Source: Solirubrobacteraceae bacterium
Lineage (GTDB): Bacteria > Actinomycetota > Thermoleophilia > Solirubrobacterales > Solirubrobacteraceae
Direction: 5' to 3'
NCBI GenBank assembly: GCA_017882465.1
Contig: JADGPN010000006.1
Span: 1-39,352, forward strand
Length of the DNA: 39,352 nt
Of the stretch, positions 1 through 39,352 are shown in pieces (position 1 is the first letter of the stretch; each line of letters starts with the position of its first letter). The notes beneath the pieces were generated by a model. The model was given only the letters and a program-made list of their open reading frames with translations, searched no databases and was not told the DNA's origin. A program made the position numbers and the translations under genes.

Positions 1-1130
1 ACGTCGACGTCAAGATGGCCGAGATCGCCACCATCGACCCGGTCGCCCGGACCCTGACCTCGACCGACGGTGAGACCTGGTCAGCCGACGTGATCGTGCT
101 CGCCGCCGGCTCGCAACCGAACTTCTTCGGCACGCCCGGGGCCGACGCCAATGCCTTTCCGCTGTACTCGCTGACCGACGCCGAGCATCTGCGCTCGCGC
201 GTGATCGGCGTGTTCGAGGACGCTGACCGCGATCCGTCGCGAGTGGAGCAGGGCGCGGTGCGGTTCGTGATCGTCGGCGGCGGGCCGACCGGAGTCGAGC
301 TCGCGGGAGCGCTCGCCGATCTGATCCACGAGACGATGACGGTGGAGTTCCGAGATCTCGACGTGGCGGCGGCCGAGGTCCACCTCGTCGACCTCGGGCA
401 CGCCCTGCTCGGGCCGTTCTCCGAGCGCGCTCACGCGTACGTGGCCGAGGTCATGCGGCGCAAGGGCGTCCGTGTGCACCTCGGCACAGCGGTCACCGAG
501 GTGGCGCCCGACCATGTGACCCTGGGTGACGGCAGGACGCTGAAGACGCGCTGCACGGTCTGGGGCGGTGGCATCAAGGCGCCCTCGCTCGCGGATGCCG
601 CCGGCCTCCCGCAGGGACGGGGCGGGCGCATCGACGTGCAGCCTGACCTGACGGTTGACGGCTTCACCGGCGTCTACGCGATCGGCGATGTGGCCAACAT
701 CCCGGGGCCGGGCGAGGATCCGCGTCCGCAGCTCGGTTCGGTGGCCATGCAGAGCGGCGCCTGGGCGGCCGGCAACATCCTGGCCGATTTCGCGGGCCAG
801 CCGCGGCGCCCGTTCCGCTACCGGGACAAGGGCATCATGGCCATGATCGGCCGCGGATCGGCCATTGCCGAAGTCGGGCCCCGGCGGTGGGAAGTGCACG
901 GGGTCATCGCCTTCCTGTCCTGGCTGGGCGTGCACGCGATGCTGCTGCTCGGGGTACGCAATCGGATCAACGCGTTCGTCAACTGGGCGTGGGACTACTT
1001 CTCGAAGACCCGCGGCCCTCAGGTGCTCGACCGCGCGGATGCGGCTCGCATCGACTGGGACGACAACGGCGTGGTGCAAGAGACGATCGTGGGCGACCGA
1101 GCACCCGGAACGCCCGCCCAGGCATCGTGA
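1..1130 (+). CDS. ndh: Type II NADH dehydrogenase (NDH-2), 5' truncated
   Basis: C-terminal part of a single-subunit FAD-dependent NADH:quinone oxidoreductase that feeds electrons to the quinone pool without pumping protons. The open frame runs in from the left edge (first complete codon at base 3), so the N-terminal FAD-binding motif is outside the window. Visible are the second dinucleotide-binding fold FVIVGGGPTGVELAGALAD, the conserved GVYAIGDVA segment near residue 225 of the visible part that contacts FAD, and a C-terminal hydrophobic/amphipathic stretch (VIAFLSWLGVHAMLLLGVRN) typical of NDH-2 membrane anchoring, with a short polar tail after it. It is followed by a strong hairpin at 1138-1169. 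A related FAD/NAD disulfide-type reductase is the alternative, but the membrane tail favours NDH-2. Confidence 0.88.
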   Translation, partial: VDVKMAEIATIDPVARTLTSTDGETWSADVIVLAAGSQPNFFGTPGADANAFPLYSLTDAEHLRSRVIGVFEDADRDPSRVEQGAVRFVIVGGGPTGVELAGALADLIHETMTVEFRDLDVAAAEVHLVDLGHALLGPFSERAHAYVAEVMRRKGVRVHLGTAVTEVAPDHVTLGDGRTLKTRCTVWGGGIKAPSLADAAGLPQGRGGRIDVQPDLTVDGFTGVYAIGDVANIPGPGEDPRPQLGSVAMQSGAWAAGNILADFAGQPRRPFRYRDKGIMAMIGRGSAIAEVGPRRWEVHGVIAFLSWLGVHAMLLLGVRNRINAFVNWAWDYFSKTRGPQVLDRADAARIDWDDNGVVQETIVGDRAPGTPAQAS

Positions 1131-1137
1131 TCCGTTT

Positions 1138-1169
1138 GCCCACCGCGACCACGTGAGGTCGCGGTGGGC
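1138..1169 (+). terminator. Hairpin after ndh
   Basis: A perfect 13-bp stem (1138-1150 pairs with 1157-1169) with a 6-base loop starts 7 bases after the ndh stop codon. It is GC-rich and has no T-tract, as is common for terminators in high-GC actinomycetes. Position and stem quality support transcription termination; this is inferred. Confidence 0.7.
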
Positions 1170-1360
1170 CGGCCCGATCCCGCCACGGGGCCGGGCTCGG
1201 CCGGCTGCCCAAGGCCTGGGGCGCGCTGGCCGTTCTCGGCGCCAACGTGGCCATGCTGCTGAGCTCGGGAACGACCACACTCCACGTTCAGCAGCGGATC
1301 GCCCGGCGCCGCGGCGCCGCGATCGGCGGGCCCGGGACCGTCGACACGTTCAGGCCCTGA
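1157..1360 (+). pseudogene. Possible remnant of a small membrane protein gene
   Basis: From just after a stop at 1154 to a stop at 1358-1360 the second frame stays open with about nine tenths of codons ending in G or C, as in real genes here. It would encode a hydrophobic segment (ALAVLGANVAMLLSS) followed by a basic tail. There is no ATG upstream of that segment; the first usual starts are GTG 1247 and ATG 1253, inside it, and no ribosome binding site is evident. The 5' end also lies within the hairpin after ndh. It may be a gene that lost its 5' end, or chance. I do not recognise the family. Confidence 0.22.
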
Positions 1361-1382
1361 CTACCGACGAGAGGAGACCGAC

Positions 1383-1709
1383 ATGCAGAGTTGGGACATG
1401 CGCTCACTGGAGATCGAGCCGCACCACCCGCAGGTGCTGCGCTCCGACGACGAGACCCGCGTGATCGCGGTCAGCCTTCCGGGGGGCGAGGAGCTCCAGG
1501 AGCACCAGGTCCATGAGCGCACCTATCTGCTGGTGGCCGAGGGCGAGATCGAGATCGCCCAGAACGGCGACATCGTCCGCGGTGGCGCCGGTCTCGTCTC
1601 GCACTTCGACCCGGGCGAGCGCAGGACGGTCCGCGCCGTAAGCGACGCGCGGCTGGTACTGGTGCTCTCGCCGTGGCCGGGGGTGGGCCACCCGTCGCGG
1701 GTCGACTGA
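1383..1709 (+). CDS. Small cupin-domain protein
   Basis: A 108-residue single-domain cupin. The start is supported by a GAGGAG ribosome binding site about 7 bases upstream. The first cupin motif is partial: HQVHERTYLLVAEGEIEIAQNG contains the metal-type histidines and glutamate in the order H-x(3)-H-E and the usual turn glycine. The second motif (LVSHFDPGERRTVRAVSDARLVLVLSPW) keeps one histidine. Such small cupins bind a metal or small ligand and are often regulatory or isomerase-like; the substrate cannot be read from sequence. It stands alone on the plus strand and converges on the next gene with only 13 bases between stop codons. Confidence 0.7.
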   Translation: MQSWDMRSLEIEPHHPQVLRSDDETRVIAVSLPGGEELQEHQVHERTYLLVAEGEIEIAQNGDIVRGGAGLVSHFDPGERRTVRAVSDARLVLVLSPWPGVGHPSRVD

Positions 1710-1722
1710 GCCCGGTTGGCGG

Positions 1723-2229
1723 TCAGCCAAAGCGCCGCGACACGGTGACCGCGACGCTCCCCGCATCAAGCGCGACCCGCCCGGCGCGAGTGAGGTGATA
1801 GCCGGTGTCACCCTCGCGTGTCTCGGCCGCGATCAGCAGGCCGCAGATGTGAAGCGCGGCGAGCGCCTCGTCGAACGGCAGCTCCGGGTAGGGAGAGTCC
1901 TCGGGCTCGAGGTCGAGGTCGAGGTCGCGGTCGCGGTCGCCGAGCCTGGCGATGATCTCGTCTCGCGTGAGGAACTCGGCGTCGTCCTGCGGCTGGCGTT
2001 CCTGGAACGTGCTGTGCAGCATCAGCTCCGCCAGCTCCGGCAGCGACAGCGCGCTCAGCGGATCGAGCTCCGCGACCTCGGCGAGGGGCTCGACAAGCGA
2101 CGGAGCCGCTGCGGGTGGGGTGGGCTCGGCCGGTGGATTGGGCTCGCCTGGTGGGGGCGCCGGCCCGGATGGCGGAGCGGCCCGGTTGCCCTGGGCGAGG
2201 CCGGCGGCGCGTCGGCTGAGAAATCCCAC
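1723..2229 (-). CDS. Uncharacterised protein, Pro/Ala-rich linker and small C-terminal domain
   Basis: A 168-residue protein from a GTG start (2229); the reading frame stays open upstream, but that part lies across the neighbouring glycoside hydrolase gene and looks non-native, so I place the start here (VGFLSRRAAG). A proline/alanine-rich stretch covers roughly residues 20-50, then an acidic region containing a run of alternating Asp with Arg or Leu (encoded by the hexamer repeat at 1908-1937), then a compact C-terminal part (PFDEALAALHICGLLIA ... GYHLTRAGRVALD) that reads like a small winged-helix unit. No catalytic motif is visible and I do not recognise the family. It lies 53 bases downstream of the hydrolase gene on the same strand and may be co-transcribed. 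Confidence 0.55.
   Translation of the reverse strand: MGFLSRRAAGLAQGNRAAPPSGPAPPPGEPNPPAEPTPPAAAPSLVEPLAEVAELDPLSALSLPELAELMLHSTFQERQPQDDAEFLTRDEIIARLGDRDRDLDLDLEPEDSPYPELPFDEALAALHICGLLIAAETREGDTGYHLTRAGRVALDAGSVAVTVSRRFG
1908..1937. repeat. Five in-frame hexamer repeats
   Basis: Three copies of CGAGGT followed by two of CGCGGT lie in tandem inside the minus-strand gene 1723-2229. They encode alternating Asp-Leu/Asp-Arg pairs. Because the unit is six bases, copy changes would lengthen or shorten the acidic segment without a frameshift. Confidence 0.8.
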
Positions 2230-2282
2230 CCCGTCACGATACCGGGGCGCGGTCGGGGACGGGATCGGCGGAGCGACCGGCC

Positions 2283-3857
2283 CTACAGCCCGTCGCCGAG
2301 CGGGTTGACCCGCCAGTTGAGGCTCAGCTCGCTCGGTGCCGCCGACCGCGCGCTGCTCAGCGCGACGGCGCGCAGGATGGCTCCCTGAGACAGGCGCAGC
2401 CGAGCCGCGAAGACGCCGTCCGGGCTCTCCCGAGGCATCAGCAGGTGGCGCCAGCGACCGCCCACGAGGCGCTCGATCAGCACCTTCCGCGCCGGCGATT
2501 TGCCCCAGGCCAGGCAGCTGACGATGGCGTTGCCGTTTCCGGGCTTCGGACAGCGCACGACGAACGGGAACCGGAACGCGGTCGCCGCCGGCTTCGCCGC
2601 GCCGTTGAGCAGGAACACCCCGGATTGATACGTGGTCGAGTAGCTCGGAATCGGTGGCGCGTCGCCGACCTTGTACCAGGCGATCATGTTCACGCCCTGG
2701 CTCCACAGCACCTCGAATGCCTCCTCGAGCCAATGGGCCTGAAGCTGGACCGACACGCCGCCGGGATCGGGCGGATTGCTGTCCCAGGAGAACTCCGTCA
2801 CCCAGTACTGCTTGTTCGCGGCCGGAACCACGGTCTGCTGGCGCTGGGCGGCGAGGACGATCCTGCGGAGCTTGCCGATGTCCGGCAGCGTCAGGTCGCC
2901 CCAGAGCACGGCCGCGTGCAGCGGGCCCTTGATGTCATACGGGTGGCTGTCGACGACGTCGAAGTGGGCGGGGTCGGGGCATGCGGTCGCGCTGAGATCG
3001 CCCTGCAGGCACAGGACGTCGCGCCAGAACACGGCCGGCGGCGTCCGCGAGCCGCCCAGCGGGTAGTCGCCGTAGGGCGACATGCCGGCGGCCACGATCG
3101 TGGCCGCCGGCTGAACCTGCTTGATCCCCGCGTAGAACGCGTTCAGCATCCGGCGATACCACGGTGCTGCGACGTTGACCAGCTGCCCGTTCTGCGTGCT
3201 CCACTGCGGCGCCAGGTAGTGGGTCAAATTCGGCTCGTTCCAGCCCTGGAACGAATCCACCTGGGGGAGCATGCGGCGTCGGTCCAGCGGATCCCGGAAC
3301 GCGCCGCTGTAGCGTCTGGCCAGCGCCGTGGCGAAGTACCCGAGCTGCGTTGGGTCGGGCTTCCAGGCTCCAGAGGGAGGCCCCGGCGGGGCATCGGAGC
3401 CCTCGGCCCAGGTGGGCGCGTAGGTGACGGTTATCAGCACCCGGAGGCCGCGAGCGCGAGCCGCGCGCACGGCGGCATCCATCTCCGTGAAGTAGTAACG
3501 AGACCACGACGGGTTCTGGGCCTGCGTCGGGTCCGGCGGCGCGAAGGGAGCGATCACCGGCCAGATCACGTTGAGGCGTACGACTCGAGCCCCGACGCTG
3601 CGGGCGCGGTCGTACCAGACGCCGTTGGCGGACGGGGTTCCCTGGACGAGGGCCTCTTGATCCATGAATCCCAGGGTCAGCGCGGCATGAGCGGCGCCGG
3701 CGCACACCAGCGCGACAGCCACCACCGCCGCGCAGGCGGCCCAGCGGCTAGCGAGTCGGCCCGTCACGCGAGGCTGTGGCGGATCGGTCTGATGCGGACG
3801 TCGTGGAGGATCGGGGAGAGCCGAATCGGTCCGTCCGGTGCGCTGCTGGCTTCCCAT
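2283..3857 (-). CDS. Secreted glycoside hydrolase of clan GH-A (GH39/GH5-like)
   Basis: A 524-residue exported enzyme with a retaining-glycosidase TIM barrel. Residues 38-59 form a hydrophobic signal or anchor segment ending AGAAHA. The acid/base glutamate is E208 in FQGWNEPN at the end of strand 4, and the nucleophile is E355 in YWVTEFSWDS at the end of strand 7, the spacing expected for clan GH-A. Other barrel landmarks are RLNVIWPVIAP (near 95) and VVDSHPYD (near 301). Residues from about 435 form a separate beta-rich domain. The start gives a 37-residue polar leader before the hydrophobic segment; a shorter start is possible. Substrate is unknown; a role on envelope or external polysaccharide is inferred. 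It has its own 144-base upstream gap. Confidence 0.8.
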   Translation of the reverse strand: MGSQQRTGRTDSALPDPPRRPHQTDPPQPRVTGRLASRWAACAAVVAVALVCAGAAHAALTLGFMDQEALVQGTPSANGVWYDRARSVGARVVRLNVIWPVIAPFAPPDPTQAQNPSWSRYYFTEMDAAVRAARARGLRVLITVTYAPTWAEGSDAPPGPPSGAWKPDPTQLGYFATALARRYSGAFRDPLDRRRMLPQVDSFQGWNEPNLTHYLAPQWSTQNGQLVNVAAPWYRRMLNAFYAGIKQVQPAATIVAAGMSPYGDYPLGGSRTPPAVFWRDVLCLQGDLSATACPDPAHFDVVDSHPYDIKGPLHAAVLWGDLTLPDIGKLRRIVLAAQRQQTVVPAANKQYWVTEFSWDSNPPDPGGVSVQLQAHWLEEAFEVLWSQGVNMIAWYKVGDAPPIPSYSTTYQSGVFLLNGAAKPAATAFRFPFVVRCPKPGNGNAIVSCLAWGKSPARKVLIERLVGGRWRHLLMPRESPDGVFAARLRLSQGAILRAVALSSARSAAPSELSLNWRVNPLGDGL

Positions 3858-3915
3858 CCCATGCCGGCACGGATTACCCGGGGAGTCCGTCTCATAAGCC
3901 CCAATATACGAAGGT

Positions 3916-3936
3916 CGGCGACGGAATTAATCGCCG
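3916..3936. repeat. Inverted repeat upstream of glycoside hydrolase gene
   Basis: Arms CGGCGA (3916-3921) and TCGCCG (3931-3936) flank an AT-rich centre (CGGAATTAA). It lies between the end of the small membrane protein gene (4002) and the start of the hydrolase gene (3857), both minus strand. It could end the upstream transcript or be an operator for the hydrolase promoter; a TATATT box on the minus strand lies just downstream at about 3903-3908. Confidence 0.35.
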
Positions 3937-4001
3937 GCGAGGTTCAGCCGCCGGATTACCACGCAGAACTGTTCGGCGAGGTCCGCCACGGCGAGCCGTT
4001 C

Positions 4002-4175
4002 TCACTCCTGGGGCGGGTGCCGCAGCGCTCCGACGATCCCGATCGTGAACAGCATCAGGATCAGCACCGCGAGGACCCCGACGACCGTGACTCCGTTGTG
4101 CACGAAGTCGGACACGGTCAGCGCGCCCAGCACCCCGATGAAGGCCAGCGTGATCGAGAGCACGACAAGGCGCAT
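4002..4175 (-). CDS. Small two-helix membrane protein
   Basis: A 57-residue protein made almost entirely of two hydrophobic helices (about residues 2-20 and 30-50, joined by the loop SDFVHNG) with a short polar tail RHPPQE. Its ATG lies two bases after the stop codon of the rhomboid-like gene, so translation of the two is probably coupled. I do not recognise the family. The tight coupling suggests it acts with the rhomboid-like protein in the membrane; that is inference from position only. Confidence 0.7.
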   Translation of the reverse strand: MRLVVLSITLAFIGVLGALTVSDFVHNGVTVVGVLAVLILMLFTIGIVGALRHPPQE

Positions 4176-4177
4176 GA

Positions 4178-4900
4178 TCAGTACACCGGCCGGGGCGGGG
4201 GGATCGGCTTGCGGCTCGTGGCCACCAGCCGGACGGTCGCGGCGCCGAACGCGAACGAGCCCAGCCCGGCGAAATAGGCGATCCAGGCGCTGCCCGGAGC
4301 CGGGTTCGTGAGCCCTGCCGCAACGAACAGTGCCTGCAGGCCGAACCAGATTCCGAGCATCCAAGCGACCGGGACCTCGATCACGGTGAAGAACAGGATG
4401 ATGAACGTGAATGTCAGCACGCGCGCGCGGAGATACAGCAGCGTATAGCCGCCCAGCACACCGCCGATCGCCCCGGCGGCGCCGATCGTCGGCGAGATCG
4501 AATTCGGCTCCGCAGCGACCTGGAGCCCCATCGCGACGATCCCGCTGAGCAGGTAGAAGCCGATGAAGCGCAGGTGGCCGAGCGAATCCTCGATCGTGTT
4601 GCCGAAGATCCACAGGAACAACATGTTGCCGGCGAGCTGGATGATCGATGCGTGCACGAACATCGAGGTGAACACGGTCTCCCAGGCCGGGATCGTTTCG
4701 CGCAGGCCGGTGTGAGCCCCTGCGTTGGTGAGCTGATAGGGGATCGCCCCGTACTTGGCCAGCTCCGCTGCGCTGGGGCCACCCAGCAGCGATCCCCCGT
4801 GCACGACCGTGAGCAGGTAGGCGACCACGTTGATCGCGATCAGCCCCAACGTGACCACCGGCATGCGATCGCTGGGGATGTTGTCCTTGATCGGGATCAC
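4178..4900 (-). CDS. Rhomboid-fold membrane protein lacking catalytic residues
   Basis: A 240-residue polytopic membrane protein with the rhomboid protease architecture: the N-terminal signature IPIKDNIPSDRMPVVT, six or so hydrophobic helices, and the segment NMLFLWIFGNTIED (92-105). The active-site residues are gone. The catalytic GxSG serine is alanine (IGAAGAIGG, A142); the helix-6 histidine is tyrosine (WIAYFAGLG, Y209); the HxxxN oxyanion histidine is glutamine (QLAGN, Q88), while N92 is kept. The DNA reads these codons clearly. It should therefore be a pseudoprotease that binds or escorts membrane proteins, not one that cuts them. The start is GTG; no Shine-Dalgarno is evident, but the family N-terminus fits this position. 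Confidence 0.85.
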   Translation of the reverse strand: MIPIKDNIPSDRMPVVTLGLIAINVVAYLLTVVHGGSLLGGPSAAELAKYGAIPYQLTNAGAHTGLRETIPAWETVFTSMFVHASIIQLAGNMLFLWIFGNTIEDSLGHLRFIGFYLLSGIVAMGLQVAAEPNSISPTIGAAGAIGGVLGGYTLLYLRARVLTFTFIILFFTVIEVPVAWMLGIWFGLQALFVAAGLTNPAPGSAWIAYFAGLGSFAFGAATVRLVATSRKPIPPPRPVY

Positions 4901-4925
4901 CGGCGCGGGAGCTTATGGGTTGAGG

Positions 4926-4944
4926 AGGGTGGCTCCGCCACCCT
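4926..4944 (-). terminator. Hairpin after Tim44-like gene
   Basis: A perfect 8-bp stem, AGGGTGGC (4926-4933) with GCCACCCT (4937-4944) and a 3-base loop, sits 34 bases past the stop of the Tim44-like gene and 26 bases before the rhomboid start. A second 5-bp stem lies at 4954-4966. It likely ends or attenuates the dehydrogenase-lip transcript. No T-tract is present. Confidence 0.5.
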
Positions 4945-4978
4945 GGTTGGGTGGGCGCCGAGCGCCGTCCTCCAGGCG

Positions 4979-6412
4979 CTACTGAGACCGCCCGGCGGCG
5001 GTGCCGACGGCGGCAATCCGCCAGGGCTCCTCGGCCGGCCCGTCGAGGGCGAGGGTCCACCGCTCGGTGAACGTGACCGCGCGTGCCTTGCTCCCGGCCA
5101 CGACCGCCGCGGTGTCACGGTCCTCGAGGTACCGGCGGCCCTTCAGCTCGACGTCGATCGTCATCGTCGGTGGCCCGGCCGCAGCGTCGAGGGAGTCGAT
5201 CGAGATGTGACGGACCTCGAGGCCCCTGACCACGAGCCGCGTCCGGGCGCTCGAATCCCCGCGGTGCAGCAATTCGCGGGCAGCGTCGGGATGGGAGATC
5301 GCCAACAGCGCACCGTCGTCGCCGTCGACGGCCTCGGCCCAGGCCGACACGGCCCGGCGGGCGGCGACCTCCAGCACATCGGGGGCGAAGCGGCCGTCGG
5401 CCAGCGACAGGTCGAGGGCGGCGGCCCGCCCGTCGCCGGCGAAGTCGAGGTCGGCCACCTCGGAGATGCTGGTTCCGGCCGGGACCGAGGAGGCCACCGC
5501 GCCTTCGATCAGCGCCTCATCGCGGAGACCGCTCTCGTCCGCCCACGGCGTGGCGATGACGTCCTCGCGCAATGCATGCGCGCCCTCCGCGCCCTGCTCG
5601 ATCGAGACCAGGATCCAATGTCCGTCGCGCAGGCCCAGGGTCCAGTACTCGCGCACGCGAACGGTCTCGGTGATGCGATCCGAGCGCTTGATGTGACGCC
5701 CCTGGGCGTCCTCGACATAGTCGCGCAGCCGAGCCTCGATCCGGACCACCACGCGGTCCTCGCGGTCGCGCCCGCGTCGCGCCAGGCCCACGTAGTGGAC
5801 CTTGGGCTCCTCGAGCAGCTGGGCCCGGTTGCGCCATCCCCGGCGCTCGAAGTCATCCAGCCGGCGCTCCCACTCCGCGAGCAGGTCGGAGGCCACGAGC
5901 CCGCGGAGATGGATCCGGTCGGCCGCGTCCCACGCGGCCTGCACGTCCGTGAACAGCTTCGCGGCGGCTGGGCGCACGATGTCGGGTGCGTAGGCCGGGT
6001 CCTCGTCGGAGGCCTCGGCCGCCGCGAGCTCGACTCGGCGCTGGCGTCGGGCCACCTGGCGGCGCGATGCCTGACCGGAGTTCCGCTGGCCCTGCCAGTA
6101 GTTCCTGAGCCGGGGGGCGAGGTAGAAGTACAGGACCGCGCCGACGATCAGCGCGATCACGATGATCCGCGTGACACCGTGCGTGAACAGCAGCAGGCGG
6201 ATGAAGAGCTGGATGATGATGTAGAGCCCGGCGCCGTGGCCACCGCCCCCCCCGCCGCCGCCTCCGCCGTCCCCGCCGCCGCTGAACCCCGATGAGCCGC
6301 CGCCCGCGGCCGCCAGGGCCACCGGGGTGATGATCAGGACCGCGAGAATCACGATCGCCAGGGCGACGATCGCGCGCCGCCCGCGCCCTGGTCTGAGCAG
6401 CCGGCGGATCAT
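4979..6412 (-). CDS. Tim44-like membrane protein with two NTF2-type domains
   Basis: A 477-residue protein. It starts with a basic patch and hydrophobic helix (16-36), then a glycine/serine-rich segment with a ten-glycine run (about 37-60), a second hydrophobic region (63-98), and a charged linker. Residues about 150-285 match the Tim44-like domain (LFTDVQAAWDAADR ... VREYWTLGLRDGHWILVSIEQG). Residues about 335-470 repeat the same plan (AARRAVSAWAEAV ... FTERWTLALDGPAEEPWRIAAV), suggesting an internal duplication. In mitochondria Tim44 tethers import motors to membranes; bacterial homologues are poorly understood and probably membrane-associated scaffolds. The ATG overlaps the lipA stop codon by four bases. 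A C8 homopolymer (6246-6253) encodes part of the glycine run. Confidence 0.78.
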   Translation of the reverse strand: MIRRLLRPGRGRRAIVALAIVILAVLIITPVALAAAGGGSSGFSGGGDGGGGGGGGGGHGAGLYIIIQLFIRLLLFTHGVTRIIVIALIVGAVLYFYLAPRLRNYWQGQRNSGQASRRQVARRQRRVELAAAEASDEDPAYAPDIVRPAAAKLFTDVQAAWDAADRIHLRGLVASDLLAEWERRLDDFERRGWRNRAQLLEEPKVHYVGLARRGRDREDRVVVRIEARLRDYVEDAQGRHIKRSDRITETVRVREYWTLGLRDGHWILVSIEQGAEGAHALREDVIATPWADESGLRDEALIEGAVASSVPAGTSISEVADLDFAGDGRAAALDLSLADGRFAPDVLEVAARRAVSAWAEAVDGDDGALLAISHPDAARELLHRGDSSARTRLVVRGLEVRHISIDSLDAAAGPPTMTIDVELKGRRYLEDRDTAAVVAGSKARAVTFTERWTLALDGPAEEPWRIAAVGTAAGRSQ

Positions 6413-7401
6413 CGCTGAGCGGAAGCCGCCAGCGGCCCCGTCCCCGGTTCGTGCTGGGCCACGTGCTGATCGGCGTGATAGCTCGAGCGCACCAGCGGAC
6501 CGGCGGCGACATGCTCGAAGCCGAGGCCGTACGCTGCCCGCTTGAGCTCGGAGAACTCGTTGGGATGCCAGTAGCGGACGATCGGCAGGTGCTGCTCGGT
6601 GGGCCGGAGATACTGGCCGACCGTGAGCACCTGAACGTGGTGCTCCCGGAGGATGCCCAGCGCATCGACCATCTCCTCGAAGCTCTCGCCGAGGCCGACC
6701 ATCAGGCCCGACTTGGTCACCACCTCGTCGCCGCCCATCTCCTTGGCATTGCGCAGCACCCGGCACGAGCGCAGGAACTGCGACCCGCGGCGCGCTACCG
6801 GATAGAGCCGGGGCACCACCTCGACGTTGTGGTTGAACACATCGGGGCGCTCGGCGATCACCTTGGCCAGCGGCATCTCGGCGCCCCGGAAGTCCGGGGT
6901 CAGGACCTCGACCTTGCACAGCGGGGCCTGACGGCGGATCTGGCGGATCACGCCGACGAACGCCGACGCTCCGTAGTCGGGCAGGTCGTCGCGGTCGACG
7001 CTCGTGACCACGGCATGGCGAAGTCCCATCTTGGCCACCGACCGCGCCACGCGGGCCGGCTCGAGCGGGTCGTTCCAGGTCGGCTTACCCGTCTTGACGG
7101 TGCAGAACCCGCAGCGTCGGGTGCACGTGTCGCCCAGGATCATGAACGTCGCCGTGCCGCGCTGCCAGCACTCACCGATGTTGGGGCACGCGGCCTCCTG
7201 GCACACCGTGTGCAGGTTCTCGGACGAGATCATCGCGCTCAGCTCGCGATATCGGGGTCCGCCCGGGGCCCGAACCTTGAACCACGGCGGCTTGCGCCCG
7301 CGGTGCGGCTGCACGTCGGACCCGAGGACTCTGAGCACGTCCATACCGCCCGGATTCGAGCGCGACCGGGTCACATGCTCACGAATCGGTTCGACGCTCA
7401 T
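6409..7401 (-). CDS. lipA: Lipoyl synthase
   Basis: A 330-residue radical-SAM enzyme that inserts two sulfurs into octanoyl groups bound to E2 or GcvH. The auxiliary cluster cysteines are C67, C72 and C78 (VCQEAACPNIGEC) and the radical-SAM cluster cysteines C93, C97 and C100 (CTRRCGFC). The conserved C-terminal RSSYHAD supplies the serine ligand of the auxiliary cluster. Length is normal for the family. It lies 48 bases after lipB, and its ATG is preceded 7 bases upstream by TAGCCT, so it may also be read from its own leaderless transcript. The 3' end overlaps the next gene by ATGA. Its neighbours upstream encode the lipoylated enzyme complex it serves. Confidence 0.97.
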   Translation of the reverse strand: MSVEPIREHVTRSRSNPGGMDVLRVLGSDVQPHRGRKPPWFKVRAPGGPRYRELSAMISSENLHTVCQEAACPNIGECWQRGTATFMILGDTCTRRCGFCTVKTGKPTWNDPLEPARVARSVAKMGLRHAVVTSVDRDDLPDYGASAFVGVIRQIRRQAPLCKVEVLTPDFRGAEMPLAKVIAERPDVFNHNVEVVPRLYPVARRGSQFLRSCRVLRNAKEMGGDEVVTKSGLMVGLGESFEEMVDALGILREHHVQVLTVGQYLRPTEQHLPIVRYWHPNEFSELKRAAYGLGFEHVAAGPLVRSSYHADQHVAQHEPGTGPLAASAQR

Positions 7402-7408
7402 GTACCCA

Positions 7409-7414
7409 AGGCTA
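7409..7414 (-). promoter_or_regulatory. Candidate -10 box for lipA
   Basis: TAGCCT on the minus strand ends 7 bases before the lipA ATG. It fits the actinobacterial -10 form TAnnnT and the recurring spacing seen at other starts in this window, implying a leaderless or near-leaderless message. No ribosome binding site is visible. The -35 is not clear. Confidence 0.4.
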
Positions 7415-7449
7415 CCGCGGTCGTCGCTCGCGCCGGCACGGTTCGCCGC

Positions 7450-8160
7450 TCAGACCGGCTGGCGCACCCCGGCAGCGGCCTCGAGGCGGGCCAGGCTGAC
7501 CAGCCGCTGGCGCCGGTCGAGCGCCTCGGCGAGCCGCCACGCCGCGCGGCGGCGGAAGCACCGCAGCTGACCCTGCAAGCGACGGCTCTCCTTGATGATC
7601 GAGGTCATCTGCACCCCGTCGAGCCCGCACGGGACGATCCAGCTGAACGGCTGCAGGTCGTTATCGACGTTGACCGCGAACCCATGCGTGGTCACGCCGC
7701 GAGCCACGTGGACCCCGATCGAGGCGATCTTGCGCTCGCCCACCCACACCCCGGTGAAATCCGGGCCCTCATCGGGCCGCGCTCGAGCTCGGATGCCCTC
7801 GTCCTCGAGCGCCGCGACGAGCGCCCGCTCGAGCTCGCGCACATACGCGACGACATCTTCCACTCCGACGATCGGATAGCCGACGAGCTGGCCCGGCCCG
7901 TGGTAGGTCACCTTGCCGCCGCGATCGGTGTCGAAGATCTCGATCCCCTGCATCCGGTACCAGTCCTCGCCCATCGGCAGCTCGCCCGGCGATGAGCGCC
8001 TGCCGCGCGTGTACACCGGCCAGTGCTCCAGCGTCAGCAGCACGTCCGGGATCAGGCCGGCCTGGCGAGCGTCACGGAGGCGTTCCTGCAGCGCCAGCGC
8101 ATCTCGGTACTCGAGTGTCCTGAGATGACAGACCCACAGCTCCTTGCGCTCGCTGCGCAT
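7450..8160 (-). CDS. lipB: Octanoyl-[acyl carrier protein]:protein octanoyltransferase
   Basis: A 236-residue enzyme that moves octanoate from acyl carrier protein to lipoyl domains, the step before LipA. Family motifs are RGGKVTYHGPGQLVGYP (80-96), KIASIGVHVARGVTTHG (144-160) with the catalytic lysine K144, and IVPCGL with the acyl-accepting cysteine C178. A C-terminal arginine-rich extension of about 40 residues follows the core. It starts 34 bases after the E2 stop and has a TACGAT box 6 bases before the ATG, so it can be part of the dehydrogenase operon and also have a local promoter. Confidence 0.96.
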   Translation of the reverse strand: MRSERKELWVCHLRTLEYRDALALQERLRDARQAGLIPDVLLTLEHWPVYTRGRRSSPGELPMGEDWYRMQGIEIFDTDRGGKVTYHGPGQLVGYPIVGVEDVVAYVRELERALVAALEDEGIRARARPDEGPDFTGVWVGERKIASIGVHVARGVTTHGFAVNVDNDLQPFSWIVPCGLDGVQMTSIIKESRRLQGQLRCFRRRAAWRLAEALDRRQRLVSLARLEAAAGVRQPV

Positions 8161-8166
8161 CGTCTG

Positions 8167-8172
8167 ATCGTA
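8167..8172 (-). promoter_or_regulatory. Candidate -10 box for lipB
   Basis: TACGAT on the minus strand ends 6 bases before the lipB ATG, inside the 34-base gap after E2. The 8-bp palindrome GCCTAGGC (8177-8184) lies just upstream and could be an operator or a short stem. No Shine-Dalgarno is visible, consistent with a leaderless start. Confidence 0.38.
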
Positions 8173-8194
8173 GCCTGCCTAGGCGGCAGCCGGG

Positions 8195-9463
8195 TCAGAT
8201 CCCGGTCCAGCCCTCGAGATGACGCTTCACGGTCGCCAGGAACTGGGCGGCGATCGCCCCGTCGAGCGCGCGATGGTCCCAGCTGAGCCCGAGGATCGTC
8301 ATCGGCCGGATCGCGATCGAGTCGTTTCCGGCGGCGTCGGTGATCACGACGGGACGCTTGACCACCGCCTCGAGGTCGAGGATCCCCACCTGCGGCTGGT
8401 TGATGATCGGCGTCGCCATGATCGAGCCGTACTGCCCGGGATTGGTGATCGTAAAGGTGCCGTCCCTGACCTCATCGGGTGAGAGCTCACCGGCGCGCCC
8501 GCGGCGGGCGAGGTCCCTGATCCGGGCGCCAAGCCCCTCGACCGACAGCTCTTGGGCTTCGCGCACGACCGGGACGATCAGGCCGTCCTCACCGCGCGAG
8601 ACCGCAATCCCCAGGTTCACGGCCTCGTGGCAGGTGTAGCGCTCGTCCTCCAGCCAGGCGTTGAGGGCCGGGTGCTCGCGCAATGCGACCGTGATTGCGC
8701 GGGCCACGAACGGCAGCGCCGTCAGACCGAGCGCGGCGCGCGCGGTCTCGATCGCGCTCATGTCGACCTCGATCCAGGTCGTGCAGTGCGCCGCGGTCTC
8801 GAGCGAGCGTTTCATGTGCTCGCCGATCTGGCGCCGCATGCGTGAGAGCCGCTCGGCGCCCACCGCCGGCGCCGGAGCGGGATCCGGCCGGTAGGGACTC
8901 TCGATGTGCAGCGGCGGATCCTCGGTTGCGGCGGCCCGGGAGCCGTTGCCGGCTTCGACGAACGCCAGCACGTCCTGCTTGCGGACCCGGCCGTCACGGC
9001 CGGTCCCCTTGATCAGGCCGAGGTCGACTCCATGCGTGGCGGCGATCCGCTGCACCACGGGCGAGTAGCGGCGCGGCGGGCCTCCCGCACCGTTGCTCGG
9101 GGCGGCGCTCGGGCCGTCGCCGGACGGGGTGGCCGGGTCGTCGCCGGCGCGGGTGGCTGCGCCGCTCGGAGCGGGCGGCGCCGGCGACGGTGCCCCGGGG
9201 GCTCCGGCCGGGGCGATCCGGGCCAGCACCACCCCGACGGGGACCGTCGCCTCGAGCGGGACGAGGATCTCGGCCACGATCCCGCCGACCGGCGCCGGCA
9301 CCTCGGTGTCGATCTTGTCGGTCGAGATCTCGCAGATCGTCTCATCGGCCTGGATCTGCTCGCCGACCTCCTTGCGCCACTGCACGACGGTGCCCTCGGC
9401 CACGGACACCCCCATCTGGGGCATCGTCACGTCGACCAGGGACTCAGTACGCGAGAAGCTCAC
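8195..9463 (-). CDS. 2-oxoacid dehydrogenase E2 (lipoamide acyltransferase)
   Basis: A 422-residue E2 core subunit. Residues 10-85 form a lipoyl domain with the lipoylated lysine K50 in EISTDKIDTEVPAP. A Pro/Ala/Ser-rich linker (86-131) leads to a peripheral-subunit-binding domain (about 133-171, YSPVVQRIAATHGVDL ... DGRVRKQDVLAFVE), then the acyltransferase domain with the HRALDG active site (H397, D401). It transfers the acyl group from E1 to CoA. The GTG start overlaps the end of the E1beta gene by 20 bases and is chosen because AAGGAGG lies six bases before it. Whether the substrate is pyruvate or branched-chain keto acids cannot be told. No E3 gene is in the window. Confidence 0.94.
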   Translation of the reverse strand: MSFSRTESLVDVTMPQMGVSVAEGTVVQWRKEVGEQIQADETICEISTDKIDTEVPAPVGGIVAEILVPLEATVPVGVVLARIAPAGAPGAPSPAPPAPSGAATRAGDDPATPSGDGPSAAPSNGAGGPPRRYSPVVQRIAATHGVDLGLIKGTGRDGRVRKQDVLAFVEAGNGSRAAATEDPPLHIESPYRPDPAPAPAVGAERLSRMRRQIGEHMKRSLETAAHCTTWIEVDMSAIETARAALGLTALPFVARAITVALREHPALNAWLEDERYTCHEAVNLGIAVSRGEDGLIVPVVREAQELSVEGLGARIRDLARRGRAGELSPDEVRDGTFTITNPGQYGSIMATPIINQPQVGILDLEAVVKRPVVITDAAGNDSIAIRPMTILGLSWDHRALDGAIAAQFLATVKRHLEGWTGI

Positions 9464-10409
9464 GGCAGGCCTCCTTCACGCGCTCGACGCCGGGGAGCAC
9501 GGCCTGCTCGAGCGGCGGAGAGAAGGGAATCGGCACGTCCGGGGTGGAGACCCGGGTCACGGGTCCGTCCAGGTCCTCGAAGGCGTGCTCGGCGATCAGC
9601 GCGGCAACCTGGGCCCCCGCCGCGCAGGTGGCGTTGGCCTCGTCGAGGATCACGACCTTCGAGCACTTCGCGACCGAGGCCAGGATCGCCTCGGTGTCGA
9701 GCGGCACCAGCGAGCGCAGATCGAGCACCTCAACCGAGGCGCCGTCCAGGTCCTCGGTCGCCTCCAGCGCCACGTGCACCATCGCGCCGTAGGCGATCAC
9801 GACCAGGTCGCTGCCCTCGCGCGCGATCCGCGCCGTCATCGGGGTCTCGTGGATACCGTCGGGCACCTCACCCTTGATCCGGCGGTAGAGATGCTTGTGC
9901 TCCATGAAGCAGACCGGGTTGGGGTCGCGGATCGCCGCATGCAGCAACCCCTTGGCGTCCTCCGCGGTCGCCGGAGCGACCACCTTGATCCCGGGTGAGT
10001 GCATGAACCACGCCTCGGGATTCTGGGAATGGAACGGCCCGCCGGAGAAGCCCCCTCCCGAGGGCAGCCGCACCGTGATCGGAACGGCGAGCCCCTGGCG
10101 GTAATGCATCTTGCCGGCCACGTTGACGAGCTGGTCGAAGCCGCAGGCGATGAAGTCGGAGAACTGCATCTCGCACACCGGCCTCATGCCGACCACGGCA
10201 GCGCCGATCGCCGTGCCGATGATCGCCGACTCGGCCAGCGGGGTGTCCATGACGCGGTCGGCCCCGAACTCCTCGATGAATCCGTCGGTCACCTTGAATG
10301 CCCCGCCGAAGACGCCGATGTCCTCACCCATCATGAGCACGCGCTCGTCGTCGCGCAGCTCGTCGCGCAACGCGGCGGAGATCGCCTGTAGGTAGGTCAA
10401 GGTGGCCAT
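9444..10409 (-). CDS. 2-oxoacid dehydrogenase E1 beta subunit
   Basis: A 321-residue transketolase-type subunit that completes the thiamine diphosphate site with E1alpha. Typical segments are MMGEDIGVFGGAFKVTDG, DTPLAESAIIGTAIGAAV, the metal and interface region RLPSGGGFSGGPFHSQNPEA and the C-terminal transketolase domain starting near EGSDLVVIAYGAMV. Length is normal. The ATG shares one base with the E1alpha stop codon (TGATG) and a purine-rich AGGGGG lies about eight bases upstream, so the pair are translationally coupled, as expected for subunits of a heterotetramer. Confidence 0.96.
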   Translation of the reverse strand: MATLTYLQAISAALRDELRDDERVLMMGEDIGVFGGAFKVTDGFIEEFGADRVMDTPLAESAIIGTAIGAAVVGMRPVCEMQFSDFIACGFDQLVNVAGKMHYRQGLAVPITVRLPSGGGFSGGPFHSQNPEAWFMHSPGIKVVAPATAEDAKGLLHAAIRDPNPVCFMEHKHLYRRIKGEVPDGIHETPMTARIAREGSDLVVIAYGAMVHVALEATEDLDGASVEVLDLRSLVPLDTEAILASVAKCSKVVILDEANATCAAGAQVAALIAEHAFEDLDGPVTRVSTPDVPIPFSPPLEQAVLPGVERVKEACRELLAY

Positions 10410-11467
10410 CAGGAGACCCCCTCTGGGGCTCCGGTGGCGAACCCGCTCCAGGGCGCCAGGCCGTCGCCGAGCGGCTCCGCCTCGCCGACACCGAAGACTC
10501 CCTCGGCGGCACCGGCGGGATCGGGCATCGGTGCCGCGAGCGCCTCCTCGGCGGCCGCGTCGATCTCCGCCCGGACCGATTCGCGGATCGCCTCGACCGC
10601 GCCCCCGGCGCCCGTCACGCGCGCCTCCTGGCGGTCGATCGGGTCGCGCTTGCGCCACTCCTCGACCTGTTCCTTGGGCACGTACTTCATGTCGTCGTGG
10701 GCGGCGTGCCCGTGCATCCGCATCGTCACAGCTTCGATCAGGGTCGGCCCCTGGCCGGAGATCGCACGCTCTCGCGCCGCCCTGGTCGCCTCGAACATCG
10801 CCTCCGCGTCGTTGCCGTCGACGGTCACGCCGGAGAACCCGTAGGCCGCGGCCCGCTCCCCGGGATCGACGGCGAACTGCTTGTCCAGCGGGGTGGAGTA
10901 CGCGTACTGGTTGTTCTCGAGCACGAACACGACCGGCAGCTTCTGTACGCCGGCCCAGTTCATCGCCTCGTGAAAGTCGCCGCGCGAGGTGGAGCCGTCG
11001 CCAAACCAGGTGATCGCGCAGCGGCGCTCGCCGCGCAGCTTGAAGGCCATCGCCATACCCGTGGCGACGAGCATCATGTCGGGCAGCATCGAGACCATCC
11101 CGACGCAGCCGAGATGCCGGTCCCCGAAGTGAACGTTCCCGTCGCGGCCGCGGGTCACTCCCGTCGCGCGACCCAGGTACTGGGCCAGGATCCGCGCCGG
11201 GGGCACACCTCGGATCACGTGCGCGGCGAGATCGCGGTGCAGCACGCACAGCCGATCCGCGGGCGCCATCGCGAACGCGGCGCCGGCCGACACCGCCTCC
11301 TGGCCGTAGCCGTCGTAGAAGGACCCGGGAACCTTGCCCTGGCGATACAGGCTCATCGCCCGCTCCTCGAGCCCTCGCATCAGCAGCATCGCTCGCAGCA
11401 GAGCAGCCCGATCCTCTGGCAGCAGATGGCTGCCGGCCTGCGCCTGCTGCGCCGTCTGGGTCGCCAT
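10409..11467 (-). CDS. 2-oxoacid dehydrogenase E1 alpha subunit
   Basis: A 352-residue thiamine-diphosphate-dependent decarboxylase subunit. The ThDP/Mg motif runs from FGDGSTSRGD (GDG at 156-158) to VLENNQYAY (NN at 185-186). The catalytic region includes HRDLAAHVIRG near 77. The C-terminal third, rich in Ala and Glu, shows the usual loop HGHAAHDDMKYVPKEQ. It is first in the operon E1alpha-E1beta-E2-lipB-lipA. A GAGGAAGGGG sequence before the ATG is a good ribosome binding site. The family covers pyruvate, branched-chain and acetoin dehydrogenases; the type is undecided. Confidence 0.95.
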   Translation of the reverse strand: MATQTAQQAQAGSHLLPEDRAALLRAMLLMRGLEERAMSLYRQGKVPGSFYDGYGQEAVSAGAAFAMAPADRLCVLHRDLAAHVIRGVPPARILAQYLGRATGVTRGRDGNVHFGDRHLGCVGMVSMLPDMMLVATGMAMAFKLRGERRCAITWFGDGSTSRGDFHEAMNWAGVQKLPVVFVLENNQYAYSTPLDKQFAVDPGERAAAYGFSGVTVDGNDAEAMFEATRAARERAISGQGPTLIEAVTMRMHGHAAHDDMKYVPKEQVEEWRKRDPIDRQEARVTGAGGAVEAIRESVRAEIDAAAEEALAAPMPDPAGAAEGVFGVGEAEPLGDGLAPWSGFATGAPEGVS

Positions 11468-11497
11468 TGTGCGCTTCCCCTTCCTCCGTGGGCCGTT

Positions 11498-11578
11498 CGG
11501 GATCTCCGCCCGGACCCGCTTCTCGGGCCCTCCCGGGATCTCCGGCCGGGCCCCGCCGATGCGGCACCTGGCGAGATT
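11498..11578 (-). promoter_or_regulatory. Leader of the dehydrogenase operon
   Basis: The region upstream of E1alpha holds an 11-bp direct repeat (CGGGATCTCCG at 11498-11508 and 11534-11544, 36 bases apart) and a minus-strand TAATCT box (11573-11578) that could be the -10, giving a leader of roughly 95 bases with a Shine-Dalgarno. The repeats could bind a regulator; nothing in the sequence proves it. Confidence 0.3.
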
Positions 11579-11619
11579 ACTCCACCCAACGGGCGTCGAC
11601 GAGCAGCGCCGTCCCGTCC

Positions 11620-11625
11620 TACCCT
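11620..11625 (+). promoter_or_regulatory. Candidate -10 box for membrane protein gene
   Basis: TACCCT ends nine bases before the ATG at 11635 and no ribosome binding site is present, fitting a leaderless promoter of the TAnnnT type. Confidence 0.42.
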
Positions 11626-11634
11626 TTTGAGGCG

Positions 11635-12228
11635 ATGGAGGGAGCCTGGCTGAACCGCTTGCGCTGGCGTCGCCGGGGCGCCTGGATGTGGCCTGCGTTC
11701 GCGGCCCTGACCATCGTCGACGCGTTCATCGGGCATGCGCTGCCGGTGTCCGGCGAAGGGCAGCGACTACTGGGCGCGGCGATCGTGGCGATCGTGCTCA
11801 ACCTGCTGGTGGTGGTGCTGCTGTCGCGGCCGCTGGGCGCGATCGTGCGCCGCGTGCGCGGAGACCTGCCGACGGTCGTGGCCCGCGACTACGCCGGCAC
11901 CGCGCTGGTGCTCATCGTCTCCGCCGTCCTGCTGACGGCCGGGCTCATCCACCATCCCACGGTGCTCGCGCACCGGCGCGCGATGCAGGACGCGATCGCC
12001 CGCGCCCAGGCCTGGATCGGCGACCGCGCGCCGGCCGAGTTCCGCGCCAACCTCGAGTACGTGAGCACCGTGGCGATCGAGCCGGGACGGATCTACCGGA
12101 CCTGCGTGCTGAGCGTTGACCGGCATCACACCTACTGCGTGATTGTCAAGACGAGGCTTCCGTTTGAGCGCAGCGTCTCGTTCGCTGGCTACGAGTCGAA
12201 CGATGTGTTCTCGCAGGGGACCGGATAG
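11635..12228 (+). CDS. Uncharacterised three-helix membrane protein
   Basis: A 197-residue protein with a basic N-terminus (LRWRRRGAW), hydrophobic helices at about 17-36, 46-64 and 86-105, and an extracytoplasmic-looking C-terminal domain of about 90 residues containing a CVLSVDRHHTYCVIVKT segment with two cysteines 11 residues apart that might form a disulfide. The frame is open further upstream, but ATG 11635 is chosen because TACCCT lies nine bases before it and the residues upstream look non-native. I do not recognise the family. It is divergent from the dehydrogenase operon. Confidence 0.65.
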   Translation: MEGAWLNRLRWRRRGAWMWPAFAALTIVDAFIGHALPVSGEGQRLLGAAIVAIVLNLLVVVLLSRPLGAIVRRVRGDLPTVVARDYAGTALVLIVSAVLLTAGLIHHPTVLAHRRAMQDAIARAQAWIGDRAPAEFRANLEYVSTVAIEPGRIYRTCVLSVDRHHTYCVIVKTRLPFERSVSFAGYESNDVFSQGTG

Positions 12229-12327
12229 CTATCCTCGCGTCAGCACGTGCTCGGCGACCGGCTCGACTCCGCCGACGGCCGGCTCGAGCTGGGGCTCGCG
12301 TGGCGCGCGCGAGGAGCCTTGCGGGAG

Positions 12328-12362
12328 TAGGATCGCCGCCGACTGGCAACCAGGCAAGGGAG
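12328..12362 (+). promoter_or_regulatory. Candidate -10 and ribosome binding site for 12367 gene
   Basis: TAGGAT (12328-12333) followed by a short leader ending in AAGGGAG before GTGATG. Unlike several neighbours this gene has a Shine-Dalgarno, so a leadered message is likely. Confidence 0.35.
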
Positions 12363-12366
12363 CGTG

Positions 12367-13050
12367 ATGGCAGAGGCGACGAAGGCCCCCCGGAGGAGTC
12401 CCAACGGTCAGGCGGGGCTGCGCAGCGGTCCCGTCGCCGATCGCGTCGCCAAGCTGCGCGCGCGGGCCAAGACCGACCCTGCCCGAGCCCGCGAACAGGC
12501 CTGGAGCTGGATCGCCGAGCTGGGCGAGCGGGCCGGGAGCGATCGCGCCGGCGCGCTCGCGGAGCTGCAGGAGCTGTTCCTGTGCGGGCGGCCCGCGGAG
12601 GGAGTGAGCGGTCAGACCGACGGCATTCTCGTCACCTGGACCATGCACCCGATCGCCGACAAGGTCATCGGCACGATCACGGGCGCATGGATGCCCTGGC
12701 TGGGCAAGACGTTCGATCCCGAGCTGGGCAGGGGGGTCAACACGCTCACCGGGAGCGCCCGGTGGCCGGCGAAGGTCCTGTGGCCGCTCTACTCGATGCG
12801 CGAGGATCCGCGCGGGCACGCCGCGTTCGACTTCACCACCTACGTCGAGGCGGGCAAGCTCGATCCCGGGATCGACGTGCTGGTGATCGACTACGAGAGC
12901 GTCGGCAGCAATCCGAAACTGCTGATCCGCCAGATCCGCGACGAGCTGGTGCAGATCGTCCCCGGCGCCAACCTGGGCAAGATGCTGGTCAAGGTCCCGG
13001 GGCGGAGCTTCTTCCCGGCGCTGTACTTCGCGCTCAAGCCTGCGCCGTAA
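12367..13050 (+). CDS. Conserved-looking protein of unknown function
   Basis: A 227-residue soluble protein. The N-terminal 75 residues are charged and probably helical (AKLRARAKTDPARAREQAWSW); the rest looks like a beta-rich domain with SGQTDGILVTWTMHPIADK, GAWMPWLGKTFDPE and a C-terminal LVKVPGRSFFPALYFALKP. There is no signal peptide or membrane helix and no enzyme motif I can name. GTG at 12364 directly before the ATG is an alternative start; AAGGGAG serves either. The TetR-type gene starts 18 bases after its stop, so the two may be co-transcribed, with this protein a possible partner or target of that regulator. Confidence 0.6.
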   Translation: MAEATKAPRRSPNGQAGLRSGPVADRVAKLRARAKTDPARAREQAWSWIAELGERAGSDRAGALAELQELFLCGRPAEGVSGQTDGILVTWTMHPIADKVIGTITGAWMPWLGKTFDPELGRGVNTLTGSARWPAKVLWPLYSMREDPRGHAAFDFTTYVEAGKLDPGIDVLVIDYESVGSNPKLLIRQIRDELVQIVPGANLGKMLVKVPGRSFFPALYFALKPAP

Positions 13051-13068
13051 CGGGTCGCGGCCGGCTCG

Positions 13069-13707
13069 ATGACCCCCGCCGGCCGCCGCCGACCGTATGC
13101 GCCCAGGCTCCCGCGCGAGCAGCGACGCGAACAGTTGCTCGACGCCGCCATGACCGTGATCGCCGAGCAGGGCTACCGGGGCGTCACCATCGAGGCGATC
13201 GCGCAGCAGGCGGGCGTCACCCGGCCCGTCGTCTACAACCTGTTCGACGGCCTGGCCGCGCTGCTCGGAGAGCTGCTGGGGCGCCAGGAGCAGCGCGCGC
13301 TCCGCCAGCTCGCGGAAGCGGTGCCGGGCGAGCTCGGCGACGGCGTCGATCCCGACCGTGTGGTCGTGGACGGGATCCGGGCCTTCCTCGGCGCGGTTGC
13401 GGCCGATCCCGACACCTGGCGACCGATCCTGCTGCCACCCGAGGGCACGCCGCGAGTCGTCCGCGCGCGCGTTGCCCGCAACCGCATGGTCGTCCTCGCC
13501 CGGGTGCAGTCCATCGCCGCCTGGGCGCTCGAGCGACGGGGCGGGCCGCCCGGTGTGGATCCCGAGCTGCTGGCTCGGACGATGCTGATCGCAGGCGAGG
13601 AGGGCGGCCGTCTCGTCCTCTCCGACCCCGAGCGATTCACGCCCCAGCGCCTGTCTTCCTTCGCCGCCAGCCTGCTGGCCGGTCTGGCCGGCGGGTCGCG
13701 TCGCTAG
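13069..13707 (+). CDS. TetR/AcrR-family transcriptional regulator
   Basis: A 212-residue repressor-type protein. Residues about 16-62 form the TetR helix-turn-helix (REQLLDAAMTVIAEQGYRG, TIEAIAQQAGVTRPVVYNLF). The remaining helical domain would bind an unknown ligand and dimerise. The stop codon overlaps that of the convergent Abi-alpha-like gene: the four bases CTAG (13704-13707) contain the TAG stop of both. Target genes are unknown; the preceding gene at 12367 is a reasonable candidate. Confidence 0.9.
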   Translation: MTPAGRRRPYAPRLPREQRREQLLDAAMTVIAEQGYRGVTIEAIAQQAGVTRPVVYNLFDGLAALLGELLGRQEQRALRQLAEAVPGELGDGVDPDRVVVDGIRAFLGAVAADPDTWRPILLPPEGTPRVVRARVARNRMVVLARVQSIAAWALERRGGPPGVDPELLARTMLIAGEEGGRLVLSDPERFTPQRLSSFAASLLAGLAGGSRR

Positions 13708-14540
13708 GGCTCCGTCAGCGCCTCGATCTCCGCCGTGTCCCGGGGCAGGCACACGTCGCAGAAGTCCTGGCCGAACGGCGTCAGGTGGACCGAGCGATGG
13801 GCGGTCTTGGCCCGCCCGGCGCTCTTGATCGCCTTCATGGCCTCCGGCTGCGCCTCGATCACCTGGTAGCGCTGCGGGTCGGCCACGGGGTCGTGGGAGA
13901 ACCAGATCAGCCCGAGCCGGAACAGGTTGTTGAGGTAGGCGGGAACGCGATCGGCGTAGCGACAGCCGGCCTGGGCGCCGATCATGTTCAGGCCCTGGGC
14001 CACGAGCTGCGAGCCGACGCCGATCAGGTTCGCCGAGCGGACGTCGACCGACGGTTGCGGCCCCTCGGTGGCTAACAGGCGCAGGACCCGGCCCTCGTCG
14101 GGGGCCAGCTCGGAGAGGATGCGGGCATAGGCAGGATGCGCCCCGTCCGGCACCGTCACGTCGGCCGACTGGCGCAGCAGCTCCGCGCCCTGCTCGCGCA
14201 GCGAGATCGGCAGCTGCCGGCTTCCGTTGCGCCCGAACGCCCGTGGGTGAGGGGCCGACGCCGACGAGCCACCCAGCTGCTGCACGCGCTCGTCGAGATC
14301 GGAGATGCCCAGCAGCTCGCGGGCGTAGTCGCGCATCCCTGCGGCCAGGCCGACCGCCTGGTCGGGGGAGACGGCGGCCCGGGCCACCCTGACGCCGAGG
14401 GACAGAGACTTGCCCACGCCCCAGGCAGCGGTGCGCACCCAGGCGCCGGCGGCCGCGCGAACGAGGTCGGGCAGCGCCTCGACGACGCCGCTCGAGCGCT
14501 CGAGCTCCGTGCCGGTCGGCTCGTGTTCGTTCTCGCTCAT
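13704..14540 (-). CDS. Abi-alpha (DUF4393)-like protein
   Basis: A 278-residue protein starting MSENEHEP; the longer open frame upstream is inside the DUF445 gene. An N-terminal helical region with a weakly hydrophobic part (about 20-65) is followed by LREQGAELLRQSADV, then ILSELAPDEGRVLRLLATEGPQPSVDVRSA, the segment I associate with the Abi-alpha family, and a C-terminal half that reads like a winged helix ending LTPFGQDFCDVCLP. Family members were named from abortive infection genes, but a phage-defence role here is not shown. The ATG overlaps the stop of the DUF445 gene by four bases, so they form an operon. Confidence 0.55.
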   Translation of the reverse strand: MSENEHEPTGTELERSSGVVEALPDLVRAAAGAWVRTAAWGVGKSLSLGVRVARAAVSPDQAVGLAAGMRDYARELLGISDLDERVQQLGGSSASAPHPRAFGRNGSRQLPISLREQGAELLRQSADVTVPDGAHPAYARILSELAPDEGRVLRLLATEGPQPSVDVRSANLIGVGSQLVAQGLNMIGAQAGCRYADRVPAYLNNLFRLGLIWFSHDPVADPQRYQVIEAQPEAMKAIKSAGRAKTAHRSVHLTPFGQDFCDVCLPRDTAEIEALTEP

Positions 14541-15805
14541 CCGAAGATCGCCAGATGGATCAGGCCGGCGGCGAAGCCCAGCACGGCGCCGTGCAGGAGC
14601 AGCAGCCATTCGTCCTGCTTGGTGGCGTCGTGCAGGAGGTCCGAGAAGTCCCGGTGCTTCATCTCGCGCATACGATCTGTGATCAGCTTACGCATCGAGG
14701 CGCTGCGGTCGCGGTTGAACTCCGGGTCCCCGAGCGGGGTCATCATCTGATCGACCGGCTCGGCGGCGAACGACCTCGAGATGCGGTCGTACTGATCGGT
14801 CCCGAGCGCCACACGGACGGCGCCGCGAGCGGGTCCCGTCGCGCGATCGATCGCCGGAGCCATTGCCACCTCGATCATCTGGCGAGTGCGATCCGCGCTC
14901 GGCCCGTTGAGCAGCTCCTCGCCGAAGTTCTTCATCGTCAGGATCTCGTCGGAGACGATCCGCGCATAGACCTCCGCCACCTCGGCCTGACGGCGGACGA
15001 ACAGTCCCTGGAGCAGGAACGGCCCGACCTTTCGCGGGTCGGGCGGCTCGTAGATCATCCACAGCGCCAGCCAGTTGGTGACCCAGCCGACGGTCACGCC
15101 GAGGATCGGCAGCAGCCACCAGTAGGGAAGGAAATGGGTGATCGCCGCCACCGGTATCCCCAGCGCGAAGCCGAAGAAGAAGCCGAAGTTCTGGATGAAG
15201 GTGAGCTCCTTCTGACCCATGTCGAGAAAGATCCGGTTGGCCAGGTCGGGCTGGGCCTCGAAGCGGCGGATTACCATCAGCTTGACGTCCACGAGCTGAT
15301 CGATGTTGGTCCCGATCTGCTCGGTCAGCTCGTGCACGATCCCGGGGAGCTGCTGCTGCACGCGGGCATGCACCATCTCCTTGACCGCGGGCGGCAGCTC
15401 GGCCCACAGACGCGGATGCTCGCGAGCCATGATCCGGTCGACGGTGGCGCGCATGTCGTCACGGCTGGTCGCAACGATCTGGTCGGCCATCTTGTCGGGC
15501 TCGAACTGGTGCCAGAACTCGTTCGGGGTCCCGAGCTTGGCGATCCCGCTGTCGACGGCGAGGCTGCCCATCTTGGCCGCGCGCGAGGGCACGATCCCCT
15601 GCCATCCGATCCCGCCGATCATCACGCCGGGGATCTGCTGGATGCGGCGCGGAAGCACCCGCGCGAGCTGCTCGAGCCCGCTTGAGTGAAAGCCCCGGAA
15701 ATGCACGGGATAGAACAGCATCAGCACGCCCGTCCAGTTGGTGACGTAGCCGATCACGCCCGTGAAGAACGGGATCGTGATCAGGGCGATCGTGCTCTTG
15801 CTCAC
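14537..15805 (-). CDS. DUF445-family membrane protein
   Basis: A 422-residue protein starting at GTG (VSKSTIALITIPFF). The DUF445 hallmark appears twice: VTNWTGVLMLFYP near the N-terminus and VTNWLALWMIYEP in the middle, each at the end of a membrane helix. Hydrophobic helices also occur in FGFFFGFALGIPVAA and at the C-terminus (HGAVLGFAAGLIHLAIF). Long helical soluble regions lie between them. Function is unknown; the family is membrane-linked and common in Gram-positives. A TACCGT box 10 bases upstream suggests a leaderless start. It is divergent from the SDR gene and coupled to the Abi-alpha-like gene. Confidence 0.8.
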   Translation of the reverse strand: MSKSTIALITIPFFTGVIGYVTNWTGVLMLFYPVHFRGFHSSGLEQLARVLPRRIQQIPGVMIGGIGWQGIVPSRAAKMGSLAVDSGIAKLGTPNEFWHQFEPDKMADQIVATSRDDMRATVDRIMAREHPRLWAELPPAVKEMVHARVQQQLPGIVHELTEQIGTNIDQLVDVKLMVIRRFEAQPDLANRIFLDMGQKELTFIQNFGFFFGFALGIPVAAITHFLPYWWLLPILGVTVGWVTNWLALWMIYEPPDPRKVGPFLLQGLFVRRQAEVAEVYARIVSDEILTMKNFGEELLNGPSADRTRQMIEVAMAPAIDRATGPARGAVRVALGTDQYDRISRSFAAEPVDQMMTPLGDPEFNRDRSASMRKLITDRMREMKHRDFSDLLHDATKQDEWLLLLHGAVLGFAAGLIHLAIFG

Positions 15806-15815
15806 AGGGTCAGCA

Positions 15816-15847
15816 ACGGTATCCGGCGCGAGCCGGTTGAGTAGGCT
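15816..15847. promoter_or_regulatory. Divergent -10 boxes between DUF445 and SDR genes
   Basis: In the 52-base gap, TACCGT on the minus strand (15816-15821) ends 10 bases before the DUF445 GTG, and TAGGCT on the plus strand (15842-15847) ends 10 bases before the SDR ATG. Neither start has a Shine-Dalgarno. The two promoters must overlap, so the genes may be regulated together. Confidence 0.45.
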
Positions 15848-15857
15848 TGCCGACCTG

Positions 15858-16685
15858 ATGGAGACCGGCTCGACAGACTCCCGGGTGGCCGTCGTGACCG
15901 GGGCGTCGGCCGGCATCGGCGAGGCCACCGCGCGGCGGCTGGCCCGTGACGGATGGCGGCTGGTGCTGGTGGCTCGCCGTGAGGATCGGCTCACGGCGCT
16001 CGCGTCGGAGCTCGGGGGCGCCACGGTGGTGGCGCTCGACGTGACCGCCGGCCACGCCCCGCGGCGGGTCGCGGACGCGGTGCGCGGCGAACACGGAGCG
16101 CTGCATCTGCTGGTCAACAACGCCGGCGCGGCCTGGCGCGGGACCTTCGCCGACACCGGCTGGGAGAACGTGCGCCGGCACATGGAGCTGAACTTCGACG
16201 CGCCGGTGCGCATGACCGAGGCCCTGCTGCCGCTGTTGCGGGAGACCGCCGCCGCCGGCAAACACGCGGGCGTAAGCCCGCGCATCTCAATCGTCAACGT
16301 GGCGAGCACGGCGGCGCGCGTGGCGCGACCGGCCTCCGGGGCCTACTCGGCGAGCAAGTTCGCGCTCGCCGGGTGGAGCGACGCGCTGTATGCCGAGGAG
16401 CGCCCCCACGGGGTCCACGTCGGTCTCGTGCTCCCCGGCTTCGTCCTCACCGAGGGCTTCCCCGCCACCGAGCTGAGGGCCAAGGCGGCCACGCGCTGGA
16501 TCGTGTCGCGACCCGAGGTCGTGGCCGGCGCGATCGTCGAGGCCGGGCCCGGGGGAAAGGCTGAGCGCTATGTGCCACGCCCTTACGGACTTGCCGCGGC
16601 GCTGCGAATCCTCGCGCCGGCGCTGGTCCGCCGAGCCACCGCGGGAGGGGCGCTGACGACCGCCACCCGTCCCACGCGCCCCTGA
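15858..16685 (+). CDS. Short-chain dehydrogenase/reductase
   Basis: A 275-residue classical SDR. Cofactor motif GASAGIGEATARRLA (residues 15-29) with the following LVLVARREDRL favouring NADP(H); structural motif NNAGAAW; catalytic YSASK with the preceding serine in IVNVASTAARV. The substrate is unknown; such enzymes oxidise or reduce lipids, sugars or steroids. The ATG at 15858 is chosen because it begins just before the Rossmann fold and follows TAGGCT by 10 bases; the longer frame upstream crosses the DUF445 gene. Confidence 0.9.
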   Translation: METGSTDSRVAVVTGASAGIGEATARRLARDGWRLVLVARREDRLTALASELGGATVVALDVTAGHAPRRVADAVRGEHGALHLLVNNAGAAWRGTFADTGWENVRRHMELNFDAPVRMTEALLPLLRETAAAGKHAGVSPRISIVNVASTAARVARPASGAYSASKFALAGWSDALYAEERPHGVHVGLVLPGFVLTEGFPATELRAKAATRWIVSRPEVVAGAIVEAGPGGKAERYVPRPYGLAAALRILAPALVRRATAGGALTTATRPTRP

Positions 16686-16759
16686 CTCCCCGGCACCGAG
16701 CGCCCCCAGCTCACGTGCGATGTGTGACGAGATCCCTCTCGCGCCGGCTCGAGCGATAC

Positions 16760-16765
16760 TAATCT
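16760..16765 (+). promoter_or_regulatory. Candidate -10 box for metallo-hydrolase gene
   Basis: TAATCT ends nine bases before the ATG at 16775, with no ribosome binding site, matching the leaderless pattern seen elsewhere in the window. It lies in the 89-base gap after the SDR gene. Confidence 0.42.
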
Positions 16766-16774
16766 CGTTCCTGG

Positions 16775-17560
16775 ATGGCCAGCCCGCTCACGATTCTCGG
16801 TGCAGGGGGCTGGTTCCCTGCTCACGGCCGGCAGACCGCGTGCGCGCTGCTGAGGCAAGGGGATCACGCGATGATGATCGACGCCGGGACCGGCGTCGGG
16901 CGACTGGCCGAGCGCCCCGAGCTGCTCCACGGCGTGCACCGGCTCGACCTCGTGCTGACTCACTTCCACCTCGACCACGTCTGCGGGCTGGCGTATCTGC
17001 CGTCACTGGACGAATGCCCCGAGACCACGATCTGGGGCCCGGGGGCGGCGCTGTACGGAACTCGCACGCGGGACGTCCTTGACCGGCTCTCGCACGAGCC
17101 GTTTCATCCCGTTCCGCTCGAGGCGCAACGGATCGAGGTGCGCGACCTCCCGGTCGGTGAGCTCGAGCTGTCGGGGATCAGGATCGCCACCCGCGCTCAG
17201 ACCCGTCACTCCGCGCCGACGCTGGGCCTGCGCTTCGGCGATGACCTGGCCTGGATCACCGACACGGCCCATGACCCGGAGTCGGCCGCCTTCGCCAGGG
17301 GCTGCGCGACGCTGGCCCATGAAGCCTGGTTCCCGAGCTCCCATCCCCGCAATCCAGACATCCACACCGCAGCGGCCGACGCTGCCGTGGTCGCCGCCGA
17401 CGCCGGCGCCGGGCAGCTGCTGCTGATCCATCTCCCCCCCTTCAAGGCCGGCACGGAGCCGTTGCTGGAGGAGGCCCGAGCTCGGATGCCGGCCACCGAG
17501 GCCGCGATCGACGGCTGGGAGATCGACATCGATCTGCGCACGCCGCCGGCGCTCGGCTGA
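16775..17560 (+). CDS. Metallo-beta-lactamase-fold hydrolase (RNase Z-like)
   Basis: A 261-residue binuclear metal hydrolase. The metal motif is THFHLDH (H63, H65, D67, H68). Further probable ligands are the histidine in ARAQTRHSAPTLG, the aspartate in WITDTAHD and the histidine in LLLIHLPPF. The N-terminal LGAGGWFPAHGRQTACALL resembles the RNase Z/phosphodiesterase branch and not true beta-lactamases. The substrate could be RNA, a cyclic nucleotide or a phosphodiester metabolite. It stands alone, converging on the O-antigen ligase gene 31 bases away. Confidence 0.85.
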   Translation: MASPLTILGAGGWFPAHGRQTACALLRQGDHAMMIDAGTGVGRLAERPELLHGVHRLDLVLTHFHLDHVCGLAYLPSLDECPETTIWGPGAALYGTRTRDVLDRLSHEPFHPVPLEAQRIEVRDLPVGELELSGIRIATRAQTRHSAPTLGLRFGDDLAWITDTAHDPESAAFARGCATLAHEAWFPSSHPRNPDIHTAAADAAVVAADAGAGQLLLIHLPPFKAGTEPLLEEARARMPATEAAIDGWEIDIDLRTPPALG

Positions 17561-17591
17561 GCCGGGGCCGCGAAGACGGGGCGCCGGCAGC

Positions 17592-19118
17592 TCAGGCCGC
17601 GACGGCCGTCGCCGCGGATGCGGCGCCGGCATCCGGTTCCGGCTTGGACGCCCGAGCGGCCAGCGCCACCCCGATCGCCAGCAGCGCCCAGGTCACCGGA
17701 TCCTCGAGGAAGTCGGCATACAGGAGCGTGTGCAGGACCAGGGCCAGAAAGGCGGCGGCGATCGCGGCGCGGGCGGCATGTGAGCGCGAGCCTCGCAGCA
17801 GGACCACGATCGCGACGATCACCAGCGTCAGGTAGACCAGTTCGCCGATCACGCCCTGCTCCGCGGCGATCGTGATCGGGATCGTGTGCGAGGCCGACAA
17901 CGTCTGCGAGCTGCCCGGATTCTGCCGGCGGTATTCGGTCACGAAGGAGCCCGATCCGTATCCCCATACCGGCCGATCAGCAAACAGGTTCGATCCTCCG
18001 CTGACGAGATCGGCCCGGCCACTGGAAGCGCCGTTCAGCCCCTGGTTGAGACCAAAGGTCTTGGGCGAGATGGCCACCGCCGCAGCGCCGACCGCGACCA
18101 CCACAACCACCACCCAGAGCGTCCGTGAGACCCGCCAGCGCAGCGCCGCCAGCGTCGCGAGCCCCACCAGCAGCGCCCCCAGGCTCGAGCGCGACAGCGT
18201 CAGCACCAGCCCTCCCCACAGGACGGCCAGGATCACGCTCACGCCGAGGACCTGCCTGATCCGAGCGGTCGAGTCTGAGCTGCGGTCGAACAGCAGGATG
18301 GCCGCGAGCCCGATCATCACCAGCGCCAGAAAGCGGCCGAAGATGTCGGGGTCGAAGAAGACCGAGTTGACAGTGAAGTACGTGTGCAGGTCGTTGGCGA
18401 CAACCAGCTTCGGGTTCAGGAAGATGGTCTTGGTCGAGTACTCGACGAACCCAATCGCCGCGAATAGGATCGCGAGCACGACCACGAGCGTGAAGCACAC
18501 GCGGATCAGGCCGGGCGTCCAACGAAGCTGAGTGAGCAGCACGAACAGCAGCGCGAACGGGACATAGAAGAACACCACCTGCTGCAGCGCCCGCTCGAAG
18601 TCCGCCGAATAGATGGATTGCACCGCGTACACGACGACGTACAGCGCCAGCAGCCGCGGCACCCAGCCCGGTGTCCATTCGTCGTTCTCGTCATCACTGG
18701 AGCGAACCGCCTTCACGATGTACGCGAAGGACCCGGCGGCGACCACCAGGTAGAGAGGGACCAGCAGATTCGACGTCGTTCCGCCGGCCTGGATCGGGAT
18801 CCGGAACGGGAGCGCGGCAACGGTCAGCACCGCCAGCACCGCGGGGCGCCGGGCGATCACCACGGCGAGGGCGGCGATCAGCACCAGCGCAGCCGCCGCC
18901 CCGACCGCTGCCATCAGCGGATGGCGGTGGATCACACGCAGCTGCGGAGAGCTCCAGATGTCGGCCAGCAGCAGGGCCGGCGCCAGGACCAGCGCGCCGG
19001 CCATCGCCGCGGCGCGGAGCTTCGGGGCCGAGGCGATCAACGAGAGCGCGGACAGGACTGCGGCCACGATCACGCCCGCCTTCGGAAGCGGCCCGCTGAG
19101 GGCGGCGAACGCGATCAT
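17592..19118 (-). CDS. O-antigen ligase/Wzy-type membrane protein
   Basis: A 508-residue polytopic protein with about a dozen membrane helices. The large extracytoplasmic loop carries the O-antigen ligase/polymerase signature: SSGRADLVSGGSNLFADRPV followed by GYGSGSFVTEYRRQNPG and ASHTIPITIAAEQGVIGEL. Such proteins join lipid-linked glycans to each other or to an acceptor at the outer membrane face. In a Gram-positive this would be a surface polysaccharide or teichuronic-type polymer. TAGACT lies nine bases before the ATG. It is divergent from the lipoprotein and glycosyltransferase run, which probably acts in the same envelope process. Confidence 0.82.
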   Translation of the reverse strand: MIAFAALSGPLPKAGVIVAAVLSALSLIASAPKLRAAAMAGALVLAPALLLADIWSSPQLRVIHRHPLMAAVGAAAALVLIAALAVVIARRPAVLAVLTVAALPFRIPIQAGGTTSNLLVPLYLVVAAGSFAYIVKAVRSSDDENDEWTPGWVPRLLALYVVVYAVQSIYSADFERALQQVVFFYVPFALLFVLLTQLRWTPGLIRVCFTLVVVLAILFAAIGFVEYSTKTIFLNPKLVVANDLHTYFTVNSVFFDPDIFGRFLALVMIGLAAILLFDRSSDSTARIRQVLGVSVILAVLWGGLVLTLSRSSLGALLVGLATLAALRWRVSRTLWVVVVVVAVGAAAVAISPKTFGLNQGLNGASSGRADLVSGGSNLFADRPVWGYGSGSFVTEYRRQNPGSSQTLSASHTIPITIAAEQGVIGELVYLTLVIVAIVVLLRGSRSHAARAAIAAAFLALVLHTLLYADFLEDPVTWALLAIGVALAARASKPEPDAGAASAATAVAA

Positions 19119-19127
19119 CGGGCGAGC

Positions 19128-19175
19128 AGTCTAGACGAGGACCTGCCGGGATAACGGGCGCCGATCCTCTACCCT
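19128..19175. promoter_or_regulatory. Divergent -10 boxes, ligase and lipoprotein genes
   Basis: In the 65-base gap, TAGACT on the minus strand (19128-19133) ends nine bases before the ligase ATG, and TACCCT on the plus strand (19170-19175) ends eight bases before the lipoprotein ATG. Neither start has a Shine-Dalgarno. Confidence 0.45.
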
Positions 19176-19183
19176 CTCGCGAG

Positions 19184-19582
19184 ATGTCCTCTGTCAAGTT
19201 CGCAGCGGCCTGCGGGCTGGTCGCGGTGGCGCTGTCCGGGTGCGGGAGCTCCGCAAAGCCCGTTGCCGGTGCCGGCACCATCGTCAATCGGCCCCAGGCC
19301 CGCGGCAGGATCGACGATCAGCGCAACAGTCACCTGACCTGTCTCACGGACGACAAGCTGCCGGCCGTCAAGGTCGGGCAGACGAGCCTGCAGATCGGGG
19401 TCCCGCCGGACGGCCCGAGCGTCCAGTTCCTCCCCACCCCCGGCGCCGCGCAGCAGGCCCAGATCTCCGGTCAGGTGCAGGCCGCCGAGGTGATCGGCAG
19501 CGCGCTCCTGTATCCCAACCAGTCCTCCGACGGCGAGCTGAAGATGGTCGAGGACTGCCTCGCCATCGGCGTCTCGGGCTAG
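19184..19582 (+). CDS. Small secreted lipoprotein
   Basis: A 132-residue protein with a lipoprotein signal: hydrophobic FAAACGLVAVAL followed by the lipobox LSGC, giving acylation at C20. The mature part has three more cysteines or so (C53 in HLTCLTDD and one in VEDCLAIG), which may form a disulfide, and no recognisable enzyme motif. It would sit on the outer face of the cytoplasmic membrane. Twelve bases separate it from the GH3 gene, so it begins an operon-like run with the envelope genes. Confidence 0.7.
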   Translation: MSSVKFAAACGLVAVALSGCGSSAKPVAGAGTIVNRPQARGRIDDQRNSHLTCLTDDKLPAVKVGQTSLQIGVPPDGPSVQFLPTPGAAQQAQISGQVQAAEVIGSALLYPNQSSDGELKMVEDCLAIGVSG

Positions 19583-19594
19583 GAGGCTGAGATC

Positions 19595-20707
19595 GTGGCC
19601 GGCCTCGTCGCCCTGCTGGCGCTCATGCTCGGTGCCCACGCGGCTCCCGCCCCCCGTGACACCGCGAGCCGTCCTCCCGTCGCCCCCGCTGCAGAGGTCA
19701 GGCACCCGGCGATCGCCATCCCGGTCTCCCCTTCGGACGCGAAACTGCTCGGGCAACGAATCATGGTCGGCTTTCCCGGGACCAGCGCCGGGAGCGGTCT
19801 GCTGGCCCAGGTTCGCCGAGGCCAGGTCGGATCCGTGATCCTGTTCGGCGCCAACATCACCTCGCGTCGCCAGCTGACCGGGCTCATCGGGTCGCTGCAG
19901 CGGGCGGCGCGCCAGGGCGGCAACCCGCTACTGATCGCGGTCGACCAGGAGGGCGGTCAGGTCAAGCGACTGCCCGGCGGGCCTCCCGATCTCTCGCCGC
20001 CGCAGATCGCGGCGACTGGCAGCACGACCGTCGCCGCGCGCGAGGGACGGGCCACCGGGCGGTATCTCAAGGGCCTGGGCATCAACATGGACCTGGCGCC
20101 GGTGTCCGACGTGCCCACGTTCCAGGGAGCGTTCATCTGGCAGCAGGGTCGCGCGTTCTCGTTCCGCCCCGGCGATGTGGCGCGATACGCATCGGCATTC
20201 GCGCTGGGCCTTCAGGCGCAGCACGTTGCCGCCACCGCCAAGCACTTTCCCGGCGTCGGGTCGGCCGCCGTGGACACGGACTTCAAGCTCGATGAGCTGC
20301 ACCCGACCGCCGCCCAACTGCAGGGCGCGCTGCTCCCGTACCAGACGCTGATCCCTCGCGGTCTCGACGCGGTCATGCTCTCGACCGCGGGATTCAGAGC
20401 CTACGATCCGGCCGGGACCTCGACCGCGCTCTCACGCCCGACCGTGCAGCACCTGCTGCGGGGCGAGCTGGCCTTCCGCGGCGTGACGATCACCGACGCG
20501 CTCGGCACGCCGACCGGTCACGACGAGATCACCGCCGGGCGCCTCGCCGCCCGGGCCGGCGCCGACATCCTGCTGTACACCGACTCGGCGCCGGGCGAGC
20601 TCGCAGCGCTCGAGCAGGACCTCGCGCACGGGCGCCTGAGCCGCGCCGAGGCGATCGCGTCCTACCAGCGGATCGTGGCGCTGAAGCGCCGCGTGGGCGG
20701 TGGATGA
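19595..20707 (+). CDS. Exported glycoside hydrolase family 3 (NagZ-like)
   Basis: A 370-residue GH3 N-terminal-domain enzyme with a signal-like start (LVALLALMLGAHAAPAP); GTG start supported by AGGAGG about ten bases upstream. Family motifs: VDQEGGQVKRLPG (116-128), LGINMDLAPVSDV (161-173), KHFPGVG (216-222), and the nucleophile D301 in GVTITDALG. NagZ-type enzymes use a histidine in a D-S-H triad after KHFPG as acid/base; here the triad is DTD (227-229), so that histidine is absent. The fold and nucleophile remain, but substrate or mechanism may differ from beta-N-acetylglucosaminidase. Its stop overlaps the next gene by ATGA. Confidence 0.85.
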   Translation: MAGLVALLALMLGAHAAPAPRDTASRPPVAPAAEVRHPAIAIPVSPSDAKLLGQRIMVGFPGTSAGSGLLAQVRRGQVGSVILFGANITSRRQLTGLIGSLQRAARQGGNPLLIAVDQEGGQVKRLPGGPPDLSPPQIAATGSTTVAAREGRATGRYLKGLGINMDLAPVSDVPTFQGAFIWQQGRAFSFRPGDVARYASAFALGLQAQHVAATAKHFPGVGSAAVDTDFKLDELHPTAAQLQGALLPYQTLIPRGLDAVMLSTAGFRAYDPAGTSTALSRPTVQHLLRGELAFRGVTITDALGTPTGHDEITAGRLAARAGADILLYTDSAPGELAALEQDLAHGRLSRAEAIASYQRIVALKRRVGGG

Positions 20708-22311
20708 GCGCCGTGGCATTCCAGGCTGCAGAGGTCGCGGCACCGGCGCCGGCCCACGGCCGCGACAGCACCGGCGCCACCAGGCTGGCCGAATGGCTGC
20801 ACGGCGGGCGCCTGTACATCTCGCTCGCCGTCGTCGCGCTGGTCATCTCGGCCTTCTCGCTGTTGATCCCGTCAACCCCGAGCTATGACCCGTGGGCCTG
20901 GATCATCTGGGGACGGGAGATCGTCCACCTGAACCTGCAGACCACCGGTGGGCCCTCCTGGAAGCCGCTGCCGGTGATCTTCACCACCCTGTTCGCGCCG
21001 TTCGGCAAGGCGGCGCCCGACCTGTGGCTGGTCATCGCCCGAACGGGAGCGCTGATGGCCGTGGCGATGACGTTCAAGCTCGCGCTCAGGCTGACGCGCC
21101 GGACGGGCGCCGAGCCGGCCGACGCGCAGCGCAGCACCGGTCTCGCACGCGCCGGCGAGCTGGCGCCGGGGTTCCTGGCGGCGACGATCGCTGCGCTCGG
21201 GCTCGTGTCTGCCGGCGGCTTCATCAGCGACAACGCGCTCGGCTACTCGGAGGGCCTGATGGCCGCGGTGGTGCTGATCGCCATCGACCGCCACCTGGAC
21301 GGTCAGCGCCGCCAGGCCTTTGCCATCGCCTTTGCGGCCGCGCTGGACCGGCCCGAGATCTGGCCCTTCTGGGGCTTGTATGGGCTGTATCTGTTCTGGA
21401 CCGACCCCGAGGCCCGGAAGCTGGTCATCGGCCTGTTCGCGGCGATCCCGGTGTTCTGGTTCCTGCCCGAGCTGTGGGGCTCCGGGCATCTCTTCCGCGG
21501 TGTCAACCGGGCGCAGAATCCGCGCTCCAACAGTCCCGCGTTCGCCAGCTGTCCGTTCTGCGCCGAGCTCAAGGACCACGCCTGGCCGCTGATCCTGTTG
21601 CGGATCAAGGCGGCAGCCGCGTTTGCCGTGGCGGTGGCCGGGTGGGGACTGTGGCGAGCACGGCGCGGCCAGGCCGGCGACGCGCCGCGGCGCGCCGACG
21701 CGGCGGTGCTCTCGCTGGCCGTGCTCGGCATCGCCTGGCTGGTGCTGATCGCGATCATGACCCAGGCGGGGTTCTCAGGCAACAATCGCTATCTCGTGCT
21801 CGGTGCGGCGCTCGTCTGCGTCGTCGGCGGCGTGGGATGGGGCTGGGCAGCGCAGATCGGCGGTGAGCTGCTGGCGCGAGTGACCAAGCCCGCCGTGGCG
21901 ACAGTGTCGGCGGTGGCGGCGCTCGTCGTCGTGTTCATGTTTATCCCCTCATGGATCGGCGCCACCGCCGTCGACCTCCCGGCGGCGCACAAGTCGCTCT
22001 CCTACCAGGCCCGGCTGCGCTCGGACCTGACCCGGGCCGTGGCCGACGCGGGCGGGGCCTCCAAGCTACTTCGCTGCGGGACGATCATGACCGAGGGCTT
22101 CCAGGTGCCGATGGTCGCGTGGACCCTCGGCGTCCACACGCTGCGCATCGAGGGGCCGCCGTCCGGGACGCCGCTCCCACCCGCGCCGAACGTGATCGTG
22201 CAGGCTCGCGCGACGCGTCACGCGACGCTGCTGCCGAAGATTCCGCGCAACGCGTCGTACGTACGCGTGGCCTCCACGCGTACGTTCAAGATCTTCTCGA
22301 CCTGCCGGTAG
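20704..22311 (+). CDS. Polytopic membrane protein, GT-C-like glycosyltransferase
   Basis: A 535-residue protein with about ten membrane helices and a C-terminal soluble domain of about 120 residues. The first loop carries YDPWAWIIWGREI and GGPSWKPLPVIF, acidic and aromatic residues in the place where GT-C enzymes hold the catalytic Asp. A cytoplasmic or external loop has FASCPFCAEL, a CxxC pair. GT-C enzymes use polyprenyl-phosphate sugars to glycosylate at the outer membrane face. The exact donor and acceptor are unknown. The ATG overlaps the GH3 stop, so the two are coupled. Confidence 0.68.
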   Translation: MSAVAFQAAEVAAPAPAHGRDSTGATRLAEWLHGGRLYISLAVVALVISAFSLLIPSTPSYDPWAWIIWGREIVHLNLQTTGGPSWKPLPVIFTTLFAPFGKAAPDLWLVIARTGALMAVAMTFKLALRLTRRTGAEPADAQRSTGLARAGELAPGFLAATIAALGLVSAGGFISDNALGYSEGLMAAVVLIAIDRHLDGQRRQAFAIAFAAALDRPEIWPFWGLYGLYLFWTDPEARKLVIGLFAAIPVFWFLPELWGSGHLFRGVNRAQNPRSNSPAFASCPFCAELKDHAWPLILLRIKAAAAFAVAVAGWGLWRARRGQAGDAPRRADAAVLSLAVLGIAWLVLIAIMTQAGFSGNNRYLVLGAALVCVVGGVGWGWAAQIGGELLARVTKPAVATVSAVAALVVVFMFIPSWIGATAVDLPAAHKSLSYQARLRSDLTRAVADAGGASKLLRCGTIMTEGFQVPMVAWTLGVHTLRIEGPPSGTPLPPAPNVIVQARATRHATLLPKIPRNASYVRVASTRTFKIFSTCR

Positions 22312-22314
22312 TCT
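22309..22314 (+). promoter_or_regulatory. Candidate -10 box for 22325 gene
   Basis: TAGTCT ends 10 bases before the ATG. Its first three bases are the stop codon of the preceding gene, so this match is weaker evidence than the others. Confidence 0.28.
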
Positions 22315-22324
22315 GACCTGCCGC

Positions 22325-23914
22325 ATGGCCACCACCGTCGCCCCCCCTTCCCGCTCGGTTCCGAACTTCGATGTGCATGAGCCGCGTTGGCTCGAGCGGG
22401 TCCCGCCGTGGCTGGTGACCACCGGCGTGCTCGTCCTGCTCAGCGCGCTGTCGCTGTTCGTCCGCACGCGGATCATCAGCGGGCAGTTCTGGATGGACGA
22501 GGCGCTCTCGCTCGGCATCTCGTCACGGTCTCTGAGCGCGATCCCCGGTGTCCTGCACCACGACGGCTCGCCGCCTCTGTACTACATGCTGCTGCACGTC
22601 TGGATGAGCCTGTTCGGCTCCAGCGAGGCGCAGACGCATGCGCTGTCGCTGATCTTCGCGCTGCTGACGATTCCCGCCGGCACGTGGGTCGCGTGGAGTC
22701 TCGCCGGCCGCCGAGCGGGCCTGATCGCGGCGGTTCTGTTCGCGCTGAACCCGTTCCTGACCGCGTACGCGCAGGAGACACGGATGTACAGCCTGATGGC
22801 CCTGCTCGGGCTGTTGGCGACGCAGGGGTTCATCCAAGGCTTTGTGTACCGGCGCCGGCGGTACCTGATCCTGTTCGCCCTGTCCCAGGCGCTGATGCTC
22901 TATACGCACTCGTGGGGAATCTTCTTCGGCGTCGGCGCGGCGATCTCGCTAGTCCCCGTGGTGCGTCTCAGCGACGAGAGGGGGGCGGTGCTGCGCGACG
23001 CGGCGCTGTCGTTCGGCGCGGCCGCGGTGCTGTTCCTTCCGTGGCTGCCGACGCTGCTCTACCAGGCCGCTCACACCGGGTCCCCCTGGGACCCGACCCC
23101 CAACTTCGGCGCGCCCGTACAGATCTCCCGCAACCTGATGGGCGGGGATCGCGTCACGGCGGCGCTCGTGCTCGGGTCCGCAATCGGCCTCAGCGCTCTG
23201 TTCGCGCGCGCCCACCGCCGCAGCCGCGAGGCCGTCACGATTTGGGTTCTGATCCTGCTGCCGGTCGGGACGCTCGGATTCGGCTGGATCGTGTCGCGCT
23301 TCTCGCCCGCCTGGCAATACCGGTACTTCGCGCCGATCCTGGCCAGCCTCCTGCTGCTCGCCGCGATCGGGCTGGCCCGGGCCCGCGGTGTCGGCCTGAT
23401 CGCGCTGGCGCTGTCAGTCCTGTTCTGGGCCAACCCCTCCTCCTACACGGCCAAGTACAAGAGCGACATGCGTGACGTCGGCGGCGAGATGGCCCCGCTG
23501 CTGCACCAAGGCGACGTCGTGGTGGTCGGGCAGCCCGAGCAGGTGCCGCTGGCCTACTACTACCTCCCGGCCGGACTGCGCTATGCAGATCCCACCGGCC
23601 CGACCAAGGATCCGCAGTCCGCCAATTGGGTCGATGCGCTCCAGCGAATCGAGAACGCCAATCCGCGCGCCACGCTCACGCCGCTCGTTGCTAGTCTCAA
23701 ACCGGGCCAGCAACTTCTGTTCGTGCGTCCGCTCACCGAGGGGGCCCAGAGCTGGGAGGCGTCGTGGACTCAGCTCGTGCGCCGGCGGTCGGCTCAGTGG
23801 GGGGCTCTGCTCTCATCCGATCCAAGCCTGAAGCAAGTTGCCTGGGCCCCTCATACCTACCGCGGCGCGTGCTGCGTGGGTGACAGCGCGGTGCTCTATA
23901 GGAAGGTCTCCTGA
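22325..23914 (+). CDS. GT39/PMT_2-type membrane glycosyltransferase
   Basis: A 529-residue polytopic protein of the ArnT/PMT_2 type. Helix 1 is followed by QFWMDEALSLG, whose D-E pair is the expected catalytic acid of GT-C enzymes, then HHDGSPPLYYMLLHVWM, NPFLTAYAQETRMYSL and YTHSWGIFFG, all characteristic of this family. The last membrane helix ends near residue 365; about 160 residues follow outside the membrane. It should transfer a sugar from a polyprenyl-phosphate donor to an envelope acceptor. Fourteen bases separate it from the preceding gene and two from the next. Confidence 0.82.
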   Translation: MATTVAPPSRSVPNFDVHEPRWLERVPPWLVTTGVLVLLSALSLFVRTRIISGQFWMDEALSLGISSRSLSAIPGVLHHDGSPPLYYMLLHVWMSLFGSSEAQTHALSLIFALLTIPAGTWVAWSLAGRRAGLIAAVLFALNPFLTAYAQETRMYSLMALLGLLATQGFIQGFVYRRRRYLILFALSQALMLYTHSWGIFFGVGAAISLVPVVRLSDERGAVLRDAALSFGAAAVLFLPWLPTLLYQAAHTGSPWDPTPNFGAPVQISRNLMGGDRVTAALVLGSAIGLSALFARAHRRSREAVTIWVLILLPVGTLGFGWIVSRFSPAWQYRYFAPILASLLLLAAIGLARARGVGLIALALSVLFWANPSSYTAKYKSDMRDVGGEMAPLLHQGDVVVVGQPEQVPLAYYYLPAGLRYADPTGPTKDPQSANWVDALQRIENANPRATLTPLVASLKPGQQLLFVRPLTEGAQSWEASWTQLVRRRSAQWGALLSSDPSLKQVAWAPHTYRGACCVGDSAVLYRKVS

Positions 23915-23916
23915 AC

Positions 23917-25440
23917 ATGACAGATACGACGCCCAGGCCGAGCGACCGCGGGCTGGCCCCCGGCTCCGAGATCACGCCCGAGCGCCCCGTGGTCGTGCTC
24001 GGGGGTGGACCCGCGGGATTGACCGCGGGATATCTGCTGGCCAAGCAGGGCAAGCCGGTGATCGTGCTCGAATCCACCGACCAGGTCGGCGGGATCGCGC
24101 GCACCGAGGTGCGCGACGGATACCGCTTTGACCTCGGTGGTCACCGCTTCTTCACCAAGGTCAAGGAGGTCGACGACCTCTGGCACGAGATCATGAAGGA
24201 GGAGTTCCTCAAGCGCCCGCGCCAATCGCGGATCTACTGGAACAAGAAGTTCCTCGAATATCCGCTGGACGGCATGGACGTGATCCGCAAGCTCGGCCCG
24301 GTCGAGCTTGCGCGCTGCGGCTTCTCGTACCTGTGGGCGGCGATCAGGCCCAAGGGGCGGGAGGAGACATTTGAGCAATGGGTCTCCAACCGCTTCGGCA
24401 AGCGCCTGTTCAACCTCTTCTTCAAGACCTACACCGAGAAGGTGTGGGGCGTCTCGACGTCGGAGCTGCGAGCCGAGTGGGCGGAGCAGCGGATCAAGGG
24501 CCTGTCGTTCTTCTCCGCCGCCAAGTCGGCCTTCTTCGGCAACCGTGGCAACAAGATCAAGTCGCTGATCTCGGAGTTCAACTATCCGCGCTATGGACCG
24601 GGCCAGATGTGGGAACAGATGACGGACGACATCCGCGCCCACGGAGGCGAGGTGCGGCTGAACGCGCCCGTGACCCGGCTGCGGATCGAGGGCGGCAAGG
24701 TGATCGAGGTGGTCGCCGGCGGCGAGACGCTGACGCCGTCGCACGTGATCTCCTCGCTGCCGCTGCGCACGACGGTGGGGATCGCCGACCCCGAGGCCCC
24801 GGTCGACGTCCGCGACGCCGCGCGCGGCCTGCGCTACCGCGACTTCCTCACCGTCGCGCTGGTGATCGAGAGCGAGGATCTGTTCCCCGACAACTGGATC
24901 TACATCCACGAGCCCGGCGTACAGGTCGGCCGGATCCAGAACTTCCGCTCCTGGAGCCCGTGGATGGTCCCGAATGACACGGACGCGTCGATCGGGATGG
25001 AGTACTTCTGCTTCGAGGGCGACGAACTCTGGAACATGGACGATGACGACCTGGTCAAGTTCGCCACCCGTGAGATCCAGCAACTCGGTCTGGCCAAGGC
25101 GGAGAAGGTCAAGTTCGGCTTCGCCGTGCGCGTGCACAAGGCGTATCCGATCTACGACGCCGAGTATCCCGACCGCATGGTCGAGATCCGCGGCTGGCTG
25201 GAGGGGATCGACAACCTGATCCAGGTCGGACGCAACGGCCTGCATCGGTACAACAACTCCGACCACTCGATGCTCACCTCGATGCGGGCGGTGGACAACA
25301 TCCTGCTCGGCACGCATCACGACATCTGGGCCGTGAACGCCGAGAGCGTGTACCACGAAGAGGACGTCGAGGACGAGCAGCCCTATCGCAACCCGCCGTC
25401 GCCGCCGGCGATGGAGCAGCCGCTCGCATCGGAGCGGTAG
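23917..25440 (+). CDS. FAD-dependent oxidoreductase (UDP-galactopyranose mutase/protoporphyrinogen oxidase type)
   Basis: A 507-residue flavoprotein. The FAD-binding fold is VVVLGGGPAGLTAGYLLAK (25-43) with the acidic ribose ligand in VIVLESTDQVGG, followed by the RFDLGGHRFFTK segment typical of amine-oxidase-like enzymes that sit in polysaccharide clusters. The C-terminal LIQVGRNGLHRYNNSDHSM fits the second FAD contact. Related enzymes rearrange or oxidise nucleotide sugars; the neighbourhood of glycosyltransferases supports a sugar role, but this is inference. Its ATG lies two bases after the stop of the glycosyltransferase gene, with AGGAAGG upstream. Confidence 0.8.
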   Translation: MTDTTPRPSDRGLAPGSEITPERPVVVLGGGPAGLTAGYLLAKQGKPVIVLESTDQVGGIARTEVRDGYRFDLGGHRFFTKVKEVDDLWHEIMKEEFLKRPRQSRIYWNKKFLEYPLDGMDVIRKLGPVELARCGFSYLWAAIRPKGREETFEQWVSNRFGKRLFNLFFKTYTEKVWGVSTSELRAEWAEQRIKGLSFFSAAKSAFFGNRGNKIKSLISEFNYPRYGPGQMWEQMTDDIRAHGGEVRLNAPVTRLRIEGGKVIEVVAGGETLTPSHVISSLPLRTTVGIADPEAPVDVRDAARGLRYRDFLTVALVIESEDLFPDNWIYIHEPGVQVGRIQNFRSWSPWMVPNDTDASIGMEYFCFEGDELWNMDDDDLVKFATREIQQLGLAKAEKVKFGFAVRVHKAYPIYDAEYPDRMVEIRGWLEGIDNLIQVGRNGLHRYNNSDHSMLTSMRAVDNILLGTHHDIWAVNAESVYHEEDVEDEQPYRNPPSPPAMEQPLASER

Positions 25441-25851
25441 GTGGCCGTGTCGCGGGTTGCGTGGGTGTCAGCGCTGGCCCTGATGCTCGCTGCTCCCTCC
25501 GCCGCCGCGGCGGCGACCGCCACGAGCCCGTTCGCTCCCGGGATCCCGGTTTCGCCGGCGCCGGCGCAAACGGCCACGACCCCGCCGGTGGTGATCTCCA
25601 CCCCGGGGAGCACGTCGTCCGGAGGTCTGAGCGGAGGCGGCGCGGTGGCGATCGGGGTGGGCGCCATCGCCGTCCTCGGCGGGATCTGCTTCTTCATCTG
25701 GCGTGACGCCCGCCGCCGGGCCCCGATCCACCATCGCGCCACCGTGGCCTCCGGCGCCGACGGCGCGCGGCCCGGGCACAAGCCAAAGCCCAAGACGCGA
25801 AAGCTCAGCCGTGCTGAGCGCCGGCGGCGAAAGCGCGGCCGGGCGCGCTAG
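25441..25851 (+). CDS. Small exported/membrane protein
   Basis: A 136-residue protein beginning at GTG directly after the preceding stop codon. It has a signal peptide (VAWVSALALMLAAPSAAAAA), a Pro/Thr/Ser-rich spacer of about 45 residues, a glycine-flanked membrane helix (VAIGVGAIAVLGGICFFIW) and a very basic cytoplasmic tail (KPKTRKLSRAERRRRKRGRAR is 21 residues of Lys/Arg-rich sequence at the end). It resembles a cell-surface anchor or a small regulator and has no enzyme motif. The last 47 bases overlap the end of the convergent cyclopropane synthase gene. Confidence 0.62.
   Translation: MAVSRVAWVSALALMLAAPSAAAAATATSPFAPGIPVSPAPAQTATTPPVVISTPGSTSSGGLSGGGAVAIGVGAIAVLGGICFFIWRDARRRAPIHHRATVASGADGARPGHKPKPKTRKLSRAERRRRKRGRAR
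25803..25819. terminator. Hairpin in overlapping gene ends
   Basis: A perfect 7-bp stem, GCTCAGC (25803-25809) with GCTGAGC (25813-25819) and a 3-base loop. It lies inside the 47-base overlap of two convergent genes and contains the TGA stop of the cyclopropane synthase gene (25805-25807). It could terminate transcription from either side. Confidence 0.5.
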
Positions 25852-27052
25852 CGGAGATCCCGCGCCGCTCGCCGAAGCCGGGCTTGGCAAGCAGATGCTG
25901 GGCGACCTCGATGCGCCGCTCGGCAAATCCGCCCTGGCTGTAGCACAGGTAGAAGCCCCAGAGGCGGCGGAAGCGCTCGTCATATCCGAGCTCCTCGAGC
26001 CGCTCGGTCGCGGCCGCGAACCGCACTCGCCAGGCCGCGAGCGTGCGGACGTAGTGCATCGTCATGTCCTCGACATCGAGCGGCCGCATGTCGGTCTCTC
26101 GAGCGACGCAGCGATCGATCACCTCGAGCGAGGGCAGGCAGCCGCCGGGGAAGATCAGCGTGTTGGTGAAGCTTCGCCCGCCCTTCTCGACCTCGTAGGC
26201 GCGATCGTCGATCGTGATCGCCTGCAGCAGCATCGCTCCGTGCGGCGCGAGCAGCTCCGAGCAGCGCCGGAAGTAGGTGTCGAAGAACTGCCAGCCGACG
26301 GCTTCGATCATCTCGATCGAGACGAGCTTGTCGTAGGTGCCGCCCAGCTCGCGGTAATCCTGGAGCAGTACCGTGACCCGGTTCTCGAGCCGCGCAGCGC
26401 GAACGCGCCCGGTGGCCAGGGCGTGCTGCTCACGGGAGATCGTCGTGGTCGTCACGCGGCAGCCGTAGGTGCGCGCGGCGTGAACCGCCAGTCCGCCCCA
26501 GCCGCTGCCGAGCTCGAGCAGATGGTCGTCGGGACGCAGCTCGAGCCTCCGGCACACGCGCTCGAGCTTGGCCACCGAGGCGTCGTACAGGGTCGAGTCC
26601 GGGGACTCGAACAGCCCGGCCGAGTAACTCATGGTGTCGTCGAGGAAGAGCGCGAACAGGTCGTTTCCGAGGTCGTAGTGAGCCGCGATCTGCCGGCGGC
26701 TGCGACCGATGGTCGGGGCGTGCACGCGGCGCGCGGTGCGCTGGACCGGGCTCCGGACGGGAGCGACCCACGCCCGCAGGCGATCGAGCCCATGGACGTT
26801 GCGGGCGGCGATCCGCGTCAGGACGACGAGATCGTCGCAGTCCCACCAGCCGTCACGATAGGAGGCCGCGAGCCCGAAGCTGCCGCGCAGGAAGGCCCTC
26901 CAGGCGCGCGGGTCCCGGATCGTCACCGTGGCCACGAGCGACGACGGCGTCCCGAGCACGACCTCGTTGCCCTCCTCGATGATGCGCAGTTCGCCGCCGT
27001 GGATCCTGCGCAGCGTCGCGATCACGATCGACCGTGCCAAGCGGGGACTCAC
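25805..27052 (-). CDS. Cyclopropane-fatty-acid-phospholipid synthase family methyltransferase
   Basis: A 415-residue S-adenosylmethionine-dependent lipid methyltransferase. An N-terminal lipid-binding region of about 130 residues precedes the SAM motif LLELGSGWGGLAVHAA, then TTTTISREQHALA, and QDYRELGGTYDKLVSIEMIEAVG with the acidic motif of the family. The C-terminus carries FTNTLIFPGGCLPSLE and YHRTL-like YVRTLAAWR. It adds a methylene or methyl group to unsaturated acyl chains of phospholipids. The GTG start overlaps the DUF1365 stop. With its two upstream partners it forms a cluster seen in many bacteria and linked to modified (for example methylated or furan) fatty acids; the product here is unknown. 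Confidence 0.9.
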   Translation of the reverse strand: MSPRLARSIVIATLRRIHGGELRIIEEGNEVVLGTPSSLVATVTIRDPRAWRAFLRGSFGLAASYRDGWWDCDDLVVLTRIAARNVHGLDRLRAWVAPVRSPVQRTARRVHAPTIGRSRRQIAAHYDLGNDLFALFLDDTMSYSAGLFESPDSTLYDASVAKLERVCRRLELRPDDHLLELGSGWGGLAVHAARTYGCRVTTTTISREQHALATGRVRAARLENRVTVLLQDYRELGGTYDKLVSIEMIEAVGWQFFDTYFRRCSELLAPHGAMLLQAITIDDRAYEVEKGGRSFTNTLIFPGGCLPSLEVIDRCVARETDMRPLDVEDMTMHYVRTLAAWRVRFAAATERLEELGYDERFRRLWGFYLCYSQGGFAERRIEVAQHLLAKPGFGERRGISASAPGRAFAAGAQHG

Positions 27053-27786
27053 CGTGCCGCCGCCTTCGGGTGGGGATGGGGACGGATGCCCTTGAGCCTC
27101 AGCCGCAGTGCCTCGGCGTAGATCGCGCCGCTCACCTTCATCGTCATCGGGGGGTGGCGGAGCAACAGCGCGGTGAGCGCCCGGCGGCTGATCGGCCGCC
27201 GCCGCAGCGCCAGCGTGGCGTCGAACACGCGCTCGCCGGAGCGATCCGCGCCGATCGAGACCTGCAGGCGGTCGAGCGGCTCGCCGATCCGCCAGTCGTA
27301 CTGCATATCCATGCCCCAGAACGGCGACACGTGCAGTTCCTTGCCATGACGGCTGTCGAGCGCTCTGGATACATATGCGTGTCGCTCACCCCACGGCGTG
27401 TTGGTCACCTCAGCGACCACGAAGCCGACGTCCTCACCGGCCGCGTCGAAACAGTAGTAGAAGCTGACGGGGTTGAAGCAGTGCCCGAAGTAGCGCAGGT
27501 TGGTCAGGACTCGCACCGGCCCTTGCGGCCTCTCACCGGTCCGCCCCGCGACCAGCCGGCGCACCGACTCGTCGAGAGGAGTGGCCGGATCGCCGAGATA
27601 GTCGGCGCGGCGGAAGCGAGCGGGCGCCGGCCTGCGCGCCGACCACAGGGGATGGCCGTCGAACAGCTCGGGAAGCTCGCCCAGGTCGACGTACATCATG
27701 AACACCCGGTACCGGAACGAATGCTCGTGCGGGGTGTGCCGGCGGTGCCAGACCGCCCCCTCGTAGATGCAGCTCGCCCCGCTCAC
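27049..27786 (-). CDS. DUF1365 family protein
   Basis: A 245-residue protein starting at GTG (VSGASCIYEGAVWHRR). Family hallmarks are HRRHTPHEHSFRYRVFMMYVD near the start, LTNLRYFGHCFNPVSFYYCFD in the middle and the later VSPFWGMDMQYDW. No catalytic function is proven for DUF1365; it almost always accompanies a FAD amine oxidase and a cyclopropane synthase homologue, as here, which suggests a joint role in modifying lipid acyl chains. Both ends overlap neighbours by GTGA, so the three genes are translationally coupled. Confidence 0.88.
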   Translation of the reverse strand: MSGASCIYEGAVWHRRHTPHEHSFRYRVFMMYVDLGELPELFDGHPLWSARRPAPARFRRADYLGDPATPLDESVRRLVAGRTGERPQGPVRVLTNLRYFGHCFNPVSFYYCFDAAGEDVGFVVAEVTNTPWGERHAYVSRALDSRHGKELHVSPFWGMDMQYDWRIGEPLDRLQVSIGADRSGERVFDATLALRRRPISRRALTALLLRHPPMTMKVSGAIYAEALRLRLKGIRPHPHPKAAAR

Positions 27787-29018
27787 AGCCTTCCTCCCAA
27801 CGGGTCGCAGGCCCTCATCGCGCTGAGCACTCCATCCTCGTGAAAGCCCCAACCCCAGTAGGCGCCACAGTAATGGATCCTGTCCGCGCCATCGATCTCG
27901 GCGCGCCTGGCCTGCGCCGCGACCCCCGCCCTGGTGTAGACGGGATGCTCGTAGGTCCAGCAACCAAGGACCGCGTCAGGATCGATCCGCTCGGTGAGGT
28001 TCAGCGTCACGCACAGCTCACGATCGGCCACCAGCGACTGCAGCCGGTTCATGTGGTAGGTGACCTTGCCGGCGCCGTCGCCCGCCCCGAGGTGGTAGTT
28101 CCAGCTCGCCCAGGCCGCGCGGCGGCGGGGCAACAGCGATGCATCCGTATGGAGCACGACGTCGTTGCGCTGGTAGGGGATCGAGCCGAGCACGTCGTGC
28201 TCGCGATCGGAGGCGTCGGTGAGCAGGCGAAGAGCCTGGTCGGAGTGCGTCGCGACGACCACGCGGTCGTAGCGCTCAGGCTCGCCATGTCGCGGAGCCA
28301 CCAGGATGTGGTCAGCCCGCCGGCTGATCGAGGCCACCGGGGTCGAGACCCGGATGCGCGCGCGAAACGGCCGCATCAGAGCTTCGACATATCGATGTGA
28401 GCCACCGGCCACCGTCCGCCACTTGGGCCGGTCGCGCAAGCTGAGCATGCCGTGGTTGGCGAAGAATTGGATCAGGAACCGGGCCGGGAAGGACCACATC
28501 TGATCGGGGTCGGACGACCACACGGCGGCCGCCTGGGGAACGATCAGCCTGTCGACGAAGGGCGCCGAATAGCGGCCCTGCTCGAGGTACTCCCGCAGGG
28601 ACGGACCGTCGGCGTCGCCCGCCAGCAGCTCCCGCGCCTCCTGCTGAAAGCGCCGCACCTCGGCGAGCATGCGCAGGAAACGGGGTGAGACGAGATGGCG
28701 GCGATTCGCGAACAGGCCGTTGAGCGAGGTCGAGCTGTACTCGAACTCGCCGTCGGAGACGCTGAAGCTCATGTCACTTGGCTGCGTCGCGACTCCGAGC
28801 TTGGACAGCAGCCGCTCGAAGTTGGGGTAGTTCCGGTCGTTCAGGACGATGAAGCCCGTGTCGACGTCAAAGCTGCGGGTCTCGGTCTGAACGGGGACGG
28901 TGTGGGTGTGCCCGCCGATCCAATCCGCCGCCTCGAACACCGAGATCTCGTGCTCTCGGTGCAGCAGATGGGCGGCGACCAGGCCGGATACGCCGGCGCC
29001 GACGATTGCGATCTTCAT
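27783..29018 (-). CDS. FAD-dependent amine oxidase-type oxidoreductase
   Basis: A 411-residue flavoprotein with FAD-binding fold KIAIVGAGVSGLVAAHLL (2-19), ribose ligand VFEAADWIGGHTHT (28-41) and the C-terminal RIHYCGAYWGWGFHEDG that contacts FAD. Similar proteins precede DUF1365 and cyclopropane synthase genes and are thought to oxidise or dehydrogenate acyl chains before or after methylation. It heads the operon; the sequence upstream holds an ECF-like promoter candidate. No ribosome binding site is evident near the ATG. Confidence 0.88.
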   Translation of the reverse strand: MKIAIVGAGVSGLVAAHLLHREHEISVFEAADWIGGHTHTVPVQTETRSFDVDTGFIVLNDRNYPNFERLLSKLGVATQPSDMSFSVSDGEFEYSSTSLNGLFANRRHLVSPRFLRMLAEVRRFQQEARELLAGDADGPSLREYLEQGRYSAPFVDRLIVPQAAAVWSSDPDQMWSFPARFLIQFFANHGMLSLRDRPKWRTVAGGSHRYVEALMRPFRARIRVSTPVASISRRADHILVAPRHGEPERYDRVVVATHSDQALRLLTDASDREHDVLGSIPYQRNDVVLHTDASLLPRRRAAWASWNYHLGAGDGAGKVTYHMNRLQSLVADRELCVTLNLTERIDPDAVLGCWTYEHPVYTRAGVAAQARRAEIDGADRIHYCGAYWGWGFHEDGVLSAMRACDPLGGRL

Positions 29019-29075
29019 GGGGCGGTCTCGCTCATGTCTCGAAGTGATCGGGCGCGCCGTTGGGCGGGCTCAGGG

Positions 29076-29106
29076 ATTTATACGCAAGCGCACCGCGGAG
29101 GGTTCA
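29076..29106 (-). promoter_or_regulatory. ECF-like promoter candidate for lipid operon
   Basis: On the minus strand TGAACC (29101-29106) is followed after exactly 18 bases by TATAAAT (29076-29082), about 58 bases before the amine oxidase ATG. The -35 and the 18-base spacer resemble promoters used by RpoE-type ECF sigma factors, and a sigma-factor gene lies immediately upstream. The match is by eye. Confidence 0.42.
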
Positions 29107-29171
29107 CCAAGACGAGCGGCACCGGAGGCCACTCGAATGACGGCGAATGAGCGAATCGGGGCACGAGCTCG

Positions 29172-29768
29172 TCACAGCTCGCGGTCCGCGGTGCGGTCGG
29201 CGGCCGTGCGGTCGCGAGTGGAGCCCCGCCGGCGGTCCATGCTGGCGCGGCCATCGGCCGCGCGGATGCTGCCCTTGGCGCGCAACAGCTGGCGCTCCAC
29301 GGTCCGCCGGGTCAGTCCATCACGGGCAGCCATCTCGGCGTAGCTGAAGCCCATCGCGTGCAGCCACAGCAGGCGCTGCTGACGCTCGGGCAGGTCCCGG
29401 ATCCGCGCCAGCCGCTCTCGCTGCTCGAACAGGTCCTCGGGCCCAGGCGAACGCGACCGAAGGGCCGAGTCGTCGGTTCCCTCGAGCGCAGCGTCCAGCG
29501 ACAGCTCGCGGTTCTCACGGCGGGTCAGCTTGAACGCCTCGCGGACCGCCGTCCTGGCCAGCCAGGACAGCGCCGCCTCGCGGCGGACGCGGTCCGCGTG
29601 GTGCACGAGCCGGATCCAGGCGAACGAGCACGCATCCTCGATCACCGGTTCTGGGGCGCGCACGTCCATCCGGACGATCTGCTCGAGCCGGCGCGACAGC
29701 GCGGCGTACAGGGCTCCGACGTCGCCGACGGTGTCGGAGCTGGCTGGGGTCGATGCGACGCGTTCCAT
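29172..29768 (-). CDS. Sigma-70 family (ECF-like) RNA polymerase sigma factor
   Basis: A 198-residue two-domain sigma factor. The N-terminal part (about 20-85) corresponds to region 2, with EDACSFAWIRLVHHADRVRR and ALSWLARTAVREAFKL. A linker leads to region 4 (about 120-172): RIRDLPERQQRLLWLHAMGF, SYAEMAARDGLTRRTVERQL, a helix-turn-helix for -35 binding. The C-terminus is a short Arg/Asp-rich tail. No anti-sigma gene is adjacent. Its stop is 153 bases before the lipid operon start and its start is 108 bases from the type IV secretion operon, so either could be its regulon. The ATG is preceded by TAGTCT 12 bases upstream. Confidence 0.82.
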   Translation of the reverse strand: MERVASTPASSDTVGDVGALYAALSRRLEQIVRMDVRAPEPVIEDACSFAWIRLVHHADRVRREAALSWLARTAVREAFKLTRRENRELSLDAALEGTDDSALRSRSPGPEDLFEQRERLARIRDLPERQQRLLWLHAMGFSYAEMAARDGLTRRTVERQLLRAKGSIRAADGRASMDRRRGSTRDRTAADRTADREL

Positions 29769-29777
29769 TTACTCTAA

Positions 29778-29805
29778 TTGAGACTAAGTTGATGCGATTT
29801 AATCT
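29778..29805 (+). promoter_or_regulatory. Promoter candidate for type IV secretion operon
   Basis: TTGAGA (29778-29783), 16 bases, TAATCT (29800-29805), in a 108-base AT-rich gap that contrasts with the GC-rich surroundings. A start near 29812 would give a leader of about 65 bases ending in AGGAGG, a strong ribosome binding site six bases before the ATG at 29877. Confidence 0.48.
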
Positions 29806-29810
29806 AGCAA
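29781..29810 (-). promoter_or_regulatory. Promoter candidate for sigma factor gene
   Basis: On the minus strand TTGCTA (29805-29810), 18 bases, TAGTCT (29781-29786), ending 12 bases before the sigma ATG. It overlaps the opposing promoter face to face, so the two cannot easily be occupied at once. Confidence 0.42.
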
Positions 29811-29830
29811 AGACCAAAGGAGCTTGCTAG
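29804..29830. promoter_or_regulatory. Inverted repeat, possible operator
   Basis: CTAGCAA (29804-29810) and TTGCTAG (29824-29830) form perfect 7-bp arms around 13 bases. The left arm covers the -10 of the secretion operon promoter and the -35 of the sigma gene promoter. It could be a repressor site for both, or a stem in the leader of the secretion transcript. Confidence 0.42.
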
Positions 29831-29876
29831 GTTGATTATTGCTCACCTCGATTCACCGTCATGTCAGGAGGTCTCA

Positions 29877-30197
29877 ATGGATCTATCGCTGGTATCCGTC
29901 GTTTCCCCGGCCGCCGCCGGCCAGACCGTCACCGCTCACCCGAGCCTCACCTCCCTGCCCGGGAGCAACGTGCTCCAGCAGCTCGTCAACGGCGCCGAGG
30001 CATGGGCGCTGGCGATCACCCTGCTCGGCGCGTTCGTGGGCGCTGGGCTGTGGGCCGTCGCTTCGCACTCGCACAACCACCACTACGCGGCGCGCGGGCG
30101 GATGGCGGCGCTGATCTCCGGGGCGGCAGCCCTGGTGGTGGGCGCCGCGCCCGGACTGGTGAACTTCTTCGAGCGCCTCGGCACGACTGCGCGGTAG
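29877..30197 (+). CDS. DUF6112-like small membrane protein, VirB2 pilin-like
   Basis: A 106-residue protein with two hydrophobic helices (about 43-63 and 75-98) separated by SHSHNHHYAARGRM. This layout, with a Gly/Asn/His loop and a second helix ending PGLVNFFERLG, is that of DUF6112 proteins, the small VirB2/TrbC-like first gene of actinobacterial type IV secretion loci. It probably forms the membrane-spanning subunit of the channel or a pilus-like structure. The ATG at 29877 is set by AGGAGG just upstream; in-frame codons farther up lie in AT-rich intergenic sequence. The next gene starts two bases after the stop. Confidence 0.68.
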   Translation: MDLSLVSVVSPAAAGQTVTAHPSLTSLPGSNVLQQLVNGAEAWALAITLLGAFVGAGLWAVASHSHNHHYAARGRMAALISGAAALVVGAAPGLVNFFERLGTTAR

Positions 30198-30199
30198 TC

Positions 30200-31924
30200 G
30201 TGGGCGCTCTCCGAGGACAGCTCCAACCCCGATCGCGACGGCCGGCGCGCGCGGGACGCCCACGGCGCCGGCGGGCGGGCGCGGCAGCCATCGCGGTGGT
30301 TGCGTCGATCCTGGTGGTGGCCTGCGCGCCACCAGCCGCGCGGGCCAAGCTCGATCCGCTCGGGGCCGCGTGCGGAGCCGCCAAGCTCTTCAGCGGCATC
30401 GCCGGCAAGGCCTGCGGGGCGCTCCGCTCGCCCGGCAAGATCCTGAGTGCCGGCAAGAAGCTGGCGACGGGTCACGTCGGGAGCGCAGCGAAGACGCTGC
30501 TGGGCGGAGGGGGCTCCAGCGTGGGCACCGCTGTGGGGCTCGCAGCGCTCGGTGCCTGGGTGCTCGGTGGCGCCCGATTCGCGCTCGCTGAGACGGCAAA
30601 GGTGCTCGGGCAGACGACGAGCCCCCAGTTGGAGAGCACCTGGTTCTCCGCCGCCTACTGGCGAATGGCGGGGATCGCTGCGCTGCTCACGATGCCATTC
30701 CTGTTCGCGGCGGTGGTTCAGGCGGTCGCGCATTCCGACCCGGCGCTGCTGGCCCGAGCGGCTTTAGGTTACCTGCCGCTGGCCCTGGTCGCAGTGGGGA
30801 TCGCGGCCCCGCTGACGATGCTGCTGCTGGCGGCGTCCGATCAGCTCTCCGCGGTGGTCTCCAGCGCGGCGGGTGGAGACGGGACCCGGTTCCTGGCCAA
30901 GGCGGGCGGGATCGTCGGGGTTCTCGCGGTGTTCCGCGGATCGCCGTTCCTGGCCTTCCTCGTGGGCCTGCTCGCGGCGGCGGGCGCGTTGGTGCTGTGG
31001 CTGGAGCTGCTGATGCGCGAGGCCGCCGTCTACGTGGTCGTGCTGATGCTCCCACTCGCCTTTGCGGCGATGGTGTGGCCCTCGCGGCGGGTGTGGGCGA
31101 TCCGAGCGATCGAGCTCCTGCTCGCGCTGGTACTGGCCAAGTTCGCGATCGTCGCGGTGCTGTCGCTCGGCGGCGCCGCCCTTGGTCACCGGGGCGGGAG
31201 CGGGATCGCCGGAGCCCTGGGCGGCGCCGTCCTCGTGATGATGGGCGCGTTCGCGCCGTGGGCCCTGTTGCGGTTGCTACCGGTGACCGAGCTGGCCAGC
31301 CGAGCGGCGGGACCGCTGCGCGGCGAGGCTCGCGCGTCCCTGCTCGCGGGAGAGGAAGCGGCCACGGCCTGGGCGACCCACGCGACCGGTTGGGCCGGTG
31401 GCGTGACCTCTTCCATGCGCCGCCAGGCCGGGGAGGTCGAGGTGTGGTCGCCGGAGAATGGGCCGCTGTCACCGGCGGCTCTGCCTGCTGGCGACAGCGA
31501 CAGCGCCGGTGAGGGCGCCGGCGCCGGGTCGCCGCCGGGTGGCGCACTCGACGTTCACGGGGCAAACGCCGCGCCGGCGGCGCCGGGAGCCGAGGCTGCT
31601 CCGGGAGAGGAGGCCACGCCGGGGGCGGAAGCTGGGTCGGGGACCGAGGCCGCGATGGCCGAGCCGGCGGCTGCGCGGAGCCCACGCTCCGGTGGTCCGA
31701 GCCAGGTCCTCCCGGAGGCCTCCGTGGGCGCGCCGGCCGAGGCGCCCGCCGCGGCCGAGCCGCCGGCCGGCGACGATCCCCCGTGGCCGCCCAAGCTGCA
31801 CGACCGCCCCCTGATCCTCGGTCTGAGCGCCTGGCCCCCACCCCCCGTGTGGGAGGGCGACGAGGCGACGGCTGGTGCCGAGGGCGCGCCCGATCCGAAC
31901 CCGCACGAGGATGGCCCGGAGTGA
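30200..31924 (+). CDS. VirB6/TrbL-like polytopic membrane protein of type IV secretion
   Basis: A 574-residue protein from a GTG two bases after the preceding stop. An Arg-rich N-terminus (PRRRRAG) precedes a signal-like helix (27-48, ending PPAARA). Membrane helices follow at about 108-128, 155-178, 187-212, 234-262, 275-293 and 303-325, with another near 338-362, the arrangement of TrbL/VirB6 channel proteins. Residues from about 395 on are a low-complexity Ala/Pro/Glu/Gly tail, probably exposed. VirB6 proteins form the inner-membrane pore with VirB3 and VirB4. Its stop overlaps the next GTG start (GTGA). Confidence 0.72.
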   Translation: MGALRGQLQPRSRRPARAGRPRRRRAGAAAIAVVASILVVACAPPAARAKLDPLGAACGAAKLFSGIAGKACGALRSPGKILSAGKKLATGHVGSAAKTLLGGGGSSVGTAVGLAALGAWVLGGARFALAETAKVLGQTTSPQLESTWFSAAYWRMAGIAALLTMPFLFAAVVQAVAHSDPALLARAALGYLPLALVAVGIAAPLTMLLLAASDQLSAVVSSAAGGDGTRFLAKAGGIVGVLAVFRGSPFLAFLVGLLAAAGALVLWLELLMREAAVYVVVLMLPLAFAAMVWPSRRVWAIRAIELLLALVLAKFAIVAVLSLGGAALGHRGGSGIAGALGGAVLVMMGAFAPWALLRLLPVTELASRAAGPLRGEARASLLAGEEAATAWATHATGWAGGVTSSMRRQAGEVEVWSPENGPLSPAALPAGDSDSAGEGAGAGSPPGGALDVHGANAAPAAPGAEAAPGEEATPGAEAGSGTEAAMAEPAAARSPRSGGPSQVLPEASVGAPAEAPAAAEPPAGDDPPWPPKLHDRPLILGLSAWPPPPVWEGDEATAGAEGAPDPNPHEDGPE

Positions 31925-33420
31925 GCGCGCAGCGGCTCACGTACCGTTTCGGGCCGCTGGACCGGCGCGGGATCCTCGGCCCGCTCCGGGCCGGCCAAGC
32001 GGTCGTGCTCGGTCTCGGGACGCTGCTGGCGATCGCGGTGGTCGACGGCGCCCCCAGCCCGCCCGGGGCACTCGCAGCCATGGTGCTCCTGGGCGCCGCA
32101 GGCGCGATCGCGTTCGTCCCGATCGCGTCACGCTCGCTGGTCGAATGGATGCCGATCGTGTGCCGATTCGCGGGGCGCCGGCTGCTCGGACGTGCGCGCG
32201 TTCGCTCTCCCGTCCCGGCAGCCGGGGTCGCGGGGCGCCGCCGGACTGCCTCCGCAGCGCTGGCCCTCGACCCGGCCGAGCCGGCGCCGCCTCCGGCGCT
32301 CGAGGGGGCGCGAATCGCCGAGATCACGTACCGGGAGCGGCCGCTCGGTGCGGTGTGCGAACGGGACGACCGGCTGCTGACCGCGGTGATCGCCTGCCGT
32401 GTGGTCACGTTCTCGCTGCTCGACCCCGAGGCCCAGGAGCGGCGGCTGGCCCGCTGGGGCTTGGTCCTCTCGGGCGCGGCCGGACCCGCGATCAGGAGAA
32501 TTCAGTGGGTGGAGCGGACCGCTCCTGCTCAGGGAGATGAGCTCGCGCGCTGGCTCGCGGCCGAGCGCGATCCCGCAGTCCCCCTCCGCGGAACCCCGAT
32601 GATCGAGTCCTACCTGGAGCTGATCGGGTCGACCACCAGGGCCACGCAGGACCACGAGATCCTGCTCGCCGTGCAGGTCGACGCGCGCCGAGTGCGAGAC
32701 CGAAGTCGGGGCGCCGCGGCGCGGGCGCTGGTGGACGAAGCGGAGCGGGTGGCGACCGGACTCGAGGCAGCAGGAGTGACGGTCCTCGGCGCGCTCGGTC
32801 CGCGGCAGCTGGCGCGGGCGCTGAGGACCGCGTTTGATCCCTATTCGCGCGCTGAGTTGGCGGCGCTCGAGACCGCCGACCCGGCACGCGAGGGACTGGA
32901 CGAGGCGAATGCGTGGCCGCTCGGCGCCGAGGAGGGCTGGGATCACTACCGCTGCGACGGAGCCCTGCACGCGACGTACTGGATCGGAGGCTGGCCACGG
33001 ACCGAGGTGTCGCCCATGTTCATGGACGCCCTGCTCGGGGGCTCGAGCACGGTCCGCGCGGTCGCGGTCACGTTCGAGCCGATTTCCGCTGACCGCTCCC
33101 GGAGAGACGTCGAGGCTGCCGTCACGCGAGAGCGGGCGGATGTCGATCTGCGCCGGCGCTTCGGACAGTCGGAGACCGCGCGCCAGCGCCAGGCCCAGGA
33201 GGCGACGATGCGCCGTGAGTCGGAGATCGCGGCGGGACATGCCGAGGTTCGCCTCAGCGGCTTCGTCACGGTGTCCGGCCGGGACGCCGACGATCTCCGG
33301 CGGGCGAGCTCCGAGGTGCTGGAGCACGCCGCCCGGGCCCGGCTCGAGCTCCACAGCATGTATGGCCAGCAGGCGGACGCGTTCACGTTCACGCTGCCGC
33401 TGTGCCGGGGACTGGCATGA
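31921..33420 (+). CDS. SCO6880-like protein (VirB3 plus VirB4 N-terminal half)
   Basis: A 499-residue protein beginning LTYRFGPLDRRGILGPLRAG, the opening I know from SCO6880-family proteins of actinobacterial conjugation loci. Two membrane helices (about 26-42 and 49-66) resemble VirB3/PrgI. The soluble remainder lacks Walker motifs. Its last 130 residues (arginine-rich helices RERADVDLRRRFGQSETARQ, then FVTVSGRDADDLRRASSEVL and MYGQQADAFTFTLPLCRG) read like the end of the VirB4 N-terminal domain, where a QQ-x-AF-x(3)-LP ending precedes the ATPase. The next gene starts with exactly that ATPase, overlapping by ATGA. I infer a split VirB4. Confidence 0.72.
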   Translation: MSAQRLTYRFGPLDRRGILGPLRAGQAVVLGLGTLLAIAVVDGAPSPPGALAAMVLLGAAGAIAFVPIASRSLVEWMPIVCRFAGRRLLGRARVRSPVPAAGVAGRRRTASAALALDPAEPAPPPALEGARIAEITYRERPLGAVCERDDRLLTAVIACRVVTFSLLDPEAQERRLARWGLVLSGAAGPAIRRIQWVERTAPAQGDELARWLAAERDPAVPLRGTPMIESYLELIGSTTRATQDHEILLAVQVDARRVRDRSRGAAARALVDEAERVATGLEAAGVTVLGALGPRQLARALRTAFDPYSRAELAALETADPAREGLDEANAWPLGAEEGWDHYRCDGALHATYWIGGWPRTEVSPMFMDALLGGSSTVRAVAVTFEPISADRSRRDVEAAVTRERADVDLRRRFGQSETARQRQAQEATMRRESEIAAGHAEVRLSGFVTVSGRDADDLRRASSEVLEHAARARLELHSMYGQQADAFTFTLPLCRGLA

Positions 33421-34691
33421 CCCGGCTGCGGGCTTCGGGCGCCGAGCGACCCGGGCACCGGAGCACCACGCGGCACGCGCAGGCGATTCACCCGTTCACG
33501 GCCACCGGCGGTCTCGGGGCCAGCGGCGCCTTCATCGGACGCGACTCGAGCGGCGGGGCGTTCTGCTACGACCCGTGGTTCCTGTACGGCAACGGCGTCC
33601 TCGACGACCCCAACGCGATCGTGCTCGGGAAGCTCGGGCAGGGCAAGAGCGCACTGGTGAAGACGCTGTTGTGGCGGATGCTGCTGTTCGGCCGGCGCGC
33701 TTTCGTGCTCGACGTCAAACGGGAGTACGGCCCGCTCTGCGAGGCGGTCGGCAGCCGCCCGATCTCACTCGTGCCGGGCGCCGGCGTGCGACTCAACCCC
33801 CTTGCCTCTCGGCCCGAGGAGCACGCGCAGCTCGAGCTGCTGCGGGCGGTCGCGGTGACCGCGATCGGCGGCTCGCTGTCCCAGAGCGAGGCCGCCGCGC
33901 TGCGCGAGGCGCTGCACACGGTCAGAAGCCAAGGCCGCGAGGAGCCGACGCTGCCCGAGATCGCCGGCGTCCTGTTCAGCCCCACCGCCGAGATGGCGCA
34001 GCGGATGCGGACCACGCCGACGATCCTGGCCGCCGACGCGCGCCGGGCCGCGCTGGCGCTTCAGGATCTCTGCGAAGGCCCGCTTCGGGGCATGTTCGAC
34101 GGCCCCACCTCCCCGGGGCTCGATCTCGAGAGCCGCCTCGTCGTCCTCGACCTGCACGCCGTCAAGGACTCCCCGGCAGTCGGCATCCTGATGGCGTGCG
34201 CAACGGCGTGGATGAGCGCGCTGCTGGCCCGCATGGCCGAACGGCCCGGACGCGAGCGGTTGATCAACGTCGCCGATGAGTCGTGGAAGATCGTCCAGCA
34301 CACCGGGCTGGGCGAATGGTTCCAGTCCAACTTCAAGCTCGCCCGGCAGTTCGGCGTGATGAACCTGGTCGTGCTGCACAAGCTGGCCGATCTCCAGGCC
34401 GCGGGCGATGCGGGCTCGCGCGCCGCCCGGATCGCCGAGGGCCTGATCGCCGATGCTTCGACCCGCATCGTCTACCACCAGGACGAGAGCCAGGTGCCGC
34501 TGACACGAGCGCTGCTGGGCCTGTCCGAGAGCGAGGCACGATTGATCTCGATGTTGTCGGCCGGACAGGCGCTGTGGCGCGTGGGCGCTCGCTCGTTCGT
34601 GGTCCAGCACTACCGCTCGCGGCTCGAGAGCCGGCTCACCGACACCGACACCGGGATGCGGGCCGCGCCCGGACGGATCAGCCGCCGATGA
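33417..34691 (+). CDS. VirB4-type ATPase domain of type IV secretion system
   Basis: A 424-residue ATPase. Walker A is GKLGQGKS (71-78); Walker B is RLINVADESWK with D287 and E288. FVLDVKREYGPLCEA (97-111) and the later VVLHKLADLQAA are usual for VirB4/TraC. At about half normal VirB4 length it lacks the N-terminal domain, which the preceding gene seems to supply. It energises channel assembly and transport. The ATG overlaps the previous stop by ATGA; its own stop overlaps the next ATG in the same way. Confidence 0.88.
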   Translation: MTRLRASGAERPGHRSTTRHAQAIHPFTATGGLGASGAFIGRDSSGGAFCYDPWFLYGNGVLDDPNAIVLGKLGQGKSALVKTLLWRMLLFGRRAFVLDVKREYGPLCEAVGSRPISLVPGAGVRLNPLASRPEEHAQLELLRAVAVTAIGGSLSQSEAAALREALHTVRSQGREEPTLPEIAGVLFSPTAEMAQRMRTTPTILAADARRAALALQDLCEGPLRGMFDGPTSPGLDLESRLVVLDLHAVKDSPAVGILMACATAWMSALLARMAERPGRERLINVADESWKIVQHTGLGEWFQSNFKLARQFGVMNLVVLHKLADLQAAGDAGSRAARIAEGLIADASTRIVYHQDESQVPLTRALLGLSESEARLISMLSAGQALWRVGARSFVVQHYRSRLESRLTDTDTGMRAAPGRISRR

Positions 34692-36379
34692 GACCCGAAC
34701 ACGGCCGCGGGGGCGGCGAGGAGATGCTTCTGGCCGGAGCCGCGGCCTGCCTCGGCGTCGCTGCCTTCGTGTGGTTGTGGGGGCAGCTGGCCGGTGTCCT
34801 GTTCGGCGCCGGATGGCCTCACGTCACACCAGGACAGGTGCTCGCAATTCTCGCTCGCCTGCCGGCCCGGCTGGCGACCCCGCGCGCGGCGTGGCCACTC
34901 GCCGCCAGGGCCGATCTTCCGGGGCCCGCCGGCTTCTACGTGCTGCTGGCCCCACTGCTCGGGATCGTCGCCGGGACCGTGCTGGCCGCAGTCAGGCCGG
35001 CGCGACCGGGATCCCCCCGCGCACATGGCCCCGCGCGCTGGGCCGGTCCGGCGGACCTGCGTTCCCTGCGGCGCCGGCCCCGCGACGGCACTGGCCCCCG
35101 GCTGGCCCTGGGTCGGGCCCGGGGACGGCTGCTGCGAGCCGAGCGCCGCCATGCCCTGGTGGTGTTCGGCCCGCCCCAGGCGGGCAAGTCGGCGGGGCTG
35201 GCGGTTCCGGCGCTGCTCGAATGGGTCGGCCCGGTGGTCGCGTCGTCGATCAAGACTGACCTCCTGCAGGCTACGATCGAGCGACGCCGGTCGCTCGGCC
35301 CGGTGATGATCTTCGACCCGTTCGGGCTCAGCGACGGCCCGTCGCAGGCCTGGTCCCCGCTCCGTGCCGCGACCACCTGGGACGGCGCGTTAGAAGCGGC
35401 TTGGCGGCTCGCCTCGGCGGGCGAGCTCGATCAGCGCCGCGTGGACGGCGGCGAGTTCTGGGCGGTGGCCGCCGAGCAGCGCCTGGCGCCGCTCATGTTC
35501 GCGGCCGCGGGAACCGGCGGAGGGATGGAGCGCGTGCTGCGCTGGGCCTACGGCCAGGACACGCGCGAGCTGGGAGAGAGCCTACGGCGTGTGGCCGACC
35601 ACGCCCCCGACGAGGCGCGGCTCGCCGATGCGCGCGCCGCATATGACTCGGCGAGGGCCTTCGAGTCCCAGGCCGACCGGACGCGGTCCTCGATCGAAGC
35701 CACCACGCAGGCGCTGCTGCGCGCGTATCGCTTCACCCGCGTCGCGCGCTCCGCCGCCACATCCGAGATCACTCCCGAGGCACTGCTTCAGAGCAACGCG
35801 ACGCTCTACCTGGTGGGCGACGCCAAGGCATCGAAGCTGCTGCGCCCGATCTTCATCGCCCTGATCTCGGAGATCGTCGACCGGGCTTACGAGCTGGCCG
35901 CGCGCGGGGGCGGCCGGCTCGAGCGACCGTTGCTGCTGTGCCTGGATGAGGCCGGGAACATCGCTCCCCTGCCCAACCTGGCGGAGATCGCCTCGACGGC
36001 ACCCAGCCACGACATCCAGCTGGTGTCGGTGTTCCACGATCTGGCCCAAGCGCGCCACCGCTACGGCCAGCAGGCCGAGACGGTGATCAACAGCCATCGA
36101 GCGAGGATGCTGCTGCCGGGCGTGGCCGACCTCGACACGCTGCGCTACTTCTCCGGACTGGCAGGCGAGACCGAGGTGCGCGACCTCACTCGGACCTCGG
36201 GCGGCGGCGGAAGCACCAGGTCGGTCACCCGCCGGGCCCGGGCGCTGGCGGCGCCGGAGGCGCTGCGACAGCTCGCGCCCGGACGCGCACTGCTGCTCTA
36301 TGGGCGCCTCCCGCCAGTCGAGGTCCGCCTGAGGATGTGGTTCGAGGACCGGCGACTTCGCCGGCTGGCGCGGTCGTGA
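34688..36379 (+). CDS. VirD4/TraG-type coupling protein
   Basis: A 563-residue membrane-anchored ATPase that recruits substrates to a type IV channel. Two N-terminal membrane helices (about 12-38 and 82-102) are followed by Walker A GPPQAGKS (161-168), SSIKTDLLQ (186-194), and Walker B LLLCLDEAGNI with D420 and E421. The insertion between them (about 250-360) would be the all-alpha substrate-selecting domain. FHDLAQARHRYGQQ and INSHRARMLLPG match the TraG/VirD4 C-terminal core. Coupling proteins normally pair with a relaxase; none is seen in the window. Confidence 0.9.
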   Translation: MRPEHGRGGGEEMLLAGAAACLGVAAFVWLWGQLAGVLFGAGWPHVTPGQVLAILARLPARLATPRAAWPLAARADLPGPAGFYVLLAPLLGIVAGTVLAAVRPARPGSPRAHGPARWAGPADLRSLRRRPRDGTGPRLALGRARGRLLRAERRHALVVFGPPQAGKSAGLAVPALLEWVGPVVASSIKTDLLQATIERRRSLGPVMIFDPFGLSDGPSQAWSPLRAATTWDGALEAAWRLASAGELDQRRVDGGEFWAVAAEQRLAPLMFAAAGTGGGMERVLRWAYGQDTRELGESLRRVADHAPDEARLADARAAYDSARAFESQADRTRSSIEATTQALLRAYRFTRVARSAATSEITPEALLQSNATLYLVGDAKASKLLRPIFIALISEIVDRAYELAARGGGRLERPLLLCLDEAGNIAPLPNLAEIASTAPSHDIQLVSVFHDLAQARHRYGQQAETVINSHRARMLLPGVADLDTLRYFSGLAGETEVRDLTRTSGGGGSTRSVTRRARALAAPEALRQLAPGRALLLYGRLPPVEVRLRMWFEDRRLRRLARS

Positions 36380-36813
36380 GCTTCGAGGACTTCGACGCTC
36401 CGCGCTGGGACGACTGGGACCCCGGCGGGCCCGGGGACCCCGATGCGCCGCGCTGGCCACTGGACTGGCGAGGCCTGTATCCGCGAGAGCGCTGGCTGTG
36501 GTTCGAGCGACTGTGGACCGACGCCTGCCGGCTGCGCGACCGCTATGGGCTGCCGCTGCGCTCGGGCTGGTGGGAGGCACCAGTGCAGGTCGAGGCGCTG
36601 GCCGCGCTGGCGGCGTGGACGGACCGCTACGACTCCGGTGAGTGGGACGACCCGCCCGGGAAGCTCGCGCTGCTGTTCGACCTCGAGCGGATCGCGGCGC
36701 TGCTGCGCGACGGCGGCGAGCCCTTCCATCCCGACCGCGACCGAGCGGTGTTCGCGCGGCACCTCGTCGATCTCGGCTGCCAGCCGCCGCCCCGAACCCG
36801 CGATCCCCGCTGA
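36376..36813 (+). CDS. Small Trp-rich DUF4913-like protein
   Basis: A 145-residue soluble acidic protein starting GTG (VSFEDFDAPRWDDWD), overlapping the coupling-protein stop by GTGA. It contains 11 tryptophans. The middle part, LWFERLWTDACRLRDRYGLP followed by GWWEAPVQVEALAALAAWTDRY and DPPGKLALLFDLERIAALL, has the spacing of DUF4913, a domain found next to transfer genes in actinomycetes. Function is unknown; as the last gene of the operon, after VirD4, it could be a substrate adaptor or a chaperone. Confidence 0.55.
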   Translation: MSFEDFDAPRWDDWDPGGPGDPDAPRWPLDWRGLYPRERWLWFERLWTDACRLRDRYGLPLRSGWWEAPVQVEALAALAAWTDRYDSGEWDDPPGKLALLFDLERIAALLRDGGEPFHPDRDRAVFARHLVDLGCQPPPRTRDPR

Positions 36814-36843
36814 GCCCCCACAGCAGAGTCATGATCGCCGGCG

Positions 36844-36891
36844 GACTGTTACGCACTAAAGCGGAGTGTTCGGAATTGGAGAAGAACAGTC
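36844..36891. repeat. Inverted repeat after the secretion operon
   Basis: GACTGTT (36844-36850) and AACAGTC (36885-36891) flank 34 bases of AT-rich sequence in the 199-base gap between the secretion operon and the decarboxylase gene. It could be a long-loop terminator, a regulator site for the decarboxylase promoter, or an old element boundary. Nothing decides between these. Confidence 0.3.
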
Positions 36892-36997
36892 ACGGGCTCG
36901 CCGCATTTGGGTGGTCTGATGGACGTTTGTTCTAGCGACCCGCACCGTCAGCGTGCCCCGACTGAGAGATGATGCGCACGACCGCCACACCAACACC

Positions 36998-37012
36998 AAG
37001 GAGCTTTGGGGC
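36998..37012 (+). promoter_or_regulatory. Ribosome binding site deciding gad start
   Basis: AAGGAG at about 36998-37003 lies roughly ten bases before ATG 37013. An in-frame ATG at 36953 would add 20 residues but has no such site and no family support. Confidence 0.55.
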
Positions 37013-38407
37013 ATGGCTTTGACCCGACCCACCCGTCGTCCCGCCGTGAAGAAGGCATTTGCAACCCCGGTCCACCACTCCGAGAACGAGCTCGAGATCC
37101 CGAAGCATCAGCTCGCCGAGCACGGCGTGCCGATCGACACCGCCTACGAGCTGATCTCCAACGAACTGCTCCTCGACGGTCACTCGCGGCTCAATCTGGC
37201 CACCTTCGTGACCACCTGGATGCCGTCGACGGCCGCCAAGCTGATGGCCGACACGGCCGACAAGAACATGATCGACAAGGACGAATACCCGCAGACGGCG
37301 GAGCTCGAGGAGCGCTGCGTCAACATCGTCGCCGACCTCTGGCACGCGCCGGAGGAGGAGCAGGCCACCGGCTGCTCGACCACGGGCTCGAGTGAGGCCG
37401 TGATGCTGTCGGGGATGGCGCTCAAGTGGCGCTGGCGAGCGCGCCTGCAGAAGGCCGGAAAGCCCTCCGATCGCCCGAATCTGGTGATGGGCTCCAACGT
37501 GCAGGTGTGCTGGGAGAAGTTCTGCCGCTACTGGGACGTCGAGGCCCGTTATGTGCCCGTGGAGGGCGATCGATACCACCTCGGCGCCGCGGAGGCGGTG
37601 GCCCTGTGCGACGAAAACACAATCGGCGTGGTCGTGATCCTCGGCTCCACGTTCGACGGGAGCTACGAGCCCGTGAAGGAGGTCGCCGGCTTGCTCGATG
37701 ACCTCCAGAGCGAGCACGGACTCGACGTCCCGGTGCACGTCGACGCCGCGTCGGGCGGATTCGTGGCGCCGTTCATCCAGCCCGACCTCGAATGGGACTT
37801 CCGGATTCCGCGAGTGCAGTCGATCAACGCCTCCGGTCACAAGTACGGCCTCGTCTACCCGGGGGTGGGGTGGGCGGTGTGGCGCAACAAGGAGGCGTTG
37901 CCGGAGGAGCTGATCTTCAACGTCAACTACCTGGGCGGCAACATGCCGACGTTCACGCTGAACTTCTCCCGTCCCGGGAGTGAGGTGATCGCGCAGTACC
38001 TGATGTTCATGAGCCTGGGTCGCGAGGGCTACACACGAGTCATGCAGTACGCCCAGGACGTGGCGATGCGGATCTCCTCCGGGGTCGCGGAGATGGGCCC
38101 GTATCGCCTGCTCAGCGACGGCGGCGAGCTGCCCGTGTTCGCGTTCACGCTCAAGCCCGAGGTCGAGAACTACACGGTGTTCGACGTCTCGGACCGCCTG
38201 CGGATGCGCGGTTGGCTGGTGCCGGCGTACACGTTCCCGGCCAACCTGGAGGAGCTGAGCGTGCTGCGGGTCGTGGTCCGCGCGGGGATGACACTGGACA
38301 TGGCCGACATGCTGCTCGAGCACCTCCGTGACGCGACCGAGTTCCTGGAGTCCCTCGACGCGCCGCTCGCCTCGTTGCAAGAGCACAATCAGGCGTTCGC
38401 ACATTGA
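37013..38407 (+). CDS. gad: Glutamate decarboxylase
   Basis: A 464-residue PLP-dependent enzyme converting glutamate to GABA while consuming a proton, usually for acid tolerance. Signatures are GCSTTGSSEAVMLSGMALKW (120-139), the PLP aspartate D244 in HVDAASGGF and the Schiff-base lysine K277 in SINASGHKYGL. The N-terminal YELISNELLLDGHSRLNLATF and the C-terminal tail ending in histidine match bacterial GadB, in which the tail closes the active site at neutral pH. No GABA antiporter gene is adjacent. The AAGGAG site upstream fixes the start. It is convergent with glycerate kinase. Confidence 0.96.
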   Translation: MALTRPTRRPAVKKAFATPVHHSENELEIPKHQLAEHGVPIDTAYELISNELLLDGHSRLNLATFVTTWMPSTAAKLMADTADKNMIDKDEYPQTAELEERCVNIVADLWHAPEEEQATGCSTTGSSEAVMLSGMALKWRWRARLQKAGKPSDRPNLVMGSNVQVCWEKFCRYWDVEARYVPVEGDRYHLGAAEAVALCDENTIGVVVILGSTFDGSYEPVKEVAGLLDDLQSEHGLDVPVHVDAASGGFVAPFIQPDLEWDFRIPRVQSINASGHKYGLVYPGVGWAVWRNKEALPEELIFNVNYLGGNMPTFTLNFSRPGSEVIAQYLMFMSLGREGYTRVMQYAQDVAMRISSGVAEMGPYRLLSDGGELPVFAFTLKPEVENYTVFDVSDRLRMRGWLVPAYTFPANLEELSVLRVVVRAGMTLDMADMLLEHLRDATEFLESLDAPLASLQEHNQAFAH

Positions 38408-38467
38408 CGGCGCGGCCAGCCGGGGGGGGCGGGACCGGAGCCAACCTGTCGCTGTATCCGGATTCGG

Positions 38468-38482
38468 TCACCGCGCCGGTGA
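38468..38482. terminator. Hairpin between convergent genes
   Basis: A perfect 6-bp stem TCACCG (38468-38473) with CGGTGA (38477-38482) and a 3-base loop in the 104-base gap between gad and the glycerate kinase gene. It can serve both directions. The same gap has an 8-base G run (38422-38429). Confidence 0.42.
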
Positions 38483-38511
38483 GCGAGCCCACGGACCCCC
38501 AACTCACGACG

Positions 38512-39352
38512 CTAGAGCATGGGGGCCAGAAAGCGGCCGGCCTGCTCGAGCTCCTCGATCGTCCGAGCCTCGAGCACGGCCTGCAGGTCGAGCACCCGGG
38601 CACCGAAGGAGTCGAGTTCGTCGGTGCCGACGATGGCGTGGCACGGGACGCCGGCCTGGCGGGAGCGGGTGGCGACCTCTGAGACCGCCTTTCCGGCGAG
38701 GCTCTGCTGATCGAGCCTTCCCTCGCCGGTGACCACCGCTCGCGCACGCCGCATGCGGCGCTCGAAGCCCAGGGCCTCGAGTACGAAGGACGCGCCCGCC
38801 ACGAGCTCGGCCCCGAACGCGGCCCACAGGCCGCCGGACAGGCCGCCGGCGGCGCCGGTCATCGGGACGCCGCGCGGATCACGCTCGAGGCCCCGCGCGA
38901 CGCCGTGCAACCGCGCCGTCAGTCGCCGGACTATCTGTGGGTCGGCGCCCTTCTGCGGCCCGAACACGCGCGCCGCATCCTCGAACGCGGTGCGCACGTC
39001 GCACAGCACGACCAGGCGCGCATCGCCCAAGCCGCCGTGCTCGCGAATCGCCTTCACGGCGCCGGCTCCGCCATCGGTGGTCGCGCTGCCTCCGACCCCG
39101 ACGAACACCAGCTTCACGCCGGCGTCGGCGGCCGCCGCGATCAGTTGCCCGGTGCCGTAGGTGGAGGCGGCAACCGGATCCCGTTCGCCGGCCGCCACCA
39201 GTCCGAGCCCGCTCGCCGCCGACATCTCGACCACGGCAGCGCCGCCGTCGTGCAGCAACCCGAACTCAGCCGTGATCGGGCGCCCGAGCGGGTCCGAGAC
39301 GAGAACGCCGGCGATCTCGCCGCCGAGCGCCGGGAGCACGACCTCGAGCAGG
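38512..39352 (-). CDS. Glycerate kinase, N-terminus beyond window
   Basis: About 280 residues of a glycerate 2- or 3-kinase of the GckA/GlxK type. The frame continues past the right edge; LEVVLPALGGEIAG is internal, so the start is not in view. Family motifs seen are EMSAASGLGLV, VGVGGSATTDGGAGA, GAAGGLSGGLWAAFGA and VVTGEGRLDQQSLAGKA, together forming the substrate and nucleotide sites. The product would feed 2- or 3-phosphoglycerate into central metabolism. It converges on gad. Confidence 0.92.
   Translation of the reverse strand, partial: LLEVVLPALGGEIAGVLVSDPLGRPITAEFGLLHDGGAAVVEMSAASGLGLVAAGERDPVAASTYGTGQLIAAAADAGVKLVFVGVGGSATTDGGAGAVKAIREHGGLGDARLVVLCDVRTAFEDAARVFGPQKGADPQIVRRLTARLHGVARGLERDPRGVPMTGAAGGLSGGLWAAFGAELVAGASFVLEALGFERRMRRARAVVTGEGRLDQQSLAGKAVSEVATRSRQAGVPCHAIVGTDELDSFGARVLDLQAVLEARTIEELEQAGRFLAPML

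What the first reader, a model, noticed from the sequence alone, without database searches (positions are those of the whole stretch)
29877..36813. Compact chromosomal type IV secretion operon without a visible relaxase
Seen: six genes each overlapping or within two bases of the next: DUF6112-like, VirB6-like, SCO6880-like, VirB4 ATPase, VirD4 ATPase and a DUF4913-like protein. Known: this gene set belongs to actinobacterial conjugation loci. No relaxase, integrase, replication protein or lytic transglycosylase appears in the 39 kb, and the flanks are lipid-modifying and amino acid metabolism genes with the same codon bias. Inference: either a domesticated secretion machine that exports protein or DNA without classical mobilisation, or the transfer part of an element whose other parts lie outside. 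The minimal gene set and sigma-factor neighbour make it a good candidate for an undescribed system.
Basis: partly seen in the sequence, partly recalled or inferred. Interest (0 to 1): 0.75.

Follow-up and report, generated by a model that had tools for sequence, protein, structure and literature searches.

The report
Chromosome-fixed secretion machine without DNA nickase
A group of soil bacteria related to Conexibacter has kept a conjugation-type secretion machine at one fixed chromosomal spot, without the enzyme that normally starts DNA transfer, and has put it under its own control switch, so it probably does a job for the cell and not for a mobile element.

Summary
The six-gene operon is real: pilin-like DUF6112, SCO6881-like VirB6, SCO6880, VirB4 ATPase, VirD4 and a small helical protein (T6; not detectably DUF4913). 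It does not look like an ICE. VirB4 was found in 26 of 28 genomes of the genus, SCO6880 in 25 of 28 genus genomes and 2 of 33 outside it. Neighbours are fixed: a divergent ECF sigma gene in 17 of 17 testable relatives, glutamate decarboxylase in 15 of 18. The tree agrees with rpoB; the genes are under purifying selection. In about 119 kb around it in two closed chromosomes, none of my relaxase, integrase or transposase probes hits. SCO6880 is predicted, at low confidence, to fold like VirB4, so VirB4 is probably split over two genes. The sigma/pilin promoter carries 10-bp-phased AATT repeats matching the published BldC operator; the same repeats precede a BldC-like regulator gene and, in part of the genus, a distant hydrolase gene homologous to ICE T4SS genes. 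Best reading: a domesticated, host-regulated T4SS with dispersed parts. Its substrate is unknown; I favour VirD4-dependent protein export. New variant of a known kind.

The parts
29172..29768 (-). ECF-type sigma factor gene, divergent from the T4SS operon and conserved with it; the true start may lie further in, because the operator array overlaps the called start
   Evidence: TIGR02937 E 3.1e-13; next to the pilin gene in 17 of 17 relatives whose contig reaches it (L040 ends 265 bp short)
29764..29791 (-). 10-bp-phased repeat array (unit TCAATTAGnC) matching the published BldC consensus AATT(N3-4)(C/G)
   Evidence: PWM sites 29774-29791 (29.4) and 29764-29781 (20.5); leave-one-out score >=16 in 19 of 19 loci against 0 of 253 other upstream regions; shuffles
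29803..29831 (.). central inverted pair TCTAGC...GCTAGG between the two start codons, promoter-core-like
   Evidence: recurs, often with one or more changes, in many but not all relatives; a promoter role is inference
29877..30197 (+). VirB2/pilin-like DUF6112 protein, two hydrophobic segments
   Evidence: PF19607 E 1.2e-7; PF18895 T4SS_pilin 3e-4, below cut-off; hydropathy
30194..31924 (+). VirB6-like membrane protein, SCO6881-like, with a variable Pro/Ala/Gly-rich C-terminal tail (start possibly 30296)
   Evidence: NF047967 E 8e-8, below cut-off; seven hydrophobic segments; conserved core, variable tail
31921..33420 (+). SCO6880 family protein, predicted VirB3-like TM pair plus VirB4 N-terminal domain (inference)
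   Evidence: NF042935 E 1.3e-87; model pLDDT 55 whose 14 best PDB matches are all chains of R388 T4SS entries that contain VirB4/TrwK
33402..34691 (+). VirB4 ATPase, C-terminal P-loop part only (start 33402 or 33417)
   Evidence: PF19044 E 1.9e-14; TIGR00929 columns 439-727 of 792; Walker A in 24 of 25 loci, the exception a contig-end fragment
34685..36379 (+). VirD4/TraG coupling protein (start probably 34688)
   Evidence: PF02534 E 2.3e-34, PF12696 2.2e-18; Walker A in 21 of 21 loci
36376..36813 (+). T6, small four-helix protein of unknown family; candidate VirD4 adaptor
   Evidence: conserved WW...YD..EWdDPPGKL block in 19 sequences; model pLDDT 84; no PDB fold at E<=0.001; Pfam finds no family in the window protein
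36953..38407 (+). glutamate decarboxylase, fixed neighbour, not part of the machine
   Evidence: TIGR01788 E 1.5e-195; downstream in 15 of 18 relatives with T6; of the other three, two contigs end within 450 bp and L048 has none in 2.3 kb

Best explanation
A domesticated type IV secretion system of the chromosome. SHOWN by sequence: a reduced conjugation core (pilin, VirB6-like, SCO6880, VirB4 ATPase, VirD4, T6) sits at one fixed place in nearly all sampled members of one Solirubrobacterales genus, is inherited with the chromosome, is under purifying selection, and has no homologue of the relaxase and integrase probes nearby. It shares a phased-repeat promoter element with a BldC-like regulator gene and, in part of the genus, with a distant hydrolase gene that, with its lipoprotein-like neighbour, is homologous to two consecutive T4SS genes of ICE-like elements in the same genus. 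INFERRED mechanism: SCO6880 anchors the split VirB4 ATPase in the membrane as a VirB3-VirB4N unit; the VirB6-like protein and the pilin build the pore and a short pilus; the hydrolase opens the wall; VirD4, perhaps with T6 as adaptor, picks the substrate; a BldC-like protein filament on the repeats and the divergent ECF sigma factor set when it is made. Because VirD4 is kept while the relaxase is not, I think export of proteins chosen by VirD4/T6 is most likely (about 0.45), relaxase-independent transfer of chromosomal DNA next (about 0.3), and a structural or developmental role as for Streptomyces Cmd last (about 0.2).
For: Presence: VirB4 in 26 of 28 genus genomes, and in 13 of 13 that are at least 90% complete and at most 5% contaminated; the two misses are 76% and 69% complete. 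SCO6880 in 25 of 28 genus genomes and 2 of 33 others; of those two, G028's copy lies in an ICE-like stretch with TrwC and SSB homologues, G048's is unclassified. Fixed neighbours. Vertical inheritance: SCO6880+VirB4 tree against rpoB in 17 genomes, Mantel r 0.73, 0 of 5000 permutations as high, 9 of 14 splits shared, no conflict among splits with support >=95 (4 in one tree, 6 in the other). Selection: dN/dS below 1 for all six genes in the 12 closest pairs printed. Relaxase independence: TrwC in 15 of 28 and PF03432 in 2 of 28 genus genomes; G003, G009, G016, G017 and G023, all at least 90% complete, have neither but keep the T4SS. Split VirB4. Regulon; BldC consensus in PMC5859096 and PMC6428758 (passages). 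Dispersed hydrolase/lipoprotein. Reduction from an ICE-type ancestor: one relative (L037) still has a gene between pilin and SCO6881 of the kind that ICE-like and plasmid relatives carry (26% to the Iamia protein, E 1e-6).
Against: No expression, secretion or DNA-transfer data. The gene between pilin and SCO6881 is missing in 18 of 19 loci, and no wall-hydrolase gene was recognised in the operon. The distant hydrolase shares the operator in only 7 of 19 loci at score >=16, one of them the query's own locus to which the motif had led me; in G002 the site lies before the DnaJ/TPR gene without the hydrolase beside it. The lipoprotein-like gene was not found in 8 of 21 loci, two of which run off the contig. 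Two relatives (L037, L041) have an apparent frameshift in SCO6880; since L035 shows one in glutamate decarboxylase too, assembly error is likely but not proven. The SCO6880 model has low confidence (pLDDT 55), and the search did not say which part of VirB4 it aligns to. BldC-like identity rests on phmmer E 3e-4 and 9e-4 and Pfam HTH_17, with a phage Xis as the best PDB match; other BldC-like proteins may exist. Only TrwC and PF03432 relaxases were searched genome-wide.
Confidence: 0.8

Rival explanations
1. It is the transfer region of an ordinary integrative conjugative element whose relaxase, integrase and other parts lie outside the window.
For: Gene order matches actinobacterial ICE-like elements and plasmids, e.g. 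in G015 and Iamia plasmid NZ_CP050950.1 with a MobF relaxase. The same genus carries several ICE-like elements.
Against: Near-universal in the genus at one place with vertical inheritance. About 119 kb around it in each of two closed chromosomes gives no relaxase, integrase or transposase homologue with 18 probe proteins. No tRNA in the six loci examined around it. ICE-like elements in the genus carry SSB-like, primase-like, Xis/Int-like and TrwC genes in the same stretch or nearby.
Confidence: 0.04
2. A helper machine for mobilisable elements: IME-like modules that carry their own TrwC relaxase and coupling protein but no VirB4 borrow this fixed T4SS to move between cells.
For: In the closed genome G011, four 20-kb stretches pair TrwC with a VirD4-like protein and hold no homologue of either VirB4 type (L119-L122); in L121 the relaxase is only a fragment.
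Against: G011 also has a second, full-length VirB4 in an ICE-like stretch (L143) that could serve them. Genomes without TrwC keep the fixed T4SS. Each such module carries its own coupling protein, and no interaction was tested. Long-term conservation in the host needs a host benefit.
Confidence: 0.2
3. A relaxase-independent DNA exchange system, working like archaeal Ced/Ted but keeping VirD4, possibly fed by the second genus-core pair (Replic_Relax-like protein plus orphan coupling ATPase).
For: Minimal pilin/VirB6/VirB4 set as described for Ced/Ted (PMC9905601 passages); VirD4 kept; an orphan TrwB-like ATPase in 28 of 28 genus genomes, with a Replic_Relax-like neighbour and fixed flanks where the fetched loci reach them.
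Against: The orphan pair does not share the promoter element (0 sites >=18 in a background set that includes its loci). The Replic_Relax match is below Pfam's cut-off. No DNA-transfer data.
Confidence: 0.3
4. A decaying relic of an old ICE kept by chance.
For: Two relatives show an apparent frameshift in SCO6880; the gene between pilin and SCO6881 is missing in 18 of 19 loci.
Against: Genes stay open over deep divergence in most loci; Walker A in 24 of 25 VirB4 (the exception a fragment) and 21 of 21 VirD4; dN/dS below 1; promoter element found in 19 of 19 loci.
Confidence: 0.03

Closest known systems
cmdABCDEF (SCO4126-4131), Streptomyces coelicolor (PMC2782261, parts 1-2 of 4 and searched passages read)
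   Same: Chromosomal six-gene cluster with orthologues in S. lividans and S. avermitilis; [quoted passage not shown] (my reading) the VirB4, SCO6880 and SCO6881 kinds seen here; no effect on transfer of the plasmid tested; developmentally regulated.
   Different: No VirD4 or T6 is named in the passages read; different genus and neighbours; the paper reports sporulation and chromosome-segregation phenotypes, which cannot be assumed here.
Actinobacterial ICE/plasmid T4SS (Iamia plasmid NZ_CP050950.1; Streptomyces angustmyceticus plasmid p1; ICE-like elements of G015)
   Same: Order DUF6112 - VirB6 - SCO6880 - VirB4, on the Iamia plasmid and in G015 followed by VirD4; VirB4 39-41% identical to the two Iamia plasmids.
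   Different: Both plasmids and the compared G015 elements L072-L074 have an extra gene between pilin and VirB6. A peptidase lies nearby on the plasmids; L072 has an SLT-like protein (below Pfam's cut-off). The Iamia plasmid has a MobF relaxase, and TrwC genes lie in or near G015 elements. The fixed locus has none of these in place.
Archaeal Ced/Ted DNA import systems (PMC9905601, passages read)
   Same: Domesticated conjugation core on the chromosome, no relaxase, minimal pilin/VirB6/VirB4 set.
   Different: Ced/Ted are described there with those three homologues and shown or proposed to move DNA; here VirD4, SCO6880 and T6 are kept and the substrate is unknown.
Patescibacteria T4SS (PMC12102498, abstract and passages read)
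   Same: Chromosomal, widespread in the group, mostly without relaxase, monoderm-type.
   Different: T4CP mostly far from virB4 there; tied to epibiotic growth; most of its VirB4 forms a clade of its own according to that paper.
BldC of Streptomyces (PMC5859096 and PMC6428758, passages read)
   Same: Operator units AATT(N3-4)(C/G) repeated along the helix; BldC entries 6amk/6ama are two of the three PDB matches of the regulator whose gene shares the element.
   Different: The protein here is longer (called lengths 96-125 aa; BldC is 68 residues); binding is untested; a search for papers holding both BldC and cmdB gave none.

Membership tests
Type IV secretion system | VirB4-family ATPase with intact Walker motifs | tested here: met
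   Walker A in 24 of 25 loci, a strict Walker B expression in 21 of 25; ATPase part only, with the N-terminal part probably a separate gene
Type IV secretion system | VirB3/VirB6/VirB2-like membrane partners | tested here: inconclusive
   DUF6112 above cut-off, SCO6881 model far below cut-off; SCO6880 model resembles VirB4 with two N-terminal TM-like helices but pLDDT 55
Type IV secretion system | VirD4-type coupling protein | tested here: met
   Walker A in 21 of 21 loci, a strict Walker B expression in 12 of 21
Integrative conjugative element | relaxase in the same element | tested here: not met
   none in the window nor in about 119 kb around the locus in G011 and 118 kb in G015 with four TrwC probes; nearest TrwC in G011 about 150 kb away
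Integrative conjugative element | integrase/excisionase and attachment sites | tested here: not met
   no homologue of five recombinase probes and one excisionase probe; no tRNA in six loci examined; in the window's operon region only three imperfect direct repeat families of 18-24 nt, all inside genes
Integrative conjugative element | patchy presence, variable position | tested here: not met
   26 of 28 genomes; fixed neighbours
Cmd system (cmdABCDEF) | VirB4, SCO6880-like and SCO6881-like genes on the chromosome, no relaxase | tested here: met
   the SCO6881 match is below its model's cut-off
Cmd system (cmdABCDEF) | role in sporulation and chromosome segregation | not testable with these tools
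   needs mutants
Cmd system (cmdABCDEF) | CmdA, CmdE, CmdF homologues | not tested
   their sequences were not fetched
Ced/Ted DNA importer | DNA import | not testable with these tools
   needs an exchange assay
DUF4913 (for T6) | match to PF16259 | tested here: not met
   0 of 19 members at E<=1; a true DUF4913 protein at this place in another element scores 1.8e-38
BldC regulon | phased AATT(N3-4)(C/G) repeats in the promoter | tested here: met
   against the consensus
BldC regulon | binding by a BldC-family protein | not testable with these tools
   needs EMSA or ChIP

The most novel reading that the evidence does not exclude
A bacterial genus has turned a conjugation apparatus into a growth-phase-controlled organelle whose parts are scattered over the chromosome and wired together by a BldC-type operator: core T4SS with split VirB4, a separate wall-hydrolase/lipoprotein unit, a BldC-like master regulator, and possibly an orphan coupling ATPase with a Replic_Relax-like partner that hands over chromosomal DNA without a classical relaxase, giving a bacterial counterpart of archaeal Ced.
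Probability: 0.2. Interest if true: 0.88.

Novelty: new variant of a known kind. Interest (0 to 1): 0.66.

Why it matters
Domesticated T4SSs show how machines of mobile elements become cell organelles. Here a reduced conjugation core is tied to its neighbours across a whole genus, two closed genomes of named strains carry it, and a specific promoter element names a candidate regulator and candidate missing parts, so the questions 'what does it move?' and 'who switches it on?' become directly testable. The predicted split of VirB4 into SCO6880 plus a short ATPase would also give a function to the SCO6880 family, which is annotated on plasmids of other Actinomycetota.

Tried and rejected
DUF4913 identity of the last gene: rejected. 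'The fixed locus holds the only VirB4 of closed genome G011': drafted, withdrawn after one search found a full-length VirB4 at 3071043. The orphan coupling ATPase/Replic_Relax pair as a member of the same regulon: no promoter element found. Fold of T6: no PDB match at E<=0.001. Sequence profile of SCO6880 against PDB sequences: 0 hits at E<=1. T6 in plasmids: none. DNA repeats as attachment sites: only short imperfect repeats inside genes. Paper searches for this locus in Solirubrobacterales and for DUF6112 listed nothing relevant by title and abstract; only open-licence PMC texts are held.

Rows dropped and limits of the counts. The tree used the 17 genomes with SCO6880, VirB4 and rpoB pieces of sufficient length, out of 26 listed there. 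dN/dS was printed for the 12 closest of 300 VirB4 pairs; the ranges given are over those 12, and not every gene is present in every pair. The PWM was trained on the 19 T4SS promoters on which it was first shown. In the leave-one-out test the training sites were picked with a consensus that I had drawn from all 19, so a little information leaks; the 253 control regions include operon-internal starts, and the shuffles are the control for base composition. The hydrolase loci were fetched by protein similarity, but the query's own locus (G018) had been found through the motif, so the fair count is 6 of 18. The regulator-gene sites were found through the pattern search itself, so their number has no unbiased denominator.
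Full report
WHAT IS THERE. The six genes lie on the + strand and very likely overlap by 4 nt each. Profiles confirm DUF6112, SCO6880, the VirB4 ATPase part and VirD4. The second gene is SCO6881-like only below that model's cut-off, with seven hydrophobic segments, as expected for a VirB6-like protein. The last gene, here called T6, is not DUF4913 by the tests made. The window is the whole contig C679 of a 757-contig draft genome of 5.5 Mb, 95% complete.

POSITION AND INHERITANCE. Searching whole genomes, SCO6880 was found in 25 of 28 genomes of the genus and in 2 of 33 other genomes of family and order. VirB4 was found in 26 of 28, and in 13 of 13 good-quality ones; the two without it are 76% and 69% complete. 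A scan of named genomes gave 24 loci: 22 MAG contigs labelled Solirubrobacterales, Solirubrobacteraceae, Actinomycetes or Actinobacteria, and the closed genomes of Conexibacter sp. S30A1 and DBS9H8. The ECF sigma gene is divergent from the pilin gene in 17 of 17 relatives that reach it. Glutamate decarboxylase lies downstream in 15 of 18 relatives with T6; of the other three, two contigs end within 450 bp and L048 has none in 2.3 kb. Other genes may be inserted between. A tree of SCO6880+VirB4 agrees with rpoB in 17 genomes: Mantel r 0.73, none of 5000 permutations as high, 9 of 14 splits shared, no conflict among the splits with support >=95, of which there are 4 and 6. Over the 12 closest pairs printed, dN/dS is 0.09-0.39 for VirB4, 0.12-0.32 for VirD4, 0.14-0.40 for SCO6880, 0.10-0.29 for the pilin, 0.10-0.59 for T6, 0.34-0.63 for SCO6881 and 0.40-0.80 for the sigma gene.

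NOT AN ICE. TrwC-type relaxases occur in 15 of 28 genus genomes and PF03432 in 2 of 28. G003, G009, G016, G017 and G023, all at least 90% complete, have neither but keep the T4SS. In about 119 kb around the locus in G011 and 118 kb in G015, 18 probe proteins (relaxases, integrases, excisionase, transposases, SSB, primase and others; labels mostly my reading) hit only VirD4 itself and, in G015, the hydrolase gene described below, some 44 kb away. ICE-like elements in the same genus look different. G015 has T4SS copies with an SLT-like protein, an extra gene between pilin and SCO6881, and SSB-like, primase-like and Xis/Int-like genes; TrwC lies in the same stretch in L073 and about 17 kb from the pilin gene for L072. 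A plasmid of Iamia has the same order plus a MobF relaxase. One relative (L037) still has a 258-aa gene between pilin and SCO6881 that matches the extra gene of Iamia (26%, E 1e-6); the other 18 loci examined, the window among them, have no room for it. I read this as reduction from an ICE-type ancestor.

SPLIT VirB4. The VirB4 here matches only columns 439-727 of the 792-column VirB4 model. A model of SCO6880 (pLDDT 55, pTM 0.48; two long N-terminal helices in the hydrophobic stretch) has 16 PDB matches at E<=0.001. The best 14 are all chains of R388 T4SS entries (E 9e-8 to 1e-5, TM 0.34-0.40). Four of them (7o42, 7o43) come from entries of TrwK/VirB4 itself; the others I take for VirB4 from entry title and chain length. 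The remaining two are an alkyldihydroxyacetonephosphate synthase. So SCO6880 is probably the VirB3-like anchor plus N-terminal part of VirB4. The model is weak, the search does not say which part of VirB4 is aligned, and sequence profiles find no PDB relative.

T6. Nineteen members share a conserved block around WW...YD..EWDDPPGKL. The model is confident (pLDDT 84, four helices) with no PDB match at E<=0.001. In 399 genomes of the class, strong hits (E<=4.1e-52) occur in 18 genus genomes, with one sampled genus genome (G014) listed as without; 7 other genomes have weak hits (E 1e-11 to 3e-4). An ICE-like element in G015 carries a 49% relative next to a VirD4 of 51% identity (L074). An adaptor role for VirD4 is inference from this pairing.

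A SHARED PROMOTER ELEMENT. Alignment of the sigma/pilin intergenic regions shows AT-rich repeats, unit TCAATTAGnC, spaced by about 10 bp and mirrored around a CCTAGC...GCTAGG pair in many loci. A leave-one-out weight matrix scores >=16 in 19 of 19 loci (>=18 in 16) and in 0 of 253 upstream regions of other genes in the same loci. Of 500 dinucleotide shuffles each, 0 reach the observed score in 15 loci and 1-2 do in L042, L048, L049 and L056. A background of 0.80 Mb has 2 sites >=16 and 0 >=18. The unit fits the published BldC consensus AATT(N3-4)(C/G), repeated about once per helical turn (PMC5859096, PMC6428758; passages). A genus-wide pattern search followed by matrix scoring of all loci then held puts every site scoring >=20 in one of three contexts: the T4SS promoter; the promoter of an HTH_17 protein gene (9 genomes: G001, G003, G011, G013, G017, G019, G020, G024, G026); and the promoter of a DnaJ/TPR-like gene (G002, G004, G018, G021), which in G018 and G021 diverges from a gene for a secreted protein, in G002 does not, and in G004 lies at a contig end. 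The HTH_17 protein matches a phage Xis (4j2n) and BldC (6amk, 6ama) in the PDB (6AMK and 4J2N are named so in PMC11963761). Its place under the same element suggests an autoregulated BldC-like master regulator (inference).

A CANDIDATE FOR THE MISSING WALL ENZYME. The secreted protein is 42% identical (E 2e-63) to the gene that follows the full-length VirB4 in another ICE-like type of the genus (L143). Its 184-aa neighbour is 36% identical (E 3e-18) to the next gene of such an element (L146). Pfam names neither the secreted protein nor its L143 homologue. Its C-terminal region is shared with the SLT-like protein that heads another ICE-like operon, and a C40 peptidase holds that place in a Streptomyces plasmid. 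Among 19 genus loci fetched by protein similarity that carry both this gene and the DnaJ/TPR gene, 7 have a site >=16 between them (16.3-30.1), 12 do not; without the query's own locus it is 6 of 18. The lipoprotein-like neighbour was found in 13 of 21 loci; two of the other eight run off the contig. So co-regulation of this second unit is limited to part of the genus.

HOW IT MAY WORK. See the best explanation. The Streptomyces cmd operon, with genes said to resemble SCO6878, SCO6880 and SCO6881, is chromosomal, developmentally regulated and needed for normal sporulation and chromosome segregation; its loss did not change transfer of the plasmid tested, and its authors raise a type IV-like channel as a question for further study. 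Mutants of SCO6878 or SCO6881 themselves had no such phenotype (PMC2782261, parts 1-2 of 4 and passages). Ced/Ted (PMC9905601) and Patescibacteria (PMC12102498) show relaxase-less chromosomal T4SSs kept by cells (abstract and passages). VirD4 being kept here argues for a selected substrate. I put protein export at about 0.45, DNA exchange at about 0.3 and a structural or developmental role at about 0.2.

VERDICT. It is a new variant of a known kind. What it moves is not known.

Noticed in passing
G000:C457:42555-44129 (L131 7553-9885) and L148-L174: Second genus-core locus: an orphan TrwB/TraD-like coupling ATPase in 28 of 28 genus genomes, next to a Replic_Relax-like protein (match below Pfam's cut-off) and, where the fetched loci reach, between a diacylglycerol-kinase-like gene (my reading) and a conserved ~765-aa gene. 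No shared promoter element seen.
   Followed up: partly
L119, L120, L121, L122 (G011): IME-like modules with TrwC relaxase (a fragment in L121) and their own VirD4-like protein but no homologue of either VirB4 type within the 20 kb fetched.
   Followed up: partly
L143 (G011), L145 (G000:C211), L146 (G007), L147 (G024): A different T4SS type with full-length 883-899 aa VirB4; in L143, L146 and L147 it lies with the hydrolase and lipoprotein homologues of the dispersed unit.
   Followed up: partly
window 31921-33420: Pfam's EccE model (type VII secretion) matches residues 248-355 of SCO6880, inside the part predicted to resemble VirB4; a possible link between EccE and VirB4 domains.
   Followed up: no
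L258-L261, L263, L264: The HTH_17 (BldC-like) gene is followed by a conserved ~157-163-aa gene; Pfam finds no family for the L259 copy.
   Followed up: no
L036 5820-6995, L038 13289-14506, L040 9805-11031, L048 11910-13100, L057 10439-11746: A cytochrome P450-like gene lies downstream of T6 in these relatives, before glutamate decarboxylase where that is present (the family name is my reading of the sequence, no profile was run).
   Followed up: no
window 29877-36813: The T4SS operon is richer in G+C (71-77% in 1-kb windows) than the rest of the window (66-73%).
   Followed up: no
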